DNA of 64,000 bases from Janthinobacterium sp. CG3 (GTDB lineage: Bacteria > Pseudomonadota > Gammaproteobacteria > Burkholderiales > Burkholderiaceae_D): NCBI RefSeq assembly GCF_000344615.1, contig NZ_KB467824.1, forward strand, positions 4,949,227-5,013,226, written 5' to 3'. A program made the translations under genes and the position numbers. Within the stretch, counting starts at the first letter, position 1. The number at the start of each line of letters is the position of its first letter. Positions 1 through 64,000 of this stretch are shown piece by piece. The notes under the pieces were generated by a model. The model was not told the origin of the DNA. It searched no databases and worked only from the letters and a program-made list of their open reading frames with translations.

Positions 1-794
1 TCGGTAAAATTCTCTTGGGCGTCGGGCTTGGGTTCGCCGAACTTGTATTTAAAACGCGACTTCTTCTTTGGCTTGCCAGAGTCCTCGGGCGGCACATCTT
101 CGTCATCGCTACGGCCGCGCGCGATATCGGCCTGGCGTTGGCGATCTTCAAGACGCGCACGGGCAGCGCGGATGACGGCAAGGCGGTCCTCGCGCCTTGC
201 GATCTCCGCCGGGATATCGAGTTCCGGCTCGTTTTTTTCGGCGGCATCCGCCGCTCTGGCCCTGGCCAGCAACGCGTCGATTTGATCCTTGAGCTCACGC
301 TCGGCCTTTTGCATCCGGTCGTAGCTCATCGCTTTGTGGCGCGATGCGTTGGCCTTGATCTTGGTGCCATCGACACCGATCGTGCCAAGCTTGACCAAGC
401 CGCACTCTTTCGCCATCTTCACTACCTGTACGAACAGGTCCGACAGTTCCTTCAAGTGGATCGCGCGGAAATCGCAAATTGTTCGGTGCGCCGGATAGTT
501 GTCAGCGGCGAGCATACGCAACGCCACGTCCTCGTACAGCTTTCGGGCCAGCTTGCGTGATGAGAACACACCGGTTGCATACCCGTACACAAGTATTTTG
601 ACCATCATCGCCGGATTAAATGGCTGGTTGCGGGACCCGCCCCCTGCATACCGCGCGTGAAAGGCGGACAGGTCGAGCGAGTCGACAGTGTCGCTAACGA
701 AGTAGGCCAGGTGCCCCTCAGGGAGCCAATCTTGCAAAGCATGGGGAAGCAGCATCTGTTGATGCTGATTGTAGGGGAGGTAGCTCGTCGTCAT
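1..794 (-). mobile_element. IS1182-type transposase, 5' part (3' end outside window)
   Basis: A minus-strand reading frame opens at ATG 794 and stays open to the left edge (264 codons), so the C-terminal half lies outside. It begins MTTSYLPYNQHQQMLLP and continues through a DUF772-like N-terminal region (FNPAMMVKILVYGYATGVFS, SSRKLARKLYEDVALRMLA). It then reaches TIGVDGTKIKANAS, which fits the first catalytic Asp of the DDE fold, followed by a charged insert (about residues 170-260). This layout is typical of IS1182/IS5-superfamily transposases, which cut and paste their own element. The element lies immediately upstream of the glk control region. Whether the copy is intact cannot be seen here. 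Confidence 0.85.
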
Positions 795-855
795 TCGACA
801 AGTTTACCTCGTCCCCATTCCGATTGCATCAGTTTCTGCCGCGCAGACTCCTAGG

Positions 856-869
856 GTCTGGCCCCAGAC
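856..869. repeat. 14-bp perfect palindrome at likely IS outer edge
   Basis: GTCTGGCCCCAGAC reads the same on both strands. It sits about 60 bp upstream of the transposase start and just before the sequence changes to an AT-rich regulatory stretch, so it may belong to or abut the terminal repeat of the insertion sequence. The other end is outside the window, so the element boundary cannot be fixed. Confidence 0.35.
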
Positions 870-896
870 TCCGGCGTCGCTAAATATTTAGTTTTT

Positions 897-911
897 GGTA
901 GTTTTACTACT
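897..911. promoter_or_regulatory. HexR-like operator 1 upstream of glk
   Basis: GGTAGTTTTACTACT contains a perfect 5-3-5 inverted repeat (GTAGT/ACTAC). It fits the HexR consensus TGTARTNNNAYTACA except for the first and last bases. HexR is the RpiR-type, KDPG-responsive repressor of glucose and Entner-Doudoroff genes in many proteobacteria, and glk follows, so the context agrees. A weaker half-site (ACGTAGTTTTGTCGTG, 921-936) lies between the two boxes. Confidence 0.6.
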
Positions 912-960
912 GACATATCAACGTAGTTTTGTCGTGTTTTTGGCGGCTACGGCCATGATA

Positions 961-975
961 TGTACTAAAACTACA
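961..975. promoter_or_regulatory. HexR-like operator 2 upstream of glk
   Basis: TGTACTAAAACTACA fits the HexR consensus TGTARTNNNAYTACA with one mismatch. It lies 64 bp from the first box and 65 bp before the likely glk start. Two boxes at this spacing suggest repression of a glk promoter in this AT-rich stretch. No convincing -35/-10 pair could be placed. Confidence 0.6.
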
Positions 976-1039
976 AAGATAGCTTGCGTCGTTACCAAGA
1001 AATCCATTAAGCTTGGCTTCCCACTTCTTAATTGACATC

Positions 1040-2065
1040 ATGAGCGCTCAGTCCAACTCCGCCTTGCATACTTCGCCTTCCACCTTCATCGATGGTCCGC
1101 GCCTGTTGGCGGATGTTGGCGGCACCAATGCCCGTTTCGCGCTGGAGACGGCGCCGGGCGACATCGGTTTGGTGGTCGTACTGCCGTGCGCCAACTACGC
1201 GAGCCTGACGGACGCGCTCAAGGCATATTTGGCGTCGCCGGAGGTGGCCGCCGCCGGTGGCGCCGCGGTGCGCAACGCGGCGGTGGCCATCGCCAATCCG
1301 GTCGACGGCGACTTTTTGCAGATGACCAACCACCACTGGTCGTTCTCGATCGAGGCGATGCGCCTGGAGTGCGGTTTCGACAACTTCGTCGTGGTCAACG
1401 ATTTCACCGCGCTGGCGCGCTCGCTGCCGCATTTGTCGGCCGCCGACAAGCGCCAGGTCGGTTCCGGCGAGGCGCGCGCCGACGCCGCGCTGGGCCTGAT
1501 CGGCCCCGGCACAGGCCTGGGCGTGTCCGGCCTGATCCCGTCGCACGGTTACTGGAGCGCGCTGCAAAGCGAGGGCGGCCATGTCAGCTTTTCGCCGGTT
1601 AACCAGACCGAGATCGCCATTTTGCAATTCGCCTGGCGCGAGTTCGAGCACGTCTCGGCCGAACGCCTGATGTCCGGCGTCGGCCTGGAGTTGATCTACC
1701 GGGCGCTGGCCGACCGCGCCGGCGTCGCCGCCGAGGCGATCGGCGCGGCCGAGATCACCCGGCGCGCGTTGGCCGGCGAGTCGGCGCTGTGCGACGACGT
1801 CATCGAGGCGTTCTGCGGCATGCTCGGCACCGTCTGCGGCAACATCGCCGTGACCTTGGGCGCGCACGGCGGTATCTATATAGGCGGCGGCATCGTGCCG
1901 CGGCTGGGCGAGCGCTTCGACCGCTCCAGCTTCCGCGCCCGTTTCCAGCAAAAAGGCCGCTTCGTGAAATATCTTTCGCAGGTACCAACCTTTGTTATCA
2001 CCGCGCAATACCCCGCCTTCCTTGGGACATCGGCTATCTTGTCGGAAAAACTGGCCGGCGGCTGA
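1040..2065 (+). CDS. glk: glucokinase
   Basis: Cytoplasmic enzyme phosphorylating glucose to glucose-6-phosphate with ATP, feeding the Entner-Doudoroff route. The 341-residue protein shows the bacterial Glk family marks: phosphate-binding LLADVGGTNARFAL near residue 20, VVNDFTALARSLP around the catalytic Asp, GPGTGLGVSGLIP, SEGGHVSFSP with the family glutamate and histidine, and HGGIYIGGGIVPRLGE near the C-terminus. ATG 1040 was chosen because the family starts close before LLADVGG. An in-frame TTG at 1013 would add nine residues. No strong ribosome binding site precedes either. Two HexR-like boxes lie upstream and an insertion sequence sits just beyond them. Confidence 0.93.
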   Translation: MSAQSNSALHTSPSTFIDGPRLLADVGGTNARFALETAPGDIGLVVVLPCANYASLTDALKAYLASPEVAAAGGAAVRNAAVAIANPVDGDFLQMTNHHWSFSIEAMRLECGFDNFVVVNDFTALARSLPHLSAADKRQVGSGEARADAALGLIGPGTGLGVSGLIPSHGYWSALQSEGGHVSFSPVNQTEIAILQFAWREFEHVSAERLMSGVGLELIYRALADRAGVAAEAIGAAEITRRALAGESALCDDVIEAFCGMLGTVCGNIAVTLGAHGGIYIGGGIVPRLGERFDRSSFRARFQQKGRFVKYLSQVPTFVITAQYPAFLGTSAILSEKLAGG

Positions 2066-2436
2066 GGTCGTCCCCGGCAAGCGTTTACCCGTTTTTGCGC
2101 TTTCTCCGCTTTTATCAGGTACAATTGGCGTCGTTGGATGAAATTGCGTCTCTCGTTCGCACTTGCCTGAACATCGCGGAGCGAGATCGCGTTCCACTTT
2201 GAAATCAACGGCCCAGCACTGATTCAATAGAATCCGGGCCGTAGTTGGCAGGGTACTACTCTCCTTCTGTAACAGTCCCGCTCTGCGCGCATCGGCCAGG
2301 GCGTCGGAAAACAGCTTCAACGAGCAATCCAGCAAGGCGGCGTCCTCCGATGCCAGTGTCCTGTTTTCGTTGAGATGATTTGTTTTGATTTCTTTCTTTG
2401 CATACGATTTGCAATACACATCCGCACAGAGTTGCT
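2066..2436. other. glk-scpB intergenic region
   Basis: 371 bp with no supported gene. The minus strand is open for part of it (roughly 2,130-2,419) and would encode a stretch beginning NLNENRTLASEDAALLD, but that frame runs on antisense through glk and has no recognisable family. The last 80 bp before scpB are AT-rich and probably hold its promoter; no clear -35/-10 pair stands out. Confidence 0.5.
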
Positions 2437-3387
2437 ATGAATACAATTGAGGCGAAAAAAGTCCTCGAAACCGCTTTGCTGTGCGCGCGCGAGTCCTTGT
2501 CGATCCACAGCCTGAAAAAGCTGTTTGTCGACGCCGATGACAGTGGTCGTGCGCGCGGCGTGGGGGTGGGCGCCGACACCATCAAGCAGTTGCTGGAGGA
2601 GTTGCGCCGCGATTGGGCCGGCAAGGGTATCGAAGTGGTGAGCCTGGCCTCGGGCTGGCGTTTTCAAAGCCGCCCGGAAATGAAGATGTATCTGGACCGC
2701 ATGACGCCGGAGCGTCCGCCGAAGTATTCCCGGGCGACGCTGGAGACGCTGGCCATCATTGCCTATCGCCAGCCGGTGACGCGCGGCGACATCGAGGAGA
2801 TTCGCGGCGTCGCCGTCAATTCGCAGACGATCAAGATGCTGGAAGACCGCGGCTGGGTCGATGCCATCGGTTACCGCGACGTGGTGGGGCGGCCGGCCTT
2901 GCTGGCCACCACCAAGCAGTTTTTGGAAGACCTGGGTTTGAATTCGCTGTCCCAGTTGCCGCCGTTGCAGCACATCAGTGACATGGGCGGCAGCGGGCTG
3001 GAGATGGAGGCCCTGGAGGCCGCCCTGCAAGAGAATTTTGATAAGGCGGCGACCAACGACGCTGTCAAAGTCGATAAGACTGCGACGCACGACGTCGCGG
3101 TGTTTGAAAAGGCGACGCCGCGCGAGGTTCCAATGAGCGACGCCGACGCTATCGCCGCTGCAATACGCGACGCTGCAATACACGACGCCGCGGTACGCGA
3201 CGCCGCAATGAAAGACGCTGTAATACAAGGTGGTGCAGGTAGCAATACGGCTGTGACAGATGTGACAGCAAGCCCTGATGCCGGCCCCGATGCTTCAGCT
3301 GATGAAGCCTTCACTCACGACCCTGCGCCAGAATTAACGGTTGACGCTGCGCCAGGTCAGCACAACCAAGAAACTAATAATGACTAA
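2437..3387 (+). CDS. scpB: segregation and condensation protein B
   Basis: ScpB dimers bind the kleisin ScpA and, with Smc, compact and segregate the chromosome. The first ~195 residues carry the two winged-helix domains, with family motifs such as [43 protein letters not shown] and [19 protein letters not shown]. The rest of the 316-residue protein is a low-complexity Ala/Asp-rich tail holding a pentapeptide repeat. ATG 2437 (MNTIEAKKV) is preferred to an in-frame ATG at 2398. The 3' end overlaps the rluB start by 8 bp, indicating translational coupling. scpA is not adjacent in this window. Confidence 0.92.
3154..3228 (+). repeat. 15-bp degenerate tandem repeat inside scpB
   Basis: Five consecutive 15-bp units encode [20 protein letters not shown] and DAVIQ. 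They lie in the disordered C-terminal tail of ScpB, outside the conserved domains, and the unit length keeps frame. The divergence between units suggests an old expansion. Confidence 0.75.
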
Positions 3388-5524
3388 TCCGAACACTCCC
3401 GAGACAGTTACCAACGCCGTGATGGGTGCCGCCGATGGCGCCGCAGACGTTGTTGCCAAGCCGAAGCGACGCACCAAGGCGCAGATCGAAGCCGACGCCG
3501 CCGCCGCGGCCCTGGCCGGCGACGCGCCCGCCAAACCGAAGCGCCGCGCCAAGGCCGACGCCGGCGTGGTGGAAGCGGCCAGCGCCGACGCGGGCGCCGC
3601 CGACGCCGTCGCGCCTGTGAAAAAACCGCGCGCCAAGCCGGCCGCCAAGGCCGCCCAGCCCGACGCCGAAACCGCCGGCGCGCCCGCCGCGCCGGCCCCG
3701 CGTCCGCGCCCGGCCCGCGAAGCCAAGAAAATCGAAGTCGCCGCCGAAGCCGCCGAAGCGGCTGTCGCCGACGCCGCGCCGCGCCAGGAGCGCCAGGAGC
3801 GCGCCCCGCGCGGCCCGCGCCAGATGCGCGCCGAGCAAGCCGACCGCGCGCCGCGCATCAATCTGCCGCGCAACGCCCAGCCGCTCGACGCGGCGCAACC
3901 GGCGCCGCTGCCGGAAACGCTCGACGCCGAAGGCAATGTCGTCGCCCCGACCCGCCAGGAGCGCGCGGCGCGCAACGACGTGCGCGGCGCCGGCAAGAAC
4001 GCCGGCAAAGGCAAGGGCAACAAGGGCAAGGGCCGCGACGCCGGCCAGGCCAAGCCTAGCGACGCCGACGACGTGTTTTCCTTCGTTACCTCGGACGCCT
4101 TCGACAGCGACGAGCCGGCCAAGGGCCGCCAGCCGCAAAAAGCGCTGGTGCGCCGCGACCTGACCTCGGACGACGACGCGCCGAAGCTGCACAAGGTGCT
4201 GGCCGAGGCCGGTCTCGGTTCGCGCCGCGACATGGAAGACTTGATCATGTCGGGCCGCGTGTCGGTCAACGGCGAGCCGGCCCATATCGGCCAGCGCATC
4301 CTGCCCACCGACCACGTGCGCATCAACGGTAAATTGATCCAGCGCCGCGTCAGCAAGAAGCCGCCACGCGTGCTGGTGTACCACAAGCCGGCCGGCGAAA
4401 TCGTCAGCCACGACGATCCGGACGGCCGTCCGTCGGTGTTCGACCGCCTGCCGACCATGAAGGCCGGCAAGTGGCTGGCCGTCGGCCGCCTCGATTTCAA
4501 CACCGAGGGCCTGCTGCTGTTTACCACCTCGGGTGACCTGGCCAACCGTCTGATGCACCCGCGCTACGGCATCGACCGCGAATACGCGGTGCGCACGCTG
4601 GGCGAGCTGGAAGAGGGCATGCGCCAGAAGCTGCTGGCCGGCGTCGAGCTGGAAGACGGTCCGGCGAACTTCTCGAAGATCGCCGACGGCGGCGGCGAAG
4701 GCATCAACAAGTGGTATCGCGTCATCATCGGCGAAGGCCGTAACCGCGAAGTGCGGCGCATGTTCGAAGCGATCGGCCTGACCGTGTCGCGCCTGATCCG
4801 TACCCGTTACGGCGCGATGACCTTGCCTAGCAACTTGAAACGCGGCCGTTGGGAAGAAATGGAAGAAAACACGGTGCGCGATCTGCTCACCGCCTACGGT
4901 ATCGAGAAAAAGATGCCGGCATCGGGCGATCCACGCGCCGCCGCCGCCGCCAAGGGGCGCCCGGCGCGCGAATCGGACGAGCCGAACGGCAACCGCATCG
5001 ACGCCAGCAACCGCAACGCCGATCCCTACCCGTCGACCGGGCGTGGCGTCGGCCGCGGCCAGCCGCAGGGCCAGTTCCAGGGTTCCGGCCGTCCGGGCGG
5101 CCAGGGTCGTCCGGGCGGCCAGGGTGGCATGGGCGCCGGCATGGGCCGTCCGGGTGGCGAAAGCCGCGGTCCGGGCCGCGGCCAGTCGTCGGGCCAGTTC
5201 GCCGGCCAGCCGCGTTCCTCGGCGGCCGCGTTTGAAGGCCAGGGCCAGGCTCGTTCGCAGGGCCAGGGCCGTCCGCAAGGGCAGGGTCGTCCAGGCGGCG
5301 AGGGTCGTCCAAGCGAAGGCCGCGCCGGCGAAGGCCGCGCGCCACAGCGTACCCGCCAGCCTGATCCGCTGCAAACGACGTTTGGTTTCGCCAACACCGG
5401 TCCGCGCCGCGGCGGCGCCGGCGCCGGCGCCGGCCAGGCCCGTTCCGGCCAGCCCCGCGGCGGCATGGATCACAATCGCGGCGGCATGGACCAGGGCATG
5501 AAACGCGGTTCGCGCAAGCCGTAA
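3380..5524 (+). CDS. rluB: 23S rRNA pseudouridine synthase RluB with long disordered tails
   Basis: Converts U2605 of 23S rRNA to pseudouridine. The 714-residue protein has an Ala/Lys/Arg-rich N-terminal tail (about 1-265), an S4 RNA-binding domain ([20 protein letters not shown] onward), and the RsuA/RluB catalytic core with [15 protein letters not shown], catalytic Asp at about residue 372. From about residue 520 a Gly/Gln/Arg-rich tail of [13 protein letters not shown]-like repeats follows. The core matches E. coli RluB, but the protein is about twice as long; extensions of this kind are common in Burkholderiales. ATG 3380 overlaps the scpB stop. RluE/RsuA are less likely given the S4 plus tail layout. 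Confidence 0.9.
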
Positions 5525-5606
5525 AGGCAGCGCCGGCGCGGCTCGCGGCCGCGCGGTTGACATCTTCGTCGGTGTTGTATGAATGCCCTGGACGCAGTGC
5601 GCGGGA

Positions 5607-5635
5607 TTGCTTCGCGCTCCAGAAGGGGTTATAAT
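5607..5635 (+). promoter_or_regulatory. sigma-70 promoter of the rimP operon
   Basis: TTGCTT (5607-5612), a 17-bp spacer and a perfect TATAAT (5630-5635). It lies about 155 bp before the rimP start, leaving an untranslated leader that contains an intrinsic-terminator-like hairpin. Confidence 0.75.
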
Positions 5636-5710
5636 CTGCAGCCTAATAAAAGTTCTCCGCAAAGTAGCGTGGCGGGGAGTGCTTTCATCTGGTTGGGGAA
5701 ATACAAGAAG

Positions 5711-5735
5711 GTGGGCAGATGCCCATTTTTTTTTT
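5711..5735 (+). terminator. attenuator-like hairpin in the rimP leader
   Basis: TGGGC-AGAT-GCCCA followed by ten T residues forms a Rho-independent terminator between the promoter and rimP, in the position of the leader described for rimP-nusA-infB operons. NusA in this operon acts at such hairpins, so feedback by attenuation is plausible (inference). Confidence 0.7.
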
Positions 5736-5793
5736 GTTGAACCGTTTGTGATGGTCTGTTTGATAAGATAACGGCTATGATCTGGAGAATGAC

Positions 5794-7844
<2,051 letters not shown>

Positions 7845-7890
7845 TTTGAGTATCTTTATCATCTCCGCGACACATAGAAAAGAGGACTGA

Positions 7891-10752
7891 ATGGCGAGTA
7901 ACAACGTAGCCCAATTTGCCACCGAACTGAAGATGCCTGCAGATTTGCTGCTGACGCAGCTGCGTTCTGCCGGCGTCGAGAAAAGTTCGACGTCAGATCC
8001 ATTGTCGAAAGATGATAAGGACAAGCTTTTGGATCACCTGCGCCGCACGCACGGCGCAGTGGCAGACACTGAGAAAAAGAAAATCACGCTGACGCGCAAG
8101 GAAACCACCGAGATCAAGCAAGCCGACTCCACGGGCAAGTCGCGCACGATCCAGGTAGCCGTCAAGAAGGTACGCACCTTCGTGCAACGCGACGACGTGC
8201 CGGCACCGGTGGTCGAGGCTGCCGCCCCGGCCGCGCCGGTGATCGACGCCGCCGAAGTGGCGCGCCGCGAAGACGAGGCGCGCCGCCAGGTCGAGCTGAT
8301 CGCGCGTCAGGAAGCTGACCTGCGCGAGAAGCAAGAGCGCCTGGCCAAGCTCGACGCCGAGAAGGAAGCGCAAGCGAAAGCCACGCAAGCGGCCGAGTTG
8401 AGCGCCAAGCGCGAAGCCGACGCCGAAGCGAAGAAAGCCGCCGCCAAGGCAGCGACCGCGGTTGCCGCCGTCGCCGCCGGCGCGCCTGCCGTCGCCGACG
8501 ACGCCGTCGCCGAAGAGAAGAAAAAAGCCGCCGCCGACGAAGCGAAGAAAAAAGCCGCCGTCGCCGCGAAAGAAGCCGCCGACAAGGCCGAAGCGACCGA
8601 CCGCGCCCGCAAGGCCGTGGCGGACGAAGTCGCCCAGATCAAAGCGATGATGAACGCGCCGCGCCGCGCCATCAAGGCCCCGGAGCCGGTGCCCGTGGTG
8701 GCCGCCGTCAAGCCGAAACCGCCTGAAGGCACGCTGCACAAACCAGCCGACAAGAAACCGGGCGACAAGCCCGGCGACAAGAAGCCGGTTGTCGCGGACA
8801 AGAAGTCGATCAAATCGGCGAACGTGTCCTCGACCTGGTCGGACGACGCGAAAAAACGCGGCACCACCGGTGGTCCCAAACCGCGCGGCAACAGCGGCCC
8901 GTCCGGCCGCGACGGCTGGCGTGGCGGTGCCAAGGGCCGTCGCCCTTCGCACCACGACGACCGCGAAACGAATTTCCAGGCGCCTACCGAAGCCGTCATC
9001 AAGGACGTCCACGTGCCGGAGACGATTACCGTCGCCGAACTGGCCCACAAGATGTCGGTCAAGGCTTCCGAAGTCATCAAGCATTTGATGAAGCTCGGCC
9101 AGATGTGCACCATCAACCAGGTGCTGGACCAGGAAACCGCCATGATTTTGGTGGAAGAAATGGGCCACAAGGCGTTTGCCGCCGAGCAAGACGATCCTGA
9201 AGCGCTGCTGGCCGATATCGGCGAGCACGCCCACTTCGAACTGAAGCCGCGCGCGCCGGTCGTCACCGTCATGGGTCACGTCGACCATGGTAAGACCTCG
9301 CTGCTCGATTACATCCGTCGCGCCAAGGTCGCCTCCGGCGAAGCGGGCGGGATTACCCAGCACATTGGTGCGTACCACGTTGAAACACCGCGCGGCACGA
9401 TCACCTTCCTGGATACCCCTGGCCATGAAGCCTTTACGGCGATGCGTGCCCGTGGCGCGAAGGCAACCGACATCGTGATTCTGGTGGTTGCCGCCGACGA
9501 TGGCGTGATGCCGCAAACCAAGGAAGCGATCGCCCACGCGAAAGCCGCCGGCGTACCGCTGGTCGTGGCGATCAACAAGATCGACAAGCCCGGTTCGAAC
9601 CTGGACCGCGTCAAGCAGGAACTGGTTGCCGAACAAGTGGTGCCGGAAGAGTACGGCGGCGAATCGCCGTTCTGCCTGGTGTCGGCGAAAACCGGTGCCG
9701 GTATCGACGAGTTGCTGGAGCAAGTGCTGTTGCAAGCGGAGGTGCTGGAATTGACGGCGCCAATCGACGCCCCGGCCCGTGGCCTGGTGGTCGAAGCCCG
9801 CCTCGACAAGGGCAAGGGCCCGGTTGCGACGATCCTGGTGCAGTCCGGTACCCTGAAGCGCGGCGACGTCGTGCTGGCGGGTTCCTCGTATGGCCGCGTG
9901 CGCGCCATGCTGGACGAAAACGGCAAGAGCATCGCCGAAGCCGGTCCGTCGATTCCGGTCGAGATCCAGGGCCTGACCGAAGTACCGGTCGCCGGTGAAG
10001 AAGTGGTTGTGATGGCTGACGAGCGCAAAGCGCGCGAAATCGGTTTGTTCCGTCAAGGTAAGTTCCGCGACGTCAAACTGGCCAAGCAGCAAGCGTCGAA
10101 GCTGGAAAACATGTTCGACCAGATGGCCGAGGGCGAAGTCAAAAACCTGCCGTTGATCATCAAGACCGACGTGCAGGGTTCGCAAGAGGCGCTGGTGCAA
10201 TCGCTGCAAAAACTGTCGACCTCGGAAGTCCGGGTTCAGGTGGTGCACGCGGCGGTCGGCGGTATCACGGAATCGGACGTCAACTTGGCGGTTGCCTCGA
10301 AAGCGGTCATCATTGGCTTCAACGCCCGTGCCGACGCGCAAGCGCGCAAACTGGCCGAGTCGAACGGCGTCGACATCCGCTACTACAACATCATCTACGA
10401 CGCGATCGACGAAATTCGTTCCGCCTTGTCGGGTATGTTGTCGCCGGAGAAGCGCGAAAGCGTCATCGGCCAAGTCGAGATCCGCCAGGTTATCCTGGTC
10501 TCGAAAGTGGGCGCGATTGCCGGTTGCCTGGTCACCGACGGCGTGGTCAAGCGCGGTTCCTCGGTACGTTTGTTGCGCAACAACATCGTCACCTGGACCG
10601 GCGAGATCGACTCGCTGAAACGTTTCAAGGACGACGCGAAAGAAGTGCGTTCGGGCTTCGAGTGCGGTTTGTCGCTCAAAGGCTACAACGACATCGAAAT
10701 CGGCGACGTTTTGGAAGTGTTCGAAGTGCAGGAAATCGCCCGCACACTGTAA
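7891..10752 (+). CDS. infB: translation initiation factor IF-2
   Basis: GTPase that brings initiator tRNA to the 30S subunit and promotes subunit joining. The 953-residue protein has an IF2_N domain at the start, a long Ala/Lys/Glu-rich segment (about 90-340), a second IF2_N domain ([21 protein letters not shown]), a G domain with GHVDHGKTS near residue 462, DTPGHEAF and NKIDKP, then domains II-IV ending in the fMet-tRNA-binding region. A ribosome binding site (AGAGGA) precedes ATG 7891. Confidence 0.97.
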
Positions 10753-10867
10753 TAGCACGCTTGGTGCGGGCCTATTCTGGCCCGCGCAAACACGTAGGGC
10801 GCACGAGCTTGGCGGCAACCCGCCACAGCGACTGCGCCCTGCGGCACTTTAGAAAGCAGTCATTATC

Positions 10868-11314
10868 ATGGCCAAACATAGCAAAACCATGCCAGCCCGC
10901 GGCTTGCGCGTGGCCGACCAGATCCAGCGCGACCTGGCCGAAATCCTCGCCTACGACTTGAAAGACCCGCGCGTCGGCATGATCACCGTCACCGAAGTGC
11001 AGATCACGCCCGACTACGCACACGCGAAAGTGTTTTTCACGATGCTCAAGGACGGCAAGGAAGACATCAAGAACACCGTTGAAGGCCTGGCCGCCGCCGC
11101 CGGCTACGTCCGTGGCCAGCTGGGCAAGCGCCTGCACATCCACACGCTGCCGGCCTTGCATTTCGTGTACGACTCGTCGACCTCGCGCGGCATGGAAATG
11201 TCGCTGCTGATCGACAAGGCCAACTCGGTGCGCGCGGCCGACGCCGAGCCGGATGTAAAGCCTGAGCTTAAGCCGGAAGCGGCCGACGGCGCCAAGGCGG
11301 CGGACGCAGAGTAA
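10868..11314 (+). CDS. rbfA: ribosome-binding factor A
   Basis: Late 30S maturation factor with a KH-like fold. The 148-residue protein shows [37 protein letters not shown] and the C-terminal LHFVYDSS typical of RbfA. About 25 extra acidic/Ala-rich residues at the C-terminus go beyond the usual core. It lies between infB and truB, 12 bp before truB. Confidence 0.95.
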
Positions 11315-11326
11315 GCGCCGGGCGCC

Positions 11327-12262
11327 ATGAAAGCTACTTCCCCTAAAAAGATCCGCGACCTGGTCGACGGCGTGCTGCTGCTCGACAAGCCGGTCGGCTT
11401 TTCCAGCAACGACGCGCTGATCAAGGCCAAGCGCGTGCTCAACGCCAAGAAGGCCGGCCACACCGGCACGCTCGACCCGTTCGCCACGGGTTTGCTGCCG
11501 CTGTGCTTCGGCGAGGCGACCAAGTTCTCGCAAGACTTGCTGGAAGCGGACAAGACCTACGAAACCCTGGTGCACCTGGGACAGAACACCGACACCGGCG
11601 ACACCGAGGGCGACGTCATCGAAGAACGTCCGGTCGACGTCACGCGCGAGCAGATCGAAGCCGTGCTGGCACGTTTCCGCGGGCCGATATGGCAGACGCC
11701 GCCGATGTACTCGGCCTTGAAGCGCGACGGCAAGCCGCTGTACGAATACGCGCGCGCCGGCATCACGCTGGAGCGCGAGGCGCGCCCGGTGACGATCCAC
11801 AAGCTCGAATTGCTCGACTACCAGGCGCCGTTCCTGAAATTGTCGGTGACCTGCAGCAAAGGCACCTACATCCGCGTGCTGGGCGAAGACATCGGCAACG
11901 CGCTCGGCTGCGGCGCCCATCTGAACGCGCTGCGCCGCACGCAGGTCGGCGCGCTGACGATGGACAACATCATCACGCTGGACGCGCTGATCGCCCACGC
12001 CGCGCCGTTGGGCCTGCTCGCGCCGGTCGACGCGCTGCTGTCGTCGTTCCCGGCCGTCATGTTGACGGCGGAGCTGGCCGCGCGCTTCCTGCAAGGCCAG
12101 CGCCTGGCGCTGGGCAAAGAGGAGGCGGTTAGCGTACCGGCTGAACTGGGCCGCGTGCGCGTCTACGAGCGGGGCGACGCGCCGCGCCTGCTTGGCACCG
12201 GCAACATGCAGGAATACGCGATCCTGGCGCCCGAGCGCCTGATCGCCACCGCCCACCAGTAA
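11327..12262 (+). CDS. truB: tRNA pseudouridine(55) synthase
   Basis: Makes pseudouridine-55 in the T-loop of tRNAs. The 311-residue protein has DGVLLLDKPVGFSSNDAL, the catalytic motif GHTGTLDPFATGLL (Asp about residue 50), KTYETLVHLG, SALKRDGKPLYEYAR and CSKGTYIRVLGEDIG, then a C-terminal PUA-like region. It is the last gene of the rimP cluster and is followed by a strong palindrome. Confidence 0.96.
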   Translation: MKATSPKKIRDLVDGVLLLDKPVGFSSNDALIKAKRVLNAKKAGHTGTLDPFATGLLPLCFGEATKFSQDLLEADKTYETLVHLGQNTDTGDTEGDVIEERPVDVTREQIEAVLARFRGPIWQTPPMYSALKRDGKPLYEYARAGITLEREARPVTIHKLELLDYQAPFLKLSVTCSKGTYIRVLGEDIGNALGCGAHLNALRRTQVGALTMDNIITLDALIAHAAPLGLLAPVDALLSSFPAVMLTAELAARFLQGQRLALGKEEAVSVPAELGRVRVYERGDAPRLLGTGNMQEYAILAPERLIATAHQ

Positions 12263-12269
12263 AGTATTT

Positions 12270-12309
12270 CGTAGGTCGGCTTACGTCCCTTGGACTAAGC
12301 CGACCTACG
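12270..12309. repeat. REP-like palindrome, copy 1
   Basis: Perfect 14-bp arms CGTAGGTCGGCTTA / TAAGCCGACCTACG around a 12-base loop, eight bases after the truB stop. Three other intergenic palindromes in the window (22,115; 52,006; 60,845) share the 12-base loop and a (GT)CGGGTTA/TAACCCG(AC) core. It may also end truB transcription, although no T-run follows. Confidence 0.7.
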
Positions 12310-12526
12310 GAAGCTTGCCTTGGCGGCATTGGGTTTCCGAAGCCGCGTAAGGCAAGTGCATCACGCCGCGCCGCGCTATTTTGTACCTATTTGCACGCGA
12401 TTCTTTAAAGTTAAAAGGGCGTTGCGGCACATCATGCTATACTACGCGGTTCCGGAATTAGGCAAGCAGCTCGCTCTACGTACACACCCGTACACACCCC
12501 GCAGTTTTTCAGCAAACACTACGACC

Positions 12527-14359
<1,833 letters not shown>

Positions 14360-14375
14360 TCGCCTTTGTCTGCCG

Positions 14376-14395
14376 TCCCGGGGCTTGCCCCGGGA
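14376..14395. terminator. hairpin after typA
   Basis: TCCCGGGG-CTTG-CCCCGGGA, a strong 8-bp stem 16 bases after the typA stop. There is no T-run, so it may work as a stability element or a weak terminator. Confidence 0.4.
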
Positions 14396-14484
14396 ATTCC
14401 AGCCCGCTGTTCCCGCATTGCCTCAACGGCCTTGCGGGGCAGCGGGTTTGACGTTGTACCGCCCTTTTTTGTAGTGAGTGTATT

Positions 14485-15489
14485 GTGACCTCCCGTATCC
14501 TGCCTTCCCGCCGCATCTCCGTCGCTCCGATGATGGACTGGAGCGACCGCCATTGCCGCCTGTTCCATCGCCAGATTACGCGCCACACCTGGTTGTACAC
14601 CGAGATGGTGACCACTGGCGCGCTGGTGCACGGCGACGTGGCGCGCCATTTGCAGTTCAACGACGAGGAGCATCCGGTCGCGCTGCAACTGGGCGGCAGC
14701 GATCCGGCCGACCTGGCCACCAGCGCCAAGCTGGGCCAGCAGTGGGGTTACGACGAGATCAACCTGAATTGCGGTTGCCCGTCGGAGCGGGTGCAGAAGG
14801 GCGCGTTCGGCGCCTGCCTGATGGCCGAGCCGCAACTGGTGGCGGACTGCGTGAAGGCGATGCGCGACGCCGTGAGCATCGACGTCACCGTCAAGCACCG
14901 CGTCGGTATCGACCAGTTCGAGTCCTATGATTTCGTGCGCGACTTCGTCGGCACGGTGGCCGCAGCCGGTTGCACGACGTTTATCGTGCACGCCCGCAAC
15001 GCCATCCTGAAGGGCTTGACGCCGAAGGAAAACCGCGAGATTCCGCCGTTGAAGTACGACTTCGCCTACCAGTTGAAGCGCGATTTCCCGGACCTCGAAT
15101 TCATCATCAACGGCGCCATCAAAACCACCGAGGAAATCGATTTACACTTGCAGCACGTCGACGGCGTGATGCTGGGACGCGAGGCGTATCACAATCCGTA
15201 TTCGATGGCGCAGTTCGACCAACGCTACTACGGCGACGAGAGGCCGACCAAGACGCGCGAGGAAGTGCTGGCGGCGATGATTCCGTACATCCAGGCGCAG
15301 TTGGCTAAGGAGGACAGCCGCGGCTTGAGGCTCAACAGCATTACGCGCCACATGCTGGGCTTGATGCAGGGCCTGGCCGGCGCGCGCGCTTACCGGCAAA
15401 CCATGTCGGACTCAAAAAAGCTCGCCAGCGGCGACGCCAATCTGTTGCTGGAGGCGGCCGCCCGCGTCACGCACAACGACACAATCTAG
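14485..15489 (+). CDS. dusA: tRNA-dihydrouridine(20/20a) synthase
   Basis: FMN/NADPH enzyme reducing U20/U20a in the tRNA D-loop. The 334-residue protein shows VAPMMDWSDRHCRLFHR (the DusA-type signature), LQLGGSDP, EINLNCGCPSERVQKG with the nearby FGACLM cysteine as proton donor, KHRVGID and MLGREAYHNPY. DusA rather than DusB or DusC follows from the APMMDWSD and CPSERVQ motifs and the length. The start is GTG 14485; no upstream ATG fits. It stands alone with its own spacing from typA. Confidence 0.92.
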   Translation: MTSRILPSRRISVAPMMDWSDRHCRLFHRQITRHTWLYTEMVTTGALVHGDVARHLQFNDEEHPVALQLGGSDPADLATSAKLGQQWGYDEINLNCGCPSERVQKGAFGACLMAEPQLVADCVKAMRDAVSIDVTVKHRVGIDQFESYDFVRDFVGTVAAAGCTTFIVHARNAILKGLTPKENREIPPLKYDFAYQLKRDFPDLEFIINGAIKTTEEIDLHLQHVDGVMLGREAYHNPYSMAQFDQRYYGDERPTKTREEVLAAMIPYIQAQLAKEDSRGLRLNSITRHMLGLMQGLAGARAYRQTMSDSKKLASGDANLLLEAAARVTHNDTI

Positions 15490-15973
15490 GAAATATCACG
15501 GCGCGGCCCGGCTCCCGGGACTGCGCAGCCCGCCGCGCGTTCGCGCGGCAGCGCCACCGAGCTTGGCTTTGCGCCGGCTACCGCGTTTTCCGGCCTTTCC
15601 GCGACACATAAATTCCCTGTATTTCCGCCTTTTCCCGTGCAAGCATCGGTGGAGGTTCAGTTTCTCCACAGAAAGTATGTATGCGTTTTTCCAATGTTTT
15701 TGTGCTTGCTATCAGGAAAAATTTGCATCTATAATTCAATAACGACAAACATTATTTGCAATATTTTCATTTAATCCAGCGCTATTTCGGCGCGGTTTTT
15801 ATGCGGATGTTGCGCCTATTTTGCATGTCCCAAGTACCCCAGGCTGCGTCTGGCCGGTTGCCCTTGCGTCGCACCATGCGCCAAGCGGATCGCCGGTAAG
15901 ACGTGGCCTTCGTCTTGTATCGCAGCCGTACGTCGGGCAAATTCTATCCACGTGTCACTTACGAAGAGTCGAA
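15490..15973. other. long leader/promoter region of the chemoreceptor gene
   Basis: 484 bp without a gene. The left part is GC-rich with GGCTCCCGGGA- and CGCGCG-type short palindromes. The middle is AT-rich and carries a promoter candidate (15,706-15,735). The right ~230 bp would be an untranslated leader of the chemoreceptor. No known riboswitch consensus was recognised in it. Confidence 0.5.
15706..15735 (+). promoter_or_regulatory. candidate sigma-70 promoter for the chemoreceptor
   Basis: TTGCTA (15706-15711), an 18-bp spacer and a perfect TATAAT (15730-15735) in the most AT-rich stretch before the gene. The start codon is about 235 bases further on. Confidence 0.5.
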
Positions 15974-17716
15974 ATGAATTTAGCAAAAATGAAGGTTGGC
16001 ACCCGCCTGGGTCTGGGGTTCGCACTGGTGTTGGTGCTGTTGATCGCGGTGACGGGCGTCGGCATCAACCGTATGTCGCAGATCCAGGACCGGCTCGACC
16101 ACGTGGTCGGCGTGAACAACGTCGTCACGCGGCTGGTCATCGACATGCGCACCAATGTCAGAGACCGCATCACCTCGCTGCGCATTTTGACGCTGATGAC
16201 GGACGCCGGCGACATGGAGCCGGAAATGGCGCGCATCAAGGGCCAGAGCGCCAAATACGACGAAGCCGAGCAGCAGTTGCAGGCGCAGTTCGCGCTGCAC
16301 GCGTCGGCCGAGGAAAAGGCCTTGCTGGCGGCGATCAAGGAGCACGCGGCCGTGGCGATGCCGGCCATCGCCAAGGCCTCGCAGTTGTGGCTGGCCAACC
16401 AGGCCGAAGACGCGACCAAGGTCATGATCAAGGAAATCCGTCCGCCGCAAAAGAAATGGATGGAGGCGCTGGAACAGTTGGCCGCGCTGGAAGACAAGTT
16501 GAACGAGCAGGTGCTGGCCGACGCCCGCGGCGCCTTCGACAACGCGCGCACCTTCATGATTATGCTGGGCGTGCTGGCGGTGGCGCTGGGCATCGCGGCG
16601 GCGCTGGTGATTACCCGCGGCCTGCTCAAACAGTTGGGCGGCGAACCCGATTACACGGCGTCAATCGCCGGCAGTATCGCCAACGGCGATTTGTCGGTGT
16701 CGATCGACACGCGCGCCGCCGACAATACCAGCCTGTTGGCGGAAATGAAGGAAATGCGCAACAGCCTGGTGGGTATCGTCGGCCAAGTGCGTGCCGGGAC
16801 GGAAACCATCGGTACGGCGTCGCGTGAAATCGCGGCCGGCAATATCGATTTGTCGTCGCGCACCGAAATGCAGGCCAGCTCGCTGGAGAAAACCGCTCTG
16901 GCGATGGAGGAGCTGACCTCGACCGTGAAGCAAAACGCCGACAACGCCCGCGAAGCCAATCTGTTGGCGGCCACCGCCTCCGACGTGGCGCTGAAGGGCG
17001 GTTCGGTGGTGTCGCAGGTGGTCGACACGATGAGTTCGATCAACGATTCGGCCAAAAAAATTGTCGACATCATCGGCGTCATCGACGGCATCGCCTTCCA
17101 GACGAATATTCTGGCGCTGAACGCCGCCGTCGAAGCGGCCCGTGCCGGCGAGCAGGGCCGCGGCTTCGCCGTGGTGGCGTCGGAAGTGCGCAGCCTGGCG
17201 CAGCGCAGCGCCGGTGCGGCCAAGGAAATCAAGATTTTAATCGACGACTCGGCCGAGAAGGTCGAGCGCGGCACCCGGCTGGTTGGCCAGGCCGGCGTGA
17301 CCATGGGCGAGGTGGTGGCCAGCGTCAGGCGCGTCACCGACATCATGGGCGAGATCGCCAACGCCAGCGAGGAGCAGAGCGCCGGCATCGAGCAGGTCAA
17401 CCAGTCGATCATCGACATGGACAGCATGACGCAGCAAAACGCGGCATTGGTGGAACAGGCCGCCGCCGCCGCGCAAAGCTTGCAGGACCAGGCCTGCGAA
17501 CTGGCAAACGTAGTCAGCATCTTCAAGCTGGCCGAGGGCGAGGAGGCGGTGCGCGCCGCGTTGCCGGCGCTGGCGCCGCGCGCGCCGGTGAAGCCGCAGG
17601 CGTTGCGCGCGGTGGTCCGGCCGGCCGGCCGCCAACCGCTGGCGGTGGCGGCGCCGTCGGCCCGGCCGAAGAGGGCGGCTTCCGGCGCCGAAAGCGACGA
17701 CTGGGAACAATGCTAA
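15974..17716 (+). CDS. methyl-accepting chemotaxis protein
   Basis: Inner-membrane chemoreceptor of 580 residues signalling to CheA/CheW. ATG 15974 ([16 protein letters not shown]) starts just before TM1 (about 11-32). A four-helix-bundle periplasmic sensor (about 33-192), TM2 (about 194-214), a HAMP domain and the cytoplasmic signalling domain follow. The hairpin tip reads [20 protein letters not shown] then [15 protein letters not shown]. The C-terminus is Ala/Pro-rich and ends DDWEQC, only loosely like the NWETF tether of high-abundance receptors. No chemotaxis genes are adjacent. The ligand cannot be told from sequence. Confidence 0.92.
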
Positions 17717-17784
17717 GCACCGGCAGCAGGGCACGTGCGCATGAGCGGTAAGAGTTCGCTTTAATTAAATACTTGAGGAAACAA

Positions 17785-18126
17785 ATGTCTATGAATACAT
17801 CCAGTGTAATGGCCGCCTTGCTCGTGTCCTTGTCTTGCGCCGCGTCGGCCGCCGACACATCCGCAAGCTTCGACTCGAAAAATTGCAAGGCCGACTATCC
17901 GAAGGCGTCGCTGATGAACGAGGAGCAGGGCACGGTATCGATGATGTTCCTGGTCGCCGCCGACGGCAGCGTGGTCGAGTCGAAGCTGGAGAAAACCAGC
18001 GGCTTCAAGAATTTGGACAAGGCCGCGCTCAAAGCCCTCAGCGCCTGCAAGTTCAAGCCCGGCAGCAAGGACGGCAAGGCCGACCAGAGCTGGACCAAGG
18101 TGGACTACGCCTGGAAGCTGGACTGA
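17785..18126 (+). CDS. small secreted TonB C-terminal-domain protein
   Basis: A 113-residue protein with a signal peptide (MSMNTSSVMAALLVSLSCAA, cleavage near SAA-AD) and a single TonB C-terminal-like domain: YPKASLMNEEQGTVSMMFLV, DGSVVESKLEKTSGF, LDKAALKALSACKF. It lacks the membrane anchor and proline-rich arm of TonB, so it is not a full energy transducer. Such stand-alone domains are common in these bacteria; the role is unknown. ATG 17785 follows GAGGA six bases upstream. Confidence 0.75.
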   Translation: MSMNTSSVMAALLVSLSCAASAADTSASFDSKNCKADYPKASLMNEEQGTVSMMFLVAADGSVVESKLEKTSGFKNLDKAALKALSACKFKPGSKDGKADQSWTKVDYAWKLD

Positions 18127-18291
18127 TTTTCCGGGCGCCGACGTGCTTGCTTTGCTTTGATCGTTCCCGGCGCCTTATTTCCTGCTCGCCTCCATGGCGC
18201 GCTTCCCCGCGCGCCACTATCTGTTACCCTATCTCCCCATATCTATCCCGCCGGCACGATGCGCCCGGCGCCACGTTTGAAATGGGTCGCC

Positions 18292-18870
18292 ATGATGAAT
18301 AGAACCGTTACCCTGGCCGCGTCCGCGCTTGCGGCATGCACGCTGTCGGCCTGCGCTGTGTTACCCAGCGAGCACGATCCCGCCAAGGACCAGCAATACG
18401 TCTCGATGGTGAATAGCTTGAGCTGGATCAATCCAATGACCGGCAAGCGCGACGGCCTGCGCTCCAGCTGGCCCTTGAAGGCGCATAAGGGCGAGGTTGA
18501 AATCTTCCCGCTGGCCCAGATCAAACATTGCGAGGCGGCCGGGGCGCCCTGTGCCTGGGGCGTGATGGTGGCGCAGCGTAAGCTGAACCGTTTCACCTAT
18601 GCGCCCGGCGGCGTGACGCTGGAACTGGGCTTGGCGCTGGACGTCGACCGGCGCCAGGAGATTCACCGTGGCACGTTTAACGCGGCGATGGCGATTCCGT
18701 CCGATATCGCCGCCTTGCGCTGGAAGAAGGACGAGCAACGTACGCTGAACTTGCAGTACGGCCGGGTGGAGCGCATTGAGTTCGACTACGGCGTGCGCTT
18801 CGAAGTGTGCGCGCTGCGCTACGACGCAAGCGGTCGTGCGCTCGACATCTGCGAAATCCCTTATATTTAA
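18292..18870 (+). CDS. putative lipoprotein of unknown function
   Basis: ATG 18292 (MMNRTVTLAASALAACTLSA) gives a 192-residue protein with a lipoprotein signal peptide and lipobox LSAC, so it is probably lipid-anchored in the envelope. The mature part (VLPSEHDPAKDQQYVSMVNS...) has no family I recognise; it looks like a beta-rich soluble domain ending with paired cysteines (EVCALRYD, LDICEIPYI). Longer starts at 18,157 or 18,259 would spoil the signal peptide. Confidence 0.7.
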   Translation: MMNRTVTLAASALAACTLSACAVLPSEHDPAKDQQYVSMVNSLSWINPMTGKRDGLRSSWPLKAHKGEVEIFPLAQIKHCEAAGAPCAWGVMVAQRKLNRFTYAPGGVTLELGLALDVDRRQEIHRGTFNAAMAIPSDIAALRWKKDEQRTLNLQYGRVERIEFDYGVRFEVCALRYDASGRALDICEIPYI

Positions 18871-18941
18871 CTCTTGTAAGAGGGCGCGCCGCAAGGCGAT
18901 GATGGCGGCGCATGGGATATTCCTTCGTAGATGGGGGTCAT

Positions 18942-19118
18942 ATGAACAAGCAGAAATCGAACGGCGGCCAGAGCAAGCAATCGGTCGGCGAGGCGGCTAG
19001 TCGCGGGTCGGAGCAGGGCGCCAGTAGCGACAAGAGCGATAAACGCGGTAAGGAAGCGGCCAGCACGCCCAAGTCCGGCGGGAAGGGCGGCGGCGCCAAG
19101 CAAAAGCGCAAGCATTAA
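18942..19118 (+). CDS. small hydrophilic basic protein
   Basis: 58 residues, MNKQKSNGGQSKQSVGEAAS onward, almost entirely Gly, Ser, Lys, Gln and Ala, ending KQKRKH; predicted disordered. A GGGGG purine run seven bases before ATG 18942 supports translation. The function is unknown. It could be a nucleic-acid-associated or stress-related small protein, but nothing in the sequence shows that. Confidence 0.5.
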   Translation: MNKQKSNGGQSKQSVGEAASRGSEQGASSDKSDKRGKEAASTPKSGGKGGGAKQKRKH

Positions 19119-19210
19119 GCTTGCATGGGATCGAATGTAAGCAACTGTAAATGTGCGGCGTCCGGCAAATTTTTCTTATAGTATTGCTTGTTAGGATAGG
19201 AGAATTTGCC

Positions 19211-19552
19211 ATGAAAAGCCTGCTGGCCGTTGTGTTGCTCGTCGCTCTGGGAGGCTGCGTTGTGGCGCCGCCTGGTCCCGCATATTACGGAAGCCGTTGG
19301 GCCGAGCCTTTCGATCCATATCAATGGCACACCGTGTCGGCCGTGCCGGTGTACGCGCCGCAGCGAAGCTACGGCAACGCGCCCGTCTATGTGCAACAAA
19401 CTGTGTATTTGCCGCAGCCACTGTATGCTCCGCAGCCGTACTTTTACACGCCGCCGGTAAGCATCGGGCTCGACTTCATGTTTGGATGGAGCGGTGGCCG
19501 GCATGGCGGCAGGCATCATGGTTGGGGCGGGCGCGGCCACGGCCACCGTTAA
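19211..19552 (+). CDS. small Tyr/Pro/Gly-rich lipoprotein
   Basis: 113 residues with a short lipoprotein signal peptide (MKSLLAVVLLVALGGC; lipobox ALGGC) followed by a Tyr/Pro/Gln-rich middle (YAPQRSYGNAPVYVQQTVYL) and a Gly/His/Arg tail (GGRHGGRHHGWGGRGHGHR). The His/Gly tail could bind metal ions (inference). ATG 19211 is preceded by an AGGAGA ribosome binding site. No family recognised. Confidence 0.7.
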   Translation: MKSLLAVVLLVALGGCVVAPPGPAYYGSRWAEPFDPYQWHTVSAVPVYAPQRSYGNAPVYVQQTVYLPQPLYAPQPYFYTPPVSIGLDFMFGWSGGRHGGRHHGWGGRGHGHR

Positions 19553-19607
19553 GGCCCGCGCCTTACTCTCGGGGGCGGGTTATGCCAGTGGTTTTTCTAG
19601 TCCTGGC

Positions 19608-19739
19608 TCAGTGCGCGAAAAACACGACGGCTTCGTGCAGCAGCGGCGCCGAGCACAGAATATAGGTCGCAGCAGCCACCAAACCAAGCTGCAATGCACC
19701 GAAAGCGACGGGAAAAAGGCGGGACATATCATGTTCCAT
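19608..19739 (-). CDS. possible small membrane protein
   Basis: 43 codons on the minus strand (MEHDMSRLFPVAFGALQLGL onward) encode an almost continuous hydrophobic stretch ending HEAVVFFAH, so a single- or two-span membrane peptide. The ribosome binding site is weak and the start could also be the second Met (19,727). It is the only plausible coding element in a 347-bp gap. Confidence 0.3.
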   Translation of the reverse strand: MEHDMSRLFPVAFGALQLGLVAAATYILCSAPLLHEAVVFFAH

Positions 19740-19899
19740 AGAGTTTCTGAGTGTGCCTGAATGATATGAGATAGCAATGACTGTGTGAATCGGATGGACG
19801 TCCGCGACGGCGTAGGAGAAACGCCCGTCGAGTATATTTATGACAAGATCATGCCCGGCCGGTAAGAGTATGCCGGCCCGGGTTGCAAACGGGCGCCGC

Positions 19900-20349
19900 C
19901 TATTTTTTCCACAACACAATGTTTTGTTCCGGCGCCGTGTCCGACAAGTCCGAGCGCGCCAGCCACAGGCTCAGGCGTTCCGGATGCTTCAAGTTAATTC
20001 CCATGCCGTCGATGACGCCGACCTGTTCCAGCATCTTGGAATCGATCTTGGCGATCTTCGACACGGTTGGCGAACCCATCACCATGCGATCGTAGGCCTT
20101 GCGCGCCTTGTTTTCCCATTTGTGCAGACTCGAATCGTCGAAGCGGTTAGCTTCGAAGTACACCGTCAGCGAGCCATCCAGATTGCCGTAACCAACTACG
20201 CCGGCGCCTTTGCGGATGGTGGTGGTATTGTCCAGATCGAATTCGTCCGTCGGTACGAACACGCCGGCGCGGCCGTCGACGTCGGGACGGCCGATTGGCG
20301 TGTCCTTGCTATACGTGCTGAGTTCGAGTGCGCTTTTTTCTTCAGACAT
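19900..20349 (-). CDS. conserved-looking hypothetical protein, 149 residues
   Basis: Starts MSEEKSALELSTYSKDTPIG and is soluble, with no signal peptide or membrane segment. Codon use is like neighbouring genes, with a normal ATG start (20,349). Recognisable stretches (VDGRAGVFVPTDEFDLDN, GYGNLDGSLTVYFEA, MVMGSPTVSKIAKIDSKML) do not match a family I know. It points away from the following decayed ABC-transporter patch. The product is unknown. Confidence 0.65.
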   Translation of the reverse strand: MSEEKSALELSTYSKDTPIGRPDVDGRAGVFVPTDEFDLDNTTTIRKGAGVVGYGNLDGSLTVYFEANRFDDSSLHKWENKARKAYDRMVMGSPTVSKIAKIDSKMLEQVGVIDGMGINLKHPERLSLWLARSDLSDTAPEQNIVLWKK

Positions 20350-20693
20350 GGTATTTCGTGGCCGCGGTCGCAGCGAGACGGCAGGGTCGCTGCCAAGTCC
20401 AGCATTGCCGGCCCTCCTGTTGAGTGAGGTAGTGGGGGGAGGGCGTTATTGTCGCCCGGTAAGTCTGGTGCCGCGCGGCTGCACCGCAAAACGGCTACCC
20501 CATTGTAGTCCTAATCTAATTCTTTCGTGCAACATCGGTGGCATTTTTTTAATTTGCCTGCTGCCTCCTCTGTGGTAAATATTTAATGCAAGATTGTTGC
20601 ATTAAAATCGGCCTGGCAATATCATGCGGTTATTTTGCAACTCACTTGCATGAGTCGAGTAAGCCGGCTTGCCGCCGCTAATCCAGGAGAGCC
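20350..20693. other. intergenic region before the ABC-transporter remnant
   Basis: 344 bp with no gene. It becomes AT-rich from about 20,510, contains a 10-bp perfect palindrome (20,582-20,606), and ends with a good ribosome binding site (CAGGAGA) before the ATG of the ATPase remnant. This looks like a preserved regulatory region whose genes have been deleted. Confidence 0.6.
20582..20606. promoter_or_regulatory. operator-like palindrome
   Basis: TTTAATGCAA-GATTG-TTGCATTAAA, perfect 10-bp arms with a 5-bp centre. The AT-rich arms and short odd spacer suit a dimeric repressor (GntR- or TetR-type) rather than a terminator. It lies 88 bp before the truncated ABC ATPase start. Confidence 0.5.
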
Positions 20694-20802
20694 ATGATCC
20701 ACATTGAACATTTGAGCAAGCGCTACGACGGCCGCGCTGTGGGCCGCCGCCCTGTTCGGGCTGGCGCTGTGGCTGCTCAGGCGCGTGCGCCAGGGCAACT
20801 GA
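20694..20802 (+). pseudogene. fused remnant: ABC ATPase N-terminus joined to ABC permease C-terminus
   Basis: ATG 20694 opens MIHIEHLSKRYDGRAV, the standard first strand of an ABC-2-type exporter ATPase, with a good ribosome binding site. After about 15 codons the frame loses meaning. From 20,734 the +1-shifted frame reads ALWAAALFGLALWLLRRVRQ plus GN-stop, a typical last membrane helix and tail of the partner permease. The simplest reading is one deletion that removed nearly all of an ATPase-permease operon and left its two ends joined. The fragment cannot be functional. Confidence 0.7.
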
Positions 20803-21049
20803 GGGGGCGGGGTCGCAGCCAGCGCGCGCTCGGCGTCGGATTGCGCTCTGCTAATCCGGCGGGGTCGGCCCGCTGACCTTGCCAGCACCGCGGAGGCAAA
20901 TGCGGCTTTTCGGCACAAGCCAAAAAGTTTCTGTATGCACATATCTGACGGATGTAGAATAGACAAGGTGCCTGGAGTCGCTTGCCGGACGGTGCATTTG
21001 GCGGATGCGGCTTGGCGCGCTTGCTCGACCCACTCGCAGGAGTATCGCC

Positions 21050-21277
21050 ATGAATGTTCTTCGCTTTGCGCAGTACGCGGCATGCCTGTTCCTGGCGTCC
21101 CCGGCCTTGGCCCAGGCCGACGACAAAATCACCCTCAGTTTCAACGAACGCCCGCCCTACATTATCCCCGCCGCGGACGGCTCGGCCAGCGGTTTGACGG
21201 CCTCGCCGGCCGGGTCCGACGAGGTCATCGGCAAGCTGAACAAGGCGATCGCCGCCAGGAAGCCCGCCGTCCAATAG
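21050..21277 (+). pseudogene. internally deleted periplasmic binding protein
   Basis: 75 codons with a ribosome binding site (CAGGAG) and a signal peptide (MNVLRFAQYAACLFLASPAL). The mature N-terminus ITLSFNERPPYIIPAADGSA then SGLTA closely parallels that of the next gene. It jumps straight to GSDEVIGKLNKAIAARKPAV, the usual extreme C-terminus of family-3 binding proteins. About 170 central residues are missing, so ligand binding is not possible. The frame is kept, so a short exported peptide might still be made. Confidence 0.7.
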
Positions 21278-21287
21278 CGCTGGCGCA

Positions 21288-22040
21288 ATGAAGCGGACAA
21301 GCCAGATGGTTGCATCGCCGCGGCGCGCCGCCTGGCTGCCGCTGCTGTTGCTATTGTGCGGCGGCGCCTGCCGCGCCGGCGACGCCGTCACGCTGTACTA
21401 CAACGAGCGCCCGCCGTATATGGCCGGGGCGCCGGACGGCAGCGTCAACGGCCTCACCGCCAGCGTTGCCGAGCGCGCGTTCCGCGCCGCCGGCATCGAC
21501 GTCAACTGGTTGAAGACGCCGATCAACCGGCAATTGGCGCTGCTCAAGGAGGGCGGCGCGCGCTGCGTGGTCGGCTGGTTCAAGAACAGCGAGCGCGAAC
21601 GCTTCGCGCGTTTTTCCAAAGCGATTTACCGCGACCTGCCGACGGTAGCGTTGATGCGCAGCGCTTACCCGATCGGGCAAAAGCTGGCGCTGGAGAGCGC
21701 GCTGGCCACGCCGGGCCTGCGCGTATTGGTCAAGGAAAACTATTCCTACGGCGGCTATATCGACGAGGCGCTGCTGAAAATCCATCCGGCGCTGGCCAAG
21801 ACCAGCGCCGAGAGCGTCAACATGGTGGCGATGATCGAGGCCGGGCGCGCCGACCTGATGTTCGTGGCGGAGGAGGAGGCGCAGTACCTGATCGGTCAGA
21901 GCGGTCTGAGCCAGCAGGGCTTCAGCCTGCTGCGCTTCGCCGATCTGCCGAACGGCGAAACCCGCCACATCATGTGCAGCAAGGACGTGGCGGAACAGTG
22001 GATGCGCCGGCTGGACCGCGAGATCCGTTTCGAACCATGA
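21288..22040 (+). CDS. periplasmic substrate-binding protein, family 3
   Basis: 250 residues: signal peptide (about 1-30, ending CRAG-DA), then an SBP_bac_3-like fold (VTLYYNERPPYMAGAPDGSV, GLTASVAERAFRAAGIDVNW, CVVGWFKNSERE, VLVKENYSYGGYIDEAL, MVAMIEAGRADLMFVAEEE). It resembles the polar amino-acid binding proteins but has no permease or ATPase nearby. It lies 10 bp after its truncated paralogue. Such orphan binding proteins are numerous in this window; the ligand is unknown. Confidence 0.8.
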   Translation: MKRTSQMVASPRRAAWLPLLLLLCGGACRAGDAVTLYYNERPPYMAGAPDGSVNGLTASVAERAFRAAGIDVNWLKTPINRQLALLKEGGARCVVGWFKNSERERFARFSKAIYRDLPTVALMRSAYPIGQKLALESALATPGLRVLVKENYSYGGYIDEALLKIHPALAKTSAESVNMVAMIEAGRADLMFVAEEEAQYLIGQSGLSQQGFSLLRFADLPNGETRHIMCSKDVAEQWMRRLDREIRFEP

Positions 22041-22114
22041 AAAAGGGCACAGGCCGCGATGGCCGTTGAGTTGCGGTGTCGGCGCCGGATGTGGGGGCCG
22101 TCGAGGCCAACGTT

Positions 22115-22144
22115 GTCGGGTTACGCCGTTCCGGCTAACCCGAC
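22115..22144. repeat. REP-like palindrome, copy 2
   Basis: GTCGGGTTA / TAACCCGAC arms (9 bp) around the 12-base loop CGCCGTTCCGGC, followed by CTACGA. Same core and loop length as the palindromes at 12,270, 52,006 and 60,845. Confidence 0.7.
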
Positions 22145-22178
22145 CTACGAAATCGACATTCGGATTAAGGTGGGGACG

Positions 22179-22203
22179 AAAAAAAAGCCGCGTGGGCGGC
22201 TTG
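22179..22203 (-). terminator. terminator of tRNA-His copy A
   Basis: Read on the minus strand, AAGCCGC-CCAC-GCGGCTT followed by a run of T: a classical Rho-independent terminator about 30 bp after the tRNA 3' end. Confidence 0.85.
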
Positions 22204-22231
22204 GATTTTTTCTTGCGCATTGAACAGTAAA

Positions 22232-22308
22232 TGGGGTGACTGATGGGGCTCGAACCCACGACAACAGGAATCACAATCCTGGACTCTACCAACTGAGCTA
22301 CAGCCACC
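22232..22308 (-). tRNA. tRNA-His (GTG), copy A
   Basis: 77 nt on the minus strand, 5' GGTGGCTGTAGCTCAG to 3' CAGTCACCCCA. The acceptor stem pairs GTGGCTG with CAGTCAC, with the extra 5' G(-1) typical of tRNA-His opposite the discriminator C. The anticodon loop reads TTGTGAT, giving anticodon GTG. CCA is encoded. The second copy 215 bp away has the same tRNA sequence. Confidence 0.95.
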
Positions 22309-22351
22309 ACTGAACGAACGCCTGTCTTGGTGCTTCTTAAACAGGTGTCGC

Positions 22352-22379
22352 ATTATACAAACTTTTCCGCGATTTGCAA
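22352..22379 (-). promoter_or_regulatory. promoter of tRNA-His copy A
   Basis: On the minus strand TTGCAA, a 16-bp spacer, TATAAT, about 45 bp before the tRNA. Confidence 0.8.
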
Positions 22380-22394
22380 CAGGCGCGGAGGGCG

Positions 22395-22418
22395 AAAAAA
22401 AAGCCGCGTAGGCGACTT
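22395..22418 (-). terminator. terminator of tRNA-His copy B
   Basis: Minus strand AAGTCGC-CTAC-GCGGCTT, one G-U pair, followed by TTTTTT. Homologous to the terminator of copy A, so each tRNA has its own. Confidence 0.8.
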
Positions 22419-22446
22419 GGTTTTCTCTTGCACGTTGAACAGTAAA

Positions 22447-22523
22447 TGGGGTGACTGATGGGGCTCGAACCCACGACAACAGGAATCACAATCCTGGACT
22501 CTACCAACTGAGCTACAGCCACC
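22447..22523 (-). tRNA. tRNA-His (GTG), copy B
   Basis: Same 77-nt sequence as copy A, with GTG anticodon, G(-1) and encoded CCA. Flanks are clearly related to those of copy A but diverged, so an entire promoter-tRNA-terminator unit of about 215 bp was duplicated in tandem and only the tRNA part stayed unchanged. Confidence 0.95.
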
Positions 22524-22566
22524 ACTGAACTAACGTTTGTCTAGATATTTCCTAGACAGGTGCCGA

Positions 22567-22595
22567 ATTATACAAAGTTCTCCGCGAATGTGCAA
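22567..22595 (-). promoter_or_regulatory. promoter of tRNA-His copy B
   Basis: Minus strand TTGCAC, a 17-bp spacer, TATAAT, in the same relative position as for copy A. Confidence 0.8.
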
Positions 22596-22613
22596 ACTTA
22601 AATGCGGCGCCTT

Positions 22614-23471
22614 CTAAAGGGGCTGCGGGGCGCTGGCCAGGCGCGCTTCTTCCACCTGCGGATGCAGGCCCAGCAGGGTGGCGAACTTCGCCGACAGGGC
22701 CGCAGCGTCGGCGCTGGTGTAGCCGCGTAATTGCGGCGCCTCGTCGCCGCCGCGCAGCAGCGCCGCCGCCGCCAGCAGCCGGGCCAGTTGCCGCGCCACC
22801 GCGTCGCCGGTGTCGACCAGCGCGACCGGCGCGCCGTGCCGCGCGATGATGCGCTCGACCTGCGGCAGCACGAATGGATAGTGGGTGCAGCCGAGCACCA
22901 GCGTGTCGACGCCCTGCGCCAGCAGCGGCGCGATGAAACCCTCCAGCAGGGCGACGGTGGCGGGCGTATCGAGTTCGCCTTTTTCCACCTGGTCGGCCAG
23001 GCCCGGGCAAGGCTGCAACAGGAATTCGACCTTGCTGGCGGCGCTGATCTGCTCGCGCAGCGCCAGGAATTTTTCGCCGGACAGCGTAAATACGGTCGCC
23101 AGCACGCCGACCTTGCCGTTGTGGGTCAGGGCGGCGCCCGGTTTCAGGCCGGGTTCGACGCCGACCAGCGGCAGCGCCGGGTAGCGCGCGCGCAGCGCCT
23201 TGATGGCGGCGACGGTGGCGGTGTTGCAGGCCACCACCAGCGCCTTGGCGCCGCGCTCGAGCAGGAAGGCGGCGATGGCCAGCGAGCGCTCGACGAGCAC
23301 CTGCTCGGACTTGCCGCCGTACGGCGCGAAGCCGGTGTCGGCGAAATACATCAGGTGTTCTCGCGGCAGTTGCGCGCGGATATGGCGCAGTACCGACAGC
23401 CCGCCCGCGCCGGAGTCGAACACGCCGATGGGCGCGTCTGCGGGGGAGGTAAGGGGGGCAAGTGGGAGCAT
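22614..23471 (-). CDS. murI: glutamate racemase
   Basis: Makes D-glutamate for peptidoglycan. 285 residues with PIGVFDSGAGGLSVLRHI, YFADTGFAPYGGKS, first catalytic Cys in LVVACNTATVAA, and second in LVLGCTHYPFVLP; all family motifs are present and the length is normal. It ends just downstream of the tRNA-His genes and is transcribed in the same direction. Confidence 0.96.
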   Translation of the reverse strand: MLPLAPLTSPADAPIGVFDSGAGGLSVLRHIRAQLPREHLMYFADTGFAPYGGKSEQVLVERSLAIAAFLLERGAKALVVACNTATVAAIKALRARYPALPLVGVEPGLKPGAALTHNGKVGVLATVFTLSGEKFLALREQISAASKVEFLLQPCPGLADQVEKGELDTPATVALLEGFIAPLLAQGVDTLVLGCTHYPFVLPQVERIIARHGAPVALVDTGDAVARQLARLLAAAALLRGGDEAPQLRGYTSADAAALSAKFATLLGLHPQVEEARLASAPQPL

Positions 23472-23525
23472 GTCTTTCTTCGCTTTAACACCAAGGGCGT
23501 AATTCCGGGGGCGGACGGGGACCCC

Positions 23526-23584
23526 GCGTCCCCGAGGGGCAGACCCCGGTTTTACGCCGCTGGTTTTTTTCCTGGCCAGCGGCG
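23526..23584. repeat. dispersed GC-rich repeat with hairpin, copy A
   Basis: GGCAGACCCCGGTTTTACGC followed by CGCTGG, a T7 run and CCAGCGGCG: arms CGCCGCTGG (23,555-23,563) and CCAGCGGCG (23,576-23,584). It lies just after the fumarase stop (23,595), and a closely similar sequence sits at 43,742-43,798 at the 3' end of another minus-strand gene. It may act as a 3' end or terminator element. Confidence 0.55.
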
Positions 23585-23594
23585 CGCGGGGAGC

Positions 23595-25136
23595 TTAAGC
23601 GACGGCGACGGGGATTTTTCCCACGCTGCTCAGTTGCTCGATCTTCGCCTGCCACTCTTTCGGGCCGGTGTTGTGCACCGAGGTGCCGGTCGAATCGACC
23701 GCCACCGTCACCGGCATGTCGGTGACGTCGAACTCGTAGATCGCTTCCATGCCGAGGTCGTGGAAGCCGACCACCTTGGCCGTCTTGATCGCCTTCGACA
23801 CCAGGTAGGCCGCGCCGCCGACCGCCATCAGGTAGGCAGACTGGTGCTGCTTGATCGACTCGATCGCCGCCGGTCCGCGCTCGGCCTTGCCGATCATTGC
23901 GATCAGGCCGGTTTTTTCCAGCATCATGTCGGTGAAGCCGTCCATGCGCGTGGCGGTGGTCGGGCCGGCCGGGCCGACCGCTTCGTCGCGCACCGGATCG
24001 ACCGGGCCGACGTAGTAGATGACGCGGTTGGCGAAGTCGACCGGCAGGCTTTCGCCCTTGGCCAGCATGTCCTGGATGCGCTTGTGGGCGGCGTCGCGGC
24101 CGGTCAGCATTTTGCCGTTCAGCAGCAGGGTCTGGCCCGGTTTCCACGCCGCCACTTCGGCCTTGGTCAGCGTGTCGAGGTTGACGCGCTGCGACTTTTC
24201 GGTGTCGGCGGTCCAGTGCACGTCCGGCCACGACGACAGCAGCGGCGGTTCGATGTAGCTGGCGCCGGAGCCGTCGAGCACGAAGTGGGCGTGGCGGGTC
24301 GCCGCGCAGTTCGGGATCATCGCCACCGGCTTGGAGGCGGCGTGGGTCGGGTGCATCATGATTTTCACGTCGAGCACGGTGGTCAGGCCGCCCAGGCCCT
24401 GGGCGCCGATGCCGAGCGCGTTGATTTTGTCGCACAGCTCGATGCGCAGCTCTTCGGTCTTGTTTTGCGGGCCGCGCTGTTTCAGGTCGAACATGTCGAT
24501 GTCGTCCATCAGCACTTCCTTGGCCATCAGCATGGCCTTCTCGGCGGTGCCGCCGATGCCGATGCCCAGCATGCCCGGCGGGCACCAGCCGGCGCCCATC
24601 AGCGGCACCGTCTTCATGACCCAGTCGACCAGCGAGTCGGACGGGTTGAGCATGACGAATTTCGACTTGTTTTCCGAACCGCCGCCCTTGGCCGCGACCT
24701 TGACGTCGACGGTGTTGCCGGCGACCAGCTCCATGTGCACCACGGCCGGGGTGTTGTCCTTGGTGTTCTTGCGATCGAAATGCGGGTCGGCGACGATCGA
24801 GGCGCGCAGCTTGTTGTCCTCGAAATTGTAGGCCCGGCGCACGCCCTCGTTGATCGCGTCGGTGACGGTGCCGGAAAAGCCCTCGAAACGCACGCCCATG
24901 CCGATCTTCAGGAAGACGTTGACGATGCCGGTGTCCTGGCAGATTGGCCGCTTGCCCTCGGCGCACATGCGCGAGTTGGTCAGGATCTGCGCGATCGCGT
25001 CCTTCGCCGCCGGACTCTGCTCGGCGTCGTAGGCGCGCGCCAGGTGCGCAATGTAATCGGCCGGATGGTAATAGCTGATGTATTGCAGCGCCGCGGCGAC
25101 GGATTCGATCAGGTCTTCTTGCTTTATGATGGTCAT
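23595..25136 (-). CDS. fumA: fumarate hydratase, class I (iron-sulfur)
   Basis: Interconverts fumarate and L-malate in the TCA cycle using an oxygen-sensitive [4Fe-4S] cluster. The 513-residue single-chain form starts MTIIKQEDLIESVAAALQYI and contains KRPICQDTGIVNVFLKIGM, AKGGGSENKSKFVMLNPSD, CPPGMLGIGIGGTAEKAM, the C-terminal-domain GPTTATRMDGFTDMML and VDSTGTSVHNTGP. It is of the FumA/FumB type rather than the two-subunit or class II (FumC) type. It is followed upstream on the strand by a YqhA-like gene 24 bp away, possibly co-transcribed. Confidence 0.92.
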   Translation of the reverse strand: MTIIKQEDLIESVAAALQYISYYHPADYIAHLARAYDAEQSPAAKDAIAQILTNSRMCAEGKRPICQDTGIVNVFLKIGMGVRFEGFSGTVTDAINEGVRRAYNFEDNKLRASIVADPHFDRKNTKDNTPAVVHMELVAGNTVDVKVAAKGGGSENKSKFVMLNPSDSLVDWVMKTVPLMGAGWCPPGMLGIGIGGTAEKAMLMAKEVLMDDIDMFDLKQRGPQNKTEELRIELCDKINALGIGAQGLGGLTTVLDVKIMMHPTHAASKPVAMIPNCAATRHAHFVLDGSGASYIEPPLLSSWPDVHWTADTEKSQRVNLDTLTKAEVAAWKPGQTLLLNGKMLTGRDAAHKRIQDMLAKGESLPVDFANRVIYYVGPVDPVRDEAVGPAGPTTATRMDGFTDMMLEKTGLIAMIGKAERGPAAIESIKQHQSAYLMAVGGAAYLVSKAIKTAKVVGFHDLGMEAIYEFDVTDMPVTVAVDSTGTSVHNTGPKEWQAKIEQLSSVGKIPVAVA

Positions 25137-25160
25137 GGTGTTCTCGCTGTGGGGTCGGTA

Positions 25161-25772
25161 TTAATGAGACTTGATTTCGTTTTGCGTGCCCACCATGATG
25201 CGGTCGGTGTAGGCGATGGCCAGCGCCGACAGCAGGAAGACCAGATGGATCACGGTCTGGGCGATCAGCACCTGGCTGGTGTAGGCGTTGGCGTTGATGA
25301 AGGTCTTCAGCAGGTGGATCGAGGAGATGCCGATGATCGCCATCGCCAGCTTGGTTTTGAGCACGGACGCGTTCACATGCGACAACCACTCCGGCTGGTC
25401 CGGGTGCTCGTCGAGGTGCATGCGCGAGACGAAGGTTTCGTAGCCGCCGATGATGACCATGATCAGCAAGTTGGAGATCATGACGACGTCGATCAGGCCC
25501 AGCACCACCAGCATGATGGTCGACTCGTTCAGCTTGGTGGGCGGCACCGTGCCGGGCACCGCGACGGCCTGGAAAATATGCTGCAGCGCCGCCTCGTTGC
25601 CGAACACCGCGCCGATCAGGTCCTTCAGCTCGACCCAGAAATGGAACACATACACGCATTGCGCGAGGATCAGGCCCAGATACAGCGGCAGTTGCAACCA
25701 GCGCGTCATGAAAATGAAGGACGGCAGCGGCCTCAACTTGGCCTGCTGCTTGGTGTGTTGCGGGACTGTCAT
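25161..25772 (-). CDS. YqhA/TIGR00645 family inner-membrane protein
   Basis: 203 residues with about four membrane segments (LYLGLILAQCVYVFHFWV, IMLVVLGLIDVVMISNLLIM, LAMAIIGISSIHLLKTFI, AQTVIHLVFLLSALAIAYTD) and the family signature MVIIGGYETFVSRM. The function of the family is not known. It lies 24 bp upstream of the fumarase gene on the same strand, suggesting one transcript. Confidence 0.85.
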   Translation of the reverse strand: MTVPQHTKQQAKLRPLPSFIFMTRWLQLPLYLGLILAQCVYVFHFWVELKDLIGAVFGNEAALQHIFQAVAVPGTVPPTKLNESTIMLVVLGLIDVVMISNLLIMVIIGGYETFVSRMHLDEHPDQPEWLSHVNASVLKTKLAMAIIGISSIHLLKTFINANAYTSQVLIAQTVIHLVFLLSALAIAYTDRIMVGTQNEIKSH

Positions 25773-26213
25773 CGTGGTCTGCTCCTAAGATGCTGCAAGT
25801 TAATATGCCCGACATTTTACACGGGCTGCAAGCCCATGCGTACGGTCCCGACACCGGTGGCGCGTCTTGATTTCACGCAAACACCACGAAACAAAGGCGT
25901 CAGCCACAATTTTTTCGGCGATGATGGAGTCGTCCGCCTCGGCGCGCGGCCCCGATACGGGGTCAGGCCTTCTCGCCTCGGCGCGAGGCGGCCGACCCCG
26001 GCGCTTGCCCCTGGTTTACAAGGCCGCCAAAACGCCTCCAGCAAACCCCGCTAAAAGTTGGTAAAATTACATAAAAATACACATTCCCAGACAAGTTAGC
26101 CAAGCCGCAGCGCCCCCGCAGTTGTGCAACCACGCAGCAAACAGGGCAATGTAAGGCGTCCGTAAGCGACACCGCCTACATTGTTAACAAACTATTATTC
26201 AATGGAGACAAGC
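25773..26213. other. divergent intergenic region YqhA-like gene / acs
   Basis: 441 bp without a supported gene. 25,940-26,030 is a GC-rich patch with CGCCTCGGCGCGAGGCGG-type short inverted repeats and GACCCCGG stretches like the dispersed repeats elsewhere. 26,050-26,200 is AT-rich and should carry the acs promoter, though no clean -35/-10 pair was found. Confidence 0.5.
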
Positions 26214-28220
<2,007 letters not shown>

Positions 28221-28293
28221 CACGCTGACGGCGGGCGCGGCGCTGGGTGTTGTTGGCGCCCCGCGCCGCGCGCAAAGTAGCTTGTCGGAAAAC

Positions 28294-28322
28294 TTGGTGC
28301 TTCGCGTAATTTTTGCTATAAT
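28294..28322 (+). promoter_or_regulatory. promoter of tRNA-Ser
   Basis: TTGGTG, a 17-bp spacer, TATAAT, 33 bp before the tRNA 5' end. Confidence 0.8.
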
Positions 28323-28355
28323 TCGCGCTCTTCGTGAGAACGAAGATGTAATGCA

Positions 28356-28446
28356 GGAGAGGTGGATGAGTGGTTGAAGTCGCACGCCTGGAAAGCGTGT
28401 ATAGGTTCATAGCCTATCGGGGGTTCGAATCCCCCTCTCTCCGCCA
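28356..28446 (+). tRNA. tRNA-Ser (GGA)
   Basis: 91 nt with encoded CCA and the long variable arm of class II tRNAs (GGTTCATAGCC). The anticodon arm CGCCTGGAAAGCG gives anticodon GGA, reading UCC/UCU. The acceptor GGAGAG pairs with CTCTCC. It marks the left border of the restriction island, and tRNA-Ser genes are frequent integration sites. Confidence 0.95.
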
Positions 28447-28460
28447 AGGATACAAAAGCA

Positions 28461-28485
28461 AAAGCCACCCTCGGGTGGCTTTTTG
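28461..28485 (+). terminator. terminator of tRNA-Ser
   Basis: AGCCACCC-TC-GGGTGGCT followed by TTTT, 17 bp after the tRNA: a Rho-independent terminator. Confidence 0.85.
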
Positions 28486-28493
28486 CGTTGTAG

Positions 28494-28507
28494 CCTTGGC
28501 GGAGAGA
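28494..28507 (-). repeat. inverted 14-bp copy of the tRNA-Ser 3' end
   Basis: CCTTGGCGGAGAGA is the exact reverse complement of 28,436-28,449 (TCTCTCCGCCAAGG), which covers the last bases of the tRNA including CCA. The two arms enclose the terminator hairpin. Confidence 0.8.
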
Positions 28508-28895
28508 AGCAAGGCCCCTGCGGGCCTTGCGCGGGGGATTCGAAGGGCTGGGCCTACTGGCCCAGCCCTCTCCGAATCGCCCATTTGCCACCGCGTAGCG
28601 GTGGCGCGCCGAAGGCGCAGCGCGCAGCGCAGTTCCTCAAGAGAAATTGTATTTCGGAAATTTTTCGAGTGTCGGCACTACCCATCGCCCCCAGCATGGA
28701 TACTCGCTCCTGCGATCAAAAAGACGGGGCAAAACCAATCAAACTGTCGAACTCGGGCGTCAAACCTACTTGAACTGATCGGCTCCCTAAGCGTGGCCGC
28801 AGACGTTGCAAAGCAGGCACTTGCTGCGCCATAACTGTATGGAGCTGAAGCCGACGCATGGTGGTACTCTCCGGCAAGTAACGGCATCGGCAGCT
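28508..28895. other. hairpin-rich non-coding stretch between tRNA-Ser and the island
   Basis: 388 bp without a supported gene. The first 100 bp contain three strong perfect stems in a row: CAAGGCCC/GGGCCTTG (28,510-28,529), GGGCTGGGCC/GGCCCAGCCC (28,545-28,568) and GCCACCGC/GCGGTGGC (28,587-28,605). The rest (28,630-28,895) has clearly lower GC and shows no gene on either strand. Confidence 0.6.
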
Positions 28896-31800
28896 TCATT
28901 CGACCTTGAAAACCACACTCATCGGGCCACTTCCCATATGGTTTTGGTAGTAAACCATGCCGTGATAAGCGAACGGGGCGGCCTTTCCATTAAATAGTTT
29001 GTTTTCACGCACAAATAGGTGGACGTCAATGCCTCGCTTGGCATGCTCGATTACTTCCTGTCCTCGCTTGCTGTGGGGCGTCGTGGCGTTCTGACTTTGC
29101 CAATGAAAGTGAGTGGCATCGATCCAGTGGTCCAAGTAGCGGTGATCAAGAGCTCTGCCGCTCTTATTGAGTGTCACGAGCAATACATGGGCCTTTTGGT
29201 CGGTGAGCACAACATGCCCCGTATTCCAGTTGCCGGGATTAAACGTACTACTGAACAGCGGCGCAATATCTTCCCGCATGAAGGACCGGCCGAGCGCCAT
29301 GTCGTGCGGACTGATTACGGCCTTGAGGCGGGCCAAGGTACGCATTTCCTCGGTTGCCGGCAGGTCCGCATAGTCGGCGTTATTAGCACGCAACAGGTAG
29401 CTTCCATCGGGCGCTTTCAGCACTACGCGCAACAGATATTGATTCCCCTCGCCTGATGCGTCTTGGCGCTCGATTGCCACGACCGCGCCCGTGATGGATC
29501 CCGCGTTCGTGGCTGAAAGATGTTCGAATAAGAGGAAATCACCATCCCGAATCGGATGTTTCCCCCCGTCCATGGAATTGCCCGATGCGTGGGCGAGAAA
29601 GTGCCGCTCCGGGTCCAGGCGGCCATGCTTAGGTCCGAGCGCGCGGTATTCCTCGGCATCCGCCGTGGCATTCTTGAAATGGCCGCAAGCGATCTTGAGG
29701 TTCGGGAAATAGGGCAATTCCGTGCGATCGATATGTGGTGGGTTCGGAAGCCGGTTGAACTGGATCACATTGCCGGGCGCATCGCCATTGGCGCCACGAA
29801 CTTCATAAGCCGCCAGACGGAAATCGATCAGCTCTTGCAACATGGACTCGAACTCCGCTTGTTGTTCTGGTCGAAGCGTGAATGCGGCTTGAAAAGTGCC
29901 GTCTACAACCTTGAAAAAGGCGCTGGCGTTGGCAGGGCGGTTGCCGCCGATCCAGGCAAGCACGGGGTTTTCTTGCCAATAACGATGCCAGGTAATGTCC
30001 GCCGCGTCCGATACTTGACGCTGCGCATCGGGGAGGTCGACGAGCAAGGCGCGCCGCCGCTGCAACACTTGCCAGGACCGTATGGCCAAGGCCGTGGTCG
30101 GAATCGGGGCGCGCCAACCGTTTAATTCCTGGAAAGCCTCCAACAGCACCATTTTGAAACTCTTGGTCATTTTGGTGGTTTCCACTTCGCGCAAAAAAGA
30201 GCGGTGATCGAGCGCAATGGCTTGTTCGGTCTCGTCGAGGTCGCCGGCGGCGGCGACCAGTTCGAACCAGCTGCCATATTGCTGCCGCAATTTTGGCAAA
30301 CTGGCTCCGGCGCGGTAGAACTCGCTCAGTGTTGGCCGCCGTCCAAAAGCTTCCTTCAGCGCTTGATACTCCTTTTGAATACCGTCGCCGTTGTCGAGGG
30401 CTTTCAGGAATGCTACCAACTGCAAGTCATAATTGATGTAACAACCCTTGGGCAGCTTGAGTCGTTTTTCTTCCAGATCGCGGCCGAATTTTGCCAATTG
30501 TTTGTAGCTGGAACCGATTTCAAACAGCGCCTGCGGCTTGTGCAGGAAACTTTGATGGTTGCCGATGAAGTCGAGCACTACCAATCTCTCCTTGCCCGGG
30601 CTCTTACGCAAGCCCCGACCCAGTTGTTGAAGGAAAAGGATTTTCGATTCGGTCGGCCGCAACATCATCACCGTGTCTATCACGGGCAAGTCCACCCCTT
30701 CATTGAATAGATCAACCGAAAAAATAATCGCGAGGCGGCCATCGCGCAAGCGAGCCAAGGCATCCCCACGGCTCAAGGCTGAGCCCGAATAGACGGCGGC
30801 GCATGTGATCCCGGCTTTAGCGAACTGGAGCGCCATAAAATCGGCGTGGGAAATCGATACGCAAAACGCCAAAGTGCGTTCCTGCTTGTGCAGACGCCAT
30901 GTTTTCAGTGCATGCCGGGCGCGCGCCAGCGTGGCCAGTTTGTTGGATAATTGTTCCGGGTCGAAGCGGCCATTACGCCAAGGCACTTCCGCATAATTGA
31001 CCGATTCGTCGAAAATACCGTAGTAGTGGAACGGCACCAGCAGGTCGGACTCGATTCCGGCGAATAGGCCACAGGTGAACACCAAATTGTCATCGCATAA
31101 CGACAAAATGTCTGATTGGTCCGAGCGGTCAGGCGTCGCGGTCAGTCCGAGCATAAAACGGGGGGCGAAATAGCTCAGCAGGCGCCGATAAGTGGACGCC
31201 GCCGCATGATGGAATTCGTCAACCACGATGTAGTCGAAATGTTGGGGGGAAAAGCGCTCAAGGTGAGTGTTGCGACTGAGTGTCTGGATCGACGCACACA
31301 GCACATCGACCTCAACGTCGCATGTCTTTCCCATATACAGGCCGACTCTTGAGCGTGGTTTAATGCGCAGAAAAGTTTCCGCCGCCTGATTCAAAATTTC
31401 TTCTCGGTGAGCGACGAACAATACTCGTCTGGCGGCGAACTGTTCGGCGTCGAAAGCGGCCAGCCAGGTCTTGCCAAGACCGGTGGCCAATACCACCAAA
31501 CCTCGGCGGAAACCCTCGTCTCTGGTTTCTGAGAGCGCAAGCAAGGCATCTTCTTGGACTCCGGTCGGTAGCGGCGCGGGATCTTGTTCCTGGCTACCGG
31601 GCGCGACTGCGAGCGGCAGTGGAACACGACGGGCCTGGTACTGATCGATCCACGCGTCGGTCAAGGGTACGCAGCGCGCGCTCGCAAATAGCTCGTCGAA
31701 CCTGGCGCGCGCTTCAAGGAAACCTTGCTCCCCGGGATAGTCGATCCGGTAGTTCCATTCCAATCCGTTTTGCAGCGCTTGCCTGCTGATATTGCTGGAA

Positions 31801-32762
31801 CCGATGAAGGCTGTGCCGCATAAGCCGTTTTCGTCATCCAGTTGGGTAAATATATAGGCTTTCAGATGAAAACTGCCACCGGCCGATTCGTATACGCGCA
31901 CCTGTGCGCCTTGCGCTTGAAGCAACATCAATAGCCGCAATGCCTCCGGATCGGTAACATCGAGATAATCGCTGGTTAGCACGCGAACGCGCCCCACCCT
32001 TTCTCTGTTGGCTCCATTGCGCGCCAGCGTACCGTACAAATCGGGAAGCAATAAACGTAGTCCCGTGGCTTTAACGAACGCCACCGCCAGATCGACCTCG
32101 GACGCGCGGTTGATGGCGCCGCAAAGGTGCGGCAGAAAGGGATCGTCGCCACCGGTGATCAACTGCTTTTTTTCTTGCGGTGCACGCAATAGGATGGCGT
32201 TGAGCCACGGCTCGACTCGCCCCGGACGCTGATCGGTCGATAGCCAGCATTCCACGCCAAGCAGATCAGGCAGCGCGGCGAGCCAGCTGCGTAACCGGAT
32301 CTCGCTCGCATCGGTGAAATGTCGGCCATTTTGGACTCGCTCGCCATCGCCACGCTTAAAGCTGAGATATAAAGTCCCACCCGGTTTTAGCGCAGTCCAT
32401 AATTGCGCCAAAATGGCTGGAATATCCAGTGGGGGTAAATGCAATAAGCTGGCGCAGGCCCAAATACCGTCATAGCAGGACTGTTCGCGTACGTCGGAAA
32501 AGCGTCGGACCTCAACGTTTATTCCGGTGTGTTCGGAGGCCATACGAGCCAGTTCGGGCGAGGCGTCGAAGGCCCTTACCCGAAAACCACGGCCGAGAAA
32601 CGCCTGTGTATCCCTGCCGGAGCCGCAACCGGCATCGAGAATCAATCCACCTGGATTGACAGTGGAAAGAAAACGATCGTGTAGGATCGACATATCCACA
32701 TGGATGGTATTGGAAAAAAAAGCGGCTGCGTTTTGATTGTAGTAGGCGAGGGAACTGGTCAT
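28896..32762 (-). CDS. multi-domain fusion: methyltransferase - PLD nuclease - SF2 helicase - S24-like - DUF3427
   Basis: Numbering counts from an alternative TTG start at 32,783; the ATG at 32,762 used here is residue 8. In order: a class I SAM methyltransferase domain (about 10-205, DAGCGSGRDTQAF, no DPPY or PCQ motif of DNA methylases). A phospholipase-D-type nuclease (about 212-365) with HLK at 306-308 and GSSN at 328-331. A superfamily II helicase with ATGLGKT (433-439), DEFH (522-525), TATP (548-551) and QQLGRGLRK (719-727). A linker. A LexA/S24-like domain (about 1030-1155) with SGNSMDGG (Ser 1070) and a possible partner Lys 1123. A C-terminal region (1175-1295) of DUF3427 type, WQSQNATTP and VHLFVRENK. 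PLD-helicase-DUF3427 is the plan of SauUSI-type modification-dependent restriction enzymes; the two extra domains are the oddity. GC is lower than in the housekeeping genes. Confidence 0.85.
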   Translation of the reverse strand: MTSSLAYYNQNAAAFFSNTIHVDMSILHDRFLSTVNPGGLILDAGCGSGRDTQAFLGRGFRVRAFDASPELARMASEHTGINVEVRRFSDVREQSCYDGIWACASLLHLPPLDIPAILAQLWTALKPGGTLYLSFKRGDGERVQNGRHFTDASEIRLRSWLAALPDLLGVECWLSTDQRPGRVEPWLNAILLRAPQEKKQLITGGDDPFLPHLCGAINRASEVDLAVAFVKATGLRLLLPDLYGTLARNGANRERVGRVRVLTSDYLDVTDPEALRLLMLLQAQGAQVRVYESAGGSFHLKAYIFTQLDDENGLCGTAFIGSSNISRQALQNGLEWNYRIDYPGEQGFLEARARFDELFASARCVPLTDAWIDQYQARRVPLPLAVAPGSQEQDPAPLPTGVQEDALLALSETRDEGFRRGLVVLATGLGKTWLAAFDAEQFAARRVLFVAHREEILNQAAETFLRIKPRSRVGLYMGKTCDVEVDVLCASIQTLSRNTHLERFSPQHFDYIVVDEFHHAAASTYRRLLSYFAPRFMLGLTATPDRSDQSDILSLCDDNLVFTCGLFAGIESDLLVPFHYYGIFDESVNYAEVPWRNGRFDPEQLSNKLATLARARHALKTWRLHKQERTLAFCVSISHADFMALQFAKAGITCAAVYSGSALSRGDALARLRDGRLAIIFSVDLFNEGVDLPVIDTVMMLRPTESKILFLQQLGRGLRKSPGKERLVVLDFIGNHQSFLHKPQALFEIGSSYKQLAKFGRDLEEKRLKLPKGCYINYDLQLVAFLKALDNGDGIQKEYQALKEAFGRRPTLSEFYRAGASLPKLRQQYGSWFELVAAAGDLDETEQAIALDHRSFLREVETTKMTKSFKMVLLEAFQELNGWRAPIPTTALAIRSWQVLQRRRALLVDLPDAQRQVSDAADITWHRYWQENPVLAWIGGNRPANASAFFKVVDGTFQAAFTLRPEQQAEFESMLQELIDFRLAAYEVRGANGDAPGNVIQFNRLPNPPHIDRTELPYFPNLKIACGHFKNATADAEEYRALGPKHGRLDPERHFLAHASGNSMDGGKHPIRDGDFLLFEHLSATNAGSITGAVVAIERQDASGEGNQYLLRVVLKAPDGSYLLRANNADYADLPATEEMRTLARLKAVISPHDMALGRSFMREDIAPLFSSTFNPGNWNTGHVVLTDQKAHVLLVTLNKSGRALDHRYLDHWIDATHFHWQSQNATTPHSKRGQEVIEHAKRGIDVHLFVRENKLFNGKAAPFAYHGMVYYQNHMGSGPMSVVFKVE

Positions 32763-32924
32763 ACATGGCCGCTTGAATTTCAATTCCTTAATTATATTCC
32801 TTATTGGTGGCTAGTCAGTTCCATGGAGTGGAAGGTAAGCTGACCATGGCACTTGCAGTGGCTCTATACGTATCCCCCTGGAGTACGATTTCAATCAGGT
32901 AAAATATTCCGCTGCTGCGCACGC

Positions 32925-33704
32925 ATGGCCATCCCTGCCACCAAAATTTCCGGAGCCTTCATTTTGCAATCAATTTACGTGTTCGATTTTCTTCAGACTG
33001 TGTCTACGCAACTCAAAGAAACGCTGGATGGTATGGAGGAGTCGATGTTGAACGGTGTCGCATTGACAACGCTGAATGCGTTTCAGGTTCAAAAGGATTC
33101 GCGCCAAGGCGTCTACGTCCTCCACTACGATGGCGTTCCGGTCTACCTCGGCAAGGCGAACGACGTCAGCGAACGGCTTTCCCAGCATCTCGAAAAACTC
33201 AAGGGGCGCCGGGGCGTCGACCCCGACCGAGTGGGCTACAAGGCGCTCCTGCTGGACAAAAGCATGGGCACGGCAGCGAACGAAGACCTGCTAATTTCCA
33301 TGTACAAAGGCAAGCACGCGAACATGTGGAATGGAGCAGGTTTTGGGCCGAAGGATCCAGGCCAAAACCGCGACACTACCAGACCCGGCTGGTTCGATAG
33401 GCATTTCCCTATTGTCGATGATTTTCCGATCGACCTCGATGCCGGGCCGACGGAGCAAATCGGTTTGGCCGTATTGCTTGGGCTGATGAAAGTGCAGCTT
33501 CCGTACGTTTTCAGATACACGGTTCCAGCTGACCAGCTGGTGCGGCAAATTAGTCTGGCGGGCGTCAAACACGATGCGCGCAGCCTGCTTCAAGCGGCGG
33601 TGACGGTCCTCGGTGCCGGATGGAAGGGCGCCATCATCAGCTATGGCATGGTGCTGTACAAAACGACCAAAGACTACCCTTACGGCGAAGAGTTGACGCC
33701 GTAA
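32925..33704 (+). CDS. Eco29kI-family GIY-YIG restriction endonuclease
   Basis: Type II restriction enzyme with the GIY-YIG fold: GVYVLHYDGVPVYLGKAND, then SERLSQHLEKL with catalytic Arg and His, the acidic residue in TAANEDLLISMYK, and MWNGAGFGPKDPG with NRDTTRPGW as in Eco29kI relatives (Eco29kI itself cuts CCGCGG). ATG 32925 (MAIPATKISGAFILQ) gives 259 residues; the true start may be later, since family similarity begins around FDFLQTVSTQL. It converges with the cytosine methyltransferase gene 58 bp away, completing a restriction-modification pair. Confidence 0.85.
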   Translation: MAIPATKISGAFILQSIYVFDFLQTVSTQLKETLDGMEESMLNGVALTTLNAFQVQKDSRQGVYVLHYDGVPVYLGKANDVSERLSQHLEKLKGRRGVDPDRVGYKALLLDKSMGTAANEDLLISMYKGKHANMWNGAGFGPKDPGQNRDTTRPGWFDRHFPIVDDFPIDLDAGPTEQIGLAVLLGLMKVQLPYVFRYTVPADQLVRQISLAGVKHDARSLLQAAVTVLGAGWKGAIISYGMVLYKTTKDYPYGEELTP

Positions 33705-33762
33705 GCTACGCGGGCGGGGGAGGGGGCCCGAATCCTGCGCCTGCCCGCGTCCCGTTTCGTTG

Positions 33763-34932
33763 CTATCCCTTCCGCAACATTTTGCACACCCCGTTGGCGA
33801 CGACCGCCGCCAGTTTCACCGGCACGGCGTTGCCCAGCTGGCGCATGGTCTCCGACCACCCCCCCTCGAAGATGAAGCTGTCCGGGAAGGTCTGGATGCG
33901 CGCCGATTCCCGCACCGTGAAGTAGCGCACCGAGCCGTCGTGCCGGCGCAGCATGTTTTCGCCGCCGGGCACGCCGTGGTCGCCCGCCTTCAGCGCCTTG
34001 GCCGGCTCGTCGAGCGGGCTGCCGGTGTGCCCCGCGTACGAGCGCGCGCCCGGCTGGAAGCGGTGCGCCTGCACCAGTTCCTTGCCCGGGTGCTTTTCCG
34101 GGTCCGGCAGGTCGGAGATGGCGTCGCGCACGGTTTCCCACGGCAGCGCCAAGGCGTCCGGGTCGGCGTCGGCCAGGATGGCGAGCTTGCGCTCCAGGCC
34201 GTCCGGCTTGGCCGGGCGGTTTTTCGCCGCCACGCGGTGGCGCGCCCAGTATTCGCCATTGCCCCACTGCGACAGCAGCAGCGCGTCGTGGCTGTGCGTT
34301 TCCTCCGGGAATACCCAGTCCAGGCCGAGGTCTTCGCGGAAGCCGACGATGAACACGCGCATGCGTTTTTGCGGCACGCCGAAGTTGGCGGCGTTGACCA
34401 GCTTGGACACGACGCGGTACTCGCGCTTGCCGCCCTTGGCCTTGTGCTTTTCCAGCCGGGCCAGGTGGTCCAGCCATTCCTCCTTGGCCTTCGGCTGCAG
34501 CGACGGGTATTCGAGTTGCAGCAGGATGTAGTTGAAGTAGTTGGCGAACGCGGCGCGCGTCAGGCCGCGGACGTTTTCGAAGACGAAGGCGCGCGGGCGC
34601 ACCTCGCGCACCGCGCGGATCGCCTGCGGGAACATGTCGCGCTCGTCGAGGAAGCCGCCGTGCTTGCCGCCCATAGAGAAGGGTTGGCAGGGCGGGCCGC
34701 CGGTGACCAGGTCGAGGCCCTGGTGGCCGCCGTACAGGAATTGGCGGACGTCGCCCTCGGTGACGTCCGGCCAGTGGCTCATCGGGGCGACCAGTTTGAG
34801 CTTGTTGTTGCGCAGCGTCTCGCAGGCGTGGCTGTTCCACTCGACCACCGCGCGGTGGTCCACGTTTTGCCCGGAGAAGCCCATGGCGAGCCCGCCGGCG
34901 CCGGCGAACAGTTCAATCGATTCAAGCTTCAC
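33763..34932 (-). CDS. DNA (cytosine-5) methyltransferase
   Basis: 389 residues carrying all main motifs of 5mC methylases: I (ELFAGAGGLAMGF), IV with the catalytic Cys (VTGGPPCQPFS), VI (FVFENVRGL), VIII (NAANFGVPQKRMRVFIVG), a target-recognition stretch (about 230-310), IX (RYFTVRESARIQTFPDSF) and X (RQLGNAVPV). It is expected to protect the sites cut by the convergent Eco29kI-like enzyme. The next gene on the other side is a Vsr endonuclease, which repairs T:G mismatches arising from 5mC deamination, consistent with a 5mC product. Confidence 0.93.
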   Translation of the reverse strand: MKLESIELFAGAGGLAMGFSGQNVDHRAVVEWNSHACETLRNNKLKLVAPMSHWPDVTEGDVRQFLYGGHQGLDLVTGGPPCQPFSMGGKHGGFLDERDMFPQAIRAVREVRPRAFVFENVRGLTRAAFANYFNYILLQLEYPSLQPKAKEEWLDHLARLEKHKAKGGKREYRVVSKLVNAANFGVPQKRMRVFIVGFREDLGLDWVFPEETHSHDALLLSQWGNGEYWARHRVAAKNRPAKPDGLERKLAILADADPDALALPWETVRDAISDLPDPEKHPGKELVQAHRFQPGARSYAGHTGSPLDEPAKALKAGDHGVPGGENMLRRHDGSVRYFTVRESARIQTFPDSFIFEGGWSETMRQLGNAVPVKLAAVVANGVCKMLRKG

Positions 34933-35438
34933 GGCGCCGCCCCTTAGCGTCGGCCGTCGGGGTCTGTGGCGCCGTCGGGCCTTGGGTGCCGCCGCGGCGG
35001 CGCTGGGGCGGGTGTGGGGTGCGTGACTTGTTCAAAGCGTTTACTTCTTCCGGTAGTGTGTGTTTGTGCGGGCGGCGCACCGGTTGGCGGGCCGTCGGGA
35101 AACGGGCCGCTAGGTGGGCTGCGGGCTCGGCCCCGCCAGGCAGGCAGTAGTATAAAGCACCGCCGCCGGGAAAGTTCCATTTGCCTGTTTTGTGGCAATT
35201 TATTTTAGGATTTATTATACTGTATTTATATACAGTTATCGTTAAAGCCAGAGGCGTAGTGCAGGGGGCAGACCCGAGGGGCGGACTGCCGCACAGTTGA
35301 AAAATTCCGCTGGAAATCGAAAAGGGAGGGGCACATAATATTGCGGTGCCGGGCGTGGCGGCTTTCGTGGATGAAATGGCGGGATGGACGATTGTTTTTG
35401 TTTTGGGCTAGGCGGTCGGCTGGCGGTGCGGGGCGCTT
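34933..35438. other. 506-bp gap between methyltransferase and vsr
   Basis: No supported gene. 34,933-35,160 is GC-rich with no coherent protein in any frame. 35,165-35,250 is a sharply AT-rich block containing a LexA-type box overlapping a TATAAT hexamer. 35,250-35,290 contains GGGGCAGACCC-like dispersed sequence. The block looks like the intact control region of a gene that is no longer present, or a distant promoter for the methyltransferase. Confidence 0.6.
35220..35235. promoter_or_regulatory. LexA (SOS) box
   Basis: CTGTATTTATATACAG, extended to ACTGTAT-TTAT-ATACAGT, matches the proteobacterial SOS consensus CTGTATATATATACAG in 15 of 16 positions and is symmetric. On the minus strand TATAAT (35,213-35,218) directly follows, so LexA binding would occlude a leftward promoter about 280 bp before the methyltransferase start. 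On the plus strand vsr starts 203 bp downstream. Confidence 0.75.
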
Positions 35439-35858
35439 GTGGTTGACACGGTCGACGTCGCGACAAGGAGCGACATCATGTCGTGCGTCCGCTCGAAAAA
35501 CACGGGGCCGGAAATGCTGGTGCGGCGCCTGGTGTTCGCGGCCGGCTACCGCTACCGTTTGCACGGGAAGAAGCTGCCGGGGAAGCCGGATCTGGTGTTC
35601 GCCGGCCGGCGCAAGGTCATCTTTGTGCACGGCTGCTTCTGGCATTTGCATGCGGGCTGTTTGCTTGGCGCGCGCATACCGAAGTCGCGGGTTGATTTTT
35701 GGACGCTGAAGCTGGAGGGAAACCGGCGCCGCGACGAGGCGAACCGCGCGGCGCTTGCCGGATTGGGCTGGAAGGTGTTGACGCTGTGGGAATGCGAGTT
35801 GGCCGACCATGACGCGCTTCGCGCCAAGGTCTTCGCGTTCCTCGACGGTCCCGGCTGA
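35439..35858 (+). CDS. vsr: very short patch repair endonuclease
   Basis: Nicks 5' of T in T:G mismatches created by deamination of 5-methylcytosine. 139 residues with TRSDIMSCVRSKNTGPEMLV, YRYRLHGKKLPGKPDLVFAG holding the catalytic Asp, KVIFVHGCFWHLHAGC (zinc/catalytic region), and a C-terminal GWKVLTLWECEL. Start is GTG 35439; the first ATG (35,478) would cut into the conserved SKNT motif. Its presence beside the cytosine methyltransferase fits the usual partnership. Confidence 0.92.
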   Translation: MVDTVDVATRSDIMSCVRSKNTGPEMLVRRLVFAAGYRYRLHGKKLPGKPDLVFAGRRKVIFVHGCFWHLHAGCLLGARIPKSRVDFWTLKLEGNRRRDEANRAALAGLGWKVLTLWECELADHDALRAKVFAFLDGPG

Positions 35859-36032
35859 GCCGCTCAATTGGCCGCCGCGCCAACCTATTGTGTAGGCTTG
35901 CTTTCGATCCTGGCATTGCATGTTGAAAAACGCTTCGCGACGCCCGGTCGGCGGTCGATTGCGTAGGTCGTCGAGTGCGTGCTGACGAATACCAGGTTTT
36001 TGGTCAGCGGGACATCACTGGCAAAGCGGGTA

Positions 36033-37205
36033 TCAACAAGCGGGTAAAAGCCGTTGCCGTACGAGCTCGGCGAAGTAGCGCGCGCCGATGGGCAGGATGG
36101 CGTCGTTGAAGTCGTACTTGGCGTTGTGCAGCGGCACACCTCCCGGTGCGTCTGCAATACCGTTGCCTATGAACACGAACGCGCCCGGAACCACCTTGAG
36201 GAAAGCCCCGAAGTCTTCCGAGATCATCATCGGCGCGACATTGCCGTCCACGTTATCAATTCCCACCACAGCTTGGGCGGCGCGCACCGCGACGGAGGTG
36301 CACTCCGGCCAGTTCACCGTGGGAACGAACTCGTGTGTGTACTCCACCTCGCAGCTGGCACCGTGCGCCGCGGCGATGCCGTGGCAGATTTCGCGCATGC
36401 GGCGCTCCAGCAGGGCTTGCACATGCGGCGAGTAGCTGCGCGTATCGCCCTTGATTTCCACGTTGCCCGGGATCGCGTTGCGGATGCCGTCGCTGTGGAT
36501 CTCGGTGCAGGAGAGCACGGCCGGGTCGGCCGGATCGACCGCGCGAGCCACTATGGTTTGCAGCGCCAGGATGATCTCGGCCGCCACCAGCAGCGGGTCG
36601 ATGGCCATGTGGGGGCGGGCGGCATGGCCGCCCCGACCGTGGATGCGAATGACAAAGTTGTCCTCGCTGGCCATGATGCCGCCCGCGCGGGTGGCAATGT
36701 GTCCGGCTGGCAGGCCGGGGATGTTGTGGGCACCATAGATCTGGTCGACTGGAAACCGATCGAACAGACCGTCCCCGATCATCGCGTTGGCGCCCCTGCC
36801 ATGTTCTTCGGCGGGCTGGAAGATAAAGCGCACCGTGCCGTTGAAGTCGCGGGTGCGCGTCAGGCTCTGGGCCGCGCCCAGCAACATGGCCATGTGCCCG
36901 TCGTGTCCGCAGCCGTGCATGCAGCCGGTATGCCGGGAGATGTAGGGGCGGCCCTGGGCCGTCTCCGTCATCGCCAGGGCGTCCATGTCGGCGCGCAGGC
37001 CGATCACGCCCTTGCCCTCGCCCACCGTGAGGCTGGCCACCAGCCCCGTGCCGCCGATACCCCTGTGCACTTGCATGCCCATCAGTTCAAGCGCGTTGGC
37101 AATAAAGTTGGCTGTTTTATGCTCGTTGAAGCCGGTCTCGGGGAACTGGTGTAGCTGGTGCCGCCATCGCACCATCTGGGTGCCGAGTTCGTTGTCGATA
37201 TACAT
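36033..37205 (-). CDS. M20-family amidohydrolase (hippurate hydrolase/YgeY-like)
   Basis: Zinc- or manganese-dependent amidohydrolase removing an acyl group from an amino acid. 390 residues from ATG 37205, which has a GGGAG ribosome binding site. Motifs: WRHQLHQFPETGFNE, GLRADMDALAMTE, GCMHGCGHDGHMAMLLGAA with the metal-binding Cys/His, FIFQPAEEHGRGA, GGHAARPH, and a C-terminal MISEDFGAFL. It follows the diaminopropionate ammonia-lyase gene by 36 bp on the same strand, so it probably releases that enzyme's substrate from an acylated form (inference). Confidence 0.87.
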   Translation of the reverse strand: MYIDNELGTQMVRWRHQLHQFPETGFNEHKTANFIANALELMGMQVHRGIGGTGLVASLTVGEGKGVIGLRADMDALAMTETAQGRPYISRHTGCMHGCGHDGHMAMLLGAAQSLTRTRDFNGTVRFIFQPAEEHGRGANAMIGDGLFDRFPVDQIYGAHNIPGLPAGHIATRAGGIMASEDNFVIRIHGRGGHAARPHMAIDPLLVAAEIILALQTIVARAVDPADPAVLSCTEIHSDGIRNAIPGNVEIKGDTRSYSPHVQALLERRMREICHGIAAAHGASCEVEYTHEFVPTVNWPECTSVAVRAAQAVVGIDNVDGNVAPMMISEDFGAFLKVVPGAFVFIGNGIADAPGGVPLHNAKYDFNDAILPIGARYFAELVRQRLLPAC

Positions 37206-37241
37206 GGTGCGTCTCCCGTGAGTGATTGCCGTCGGTGTCAA

Positions 37242-38462
37242 TTATCGCGCCGCAATCCAGGCCCGCTGACGCCGGAGCACGGCTTCGGCGCTCTCGCCGG
37301 CCAGTGCCTGGTACACCTTGGGCGCCGTGGCACCTTCGGTGCTGATGACGAGCACGCGCGATTGCTCGTCGAGCCGGACCTGGAGGGACCAGGCCGGATC
37401 GGATCGCAACAGCTGCAACGCTGCCAGCCCGGCCGCGCCGGATTCGCCGGAGACAATGGGAATGTCGCCAGCGCTGCCCCTGGCCAGCGTGCGCATGGCC
37501 TGCACCGCCTGGTCGTCCTCGATCGTCATGAAGGCGTCCACGCAGGGTTGCAGGAAGCGCCAGGCCAGCGGCGATGTCGCGCCGCACGCCAGGCCCGCCA
37601 TCACTGAATCGACCGAGCCGGTGGCCCGGGCCGCCCGGCCCTGGATCGCGCTTTGCAGCAGGCAGTCCGCTTGTGCCGGCTCGACGACGATGAAGCGCGG
37701 ACGCTGCGCGCCTTGGAACTCCCAGAAATAGCTCGCCAACCCGGCCGCCATGCCGCCTACGCCGCCCTGTAGGAAAACATGGGTGAACGCCCCGGCCTCG
37801 CCGGCGCGGCCAGCGCTCTGTTCAACAATCTCTTCGGCGATGGTGCCGTAGCCTTGCATCACGTCGCGTGGAATCGTCTCGTAGCCTTGATAGGATGTGT
37901 CGGACACCACCTGCCAGCCGTTGGCGCCGGCCAGGCGCGCGGCTTCTTCCACCGACTCGTCGTAATTGCCCTTGACGCGCACAATCCGCGCGCCATGGAC
38001 GGCGATGGCCCGTTCGCGTTCCTCGCTGACGTGGGCGTGCAACACGATCACGCAGCGACAGCCGGCGTCCCGGGCAGCGGCGGCCAAGCCGCGACCATGG
38101 TTGCCGTCGGTGGCGCTGATCACGGTGTACGCCGCGAGCTGGTCCGCATACCGACCAGCCAGGACGCTTGTTGGTTCGAAGTGCGGGTGCAACAGCAAGA
38201 TCTGGCGCACCAGGGCGATGGGCGCGCCCAGGGCTTTGAAGCTGCCCAGCGGGGAGCGCAGCGACTCGTCTTTGACGCTCAATTGCGCAACGTTGAGTCC
38301 TTGCGCCAGACCGGGCAGGCTGTGCAGCGGGGTGGCGCCGCGCGCGATCCGCGGCCAGTGCGACAACCATTGACGGCTCTCGTGCGAACGTTCAATGTTC
38401 ATAATCGAGGCCAGTTCAGCCGGGTATGGCGCACGTACGGCGCGCTGGTTGAGGTTTAACAT
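37242..38462 (-). CDS. diaminopropionate ammonia-lyase
   Basis: PLP enzyme converting 2,3-diaminopropionate to pyruvate and two ammonia (E. coli YgeX). 406 residues from MLNLNQRAVRAPYP at ATG 38462. PLP Lys lies in SPLGSFKALGAP; SATDGNHGRGLAAAAR, LQGGVGGMAAGLASY (phosphate-binding glycines) and IVSGESGAAGLAAL are as in YgeX. An earlier in-frame start (38,600) would add an unlikely Arg-rich tail. Threonine dehydratase is the nearest alternative, but DTSYQGYETIPRDVMQGYGT is characteristic of the lyase. The gene is divergent from an Lrp-type regulator gene. Confidence 0.87.
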   Translation of the reverse strand: MLNLNQRAVRAPYPAELASIMNIERSHESRQWLSHWPRIARGATPLHSLPGLAQGLNVAQLSVKDESLRSPLGSFKALGAPIALVRQILLLHPHFEPTSVLAGRYADQLAAYTVISATDGNHGRGLAAAARDAGCRCVIVLHAHVSEERERAIAVHGARIVRVKGNYDESVEEAARLAGANGWQVVSDTSYQGYETIPRDVMQGYGTIAEEIVEQSAGRAGEAGAFTHVFLQGGVGGMAAGLASYFWEFQGAQRPRFIVVEPAQADCLLQSAIQGRAARATGSVDSVMAGLACGATSPLAWRFLQPCVDAFMTIEDDQAVQAMRTLARGSAGDIPIVSGESGAAGLAALQLLRSDPAWSLQVRLDEQSRVLVISTEGATAPKVYQALAGESAEAVLRRQRAWIAAR

Positions 38463-38769
38463 AGCTGTCCTAGAGGGAAAATCGAGAATAAATAGCCGGC
38501 GCGGCTTGGCGCCGCCATGGGTCGGCGAACGGCGCTTCAGCCTGCGGCCAGGCAGTCCTGGACGCGCTTCGATGCGGCCAGCGAGGCCGGCCCATTGCAA
38601 ATTTGCTGGAGCATCGGCTCGACATTCAGTGAAAGTTTAGTCGCGGCCATGTTTGTCTCCTGGGTCTTCCGTGTGATAATAATATGCTTTAGCGCCGACT
38701 AATTTTTCGAAAATTCGAGAAAAAAGTTGAATATTATTCACATCAAGGGTTGATCTGCCTCTCTCTACA
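38463..38769. promoter_or_regulatory. divergent control region, ammonia-lyase / Lrp-type regulator
   Basis: 307 bp without a gene. The half nearer the regulator is AT-rich (38,660-38,760) and includes TTTTCGAAAATTCGAGAAAA around 38,703, with the inverted repeat CGAA-AA-TTCG, a possible regulator site. The placement suggests that the Lrp-type protein controls both directions. Confidence 0.5.
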
Positions 38770-39246
38770 ATGAAATTGGATAACTACGATCGCGTCCTCT
38801 TAGCGGCTCTTCAGGAGGATGGCCGCGTGCCGCAGAGCCAGCTCGGACAGATGGCCAATCTGTCGACCGCGGCAGTGAACCGCCGACTCAAACTGCTGCA
38901 GGGCGCCGGCGTCATCGAGCGGTTTTCTGCCTGCCTCAACCCGAAATCCTTGGGCTACGACATCACGGTGATCGTGGAGGTCAAGGTGGAAAACGAGCGG
39001 GTGGACCTATTGGATGAAATGCAGCGCCGGTTCGCCGCCTGCCCCCAGGTTCAACAGTGCTACTACGTCGCGGGCGAGTGGGACTTCGTGCTGATCTTCC
39101 TGGTCCGCTCGATGGACCAATACGTCTCGCTCACACGCGAACTCTTCTTCGAATCGGGCAACGTCAAGTCGTTCAACACACTGGTTGCCATGAACCGCGT
39201 TAAAGCGAAGATGTCAGTCCCAGTGGACAGCCCTTATCCTGAATAG
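38770..39246 (+). CDS. Lrp/AsnC-family transcriptional regulator
   Basis: 158 residues: N-terminal AsnC-type helix-turn-helix (LDNYDRVLLAALQEDGRVPQ, LGQMANLSTAAVNRRLKLLQ) and a C-terminal RAM effector domain (VIVEVKVENERVDLLDEM, CYYVAGEWDFVLIFLV). Likely a local amino-acid-responsive regulator of the divergent ammonia-lyase/M20 pair rather than global Lrp, judged by position. Confidence 0.9.
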   Translation: MKLDNYDRVLLAALQEDGRVPQSQLGQMANLSTAAVNRRLKLLQGAGVIERFSACLNPKSLGYDITVIVEVKVENERVDLLDEMQRRFAACPQVQQCYYVAGEWDFVLIFLVRSMDQYVSLTRELFFESGNVKSFNTLVAMNRVKAKMSVPVDSPYPE

Positions 39247-39328
39247 GATGCCGGGTGAGTTCTGGTCTAGCTGTTGCAGTGTTGTGGCTCAATGTGAAGG
39301 GTTTTCCGATTGCGCCGACAGTGCAGCG

Positions 39329-40213
39329 TCAATCCAGCAATAGATTCTGCGACAGGTGGCTGAACACCGCGGCGACCCGGCGCAGATGCTTCGACTCCAT
39401 ATGCGTGAGCAACCACAACTCGGTCTGGCACTCGTCGAGCACCTCGCTCAGTTGCACCAGGTCGCCGCGGCGACTCGCCAGGAACAGCGGCAGCACGCCG
39501 ATGCCCAATCCACGCCCCACCAGTTCGGCCACCGTCAAGATGCTGTTGACCCGGTAGGCCGGCGCCACCTTGGGAAAATGCTTCTTGCGCCAGAGCACGG
39601 ACGGATGCTCGGGCAAGGCGTCGTCCGGCGCCACCCAGCGCGCGCGCGCCGCGACGTCGCCGTCGAAGCTCGCCAGCCCGCCTTGCTTCGGCCCGAACAG
39701 GGCGACGCGGATCGGGCCGACGTGTTTGCCGACCAAATGTTGCGGCGGGCGCTTGGTGGCGCGCACGGCGATGTCGGCGTCGCGGCGGGTCAGGTTGGCC
39801 AGCTCGTTTCCGGTGTGCAGCTCATACGTCAGCAGTGGATGGCTGGTTTGCAACTGCAGCAGCGCCGGCGCCACCAGGCCGTGCAGCACCGTGTCGGTGG
39901 TGCTGATGCGCACCGTGCCGGATACTTGCTCCGGGCTGCCTTGTACGGCCGAGCGGGCCGCTTCGAGCTGCGCCTCCATCTGCTCGGCGTGGGCGGCCAG
40001 TTCCCGCGCCAGCTCGGACGGCACGTAGCCGCTGCGCGAGCGTTCAAACAGGCGTTCGGCAAGCCCCTTTTCAATGCGCTGTACGGTGCGAAACACCGTC
40101 GACGCGTCCAGCGACAGACGCTCGCCGGCCTGCGCCAAGGTGCCGGCCCGTACCAGGGCCAGTACGACCTCCAAGTCGGCGTAGCCAATTCTATATTGCG
40201 TCGTTGCAACCAT
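39329..40213 (-). CDS. LysR-family transcriptional regulator
   Basis: 294 residues: N-terminal winged helix (YADLEVVLALVRAGTLAQAG, LDASTVFRTVQRIEKGLAER) and a LysR substrate-binding domain (GTVRISTTDTVLHGLVAPAL, DADIAVRATKRPPQHLVGK, GLGIGVLPLFLASRRGDL). It is divergent from a glutathione transferase gene, which is the probable target. The inducer is unknown. Confidence 0.9.
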   Translation of the reverse strand: MVATTQYRIGYADLEVVLALVRAGTLAQAGERLSLDASTVFRTVQRIEKGLAERLFERSRSGYVPSELARELAAHAEQMEAQLEAARSAVQGSPEQVSGTVRISTTDTVLHGLVAPALLQLQTSHPLLTYELHTGNELANLTRRDADIAVRATKRPPQHLVGKHVGPIRVALFGPKQGGLASFDGDVAARARWVAPDDALPEHPSVLWRKKHFPKVAPAYRVNSILTVAELVGRGLGIGVLPLFLASRRGDLVQLSEVLDECQTELWLLTHMESKHLRRVAAVFSHLSQNLLLD

Positions 40214-40329
40214 GATGTGCGTCCCCGCCTATTTTCATTGCGCATTCGAAATCATATAGTGAATCCACGACGATTTGAATGGAGAAACGCAATGAAACAC
40301 CCCGATCATCAATTTACGGCCAGGCAACC

Positions 40330-41058
40330 ATGAACGCGTTACCAAGGCTGATCAGCCATAGCTTGTGCCCCTACGTGCAGCGCGTCGCGATTGTGCTGGA
40401 AGAGAAGGGCATCGCCTTCGAGCGCGTCGATATCGACCTGGCGAACAAACCGGACTGGTTCCTGGCGGTCTCTCCGTTGGGCAAGACGCCGGTATTGCTG
40501 GTCGATGCAGAGGCGATCTTTGAATCGTCGGTGATCTGCGAGTATCTGGACGAAACCAGCGCGCCACGGCTGCACCCGGACAGCGCCTTGCAGCGCGCCC
40601 GCCACCGCGCGTGGATGGAATTCGGTTCGGCCATCCTCAACGACATTGGCGCCTTTTACCGGGCGCCGGACATCGAAGCGTTGTCGCACCAGGCCGCCAC
40701 GATACGCGCGCGGTTCGAGCAGGTCGAGGCGGCGCTGGGCGACGGCGGCTATTTCTCGGGAGGACGCATGTCGATGGTGGACGCGGTCTTCGGCCCGATA
40801 TTTCGCTACTTCGACGTCTTCGACGACGTCGCCGACTTCGCGTTTTTCAAGCGGGCGCCGCGGGTGCAAGCCTGGCGCGGGGTGTTGCGGGCGCGCCAGT
40901 CGGTGCGCAACGCCGCGCCCGCAGATTATGCCGCGCTGCTGCGGACCTTCCTGCTGCGGCGAAACTCGGCGCTGTCCAGGCTGGTGGCGCAGACGGCCGG
41001 GCCGGCGGCGCGGGACGCAAACTTCGTGCTGGAACAAGTAGCCGTCGATCCACGTTGA
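40330..41058 (+). CDS. glutathione S-transferase family protein
   Basis: 242 residues: thioredoxin-like N-terminal domain with SHSLCPYVQRVAIVLEEKGI (Cys-containing active site like omega/beta-type enzymes), SPLGKTPVLLVD (cis-Pro glutathione site) and FESSVICEYLDE, then the helical C-terminal domain (MSMVDAVFGPIFRYFDVFDD). ATG 40330 is immediately before the first strand. It is divergent from the LysR-type gene. The substrate is unknown. Confidence 0.88.
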   Translation: MNALPRLISHSLCPYVQRVAIVLEEKGIAFERVDIDLANKPDWFLAVSPLGKTPVLLVDAEAIFESSVICEYLDETSAPRLHPDSALQRARHRAWMEFGSAILNDIGAFYRAPDIEALSHQAATIRARFEQVEAALGDGGYFSGGRMSMVDAVFGPIFRYFDVFDDVADFAFFKRAPRVQAWRGVLRARQSVRNAAPADYAALLRTFLLRRNSALSRLVAQTAGPAARDANFVLEQVAVDPR

Positions 41059-41174
41059 TGCCGGCATGTTTGCCATGGTGCGCGGCGCTATACTGCAGCG
41101 TCGCGCGAGTGGTCGGCAGGCGCCAGCGGTCGGGGCAGGTCGTTTCGTGCCAACCCAGCCGCTTGCACGGGCCT

Positions 41175-41564
41175 ATGATGCCACTCAGAACCCCGCTTAA
41201 AATGGTCGCCCGCCTGGTCCGGCTTTACATCCATCTATGGGTGCTTCAGGCTTGTGCGGCGATCATGGGGACCGGCGAAACGACGAAGTCGATCGTCGAC
41301 GATTTGACGCGCCAGGCCGACGCCTGGAATGCGGCCATCCGGGACAAGGATTGGGCCGCCCTGGACGCCAACATGGCCAACGACTTCAGGCACATCCGTG
41401 CCAACGGCGACGTCAGCAACCGTGCCGCCTTTCTGGCCTTCATCATGTCGCCCAGGCTTGCCGTCAATCCCTGCCAGGCCGAGGACGTTGAGTCGCACTA
41501 TCGCTATGTCGACGTCTACGCCCGCATGAAGGGAAGATGGAAGGAGGAGTACCCTAGACGCTGA
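41175..41564 (+). pseudogene. truncated DUF4440/SnoaL-like gene
   Basis: The frame from ATG 41175 reads a hydrophobic start then LTRQADAWNAAIRDKDWAAL, DANMANDFRHIRANGDVSNR, the N-terminal half of a DUF4440-type (NTF2-fold) domain. After VNPCQAEDVESH it goes directly to YRYVDVYARMKGRWKEEYPR, which resembles the last strand. About 25 middle residues (two beta-strands) appear to be missing and the C-terminus is short, so the cone fold could not close. The 3' end overlaps the convergent hydrolase gene by 11 bp. Confidence 0.55.
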
Positions 41565-42351
41565 CGACTTCGGCGCCGACGAGGAAGCTGGCGATCAGCG
41601 CATTGACGACCTGGCCGTGCGTGATCGGCCCCATGTGGCCGCCCTTGGTCTGCACGGCGGATGCGTTCGGCAGCGCGGCGGCCAGCCGCTCGGCCAGGCG
41701 GCGCGTCGACGCCGGGCTGTTCAGGCCGGACATGACCAGCGCCGGCATGTCGAGTCCGGCCATGTCGACCAGCGTGGCCGGCTCGCCCAGCAAGGCTTGG
41801 AAGTCCAGCTTGACTTTCTCAATCTGCGCGGTGAACTTGTCCTGCTGCGCGCCGGGCAGCGAATCGAAGGCGCCCGCGCGGTTCCAATAGTCGATAAAGA
41901 CGCGGGTCGCGTCGCGCGGCGTGGCGGCGTCGCCGATGGCGGCCACGACGGTCTCGATCTCGACCCGCGCCGCGTCGTTGGCGGCGAGCAGGTGGAAGGC
42001 GACCGGCTCGAAGACGGCCAGCGACAACACGCGTTCGCGCATCTGGCGGGCCAGCCGCAGTGCGGTGACGCCGCCGTAGGAGTGGCCGACCAGGTGGAAG
42101 GACTCGCCTGGGGCGAGCTTGGCGGCGATGGCCGCGTTGACCGCGTCGACCTCGTGCGCCAGCGTGAAGGCCGCGCCGTCGGCAACGTCGGGGAACGGCG
42201 ACTTGCCGTAGCCGAGCAAGTCGACGGCGATGCAGCGGAAGCTCGCTTCCAGCTGCGCGCTCAGGTCGGACCATTGGTTGCGGGAACTCATGGAGCTGTG
42301 GAGCAGGACGATGGCTGGCCGCGCGTCGGGCGGCATGGCGTTGGTGGTCAT
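41554..42351 (-). CDS. alpha/beta hydrolase
   Basis: 265 residues from ATG 42351. The fold is marked by AIVLLHSSMSSRNQWSDL (oxyanion strand), AVDLLGYGKSPFPD, nucleophile elbow LVGHSYGGVTAL with catalytic Ser, MPALVMSGLNSPAST and the terminal TKGGHMGPITH with catalytic His. There is no signal peptide. The substrate is not predictable; neighbours give no pathway. Confidence 0.87.
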   Translation of the reverse strand: MTTNAMPPDARPAIVLLHSSMSSRNQWSDLSAQLEASFRCIAVDLLGYGKSPFPDVADGAAFTLAHEVDAVNAAIAAKLAPGESFHLVGHSYGGVTALRLARQMRERVLSLAVFEPVAFHLLAANDAARVEIETVVAAIGDAATPRDATRVFIDYWNRAGAFDSLPGAQQDKFTAQIEKVKLDFQALLGEPATLVDMAGLDMPALVMSGLNSPASTRRLAERLAAALPNASAVQTKGGHMGPITHGQVVNALIASFLVGAEVVSV

Positions 42352-42571
42352 TGTTGGCGTGAAGTAAAGGACGAGGCGCGGATTATATGCGGGGCCGCTT
42401 GCCGAGTCGATATGTCGGGGCAGTTGATCCGGTGTGGGAACGCTTTTTAACGTGGTTTGTCTTGTCGACGGCGGCTTTTCGCCATCTTGACGTTTGACAA
42501 CCGCGCCCACCTTGCGGATACTCTCTGCAAGGTATGGGTTCCTTTGCCGGTTCACGCGAGGCGGAATTGAC

Positions 42572-43711
42572 ATGCAAAAATTGAGATTGGCGGCGTTGGC
42601 GCTGGTGTGTTGCTCGCTCGGCTGGGCGGGTTCGGCCGTGGCCGAGGACGGCGTGTCGGCCAGCGCCATCAAGATCGGCATGGCCAACGCCACCAGCGGC
42701 CCGGCCGCCGGCCTCGGCCTGCAATTGCGCGCCGGCGCCAAGGCCTACTTGGACAAAATTAACGCCGGCGGCGGCGTCAACGGCCGCGCCGTGGCGCTGG
42801 TCAGCGTCGACGACGCCTACGACCCGCTGCAGTCGGCCGCCGCCACCCGCGCGCTGATCGACACCGACAAGGTGTTCGCGCTGTTCGGCTACGTCGGCAC
42901 GCCGACGTCGACGGCGGCGGTGCCGATCGCGGCGAAGGCCGGCGTGCCGTATCTGTTCCCGTTCACCGGCGCCGAGTTCCTGCGCAATCCCGTCATTCCG
43001 GTCGTGTTCAATTTCCGCGCCTCGTATTTCGACGAGACCGAGGCGCTGGTGGCGCACCTCACCGGCGCGCTGGGCGTGAAGAAAATCGCTTTGTTCATCC
43101 AGGACGACGAGTTTGGCGAGGCCGGCAAGGCCGGCGTCGTGCGCGCGCTGAGCAAGCGCCGGCTGAGCGTGGCGTTGGAGGCGCGCTACAGCCGCAACAC
43201 CATCGACATCGAGGCCGGCCTGGCGCTCCTCAAGAGCCAGGCGCCGGAGGCGGTGATCTTCATCGGCACCTACCGGCCGCTCGCCTCGCTGGTCAAGAAG
43301 GCCGGGCAGGCCGGCGTCAAGACCAGGTTCCTGACCGTGTCCTTCGTCGGCTCCAGTGAATTCATCAAGCACGCCGGCGACGCCGGCAACGGTGTCGTCA
43401 TCAGCCAGGTTGTGCCGTCGCCGGACGACGGCGCCGATCCGCTGGTGAAGCTGTACCACGCCGACGTGTTGCCGGCCGCGCGCAATTACGGCTCGCTGGA
43501 GGGGTATGCGAACGCGATGATCCTGGTCGAGGCCTTGCGGCGCTGCGGCCGCGAGCCGACCCGGGCCGGGCTGCTGCGCACGCTCGAGCAGCTTCAGATG
43601 AACGCCGGCGGCATGCCCGTCGCGTTCAGCGCGCAGCGTCATCAGGGCAGCGACCGGGTGTATCTGACGCAGGTGAAGGGGGGCAGGGTGACGCCGCTGG
43701 ATAAGCTGTAG
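42572..43711 (+). CDS. ABC-type branched-chain-amino-acid-like binding protein
   Basis: 379 residues: signal peptide (MQKLRLAALALVCCSLGWAG, cleavage near AVAE) followed by a periplasmic binding protein type I (LivJ/LivK-like, Peripla_BP_6) domain: IKIGMANATSGPAAGLGLQL, INAGGGVNGRAVALVSVDDA, ALFGYVGTPTSTAAVPIAAK, VIFIGTYRPLASLVKKA. No permease or ATPase is adjacent, so it is an orphan binding protein or part of a sensory system. ATG 42572 follows GGCGG weakly. Confidence 0.85.
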   Translation: MQKLRLAALALVCCSLGWAGSAVAEDGVSASAIKIGMANATSGPAAGLGLQLRAGAKAYLDKINAGGGVNGRAVALVSVDDAYDPLQSAAATRALIDTDKVFALFGYVGTPTSTAAVPIAAKAGVPYLFPFTGAEFLRNPVIPVVFNFRASYFDETEALVAHLTGALGVKKIALFIQDDEFGEAGKAGVVRALSKRRLSVALEARYSRNTIDIEAGLALLKSQAPEAVIFIGTYRPLASLVKKAGQAGVKTRFLTVSFVGSSEFIKHAGDAGNGVVISQVVPSPDDGADPLVKLYHADVLPAARNYGSLEGYANAMILVEALRRCGREPTRAGLLRTLEQLQMNAGGMPVAFSAQRHQGSDRVYLTQVKGGRVTPLDKL

Positions 43712-43741
43712 TGTGGATAAACCAAGGGCGTGGGGCAGGGG

Positions 43742-43798
43742 CGGACCCCGGGTTTGCGCCGCTGGTTTTTTCTCTTATTGCGCCTGGCGCGCCAGCGG
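43742..43798. repeat. dispersed GC-rich repeat with hairpin, copy B
   Basis: GCGGACCCCGGGTTTGCGCC then GCTGG and a T6 run resembles 23,526-23,584; stem CCGCTGG (43,759-43,765) / CCAGCGG (43,792-43,798). The right arm lies within the last codons of the minus-strand gene that ends at 43,775. Confidence 0.5.
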
Positions 43799-44413
43799 GT
43801 TGGGCGTCGGCTCGGCGACTTTGACCAGGATGTTGCGGTCGATGTGGTGGAACGGTTCGTCCTGGCCTTTGATCATCATCACGGTGTCTTCTTCGTAGCC
43901 CCAGGTGCCGTCGGCGTTGATGGTCACTTTGATGCGGTATTCGACGGTTTTGAACGCGTATTCGAGGAAGGGGTTCGAGCGGATGCCGTAGCTTTCGGCG
44001 TCGTTGTAGGCCACCAGTTCGAAGCTGGTGGCGTCGGCGCTGGCGCTGCCGGAGGCCATGGCGATCTGCCCGCGCGGGATCGCCAGGGTCTGGATCACGG
44101 TGCCGGTGGCCGGCTCCCACAGCCAGTAGCCAACCTGCTCGTGGTAGGTCTTGACCTGGCCCGGCTTGGTCACGTGGATCTGGTAGCGCAGGCCGTAGAA
44201 CAGTTGCGGGCCGTTGGTCACCGGGTCGATCGGCTGCAGTTCGATGCGCTCGACGAAGGCTTGCTTGCGCGCGCCGTCGGCCTTGGGTTTGATGTCGAGG
44301 CCGCGCTCGCCTTCCCAGATGCCGGCCATCGCGCGCAACGGCCCGAGCTGGTTCAAGGTGTTGATGTCGGTGTCGGAAGGTTCGGTGTAGATATCGTGGG
44401 AAAATTGGCTCAT
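43775..44413 (-). CDS. heme-binding beta-barrel (nitrobindin-like) protein
   Basis: 212 residues starting MSQFSHDIYTEPSDTDINTL. The family GxWxGxG-type motif appears as MAGIWEGERGLD, followed by FVERIELQP, LFYGLRYQIHV, HEQVGYWLWEPATGTVIQTL and FKTVEYRIKVTIN, as in FABP-like/DUF1794 (THAP4-type) heme-binding barrels. It is cytoplasmic. The heme or peroxynitrite role is from the family, not seen here. ATG 44413 was chosen because the frame upstream is not family-like. Confidence 0.75.
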   Translation of the reverse strand: MSQFSHDIYTEPSDTDINTLNQLGPLRAMAGIWEGERGLDIKPKADGARKQAFVERIELQPIDPVTNGPQLFYGLRYQIHVTKPGQVKTYHEQVGYWLWEPATGTVIQTLAIPRGQIAMASGSASADATSFELVAYNDAESYGIRSNPFLEYAFKTVEYRIKVTINADGTWGYEEDTVMMIKGQDEPFHHIDRNILVKVAEPTPNPLARQAQ

Positions 44414-44530
44414 TGGTTCAGTTCCTTGCGGTTGGCGACAGTCGGAGCTAACGATTGTAGAGCAAGGCTCCGCAGCGGGTAAGCCCCCCAATTTTTCAGG
44501 TCCTGCGCGCGCCAGCGTCGTTCGCGTAAA

Positions 44531-44587
44531 CGGGGACAGACCACGATTTCCAGGAAATAGTTTCCCGGAAATCGTGGTCTGTCCCCG
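44531..44587. repeat. GGGGACAGACC-type long palindrome, copy 1
   Basis: Perfect 21-bp arms (44,531-44,551 and 44,567-44,587) beginning CGGGGACAGACCACGATTTC, with an inner GGAAA-TAG-TTTCC stem. It is closely similar to 59,088-59,142. It lies between the GlxA-type gene and the nitrobindin-like gene. Confidence 0.8.
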
Positions 44588-44603
44588 AAGCCGTGGAAAT
44601 GGG

Positions 44604-45569
44604 TCAGGCCGCCTGCATTTCGCGAAACAGCATCGGCGTCACGCCGAAGCGGCGCTCGAACGCCTTCGACAGCTGGGCCGGCGTCGAGAAGCCGGCGCGC
44701 GCGGCGATTTCCTTGAGCGCGACCTGGGCGCCCAGCAGGTCGCGGGCGTGGTCGAGCCGCAGCGTTTCAACGAAGTAGGCCGGCGTGGCGCCGATGGCGC
44801 CGGTAAACTTGCGGTGGAAGCTGCGCTCCGACATGGCGACCCTGGCCGCCAGGCTGGGCACGTCCAGCGCCGCCGTCAGGTGGTCCTTCATCCAGTCGAC
44901 CAGCCCGGAGAACTGCGCGCCGGCGCGCGCCTGGGCGTGCAGCATCGGGCTAAATTGCGACTGGTAGCCGGGCCGGCGCGCGTAGAGCACGAAGCGGGCG
45001 GCGATGGTGTGGCTGATCGCGCTGCCGAGGTCTTGCTCGACCAGCGCCAGGCACATGTCGATGCCGGTGGTCACGCCGGCCGAGGTCCACAGCCGGCCGT
45101 CCTGGATGTACAGCGCGTTCGGGTCGACCTGCGCGCGCGGGTTGTCGCGCGCCAGCGCCGCGCAATCGTCCCAGTGGGTGGCCACGCGCTTGCCGTCGAG
45201 CAGGCCGAACGCGCCCAGCGCCAGGGCGCCGCTGCACACCGAGCCGTAGCGCCGCGCCGTGGCCGCGCTGTCGCGCACCCAATCGCGCACCGCCGCCTGC
45301 GTGCCCATGTGGCGCAGGCCGGCGCTGGCGCCGCCGGCGATCAGCAGCGTGTCCACGGCGGCCGGGGCCAACGTGGCCAGCGCGGCGCTGGCCACGCTGA
45401 CGGCGCTGTTGCTGGCGACGGCGCCGCCGTGCGCCGACAGGATGTGGACGCGGTAGAACGCGCGCCCGCAGGCGTCGTTGGCGGCGGCGAACACGGCCGC
45501 CGGCCCGGTGATGTCGAGTATCTGCATGCCGTCGAAGGCCAGCAGCGCAATGTGGAGGGGAGCGCTCAT
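44604..45569 (-). CDS. GlxA-family AraC-type regulator
   Basis: 321 residues: an N-terminal DJ-1/PfpI-like amidase-fold sensor domain (IALLAFDGMQILDITGPAAV, SVCSGALALGAFGLLDGKR with nucleophile-elbow Cys, SAGVTTGIDMCLALVE) and a C-terminal AraC DNA-binding domain (LAARVAMSERSFHRKFTGAI, EIAARAGFSTPAQLSKAFER). Such proteins often activate amino-acid, betaine or cyanide/nitrile metabolism. The target here is unknown. Confidence 0.9.
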   Translation of the reverse strand: MSAPLHIALLAFDGMQILDITGPAAVFAAANDACGRAFYRVHILSAHGGAVASNSAVSVASAALATLAPAAVDTLLIAGGASAGLRHMGTQAAVRDWVRDSAATARRYGSVCSGALALGAFGLLDGKRVATHWDDCAALARDNPRAQVDPNALYIQDGRLWTSAGVTTGIDMCLALVEQDLGSAISHTIAARFVLYARRPGYQSQFSPMLHAQARAGAQFSGLVDWMKDHLTAALDVPSLAARVAMSERSFHRKFTGAIGATPAYFVETLRLDHARDLLGAQVALKEIAARAGFSTPAQLSKAFERRFGVTPMLFREMQAA

Positions 45570-45621
45570 TGGCGGAATGTAATACCTTTCGCCTGTTTAT
45601 GCCAATCTTTTCGCGCCGGCG

Positions 45622-46467
45622 CTACTCCGCCGCGCCGTCGCCGAGGTATTTCCGGTAGATCGCCTCGAAGCGGCCGCTGTCCTTCAAGTGTTTCAGTCCG
45701 GCGTTGAAGTCGTCGCGGATGCCGCGGTCGCGGAACACCGGCCGGTAATCCATCGGGTTGACCTTGACGAAGCTTTGCTGGGTGGTCGGGGCGGACACCA
45801 AGCCGTGCTCGCGCGCCAGCTTGATGCTGAAGTATTTGAAGATGTTGCGGTCGCTGAGGACGACGTCGTAGCGGCCATAGTTCAACGTCAGCACTTGCAG
45901 CGCCTGGTCGTTTTGCTCGAAGTAGCGGCCGGCCTTGGCGACCGGACCGAGCCACTCGGGATAGCGTTTGGCGGCGCCGGCGAACGACAGCACTCGCAAG
46001 CCTTGTAGGTCGGCCGGCTTGCGGATTTGCAGGTGGCGCTCTTTGAGGCTGATGAAAACGTTGTCGTAGATGACGGCGGGGTCGCCGTAGAAGGCGCCCT
46101 CCGCCGTCATGTCCTGGCCCAGGTCGGTCATCGCGGCGGCCACGTCGCGGTTCTTGAAGGCCAGCGGGATGCGCGCGAACGGATAGTACTTCGGCCGCAG
46201 CACGTGGCCGCGGTGGGCCAGCGCTTCGCCGATGACTTCCAGTTCGATCCCCGAGTTGCTCTCGGGCAGGCAGAACGGGGGGATTTTTTCGCCGAAGGCC
46301 ATGCTCACTTGCGCGCCCTGGGCCGGGCCGGCGCACAGGCCGAGCGCCAGCGCGGCCGCGCCGGCCAGGGTGGCCACGCGCGCCGGCCAGTCGCGCGGCT
46401 TGCAAAGCTTGGCTTGTGTCACGGTGGTGTTCTTTCCGTTTACGCCGCTGGCTATCGTGTTAGTCAT
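45622..46467 (-). CDS. periplasmic substrate-binding protein, family 3-like
   Basis: 281 residues. After a polar N-terminus there is a signal segment (VATLAGAAALALGLCAGPAQ, cleavage near GAQ), then SBP_bac_3-like features: SNSGIELEVIGEALAHRGH, YPFARIPLAFKNRDVAAAMT, GLRVLSFAGAAKRYPE, YGRYDVVLSDRNIFKY, LKDSGRFEAIYRKYLGDGA. No transporter partners are next to it. The start could be the second in-frame codon cluster nearer the signal segment. Confidence 0.75.
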   Translation of the reverse strand: MTNTIASGVNGKNTTVTQAKLCKPRDWPARVATLAGAAALALGLCAGPAQGAQVSMAFGEKIPPFCLPESNSGIELEVIGEALAHRGHVLRPKYYPFARIPLAFKNRDVAAAMTDLGQDMTAEGAFYGDPAVIYDNVFISLKERHLQIRKPADLQGLRVLSFAGAAKRYPEWLGPVAKAGRYFEQNDQALQVLTLNYGRYDVVLSDRNIFKYFSIKLAREHGLVSAPTTQQSFVKVNPMDYRPVFRDRGIRDDFNAGLKHLKDSGRFEAIYRKYLGDGAAE

Positions 46468-46810
46468 TGGAAGGCGCTGGGGTGATTGTGCTGGCGGCCG
46501 ATAGTTTCGTCAACAACCGTGTGTCGGTGCGGAAAAATGTTGCTGCGTTTCATGCGGGCGCCGCCGGCGCTGTTGTTGTTAAGCCGCCACCTTCAGGCGG
46601 GAAAGTGTTGTAGATGCCTCGCATCTGGCAATAAGTTCTTGCAAATGCCTTTGGGCATGAATTAAATTGTCGGCCTTCTACAAGCCGGCAGCCACTGCCG
46701 GGGGCGGGGGGACACCCGTTCGCGCCGGCTGGCCGGCGCCAGCACAAGAGAAAGCGGGAGACGCTGCTTGGAACACTCTTTGTAAGCTTATTAAAATTCT
46801 GGGGAAGTCA
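46468..46810. promoter_or_regulatory. upstream region of the TonB-dependent receptor
   Basis: 343 bp without a gene. A promoter candidate TTGCAA (46,639-46,644), 17 bp, TTAAAT (46,662-46,667) faces the receptor. Two small stems lie nearby (GATGC-CTC-GCATC and ATGCC-TTTG-GGCAT); the second falls in the promoter spacer and could bind a regulator. No Fur-box-like sequence is evident. Confidence 0.45.
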
Positions 46811-49030
46811 ATGATCAAGAAGTCGAACATCCACAAGCGTCTCGCCCGCACCCACGGCGCGATGCTGGCCTTGAGCGCCGCCCTGCCTATCGGCTCGGCG
46901 ATGGCCCAGTCGGCCGCCGCGCCCGCCGCCGCGCCGCAATTGGAAACGGTCACCGTCACCGCGCAGCGCCGCAAGGAAAACATCCGCGAGGTGCCGGTCT
47001 CGGTGACGCTGCTGCGCGACGAAAAACTCGACGTGCTGGTCTCCGGCGGCCAGGACATCCGCGTGTTGGCCGGCAAGGTGCCGAGCCTGAACGTGGAGTC
47101 GTCGAACGGGCGCACCTTCCCGCGCTTTTACATCCGCGGCTACGGCAACACCGACTTCAGCACCTTCGCCTCGCAGCCGGTCTCGCTGATCTACGACGAC
47201 GTGGTGCAGGAAAATCCCATCCTGAAGGGCTTCCCGATCTTCGACCTGGCCGGCGTGGAAGTGCTGCGCGGTCCGCAGGGCACGCTGTTCGGCCGCAACA
47301 CCCCGGCCGGCGTCGTCAAATTCGAGTCGGAAAAGCCGAAGCTGGCGACAGTGGAAGGCTATTACAACGTCTCCGTCGCCAGCCACAACACGGCCAACGC
47401 CGACGGCGCCGTCAACGTCCCGCTGAGCAAGGAATGGGCGATGCGCGTGTCGGCGCTGCGCCAGCACCGCGACGACTACGTCGACAACAGCTTCACCGGC
47501 GCCAAGGACGCGCTGGACGGCTACAACGAACACGCCGAGCGGGTGCAGTTGCTGTACGCGCCGAACGGCCAGTTCAACGCGCTGTTCAACCTGCACCAGC
47601 GCGCCACCACGGGCAGCTCGCGCCTGTTTTACGCCAACTTGATTAAAAAGGGGACGAACGACATCGTCGACGGCTACGACGCCGGGCAGTCGCATACCAA
47701 CGGCCAGAACTTCCAGCGCCTGCGCAGCAACGGCGGCAGCGTGCGCCTGAGCTGGGACCTCGACAGCGTCAAGCTGTTCTCGATCACCGGCTACGAAGGC
47801 GTCGACGACTACCTGAGCCGCGGCGACATCGACGGCGGCGCCAAGACCGGCCCCGGCTTCATCCCCTTCCAGGTGGAAAGCGCCGGCGGCATCGGCGCCG
47901 TCAAGCAGTACAGCCAGGAATTCCGGGTCGAGTCGAAAAACGCCGGCCCGCTGAACTGGCAGAGCGGCCTCTACTACTTCAACGAAGACGCCAACGGCTA
48001 TACCGACGGCTTCAACAGCGACAGCGGCGCGCGCACCACGCACCTGGCCAGCCACCAGAAGAACACCGCCTGGGCGGCGTTCGGCTCGCTCAACTACGCC
48101 TTCAGCGACGCCTTCACGCTGCGCGGCGGCCTGCGCTACACCACCGACAAGAAAGACTTCAACACGGTCGAGGCGCTCAACGTGGTGCAGATCGGACCGA
48201 ACGGCGTGGCCGAGAGCAAGAACAAGGTCAACTGGGACGTCAGCGGCAGCTACAAGATGAACCGGGACGTCAACGTCTACGCCCGCGTCGCCACCGGTTT
48301 CCGCGCGCCGAGCATCGCCGCCGCCAACAGCCAGGTGCCGATCACCGTGGCCGACGCCGAGACCATCCTGTCGTACGAGGCCGGCGTCAAGGCCGACTTG
48401 ATGAACCGGCGCGCCCGCGTCGCCTTCAGCGTCTACAACTTCGACGTCAAGAACCAGCAATTGACCGTCGTCGGCGGCCTGTCGAACGTGACCCGGCTGA
48501 TCAACGCGGCCAAGACCAAGGGCCACGGCGCCGAGCTGGACCTGGAAGGCTTCGTCACGCCCAGCCTGAAAATGTCGCTGGGCGGCAGCTACAACTTCAC
48601 CGAGATCAAGGACACCAGCCTGTCCGTCGGCAAGTGCGGTTCGTGCACCGTGACCGATCCGCTGAACGCGGCCGGGCGCGTCGTCATCGACGGCAACCCG
48701 CTGCCGCAGGCGCCGAAGTGGATCGTCACCAGCACCGCGCGCTACTCGGTGCCGCTGGCCGACGGCGAACTGTTCGTCTTCACCGACTGGGCCTACCGCA
48801 GCAAGATCAACCTGTTCCTGTACGAAGCGGTGGAATACAGCGCCAAACCCTTGCTCGAAGGCGGCTTGCGCGTCGGTTACACCTGGGACAGCGGCAAATA
48901 TGAAGTGGCCGCCTACGGCCGCAACATCACCGACACCAGGCGCGTCACCGGCGCCATCGATTTTAACAATCGCACCGGCTTCCTCAACGAGCCGCGCATT
49001 TGGGGCGTCCAGTTCAAGGGCAACTTCTAA
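46811..49030 (+). CDS. TonB-dependent outer-membrane receptor
   Basis: 739 residues: signal peptide (about 1-37, ending SAMAQ), TonB-box/plug entry LETVTVTAQRRKENIREVPV, plug-domain GGQDIRVLAGKVPSLNVESS and GVEVLRGPQGTLFGRNTPAG, then a 22-strand-type barrel with many Tyr/Asn-rich strands (FTLRGGLRYTTDKKDF, VNVYARVATGFRAPSIAAAN) and a C-terminal GVQFKGNF ending in Phe as required for barrel assembly. GRNTPAGVVKFESEKP is the style of the sugar/aromatic-substrate receptors of these bacteria; the ligand is unknown. Confidence 0.9.
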   Translation: MIKKSNIHKRLARTHGAMLALSAALPIGSAMAQSAAAPAAAPQLETVTVTAQRRKENIREVPVSVTLLRDEKLDVLVSGGQDIRVLAGKVPSLNVESSNGRTFPRFYIRGYGNTDFSTFASQPVSLIYDDVVQENPILKGFPIFDLAGVEVLRGPQGTLFGRNTPAGVVKFESEKPKLATVEGYYNVSVASHNTANADGAVNVPLSKEWAMRVSALRQHRDDYVDNSFTGAKDALDGYNEHAERVQLLYAPNGQFNALFNLHQRATTGSSRLFYANLIKKGTNDIVDGYDAGQSHTNGQNFQRLRSNGGSVRLSWDLDSVKLFSITGYEGVDDYLSRGDIDGGAKTGPGFIPFQVESAGGIGAVKQYSQEFRVESKNAGPLNWQSGLYYFNEDANGYTDGFNSDSGARTTHLASHQKNTAWAAFGSLNYAFSDAFTLRGGLRYTTDKKDFNTVEALNVVQIGPNGVAESKNKVNWDVSGSYKMNRDVNVYARVATGFRAPSIAAANSQVPITVADAETILSYEAGVKADLMNRRARVAFSVYNFDVKNQQLTVVGGLSNVTRLINAAKTKGHGAELDLEGFVTPSLKMSLGGSYNFTEIKDTSLSVGKCGSCTVTDPLNAAGRVVIDGNPLPQAPKWIVTSTARYSVPLADGELFVFTDWAYRSKINLFLYEAVEYSAKPLLEGGLRVGYTWDSGKYEVAAYGRNITDTRRVTGAIDFNNRTGFLNEPRIWGVQFKGNF

Positions 49031-49094
49031 GCCCGTCGACGCTGAGTCGCGCACAACCCGCCCCGGCCCCAGCGCCGCGGCGGGTTGTTTGCTT

Positions 49095-50024
49095 TCAGGG
49101 CGCCGCGGGCGCGCCGCGCCGGCGCAGCAGCTGCGCCCACGCCGGCAGGGCCAGGCGCCAGAAGTCGTCGAGGCTGGCCGCGCGCAGCTCCATGCCGAGG
49201 AAGCGCGCCGCCGGCAGCAGCGCCGTGCGCAGCAGCTCGGCGGGCGCGGCGCCGGTGTCGAACGCTTGCGCGCCGGTTTGCTTCGAGAGTTTGTCGCCGG
49301 CCGGGTTGGTAACGACGGGCACGTGCAGGTAGGCCGGCCGCGGCAGGCCGAGCAGCCCTTGCAGGTAGATCTGGCGCGGCGTCGAGTCGAGCAGGTCGGC
49401 GCCGCGCACCACGTGGGTGACGCCCTGGGCGGCGTCGTCGACGACGACGGCCAGCTGGTAGGCCCAGTAGCCGTCGGCGCGGCGCACGATGAAGTCGCCG
49501 ACGGCGTCGGCCAGGTCCTGGCGCAGCGCGCCGTGCCAGCGGTCGGTGAAGCCGACCACGCCGCGCGGCGCCGGCGGCACGCGCAGGCGCAGCGCGCGCA
49601 CGGCGCGCCCGGCGGCGATGCCGTTGCGGCAGGCGCCGGAATACACCGGCGGCGCCGCCGCCCGGGCGGCGCCGGGGTCGGCCCGCGCATCGAGGATTTC
49701 GCGGCGCGAGCAGGCGCAGGGGTAGATGTCGGCGCGCAGGGCGCCGGCCGCCGCCTCGTACAGCGCCAGGCGTTCGCTTTGCCAGGCGACATCGCCGTCC
49801 CAGTGCATGCCGCAGCGCCGCAGCGAGGCCAGGATGGCGCGGTCGGCGCCGACCACGTTGCGGTCCCAGTCGAGGTCTTCGATGCGCACCAGCCATTGGC
49901 CGTGGTGCACTTTGGCGTCCAGGTAGCTGGCCAGCGCCGCCACCAGCGAACCCAGATGCAGCGTGCCGGTGGGGGAGGGGGCGAAGCGGCCGACGTAGCG
50001 GCGGGTGTCGCGTTCTGATGTCAT
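49095..50024 (-). CDS. gluQ: glutamyl-Q tRNA(Asp) synthetase
   Basis: Attaches glutamate to queuosine-34 of tRNA-Asp. 309 residues, catalytic-domain-only paralogue of GluRS: RFAPSPTGTLHLGSLVAALA (HIGH-type), RIEDLDWDRN, zinc-site YPCACSRREI, and KLSKQTG in place of KMSKS. No anticodon-binding domain, which distinguishes it from GltX. Confidence 0.93.
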   Translation of the reverse strand: MTSERDTRRYVGRFAPSPTGTLHLGSLVAALASYLDAKVHHGQWLVRIEDLDWDRNVVGADRAILASLRRCGMHWDGDVAWQSERLALYEAAAGALRADIYPCACSRREILDARADPGAARAAAPPVYSGACRNGIAAGRAVRALRLRVPPAPRGVVGFTDRWHGALRQDLADAVGDFIVRRADGYWAYQLAVVVDDAAQGVTHVVRGADLLDSTPRQIYLQGLLGLPRPAYLHVPVVTNPAGDKLSKQTGAQAFDTGAAPAELLRTALLPAARFLGMELRAASLDDFWRLALPAWAQLLRRRGAPAAP

Positions 50025-50266
50025 TCGAAGCCGGCAGGTAGACTTTAAAGTTAACAGTGTGATTATGCTATTCTATTCCTTGTGCCGTTTTTTGTCGGGG
50101 CGGCGTGGGGGACGCGCCGCACACCCGGGGCGAGGGCCGGGGCGGCAACGGTGTTTTTTTGCCCGGCGCGGCGTTGATACAACAATGCGCGGCGCGCTTG
50201 CGCGTAGAATCGTCCAGACACACATTGCTTCGTGTTAACAGATTCGTTCACTGCATTGGAGGAAAT

Positions 50267-51064
50267 ATGGTTAGTCAGCAATCCCGACGTCAGAATCAGC
50301 GTTGGTCGGCTTACACTTTGCGCGGCATCGCCTTCGGCGTCTTGGCCGTCGCCGCGCAGTGCGCCGGCGCGCTCGAAAACCTCCCCGCCTATAACACCTA
50401 CCAGGCGGTGCCGTTCGTGGTCGGCGGCGGCGGCTTGGCCAGCGACATGGTCGGCTATTTGAACGACAAGCTCAAAGGCAAGTACCACTTCGATTTGACC
50501 GTGCTGCCGCGCGACAAGCTCAACCAGACGCTGGAGAAGGAGCCGAACTTCAAGGGGGTGGTGCTGTTCCTCAATCCGATGTTCGTGGGCGACCCGGACA
50601 AGAAAAAATACCATTGGACCCCGGCCGTTATCGCCGACTCGAACGCGGTCATTTCGCTGAACACGAAGAAGGTCGATTATGTCGACCCGGACTCGCTGAA
50701 GGGCTTGAAGTTCGCCGGCGTGGCCGGCAACCGCTACGCCGGCCTGGATGATCGCTTCGGCAAGGATATCCAGCGCGAGAACAGTAACGAGGAGTTGTCG
50801 AACATCCGCAAGGTGTCGTCCGGCAAGGCCGACGTCACCATTATGGCGTCGAGCACGTACCGCTTCCTGCTCAAGCAGTTGGGCGACGCCAGCCCAGTCA
50901 AGTCGACGCTGTACCTGTCGCCGAAGCCGCACGCGAAATTCGACCGCTTCCTGTTCAGCGCGAACGGCGACGCCGCGCTGGCCAAGGAGCTTGACGCGGT
51001 GGCCGCCGGCATGAAGGGTGATCCGGCCTGGAAGGCCATCACCGGCAAGTACGGACTCGAGTGA
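50267..51064 (+). CDS. periplasmic substrate-binding protein, family 3-like
   Basis: 265 residues with a signal peptide (TLRGIAFGVLAVAAQCAGAL) and a two-lobe binding-protein domain (AVPFVVGGGGLASDMVGYLN, FKGVVLFLNPMFVGDPDKKK, LKFAGVAGNRYAGLDDRFGK, GKADVTIMASSTYRFLLKQL). ATG 50267 has GGAGG four bases upstream; longer frames are not supported. The stop overlaps the next gene's GTG start, so two binding-protein genes are translationally coupled without any transporter genes. Confidence 0.75.
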   Translation: MVSQQSRRQNQRWSAYTLRGIAFGVLAVAAQCAGALENLPAYNTYQAVPFVVGGGGLASDMVGYLNDKLKGKYHFDLTVLPRDKLNQTLEKEPNFKGVVLFLNPMFVGDPDKKKYHWTPAVIADSNAVISLNTKKVDYVDPDSLKGLKFAGVAGNRYAGLDDRFGKDIQRENSNEELSNIRKVSSGKADVTIMASSTYRFLLKQLGDASPVKSTLYLSPKPHAKFDRFLFSANGDAALAKELDAVAAGMKGDPAWKAITGKYGLE

Positions 51065-51924
51065 ACGTGGCGCCGGCCGGCGTGCGGGCGCCGTCGTGGC
51101 GCGTTTGCCTGGGCCTGCCGGCCTTGGCGCTGGCGCTGGCGTCGGGGCCGGCGCGCGCCGCGCCGATCGTGCTGGCGGTGAACCAGTGGTGCCCGTATAT
51201 CTGCGAGCTGGCCAGCGCCCGCCGCGGCATCCTGGTCGACGTCATCACCGAGCTGTTCGCGGCCGAGGGTCTGGCCGTGTCCTTCGTTAACATGCCGCTG
51301 TCGCGCGGCGTCCAATCCGCCCGCGGCGGCCAGATCGACGGCGTCGTCGGCATCCTGCCGGCGCTGGCGCCGGACTTGCTCTTTCCCGACCAGCCCGTCA
51401 TCGACACGCAATTTTGTTTCTTCACCGACGCCGGCAGCGCCTGGCGCTTCGGCGGCTTCGGCAGGAAGTACGGCGGCGTCGCGCTGGGCGTGGCCCATGG
51501 CAAGGTGGTCGATGCGCGCCTGGCGCGCGCGTTCGACAAGGTGGCGCGGGTCAGCGGCGAGGGCGTGACCCGGCGCATGGTCACGATGCTGCAGTTGCAT
51601 CGCCTGGACGCGCTGCTCGAGGAGCGCCGCAGCGTGGAGTATGTGCTGGCGACGCAGCACCTGGCGCCGCTGAGGATGGCCGGCTGCATTGAGCGCAAGT
51701 ACGAGTATGTCGGCTTCGCGCCGGGCGGCGCGCGTGCGCGCGACTATGCGCAGATGTTTTCCGGGGGGATGGTGAAGCTGCGCGATTCCGGGCGTCTGGC
51801 GCAGATCGTGGCCGCGTATGGCGACGCCGGCAAGCGGCAGGGCGTTAGCGGGCGCCATGAAGGCGCCGCGACGGTGCAAGGCGCCGTGGTCGGACCCTCA
51901 TTCCGCCCAGTTATGGTGCCGTAG
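51061..51924 (+). CDS. periplasmic substrate-binding protein, family 3-like (coupled)
   Basis: 287 residues beginning at GTG 51061 inside the previous stop (GTGA). Signal peptide (VCLGLPALALALASGPARAA), then VLAVNQWCPYICELASARRG, GILVDVITELFAAEGLAVSF, SRGVQSARGGQIDGVVGIL and MVKLRDSGRLAQIVAAYGD, consistent with SBP_bac_3. The last 35 residues after AAYGD look like an extension into GC-rich intergenic sequence. The ligand is unknown. Confidence 0.75.
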   Translation: MNVAPAGVRAPSWRVCLGLPALALALASGPARAAPIVLAVNQWCPYICELASARRGILVDVITELFAAEGLAVSFVNMPLSRGVQSARGGQIDGVVGILPALAPDLLFPDQPVIDTQFCFFTDAGSAWRFGGFGRKYGGVALGVAHGKVVDARLARAFDKVARVSGEGVTRRMVTMLQLHRLDALLEERRSVEYVLATQHLAPLRMAGCIERKYEYVGFAPGGARARDYAQMFSGGMVKLRDSGRLAQIVAAYGDAGKRQGVSGRHEGAATVQGAVVGPSFRPVMVP

Positions 51925-51933
51925 GCCGGATCC

Positions 51934-51946
51934 GGGGGGGGGGGGG
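51934..51946. repeat. run of 13 G
   Basis: Uninterrupted G13 ten bases after the preceding stop. Such tracts slip during replication and are hard to sequence, so the exact length is uncertain. It is intergenic and no reading frame crosses it. Confidence 0.8.
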
Positions 51947-52005
51947 CGCCGGGGCGGACGCGTAATCCGACGCCGAGCCGCCGCCGAGCCGCCGCCGACG
52001 CCAGC

Positions 52006-52031
52006 CGGGTTACGCCGTTCCGGCTAACCCG
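52006..52031. repeat. REP-like palindrome, copy 3
   Basis: CGGGTTA / TAACCCG arms around the 12-base loop CGCCGTTCCGGC, the same loop as at 22,115; followed by ATCTACGG. Confidence 0.65.
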
Positions 52032-52117
52032 ATCTACGGCCTTTGGGTCTGCCCCCGGACTCGCGGCGTTGGTTTGGATGAACTCAACGCCGCAGCCGTG
52101 CGGGCGGCGAGGTCCGC

Positions 52118-52987
52118 TTAGAAGTGGTATTCGGCGCGGATCATCGGCGTTTTGGCGGTGTTGCCAACGCCGCCGGTGGTGGCGTCGGTGTTGCCGAACT
52201 TGTTGTTCCAGTACTGGTATTGCAGGCCGACGCGGAAGGTGTTCTTGGCTTTGCCCATGGCGGCGCCGACGTCGAGCATCAGTTGCATGTCGATGTTGGT
52301 TTCCACGCCGGTTTTGCGCCCCACCTCGTCGTTGCCCTTGGCGTCGATGACGTTGGCGAAGCCTTCGAACGACAGCAGCGGCGTCACCGGGATGCCCCAC
52401 ACCGCGTTGAGCATGGCGTGGGTCTTGTAGGTGTAGCGCCCGTTGACGTTGGAGATCGGCGCGAAGGCGCCGCTCGGCGCGTTGCTTTCACGCAGCAGCA
52501 ACAGGCTGGTGTTGAGGAAGCCGGGCACGTCCCACATCAGCGTGGGGCCGGCCACCAGCATGCGCTTGCGCGAGTTGTAGCCGGTGTCGTTCTTGGTGTT
52601 GAGGTCGAAACCGGCGGTCACGCCGACGCCGCGCACCGGGCCGAATTTGATGTCGCTGCCGCGCAGTTTGCCGATGTCGAGCGTGTGGCGGTAGAGGATG
52701 TAGGCTTCGCTGGCGCCCGAACGCTGGTTCAACGAACCCGGGTCCTTGCTGTCGGACATCAGGTAGTCGACGTTGACGAAGTTGCTGCCGTATTTGTAGC
52801 CGCTGGCGTGGGTCAGTCCGACGATGTTTTTCTTGATGTCGTTCGGGTTGAACGGTTCGCGGTAGTCGCTGCCGGCGCGCCAGCTGATCGAGGTGTCGCT
52901 CCAGTCGGCGGCGTGGGCGCCGGCGGACAGGCTCAGGATGGCGGCGAAACACAGGCGGGGAACGAGACTCGATGTTGTTTTGTACAC
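52118..52987 (-). CDS. Tsx-like nucleoside-specific outer-membrane channel
   Basis: 289 residues: signal peptide (MYKTTSSLVPRLCFAAILSL, ending GAHA-AD), then a barrel with DWSDTSISWRAGSDYREPFN, KKNIVGLTHASGYKYGSNFV, VDYLMSDS, LRGSDIKFGPVRGVGVTAGF and the terminal MIRAEYHF (C-terminal Phe), as in the OmpK/Tsx family. The start GTG 52987 is chosen because AAGAGGAG sits six bases upstream; the ATG at 53,011 would place that site inside the gene. It is divergent from a nucleoside-type ABC importer, which supports the substrate class. Confidence 0.82.
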   Translation of the reverse strand: MYKTTSSLVPRLCFAAILSLSAGAHAADWSDTSISWRAGSDYREPFNPNDIKKNIVGLTHASGYKYGSNFVNVDYLMSDSKDPGSLNQRSGASEAYILYRHTLDIGKLRGSDIKFGPVRGVGVTAGFDLNTKNDTGYNSRKRMLVAGPTLMWDVPGFLNTSLLLLRESNAPSGAFAPISNVNGRYTYKTHAMLNAVWGIPVTPLLSFEGFANVIDAKGNDEVGRKTGVETNIDMQLMLDVGAAMGKAKNTFRVGLQYQYWNNKFGNTDATTGGVGNTAKTPMIRAEYHF

Positions 52988-53350
52988 TTGAAACTCCTCT
53001 TGACGTTGCATGAAAAAAACATGGCGCTGGCGGCGTCGACAACCAGACTAGCCCGGCAATGATGCGAGAAGCGCCCCCTCGCGGGCTGCCAGGGCGGTTA
53101 ATAGTTGGTATATTCGAGCTGATATAATAGTCGGATTTTCGTACCGGCAGGGGCTGGCGGCAACGGCGTCGGCCGTTGGCTATCGTGTAAATAGTTTCCC
53201 GGTGTTGTTTTTACGCTGAAAGTCTGCGCCGGCGCAATGACCGATGCGGATAATCGGGACAGATGCCGATACGATACATGGCGTTGGCGGCCCGCCGTGG
53301 CGCCGATTCCGATGAATTGTTGGTGACCGTTCGAGAACGATAAAAACGAC
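52988..53350. promoter_or_regulatory. divergent region, Tsx-like porin / nucleoside importer
   Basis: 363 bp without a gene. An AT-rich block at 53,098-53,140 includes a perfect TATAAT (53,123-53,128) facing the importer, without a clear -35. No purine-riboswitch or PurR-type consensus was recognised in the 220-base leader that would follow. Confidence 0.4.
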
Positions 53351-54881
<1,531 letters not shown>

Positions 54882-54889
<8 letters not shown>

Positions 54890-55949
54890 ACTCGAAGCGC
54901 GCGCCACGCCGTCGGCGGCGATGTCCTGGTGCTCGCCGCTGCTGGCGCTGCTGTTGACGGTGTTGTGCGGCGCGCTGCTGTTCGTCGCGCTGGGCAAGGA
55001 CCCGCTGGCCGGCCTGGCGGTGTTTTTCTGGGAGCCGATGAAGGACTTGCGCGGCCTGTCGGAGCTGGGCGTGAAGGTGGCGCCGCTGCTGTTGATCGCC
55101 GTCGGCCTGGCGGTGTGCTACCGCGCCAACGTCTACAACATCGGCGCCGAGGGCCAGTTCGTCGTCGGCGCCGTCAGCGGCGGCGCCGCCGCGCTCTACT
55201 TCGACGACGCCGGCGCCGCCGGCGCGTGGGTGACGGCGCTGGTGCTGCTGGCCGGCATGGCCGGCGGCATGGCCTGGGCCGGCGTCACGGCGTTCCTGCG
55301 CGACCGTTTCAACGCCAGCGAAATCCTGGTCTCGCTGATGCTGGTGTATATCGCCCAATTGCTGCTGAGCTACCTGGTGTACGGCGTGCTGAAGGACCCG
55401 GAGGGGTTCAATTTTCCGCAGTCAAAGCTGCTGTCGGAGGCGCTGCTGCTGCCGATCGTGCTGCCCGGCACGCGCCTGCACCTGGGAATAATCCTGGCGC
55501 TGCTGGCCTCGGTCGGCGGCTGGCTGTTCCTGTCGAAAAGCATGGCCGGTTTCCGCCTGCGCGTCGGCGGCATGGCGCCGGCGGCGGCGCGCTACGCCGG
55601 CTTCTCGGCGCGCAAATCGCTGTGGACCTCGATGCTGCTGTGCGGCGCGCTGGCCGGCCTGGCCGGCACCTGCGAAGTGCTGGGGCCGCTGGGCCAGTTG
55701 ACGCCGTCGGTGTCGCCCGGCTACGGCTTCGCCGCCATCATCGTCGCCTACGTCGGCCGGCTGCACCCGGTCGGCGTGGTCTTCTCCAGCTTCATCATGG
55801 CGATGTTTTACATCGGCGGCGAACTGGCGCAGTCGCGCCTGGGCCTGCCAAGCGCGATCACCGGCGTGTTCCAGGGCGTGCTGCTGTTCGCGCTGCTGGC
55901 CTGCGACGTGCTGATCCACTACAAACTGCGTGTTAGCCGGAACCCATAA
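54882..55949 (+). CDS. nucleoside-type ABC importer permease 1
   Basis: 355 residues, about eight or nine membrane segments, BPD_transp_2 family: VAPLLLIAVGLAVCYRANVY then NIGAEGQFVVGAVSGG, FNASEILVSLMLVYIAQLLL, and the coupling region GMAPAAARYAGFSARKS. ATG 54882 overlaps the ATPase stop by 8 bp. Its stop overlaps the next ATG by one base. Confidence 0.92.
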
Positions 55950-56866
55950 TGGACGCCATCGCCCTCCTGATCGCCGCCAGCATCAACGCCGGCACCCCCC
56001 TGATGCTGGCCGCGCTGGGCTTGCTGATCAATGAAAAATCCGGCGTCGTCAACCTCGGCGCCGAGGGCATGATGCTGATCGGCGCCGTGGTCGGCTTCGC
56101 CGTCGCCGTCAACAGCGGCAGCCCGGCGCTGGGTTTCGCCGCCGGCGCCGGCGCCAGCGTGGTGCTGGCCGGCTTCTTCGCCTGGATGACGGTGTGGCTG
56201 GGCACCAACCAGTACGCCACCGGCCTGGCGCTGGCGCTGTTCGGCGGCGGCGCCTCGACCTACATCGGCATCAACTACGTCGGCAACAGCCTGAGCAACG
56301 GCAGCTTCGGCGTGCCCTGGTTGCAGGACCTGCCCTTCGTCGGCCCGGCGCTGTTCCGCCAGCACCCGATGGTGTACCTGGCGCTGCTGCTGTGCGCGGC
56401 CATCGCCTGCTTCCTGTACCGCAGCCGCGCCGGCCTGGTGCTGCGCGCGGTCGGCGAGTCGCCGTCGTCGGCGCATTCGCTGGGTTACGACGTGCGCCGC
56501 ATCCGCCTCGCCGCGATCCTCTTCGGCGGCGCCTGCTGCGGCCTGGCCGGCGCCTTCATGTCGCTGGTCTACACCCCGCTGTGGGTGGAGAATATGGTGG
56601 CCGGGCGCGGCTGGATCGCGCTGGCCTTGACCACCTTCGCCACCTGGCGCCCGGCGCGCGTGGTCGGCGGCGCCTACCTGTTCGGCGGCATCACCATTTT
56701 GACGTACTCGGTGCAGGGCGAGGGCGTGGCGGTCGCCTCGCAACTGCTGTCGATGCTGCCCTACCTGGCCACCATCGTGGTGCTGGTGCTTATTTCGAGC
56801 AACGCCAACTACATCAAATTGAACATGCCCGCGTCGCTCGGCAAGTATTTCAAGCCGGGCGCCTGA
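55949..56866 (+). CDS. nucleoside-type ABC importer permease 2
   Basis: 305 residues, BPD_transp_2 family: INAGTPLMLAALGLLINEKS, GVVNLGAEGMMLIGAVVGFA, LGTNQYATGLALALFGGG, and the coupling loop AVGESPSSAHSLGYDVRRIR. It is shorter than permease 1, as is typical for the second subunit (YufQ/NupC-type partner). It begins at the stop of permease 1. Confidence 0.92.
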   Translation: MDAIALLIAASINAGTPLMLAALGLLINEKSGVVNLGAEGMMLIGAVVGFAVAVNSGSPALGFAAGAGASVVLAGFFAWMTVWLGTNQYATGLALALFGGGASTYIGINYVGNSLSNGSFGVPWLQDLPFVGPALFRQHPMVYLALLLCAAIACFLYRSRAGLVLRAVGESPSSAHSLGYDVRRIRLAAILFGGACCGLAGAFMSLVYTPLWVENMVAGRGWIALALTTFATWRPARVVGGAYLFGGITILTYSVQGEGVAVASQLLSMLPYLATIVVLVLISSNANYIKLNMPASLGKYFKPGA

Positions 56867-56946
56867 GGCGTTTTACGTTGCTGCGCCGTTGTCTCCCCCG
56901 CGGCGGGGCCGGAAGGTAGGTGGGGGGAGCCAACACGAGGAAAATC

Positions 56947-58023
56947 ATGTCCAAAAAAATCTTGCGCGCCGCGCTATGCACGCTTGTCTTGTCGCCCGTG
57001 GCGACGCTGGCCGCGGCCGCCGCGCCGCTCAACGTCGGCTTTGTGTATATCAGCCCGATCGGCGACGCCGGCTGGACCACGCAGCATGACATCGCGCGCA
57101 AGGAAATGGAAAAGGCGCTGGGCCCGAAGATCACCACCAAGTACGTCGAAAACGTGCCCGAGGGCGCCGACTCGGAACGCGTCATCCGCGACCTGGCGCA
57201 GCAGGGCAGCAAGCTCGTCATCACCACCTCGTTCGGCTACATGAACCCGACGCTGAAGGTGGCCAAGCAATTCCCCGACGTCAAATTCATCCACGTGACC
57301 GGCTATAAAACCGCCGCCAACGTCGGCAACACCAACGCCCGCTTCTACGAGGGCCGCTATCTGGCCGGCGTGCTGGCCGGCAAAATGAGCAAAACCCACA
57401 CCGCCGGCTACGTGGCGGCCTTCCCGATCCCCGAAGTGCTGCAGGGCGTCAACGCGTTCGCGCGCGGCATGCGCAGCGTCGATCCGAAGGCGCAGGTGAA
57501 GGTGATCTGGGTCAACAGCTGGTTCGACCCGGGCAAGGAGCGCGACGCCGCCATCACGCTGCTGGGCCAGGGCGCCGACGTGGTCACCCACCACACCGAC
57601 TCGACCGCCGTGGTCCAGGCCGCCGAGGAAAAGGGCAAGTACGCGATCGCCTACCACTCGGACATGAAAAAATACGGTTCGAAAGCGCAACTGGGTGCCG
57701 TAACGCATCATTGGGGTGCATACTATGCGAAACAGGCGCAGGCGGTAATCGACGGCAGCTGGAAGCCGAGCAGCGTCTGGGGCGGCATCAAGGACGGCAT
57801 GGTCAAGCTCGAAGGCATCAACGCGGCGGTGCCGGCCGACGTCAGGCAGTTCGTCGCGGCGCGCGAGAAGGACCTCGTCAGCGGCGCGCTGGCGCCGTTC
57901 GCCGGGCCGATGAAGGACAACGAGGGCAAGCTCCGCCTCGACAAGGGCACGCTCGGCGACGACGCGCTCAACAAGATGGACTATTTCGTCGAAGGCGTGC
58001 TCGGCAAGGTGTCGAACAAGTAG
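56947..58023 (+). CDS. BMP-family nucleoside-binding protein
   Basis: 358 residues: signal peptide (MSKKILRAALCTLVLSPVAT, cleavage near AAA) without a lipobox, then a Bmp/PnrA domain: VGFVYISPIGDAGWTTQHDI, VITTSFGYMNPTLKVAKQFP, GRYLAGVLAGKMSKTHTAGY, DVVTHHTDSTAVVQAAEE, LGAVTHHWGAYY. BMP proteins bind purine nucleosides and feed this type of ABC importer. GAGGA lies six bases before ATG 56947. Confidence 0.9.
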   Translation: MSKKILRAALCTLVLSPVATLAAAAAPLNVGFVYISPIGDAGWTTQHDIARKEMEKALGPKITTKYVENVPEGADSERVIRDLAQQGSKLVITTSFGYMNPTLKVAKQFPDVKFIHVTGYKTAANVGNTNARFYEGRYLAGVLAGKMSKTHTAGYVAAFPIPEVLQGVNAFARGMRSVDPKAQVKVIWVNSWFDPGKERDAAITLLGQGADVVTHHTDSTAVVQAAEEKGKYAIAYHSDMKKYGSKAQLGAVTHHWGAYYAKQAQAVIDGSWKPSSVWGGIKDGMVKLEGINAAVPADVRQFVAAREKDLVSGALAPFAGPMKDNEGKLRLDKGTLGDDALNKMDYFVEGVLGKVSNK

Positions 58024-58172
58024 GCGGCGGCAGGGCGGCGGCGGCGGACGGGCGGCAGGTGGCGTCCGCCCGCCGCCGTCCTTGCTGCCGTGGCAGCATC
58101 GATCGATGATCCGGATCGCCCATCGGATCAAGCCGGCCCGGCACCGGTCCGGTATGCGAGGAGAGTGGTTTC

Positions 58173-59009
58173 ATGGACAGACTGGAAATTTTCAAGAGCA
58201 TCGCCACCCAGGCCGGCAGGGGCGAACTGACCTTCCCGGCGAACGTCAGCGCGACGTTGAAACTGCAGCAGGCGCTGGACGACCCGGACTGCCACATCGA
58301 CGCCGCCGCCAAGATGGTGATGGCCGAACCGGTGCTGTCGGCGCGCACCGTGGCCATCGCCAACTCGGCCGCCTACAACCGCAGCGGCGACGAAATCACC
58401 AGCGTGCGCGTGGCCGTCAGCCGGCTCGGCTTTCGCACGCTGAAATCGATGGTCGCCTCGGTCATCGTGCGCCAGCTCGGCAGCAGCATCACCGACCCGA
58501 TGCTGCGCGCCAAATCGGCCAGGCTGTGGGAGCACACCGCCCACGTGGCCGCGCTGGCCCAGGTGATCGGCAAGAAAATCAGCCGCATCGACCCGGAAAC
58601 GGCGATGTTCGCCGCCATCGTGCACGAGGTCGGCGGCTTCTACCTGCTGTCGCGCGCCGAGGAGTATCCGGGCCTGCTCGACGACAACACCGAAGACTGG
58701 ATCGAATACGGCGAAAAACTGATCGGCCGCGGCGTGCTGCGCCAGCTCGGCGTGCCCGACCAGGTGCTGCAGGCGGTCGAAGGCATGTGGCACGGCGGCG
58801 CCAACACGCCGCCGCGCACCCTTGGCGACACGCTGCTGCTGGCCAACGACCTGGCGCGCGTGGTCTCGCCGCTGCACCCGCCGGAAAGCGCCAACGCGCG
58901 CCAGGTGGCGGCGATGATCGACTTCGAGACCGGCGGCAGCACGCTGCACGGCATCCTCGACGACTCGGCCGAGGAAATTGAATCGCTGACGGCGGCGCTG
59001 CTGGTGTAG
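58173..59009 (+). CDS. HDOD-domain protein
   Basis: 278 residues consisting of one HDOD domain (FPANVSATLKLQQALDDPDC, AEPVLSARTVAIANSAAYNR, ITSVRVAVSRLGFRTLKSMV, LWEHTAHVAALAQVIGK, IVHEVGGFYLL). HDOD proteins are non-catalytic HD relatives acting in signalling, often with c-di-GMP systems; no GGDEF or EAL partner is encoded nearby. It is followed by a strong terminator. Confidence 0.87.
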   Translation: MDRLEIFKSIATQAGRGELTFPANVSATLKLQQALDDPDCHIDAAAKMVMAEPVLSARTVAIANSAAYNRSGDEITSVRVAVSRLGFRTLKSMVASVIVRQLGSSITDPMLRAKSARLWEHTAHVAALAQVIGKKISRIDPETAMFAAIVHEVGGFYLLSRAEEYPGLLDDNTEDWIEYGEKLIGRGVLRQLGVPDQVLQAVEGMWHGGANTPPRTLGDTLLLANDLARVVSPLHPPESANARQVAAMIDFETGGSTLHGILDDSAEEIESLTAALLV

Positions 59010-59026
59010 CCCGCGCCGGCGCCCGA

Positions 59027-59061
59027 AAAAAAGCCCCGCCTGGCGCCGCGGGGCTTTTTTT
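59027..59061. terminator. bidirectional terminator after the HDOD gene
   Basis: Perfect 13-bp arms AAAAAAAGCCCCG / CGGGGCTTTTTTT around CCTGGCGCCG-like loop sequence; T-runs on both strands. Confidence 0.9.
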
Positions 59062-59087
59062 CGTCCACACGCCGCCGGGGCCACACC

Positions 59088-59142
59088 GGGGACAGACCAC
59101 GATTTCCGGGAAATTCTTTCCCGGAAATCGTGGTCTGTCCCC
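59088..59142. repeat. GGGGACAGACC-type long palindrome, copy 2
   Basis: Perfect 26-bp arms (59,088-59,113 and 59,117-59,142) with a 3-base loop TTC; the outer part (GGGGACAGACCACGATTTCC) is the same as at 44,531. It lies between the terminator and the M28 peptidase gene. Confidence 0.85.
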
Positions 59143-59193
59143 ATGGCTTTACAATGCCCCCTCCATCCCATTCACAAATGACAATAGGATCCC

Positions 59194-60861
59194 ATGCAAA
59201 ACGTGTACTCCTCATTCGCCGCGAGCGTGCTGGCCACAAGCCTGGCGCTGGCGTTCCCCGCCCACGCCGCGCCCACCGCGCCCACCGTGCAGGAAGCGCC
59301 GCTGCGCGCCCACCTCGCCCTGCTGGCCAGCGACGCGCTGGAAGGGCGCGGCACCGGCCAGCGCGGCGCCGACCTGACCGTCGCCTATCTGGAAAGCCAG
59401 GCCATCGTCGCCGGGCTCAAGCCGGTACGGGGCGGCGGCTACCGCCAGTCCGTCAAGATCGCCGGCGTCAAGGTTTTGCCGGCCGAAAGCAGCGTCCACC
59501 TGCAGGCCGGCGGCAAGGCCTTGCCGCTGGAGTACGGCCGCGACTGGGTCTGGATGGCCGGCGACGCCACGCCCTCGCGCACGCTGGACGCCGGGCTGCT
59601 GTTCGTCGGCTACGGCATCAGCGCGCCGGAGCAGGACTGGGACGATTTCAAGGGCGTCGACTGTGAAGGCAAGGTGCTGGTGGTGATGGTCAACGACCCC
59701 TTGCCGAGCGCCGCCGAGCCGGAGCGCTTCGGCGGCAAGGCGCTGACCTATTACGGCCGCTGGACCTATAAACTGGAAGAAGCCAAGCGCCGCGGCGCCG
59801 CCGGCGTGCTGCTCATCCACACCGACGCCTCGGCCACCTACGGTTGGGGCGTGGTGCAAAGCAGCTGGGGCGGCGGCGAGCGCTTCCAGCTGACCGGGGC
59901 CAGCGCCGGCACCGCGCTGCAGGGCTGGATCGCCGACGCGGCGGCGCGCGCGCTGTTCAGCGCCGGCGGCCAGGACCTCGACCTGCTGCGCGCGGCGGCC
60001 GAGCGCAAGGACTTCCGCCCGGTCGCGCTGGCCGCCCGCGCCGCCGGCGAGATGAAGTCCGTGGTGCGGCAGTTCGAACAATTCAACGTCGCCGGCCTGG
60101 TGCCCGGCAGCGATCCCAAGCTCAAGGACGAAGTCGTCATCTACAGCGCCCACTGGGACCACCTGGGCGTGCACGCCGGCCCCGGCGACCGCGTCTTCAA
60201 CGGCGCCGTCGACAACGCCTCGGGCGTGGCGGCGCTGCTGGCGATGGCCAAGGAGGCGGCCTTGCAACCGGCCCGGCGCAGCCAGATGTTCCTGTGGCTG
60301 GCCGGCGAGGAGGAGGGCCTGCTGGGCAGCACGGCGTACGCCGCCAGCCCGCTGTGGCCGCTGGAAAAGACCGCCGCCAACCTTAACCTCGACAGCCTCA
60401 ACTTCGTCGGCGCCACCCGCGACATTGGCGCCGACGGCAGCGAACGCAGCGAGTTGGGACAGATGGCGCGGGCGGTCGCCAAAGGCATGGGCATGCGCGT
60501 CGCCGCGGCCGAGCCGGACCTGGCCGGCGGCTATTTCCGCAGCGACCATTTCAGCTTCGCCAAGGCGGGAGTGCCGGCGTTCTCGGTCGAGGCGGGGCGC
60601 GACTACCTGCGCGACCCGGCGGCGGCCAAGGCGAAAATGAAGGCGTACCGGGCGCGCTACCACCAGGCCAGCGACGAGTACGACCCGAGCTGGGATCTGT
60701 CGGGCATGACGCAACAGGCGCAGTTCACGCTAAACCTGGGGCTGGCGGTGGCGAACGCGCCGCGGATGCCGGCGTGGAAAGCCGGCGACGCCTTCGGCAA
60801 GGTGCGCGCCGTCAAGCCGGGTCCGCGCCAGTGGCCCGCAGTTGGTCGGGTTAGCCCATAG
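59194..60861 (+). CDS. secreted M28-family zinc aminopeptidase with PA insert
   Basis: 555 residues: signal peptide (SVLATSLALAFPAHAA), an N-terminal segment, a PA-like insert (LLFVGYGISAPEQDWDDFKG, VNDPLPSAAEPERFGG) and the M28 core with zinc ligands in YSAHWDHLGV, NGAVDNASGVAALL, LAGEEEGLLGS, LNLDSLNFVGATRD and YFRSDHFSFAKAGVPAFS. All expected His/Asp/Glu ligands appear. The last five codons (GRVSP) and the stop lie inside a REP-like palindrome. Confidence 0.9.
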   Translation: MQNVYSSFAASVLATSLALAFPAHAAPTAPTVQEAPLRAHLALLASDALEGRGTGQRGADLTVAYLESQAIVAGLKPVRGGGYRQSVKIAGVKVLPAESSVHLQAGGKALPLEYGRDWVWMAGDATPSRTLDAGLLFVGYGISAPEQDWDDFKGVDCEGKVLVVMVNDPLPSAAEPERFGGKALTYYGRWTYKLEEAKRRGAAGVLLIHTDASATYGWGVVQSSWGGGERFQLTGASAGTALQGWIADAAARALFSAGGQDLDLLRAAAERKDFRPVALAARAAGEMKSVVRQFEQFNVAGLVPGSDPKLKDEVVIYSAHWDHLGVHAGPGDRVFNGAVDNASGVAALLAMAKEAALQPARRSQMFLWLAGEEEGLLGSTAYAASPLWPLEKTAANLNLDSLNFVGATRDIGADGSERSELGQMARAVAKGMGMRVAAAEPDLAGGYFRSDHFSFAKAGVPAFSVEAGRDYLRDPAAAKAKMKAYRARYHQASDEYDPSWDLSGMTQQAQFTLNLGLAVANAPRMPAWKAGDAFGKVRAVKPGPRQWPAVGRVSP

Positions 60862-60874
60862 GGCGTAACCCGAC
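60845..60874. repeat. REP-like palindrome, copy 4, overlapping a stop codon
   Basis: GTCGGGTTA / TAACCCGAC arms around the 12-base loop GCCCATAGGGCG. The TAG stop of the M28 peptidase gene lies in the loop. Confidence 0.75.
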
Positions 60875-60912
60875 AACGTCGGCCCCGCGTCCGGCTTTTT
60901 TGATGTTCGATA

Positions 60913-61611
60913 CTAACGCTTCAGCGCGAGCGTGATGGTGGTGCCGCTCAGGTCGATGCCCTTGATGGCGATGCTGCCGAAGCTCGGCCCGTCGGAGCCT
61001 TTGACGCGGATGTTCTGGAAGCTGATTTCGCCGATCGAGCTGGGCAGGCGCAAGGTCAGCGAGCCGTCCTTGTTGATGGCCGCCGCCGCCATCGCCGGGT
61101 CGTAGACGACGTCTTTCATGCTGACGTCGGCCTGCAAAAAACCCAGCACCGGGTTGAGCAGTTTGGCGACGTCGCCGCTGATGGCCAGGCTGCGCTGCTT
61201 GCCCTGTTCGCGCACCTGCAGCAGCAATTCCTCGTTCAGGCCCTGCGCCGAGGTGTTGTCCAATTCCTCCTCGCTGAGCGCTTGCGGGCCGGCGCCGGCG
61301 CCGCCGCGGTTGGGTAGCATGGTGGCGCTGGCGGCCAGCGTCGGCAGCGCCTCCACCGCGTAGGTTTCCAGCGGCGCCAGCATGGCGGTGACGATGGCCG
61401 CCGCCATGCGCAATTGGCGTTGCTTGCGCAGCGCTTCCCGCACGTGCTGGTGTGTGACCAGGTTCCACTCGGCCAGAATGTCGCCGAGGCGCTGGCCGGT
61501 GCCGCGCTGGCGCTCGATGGCGCGCGCCAGTTGCTCCTCCGAGATCAGCCTGCGCTTGACCAGCAGTTGTCCGATTTGCGATTTGCTTTGATGTTGTGTC
61601 AGCCAGCCCAT
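60913..61611 (-). CDS. protein with GspE-N/MshEN-like domain, function unknown
   Basis: 232 residues from ATG 61611, which has GGGGAGAG six bases upstream. The N-terminal ~70 residues (SQIGQLLVKRRLISEEQLAR, QRGTGQRLGDILAEWNLVTH) match the MshEN/T2SSE_N domain found before type II/IV secretion ATPases and in c-di-GMP-binding proteins. A hydrophobic stretch (MAAAIVTAMLAPLETYAVEA) and a beta-rich C-terminal half with no recognised family follow. No ATPase domain is present. It follows the metalloprotease gene on the same strand with a 19-bp gap, so the pair is probably co-transcribed. Confidence 0.65.
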   Translation of the reverse strand: MGWLTQHQSKSQIGQLLVKRRLISEEQLARAIERQRGTGQRLGDILAEWNLVTHQHVREALRKQRQLRMAAAIVTAMLAPLETYAVEALPTLAASATMLPNRGGAGAGPQALSEEELDNTSAQGLNEELLLQVREQGKQRSLAISGDVAKLLNPVLGFLQADVSMKDVVYDPAMAAAAINKDGSLTLRLPSSIGEISFQNIRVKGSDGPSFGSIAIKGIDLSGTTITLALKR

Positions 61612-61630
61612 GTCACTCTCCCCGGTCAAT

Positions 61631-64000
61631 TCAAATGGTCGCGCGCAGCAGCGGCGCGCGCAGCGCCTCGTCGAGCGTCTGCGCGCATTCGCTCAGGTGG
61701 GCCCGGGTTTCGCGGTCGAGCGATTTGCCGGGCAGCCCCGCGCGCAGCAGCGCCCGCAGCGCGATGGCGTTTTGCCGTTGCAGGCTGCGCACGTCGGCCG
61801 GCGCGCCCGGCCCCGGCCGCAGCAGCGCGCCGGCCAGCCGTTTCAAGTGTTCGCGTTGCAGGTTGCGGCGCTGCGCCGGGATGTTCTTGCCTTGCTTGAG
61901 TTCGCTCCAGACCGCGCCCTGCACGCTGGCGTACAGTTCGCCCAGCGACAGCGTGGGCGCGCCGCCGGCCTCGGCGGCCTGGGCGTCGAGCAGGCGCGCC
62001 GCCACCGCGTCGGCCAGCACCTGGTCGAGCGCGTTGCTTTGCAGCGCCAGCACGCGCCGGCCGACGGCGATGTCGGGCTGCTGCTCGAAGTGGTCGATGC
62101 CGAGCCGGCTGATCAGCGCCGGCGAGAAGCGCAAGCTGTCGGCGGCGAACACGCTGTCGGTGATCAGCGCCAGCGCGGCGCGCTGGCTGTGCAGCGCCAC
62201 CGGCGTGAACGGCGCGCGCGCGGTGCCGGCGTGGTCGCGCAGCATGCGCACGCCGCCGATGTACTTGAGCGCCACCGGCAGCGTCGCGGCCAGCTGGCTG
62301 AAGCCCTCGTTGAGGCCGCGGCGCAGCGTGGCGTAGCTTTCGCCGTCCGGCAGCCGGCGCGTTTCCAGCCGTTGCCACAACTCGCGCGTCAGGCCCAGGC
62401 GCTGGCGCGCGTATAGCAGCGGGTCGTCGCCGAGGTCGAAGGCGTTGACCTCGGGGTCGGCGACGTTGGCTTGCGCGTCCTCGTCGGTGCCGTAGGCCAG
62501 CGCCGGCTCGCTCGAGCGCGCGGCGATTTCTGCGAGCAGCTGCTTTTCGTCCGCCGCCGGCAGCGTCTTGTAGGCGTATTCGATGGCCCAGTAGTCGTAG
62601 GGGCCGAGCGTTTCGTTGACGTACGGACCCTGCGCCTGGCCCGGCGCGGCCAGGTTGAAGGGCAGGTAGTCCATCACCGAGCCGGCCAGCGGGCGCTGCT
62701 TGCCGAAGCGCGGGTCTTGCAACTGGCGCAGGCTGTAGATGGTGGACGCGCGGAAGTTGTGGCGCAGCCCGAGGGTGTGGCCGACCTCGTGCATGATCAC
62801 CTGGCGCACGTAGGCCTGGGCCAGCGCCTCGGCCTGCGGCCCGGCCAGGTCCGCTTCGACGCCGCCGCGGGCGGCCAGCAGGTCGAGCGCGAAGTGGATG
62901 TCGGCGCCGCCGCCGTGGCCGCCGTGGCCATACTCGCACAGCGCGGCGCCTGCCGCCGCCGCGCCGGCGCCGCCAGCCGAACCCGGCTCGGGGTGGTCGG
63001 CGGCGAAGCGCCGCGCGCTGCGGGCGTAGACGTCGGACATGGCGATGTCGGCGTCGAGGATTTCGCCGCTGCGCGGGTCGACCTGCACCGGGCCGGCGGC
63101 GAAACCGACGTCGCTGCCGAGGAACCAGCGGATCGAGGCGTGGCGCGCGTCGAGCGTGTCGAAGGCATCCTGCTCGCTTTGCTGCCTGACCACGATGGCG
63201 TTCTTGAAGCCGATTTTTTCAAACGCGCGGTTCCATTCGAGCACGCCCTCGGCCACCGCGCGGCGGTATTTCAGCGGCACGTTTTTGTCGATCCAGTAGA
63301 CGATCGGCTGCTTCGGTTCGCGCGGCGCGCCGGGCCCGCCCGTGTCGGCGGCATTGGCGGCATCGGCGGCGTCGGCCGGTTCGAGGCGCCAGCGGTAGAC
63401 GTGGCGCAGCGCGGTGCCGGCGCTCAGGTCGTCGGAATAGTCGTGCACGGTGGTGGCGAAATGGCCGATGCGGTCGTCGGCCGCGCGCCCCGGCATGACG
63501 CTGGCCGGCAGCGCCGCGAAGCTGTAGTAGAAGCCGGCGAACAGGCTGCGCGGGTCGGGCATGGCCGGCGCCGGCGCGCCCGGCTGGCCGGGCGCCGGCG
63601 CCGGCAGGCGCGCCAGCGCGAAGTGGGCGTTGACTTGCAGCCCGGTCAGGCCGGCGTCGCCGCGCGCGCTGGCGAAGCTGCTGTTGCGCGCGTCGAGCTG
63701 GTAGGGCAGGCGGTAGGCGCTTTCGAGCTGGGTCGCGTAGCCCGGGATGTCGGTCAGCAGCAGGGCGTTGGCTTCGACCAGGAAAGCCTTGCTGGCCGGG
63801 TGCGCGGCGCTGGCCACCGGCGCGCTGGCCAGCAGGCTGTCGGAGAAGGCCTGGCTGACCGCCAGCGCCTGCGGCGTGCCGGGCGCGGCGCGATAGGCGG
63901 TGTTCTTGGCGATCAGCTGGACCTGGTTGCCGACGCGGCGCCACAGCGCGATGCGGCTGCCGCCCATCTGGCCGGCGTACAGGCGGCGTTCGCCGACGCT
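61631..64000 (-). CDS. large zinc metalloprotease (DUF4953/DUF5117-type), 5' end outside window
   Basis: The frame is open to the right edge (at least 789 codons), so the N-terminus is missing. It contains the metzincin zinc motif HEVGHTLGLRHN (about 62,755-62,800), preceded by VRQVIMHE, and AVAEGVLEWNRAFEKIGFKN, VIYWIDKNVPLKYRR-like elements and GSVMDYLPFNLA, the Met-turn-like segment. This fits the large secreted zinc-dependent metalloproteases annotated in many Gram-negatives. An export signal, if any, is outside. The gene upstream in its operon cannot be seen. Confidence 0.85.
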   Translation of the reverse strand, partial: SVGERRLYAGQMGGSRIALWRRVGNQVQLIAKNTAYRAAPGTPQALAVSQAFSDSLLASAPVASAAHPASKAFLVEANALLLTDIPGYATQLESAYRLPYQLDARNSSFASARGDAGLTGLQVNAHFALARLPAPAPGQPGAPAPAMPDPRSLFAGFYYSFAALPASVMPGRAADDRIGHFATTVHDYSDDLSAGTALRHVYRWRLEPADAADAANAADTGGPGAPREPKQPIVYWIDKNVPLKYRRAVAEGVLEWNRAFEKIGFKNAIVVRQQSEQDAFDTLDARHASIRWFLGSDVGFAAGPVQVDPRSGEILDADIAMSDVYARSARRFAADHPEPGSAGGAGAAAAGAALCEYGHGGHGGGADIHFALDLLAARGGVEADLAGPQAEALAQAYVRQVIMHEVGHTLGLRHNFRASTIYSLRQLQDPRFGKQRPLAGSVMDYLPFNLAAPGQAQGPYVNETLGPYDYWAIEYAYKTLPAADEKQLLAEIAARSSEPALAYGTDEDAQANVADPEVNAFDLGDDPLLYARQRLGLTRELWQRLETRRLPDGESYATLRRGLNEGFSQLAATLPVALKYIGGVRMLRDHAGTARAPFTPVALHSQRAALALITDSVFAADSLRFSPALISRLGIDHFEQQPDIAVGRRVLALQSNALDQVLADAVAARLLDAQAAEAGGAPTLSLGELYASVQGAVWSELKQGKNIPAQRRNLQREHLKRLAGALLRPGPGAPADVRSLQRQNAIALRALLRAGLPGKSLDRETRAHLSECAQTLDEALRAPLLRATI

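What the first reader, a model, noticed from the sequence alone, without database searches (positions are those of the whole stretch)
28896..32762. Five-domain fusion: SAM methyltransferase + PLD nuclease + helicase + S24-like + DUF3427
PLD nuclease-helicase-DUF3427 is the known plan of SauUSI-type modification-dependent restriction. Here an extra class I methyltransferase-like domain is fused at the N-terminus, without DPPY or PCQ motifs of DNA methylases, and a LexA/S24-like domain with candidate Ser 1070/Lys 1123 lies before the C-terminal domain. A single chain carrying a nuclease, a motor, a possible self-cleaving switch and a small-molecule-type methyltransferase could be an unusual regulated defence effector: damage or phage could trigger autocleavage of the S24 domain, which would separate the reader domain from the motor and nuclease.
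Basis: partly seen in the sequence, partly recalled or inferred. Interest (0 to 1): 0.82.

Follow-up and report, generated by a model that had tools for sequence, protein, structure and literature searches.

The report
Restriction motor with methyltransferase and LexA-like domain
This bacterial gene encodes a DNA-shredding restriction enzyme of a known kind (SauUSI) that also carries a small-molecule-type methyltransferase and a LexA-like domain whose cutting site is kept but whose catalytic lysine is replaced by arginine, a recurrent variant not described in the papers that could be searched.

Summary
The fusion is real: one intact frame, 28896-32762 (-), with Methyltransf_25, PLD, SF2 helicase, Peptidase_S24 and DUF3427. 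It is not a one-off: 41 one-frame copies were aligned, mostly from beta- and gammaproteobacteria. PLD, motor and SRA reader follow SauUSI, including the SRA Trp. The methyltransferase is not part of all DUF3427 helicases, but it goes with this branch: fused, adjacent, or in a neighbouring frame in 61 of 64 loci with the S24 domain. In one lineage the fused copy has been replaced by a separate, distantly related methyltransferase. Its nearest solved structure is RPA2492, of unknown function. Self-cleavage is therefore unlikely, and relatives without SRA keep the S24. I read it as a type IV-like restriction enzyme with an obligatory methyltransferase partner and a non-cleaving LexA-like module. 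The methyltransferase substrate is unknown.

The parts
28896..32762 (-). whole gene, 1288 aa from ATG (1295 aa from TTG 32783)
32169..32762 (-). N-terminal class I SAM methyltransferase domain, residues 8-205
   Evidence: Pfam; AF2 model pLDDT 96.2, best match 3e23 RPA2492 Z 30.1; motif I residues D50-G54, R57, D58 41 of 41, S55 38 and G56 39 of 41
31635..32114 (-). PLD nuclease domain, about residues 224-383; HxK at 31860-31868
   Evidence: Pfam; H306, K308, N331, E342 41 of 41
30549..31571 (-). SF2 helicase-like ATPase, about residues 405-745
   Evidence: Pfam; phmmer to SauUSI 7clg over residues 206-841 1.5e-91
29739..30548 (-). helical coupler, about residues 746-1015 (sub-threshold HNH_repeat at 805-847)
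29307..29735 (-). LexA/S24-like domain, about residues 1017-1159
   Evidence: Pfam; Foldseek 2hnf 4.6e-5; VIA LexA 1jhe Z 8.5, rmsd 4.2, 121 aligned
29682..29690 (-). Ala1032-Cys1033-Gly1034, at the LexA/UmuD cleavage-site position
   Evidence: invariant 64 of 64; aligned with the cleavage site of S24 proteins
29574..29576 (-). Ser1070, nucleophile position
   Evidence: 64 of 64
29427..29429 (-). Arg1119, at the position of the catalytic lysine
   Evidence: hhalign; R 64 of 64 here, K 29 of 29 in S24 proteins of relatives
29415..29417 (-).
28899..29309 (-). SRA reader (C-terminal half of DUF3427), residues 1159-1295; Trp1228 at 29100-29102
   Evidence: Pfam; profile alignment to SauUSI 806-918 puts W1228 on W868; SUVH5/6 SRA Z about 10

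Best explanation
It is a SauUSI-like, ATP-driven, modification-dependent restriction enzyme with two extra parts. Inferred cycle: the C-terminal SRA flips out and reads a modified cytosine, the SF2 motor fires and translocates, and the dimeric PLD nuclease shreds the invading DNA. The N-terminal methyltransferase is an active enzyme of the small-molecule/RNA type and an obligatory partner of this helicase branch, whether fused or encoded next door; its substrate is unknown. The LexA-like domain between coupler and SRA keeps the cleavage-site segment and the serine but has Arg for the dyad lysine, so it most likely does not cut itself and serves as a conformational or docking module, perhaps for RecA filaments, that gates the motor. 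Shown by tools: domains, folds, conserved residues, association with the methyltransferase. Inferred: restriction activity, modified-cytosine target, methyltransferase activity, lack of self-cleavage, role of the S24 and of the methyltransferase.
For: PADLOC mREase_IV 1e-108; SauUSI 7clg 1.5e-91 over PLD to coupler; SRA aligned to SauUSI with W868 = W1228, invariant in 36 of 36; SRA folds Z 9-10 and 7clg Z 12.9. PLD HxK 41 of 41. Methyltransferase: motif I conserved, model nearest 3e23 Z 30.1, then small-molecule, tRNA and peptide enzymes. Association: 7 of 369 class genomes carry this S24; 6 of the 7 have the methyltransferase fused (2) or adjacent (4), the seventh ends at a contig edge. Of 64 S24 loci: 47 fused, 9 adjacent, 5 with the gene in two frames, 3 none, of which 2 are short slices (duplicates are listed under Tried and rejected). 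Helicase tree: one branch (support 95) holds 41 of the 54 rows, and 40 of these 41 are methyltransferase-linked; the exception is the HIT-fused L110. L043 lies among fused rows yet has a separate subfamily-B methyltransferase; B-linked S24 helicases as one clade are rejected, p-AU 4.3e-6. S24: ACG, Ser, Arg 64 of 64. Neighbours: C5 methylase and Eco29kI-like nuclease.
Against: No activity is known to me for any member. Relatives mostly from Lachnospiraceae and L052 have no SRA or S24, and others have S24 without SRA, so modification reading is not the constant part of the family. Three methyltransferase-linked helicases (L073, L104, L106) lie outside the branch of 41, so the link is not confined to it. 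A C5 methylase gene lies next door, so a general 5mC reader would risk self-attack. The invariant ACG and Ser could mean that cleavage still happens under some condition with Arg as base. S24 confidence in the model is moderate (pLDDT about 52-81 by block), sequence-only hits to solved S24 structures were weak (best UmuD, E 0.022), and the residue match rests on one hhalign (probability 94). The 7clg match spans domains at rmsd 17.9.
Confidence: 0.6

Rival explanations
1. One reading: DNA damage or phage infection triggers S24 self-cleavage at Cys1033-Gly1034, separating the SRA reader from motor and nuclease.
For: LexA/lambda-CI fold including the cleavage-site region; Ala-Cys-Gly and Ser invariant in 64 of 64 rows.
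Confidence: 0.12
2. Restriction-modification: the methyltransferase marks self DNA in a non-canonical way and the PLD motor (or an HNH nuclease in sister loci) attacks unmarked DNA.
For: The methyltransferase pairs with PLD motors and with HNH_4 nucleases (a separate nuclease gene in L058 with the motor, in L178 with no motor in the 8.6 kb seen; a methyltransferase-HNH_4 protein beside the motor in L104, L106) and is swapped between subfamilies, the pattern of an M partner.
Against: No DNA-methylase motif; structural neighbours shown are small-molecule, tRNA and peptide methyltransferases, best RPA2492; the separate methyltransferases are only about 200 aa, with no room for a usual target-recognition domain.
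Confidence: 0.15
3. House-cleaning: the methyltransferase disarms a modified nucleotide released by shredding, or a small-molecule signal, in the slot that Nudix and HIT enzymes fill in sister SauUSI-like systems.
For: Nudix gene directly beside the SauUSI-like genes with the fullest DUF3427 match seen (L099, and the second helicase of L063), HIT domain fused at the same N-terminal place in L110; small-molecule-type fold; MutT neighbours of SauUSI homologues noted in PMC7641849 (passage).
Against: No substrate known; the methyltransferase also pairs with HNH_4 nucleases and occurs away from the motor.
Confidence: 0.15
4. Not a defence enzyme but a repair helicase (RadD/XPB-like) with accessory domains.
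For: Hits of the motor to RadD and XPB models far below their cut-offs and to RadD and XPB structures.
Against: The SauUSI match is far stronger, a PLD nuclease and SRA are present, the distribution is patchy, and a C5 methylase and restriction nuclease lie beside it.
Confidence: 0.04

Closest known systems
[quoted passage not shown] PMC7913695, passages)
   Same: PLD HxK nuclease, SF2 motor, helical coupler, C-terminal SRA with the stacking Trp
   Different: SauUSI has four domains only; no methyltransferase, no S24 between coupler and SRA
LexA / UmuD / lambda CI (peptidase family S24)
   Same: fold, cleavage-site (Ala/Cys)-Gly, nucleophile Ser
   Different: dyad Lys replaced by invariant Arg; embedded in a restriction motor
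RPA2492 (3e23), uncharacterised SAM methyltransferase
   Same: 33% identity over 193 residues, Z 30.1
   Different: the solved RPA2492 is a 211-residue chain of its own, function unknown
Type ISP / type IIG restriction-modification enzymes (LlaBIII, LlaGI, MmeI)
   Same: methyltransferase in one chain with nuclease, and with a motor in type ISP (PMC7913695 passage)
   Different: their methyltransferase is a DNA-adenine enzyme with a target-recognition domain (recalled); here it is of the small-molecule type at the N-terminus
Schlafen group 3 helicase with C-terminal S24 (seen here in L162)
   Same: S24 domain at the C-terminal side of a helicase
   Different: different helicase family, and the S24 there shows Lys at the dyad position by eye

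Membership tests
SauUSI-like type IV restriction enzymes | PLD nuclease with HxK motif | tested here: met
   Pfam PLDc_2; H306, K308 41 of 41
SauUSI-like type IV restriction enzymes | SF2 helicase-like ATPase following the PLD domain | tested here: met
SauUSI-like type IV restriction enzymes | C-terminal SRA target-recognition domain with base-stacking Trp | tested here: met
   W1228 36 of 36
SauUSI-like type IV restriction enzymes | ATP-dependent cleavage of 5mC/5hmC DNA | not testable with these tools
   needs an assay
Peptidase family S24 (self-cleaving) | LexA-like fold | tested here: met
Peptidase family S24 (self-cleaving) | nucleophile serine and (Ala/Cys)-Gly cleavage site | tested here: met
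   64 of 64
Peptidase family S24 (self-cleaving) | catalytic lysine of the Ser-Lys dyad | tested here: not met
   Arg at that position in 64 of 64 rows
Peptidase family S24 (self-cleaving) | autocleavage | not testable with these tools
   needs an assay
DNA methyltransferase of a restriction-modification system | motif IV (D/N/S)PP(Y/F/W/H) or a Pro-Cys motif in the domain | tested here: not met
   pattern scan of 36 subfamily-A rows and 7 subfamily-B rows: one match (L078), in the unaligned stretch before the domain
   20 DUF3427 loci of 398 genomes: fused in 2, adjacent in 3, not seen in 15, of which L108, L112, L115, L116 and L117 are partial frames and some slices are short

The most novel reading that the evidence does not exclude
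A separate class of defence system: an exchangeable SAM methyltransferase that is not a DNA-base methylase is the constant partner of a PLD motor nuclease (and in other loci of an HNH_4 nuclease), with interchangeable C-termini (nothing, S24, S24+SRA). Here a LexA-like domain locked by a Lys-to-Arg change senses RecA filaments or DNA state without cutting itself and gates the motor, while the methyltransferase makes or removes the signal that tells self from invader.
Probability: 0.2. Interest if true: 0.85.

Novelty: new variant of a known kind. Interest (0 to 1): 0.62.

Why it matters
SauUSI-type enzymes are strong barriers to gene transfer (PMC7913695, passages). A conserved branch that nearly always carries a small-molecule-type methyltransferase, to the point of replacing a lost one by a distant relative, means these restriction motors may do more than read and cut. 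The LexA-like domain with cleavage site and Ser kept but Lys replaced by Arg is a natural test of whether S24 folds can act as sensors without proteolysis. Both questions can be tested with point mutants in a laboratory strain.

Tried and rejected
Self-cleavage on Lys1123: rejected as the dyad residue. Methyltransferase as a standard DUF3427 part: rejected. The neighbouring C5 methylase as a fixed partner of the fusion: rejected; close matches (76-79%) in 3 of the 78 scan loci (L003, L004, L005), weak partial ones in two more (L047, L075). Other constant partners: clustering of 835 flank ORFs gave no common one. The largest group, 13 loci at scattered distances, holds GGDEF proteins in the three members tested; a group of 6 loci is an HNH_2 gene within about 200 bases of the match in the one member tested, L045; a group of 5 is gyrB in the one member tested, L017. 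Viral contigs: one scan, no match to the six peptide patterns. The Orc/Cdc6 winged-helix resemblance of the coupler (Z about 9) is in the range that helical domains reach by chance. No paper describing this domain set was seen in the listings (searches list 20 of 671 and 10 of 48); a LexA K156R search gave none; led to PMC10020695; (MADS) gave nothing relevant. Subscription papers are mostly not held.

Limits: the locus scan used six peptide patterns, one in the methyltransferase, so its share of fused copies is biased; the samples are not chosen by the methyltransferase but cover only Pseudomonadota and one class. The 64 S24 rows hold duplicates: L001 and L118 are the window's own gene, and L163 and L164 lie on contigs of the same length as L039 and L017. 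Of the 78 scan loci, the 41-row alignment used the 40 with a long single frame plus the query. The tree used 54 of the 93 scored helicase rows (most fused copies and near-duplicates left out), quick method; the label of L063_4373 there comes from a methyltransferase that belongs with its neighbour L063_8552, and in L067 one gene lies between methyltransferase and motor. Of the 29 reference S24 proteins 28 have Ser and one Cys at the nucleophile position.
Full report
Observation. The methyltransferase, PLD, helicase, S24 and DUF3427 hits pass the Pfam gathering scores. The DUF3427 match covers only profile positions 124-245 of 280; alignment with SauUSI shows that this half is the SRA reader, so the order is methyltransferase, PLD, SF2 motor, coupler, S24, SRA. 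PMC7913695 (passages) gives the SauUSI order as PLD, ATPase, coupler, SRA, and names Trp868 as the residue that could stack on the flipped base; W1228 aligns with it and is invariant in 36 of 36 rows.

How common it is. A scan of genome contigs gave 78 loci. Forty hold the chain in one long frame and were aligned with the query, 41 rows. In others the methyltransferase is a separate gene next to the motor gene: L045, L046, L051, L052, L055, and most of L056-L074; in L067 one gene lies between them, and in L068 and L073 the methyltransferase comes after the motor. A search with the S24 alignment, not chosen by the methyltransferase, found the domain in 7 of 369 class genomes; 2 have the methyltransferase fused (own genome and G723), 4 have it adjacent (G015, G553, G499, G601; in G499 on the opposite strand), and G708 stops at a contig edge. 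Among 20 loci with DUF3427 from 398 Pseudomonadota genomes, the three with S24 all have the methyltransferase (L118 and L111 fused, L109 adjacent); of the 17 without S24, two (L104, L106) have a separate methyltransferase-HNH_4 protein next door and none shows it fused, though five of the 17 are partial frames. Over all loci held, 64 carry the S24: 47 fused, 9 adjacent, 5 with the gene in two frames, 3 none (L001 a slice of the own gene, L160 at a contig end, L040 lacking its 5' part). Some of these are duplicates, listed under Tried and rejected.

A swapped partner. The methyltransferases fall into subfamily A (the fused type, also in the Lachnospiraceae set) and subfamily B. The B domains of L104 and L106 are 39-46% identical to the B genes of L043, L045, L046, L051 and L109 and 19-32% identical to A copies. 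In the helicase tree one branch with support 95 holds 41 of 54 rows; 40 of these have a methyltransferase fused or nearby, and the exception is L110, which has a HIT domain fused at the same N-terminal place. Outside that branch are 13 rows, mostly SRA-only enzymes without the methyltransferase; three of them have one nearby (L073 with A, L104 and L106 with B-HNH_4), and a fourth, L063_4373, is labelled so only through its neighbour's gene. L043 lies inside the fused group but has no fused domain and carries a subfamily-B gene directly upstream. A tree that keeps the seven B-linked S24 helicases together is rejected (p-AU 4.3e-6). The partner has thus been replaced while the association stayed. 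The trees are quick ones, with some long branches.

What the methyltransferase looks like. The domain model is confident (mean pLDDT 96.2). Its best structural match is RPA2492 (3e23, Z 30.1, rmsd 1.6, 193 aligned, 33% identity); the next rows, Z 19-22, are enzymes on toxoflavin, crocagin, tRNA (METTL6), UbiG substrates, peptides and others. A pattern scan for DNA-methylase motifs found none inside the domain in 36 A rows and 7 B rows. Motif I is conserved (D50-G54, R57, D58 41 of 41; S55 38, G56 39), as are many polar residues, which suggests activity. A homologue sits on an Allochromatium plasmid with an HNH_4 nuclease gene about 1.2 kb away and no PLD motor in the 8.6 kb seen; that nuclease is related (32% identity, about 1e-43) to the HNH_4 gene beside methyltransferase and motor in L058. 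Some sister SauUSI-like enzymes have a Nudix gene next door (L099, and the second helicase of L063); PMC7641849 (figure legend passage) mentions MutT homologues beside SauUSI homologues.

The LexA-like domain. The model of residues 735-1295 (mean pLDDT 76.9, lower in the S24 part) matches lambda repressor fragment 2hnf (Foldseek 4.6e-5) and LexA 1jhe (Z 8.5, rmsd 4.2, 121 aligned, 22% identity); the matched part begins before the cleavage-site region. By sequence alone the S24 profile reached only UmuD entries in the PDB, weakly (best E 0.022), with Cys-Gly set on Cys-Gly. Profile alignment with 29 S24 proteins from relative genomes (probability 94, 104 columns) sets Ala-Cys-Gly 1032-1034 on their cleavage site, Ser1070 on the nucleophile and Arg1119 on the catalytic lysine. 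In 64 rows ACG, Ser1070 and Arg1119 never vary, and Lys1123 is E in L053 and R in L043; the 29 reference proteins all have Lys and Ala-Gly, and 28 have the Ser. PMC10020695 (passages) describes Ser119 and Lys156 of LexA and that the lysine is deprotonated for cleavage. Arginine is a poor base, so self-cleavage should be weak or absent; this is inference. The cleavage-site segment may still dock in the cleft. Several relatives end after the S24 (L051, L055, L157, L159, L177), others have neither S24 nor SRA (L052 and most of the L056-L074 set).

Surroundings. The gene lies 450 bases after a tRNA-Ser gene on the other strand, in a stretch of lower G+C (0.53-0.58 in 1-kb windows, against 0.59-0.69 on the two sides), next to an Eco29kI-like GIY-YIG nuclease (Pfam hit below its cut-off) and a C5 methylase. 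In the PF00717 search of 21 relatives, of the five largest frames looked at, those of the own genome, G405, G406 and G408 proved to be this family and that of G412 (L162) did not. Elsewhere neighbours include ABC-three-component genes and AIPR.

Mechanism. I commit to a SauUSI-type cycle with a modified-cytosine reader, a methyltransferase that is needed for function, and an S24 that docks or gates without cutting. The core is well supported by homology; the roles of the two extra domains are inference. The weak point is the unknown methyltransferase substrate. The next weak point is that SRA-less relatives keep methyltransferase and motor, so the partnership may be older or more basic than modification reading.

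Papers. PMC7913695, PMC3874153, PMC7159879, PMC12839542, PMC7641849, PMC10020695 and PMC12707154 were seen as passages only; none of the passages seen mentions this architecture. Other papers were seen only in search listings.

Noticed in passing
window 32853-34932: Eco29kI-like GIY-YIG nuclease (+) and C5 cytosine methylase (-) next to the fusion; the methylase would put 5mC into the host DNA that an SRA enzyme might read. Close methylase orthologues (76-79%) lie near the fusion in L003, L004, L005.
   Followed up: partly
window 35226-35921: 231-aa ORF without Pfam, NCBIfam or PADLOC match, upstream of the C5 methylase; partial relatives (40-47%) in L003, L004 and L047.
   Followed up: no
window 28356-28580: Behind the tRNA-Ser gene lies an inverted partial copy of the tRNA 3' end; similar sequence recurs in many relatives.
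   Followed up: no
L110 6370-9960: HIT-PLD-helicase-SRA fusion: HIT domain in the place of the methyltransferase.
   Followed up: partly
L104 3789-5501, L106 6742-8469: 571/576-aa proteins, subfamily-B methyltransferase fused to an HNH_4 nuclease, beside SauUSI-like genes.
   Followed up: partly
L178 1687-4582 (Allochromatium vinosum plasmid pALVIN01): Subfamily-A methyltransferase near an HNH_4 nuclease, no PLD motor in the stretch seen.
   Followed up: partly
L162 5396-7801: Schlafen-group-3 helicase with a C-terminal S24 domain that by eye keeps Ser and Lys.
   Followed up: no
L045 11874-12659, and the related neighbours of L006, L016, L020, L025, L075: HNH_2 nuclease gene (PADLOC PDLC04132; only the L045 copy was scanned) close to the methyltransferase-motor genes.
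   Followed up: no
L017 5302-7932, and related ORFs in L002, L021, L039, L037: gyrB (only the L017 copy was scanned) directly upstream of the fused gene in several Oxalobacteraceae, a possible insertion place.
   Followed up: no
L039, L049, L053, L161: The fused gene is split over two frames, in L039 near residue 805; not mended.
   Followed up: no
window residues 861-996: Part of the coupler resembles Orc/Cdc6 winged-helix domains (Z about 9), within the range of chance for helical domains.
   Followed up: no
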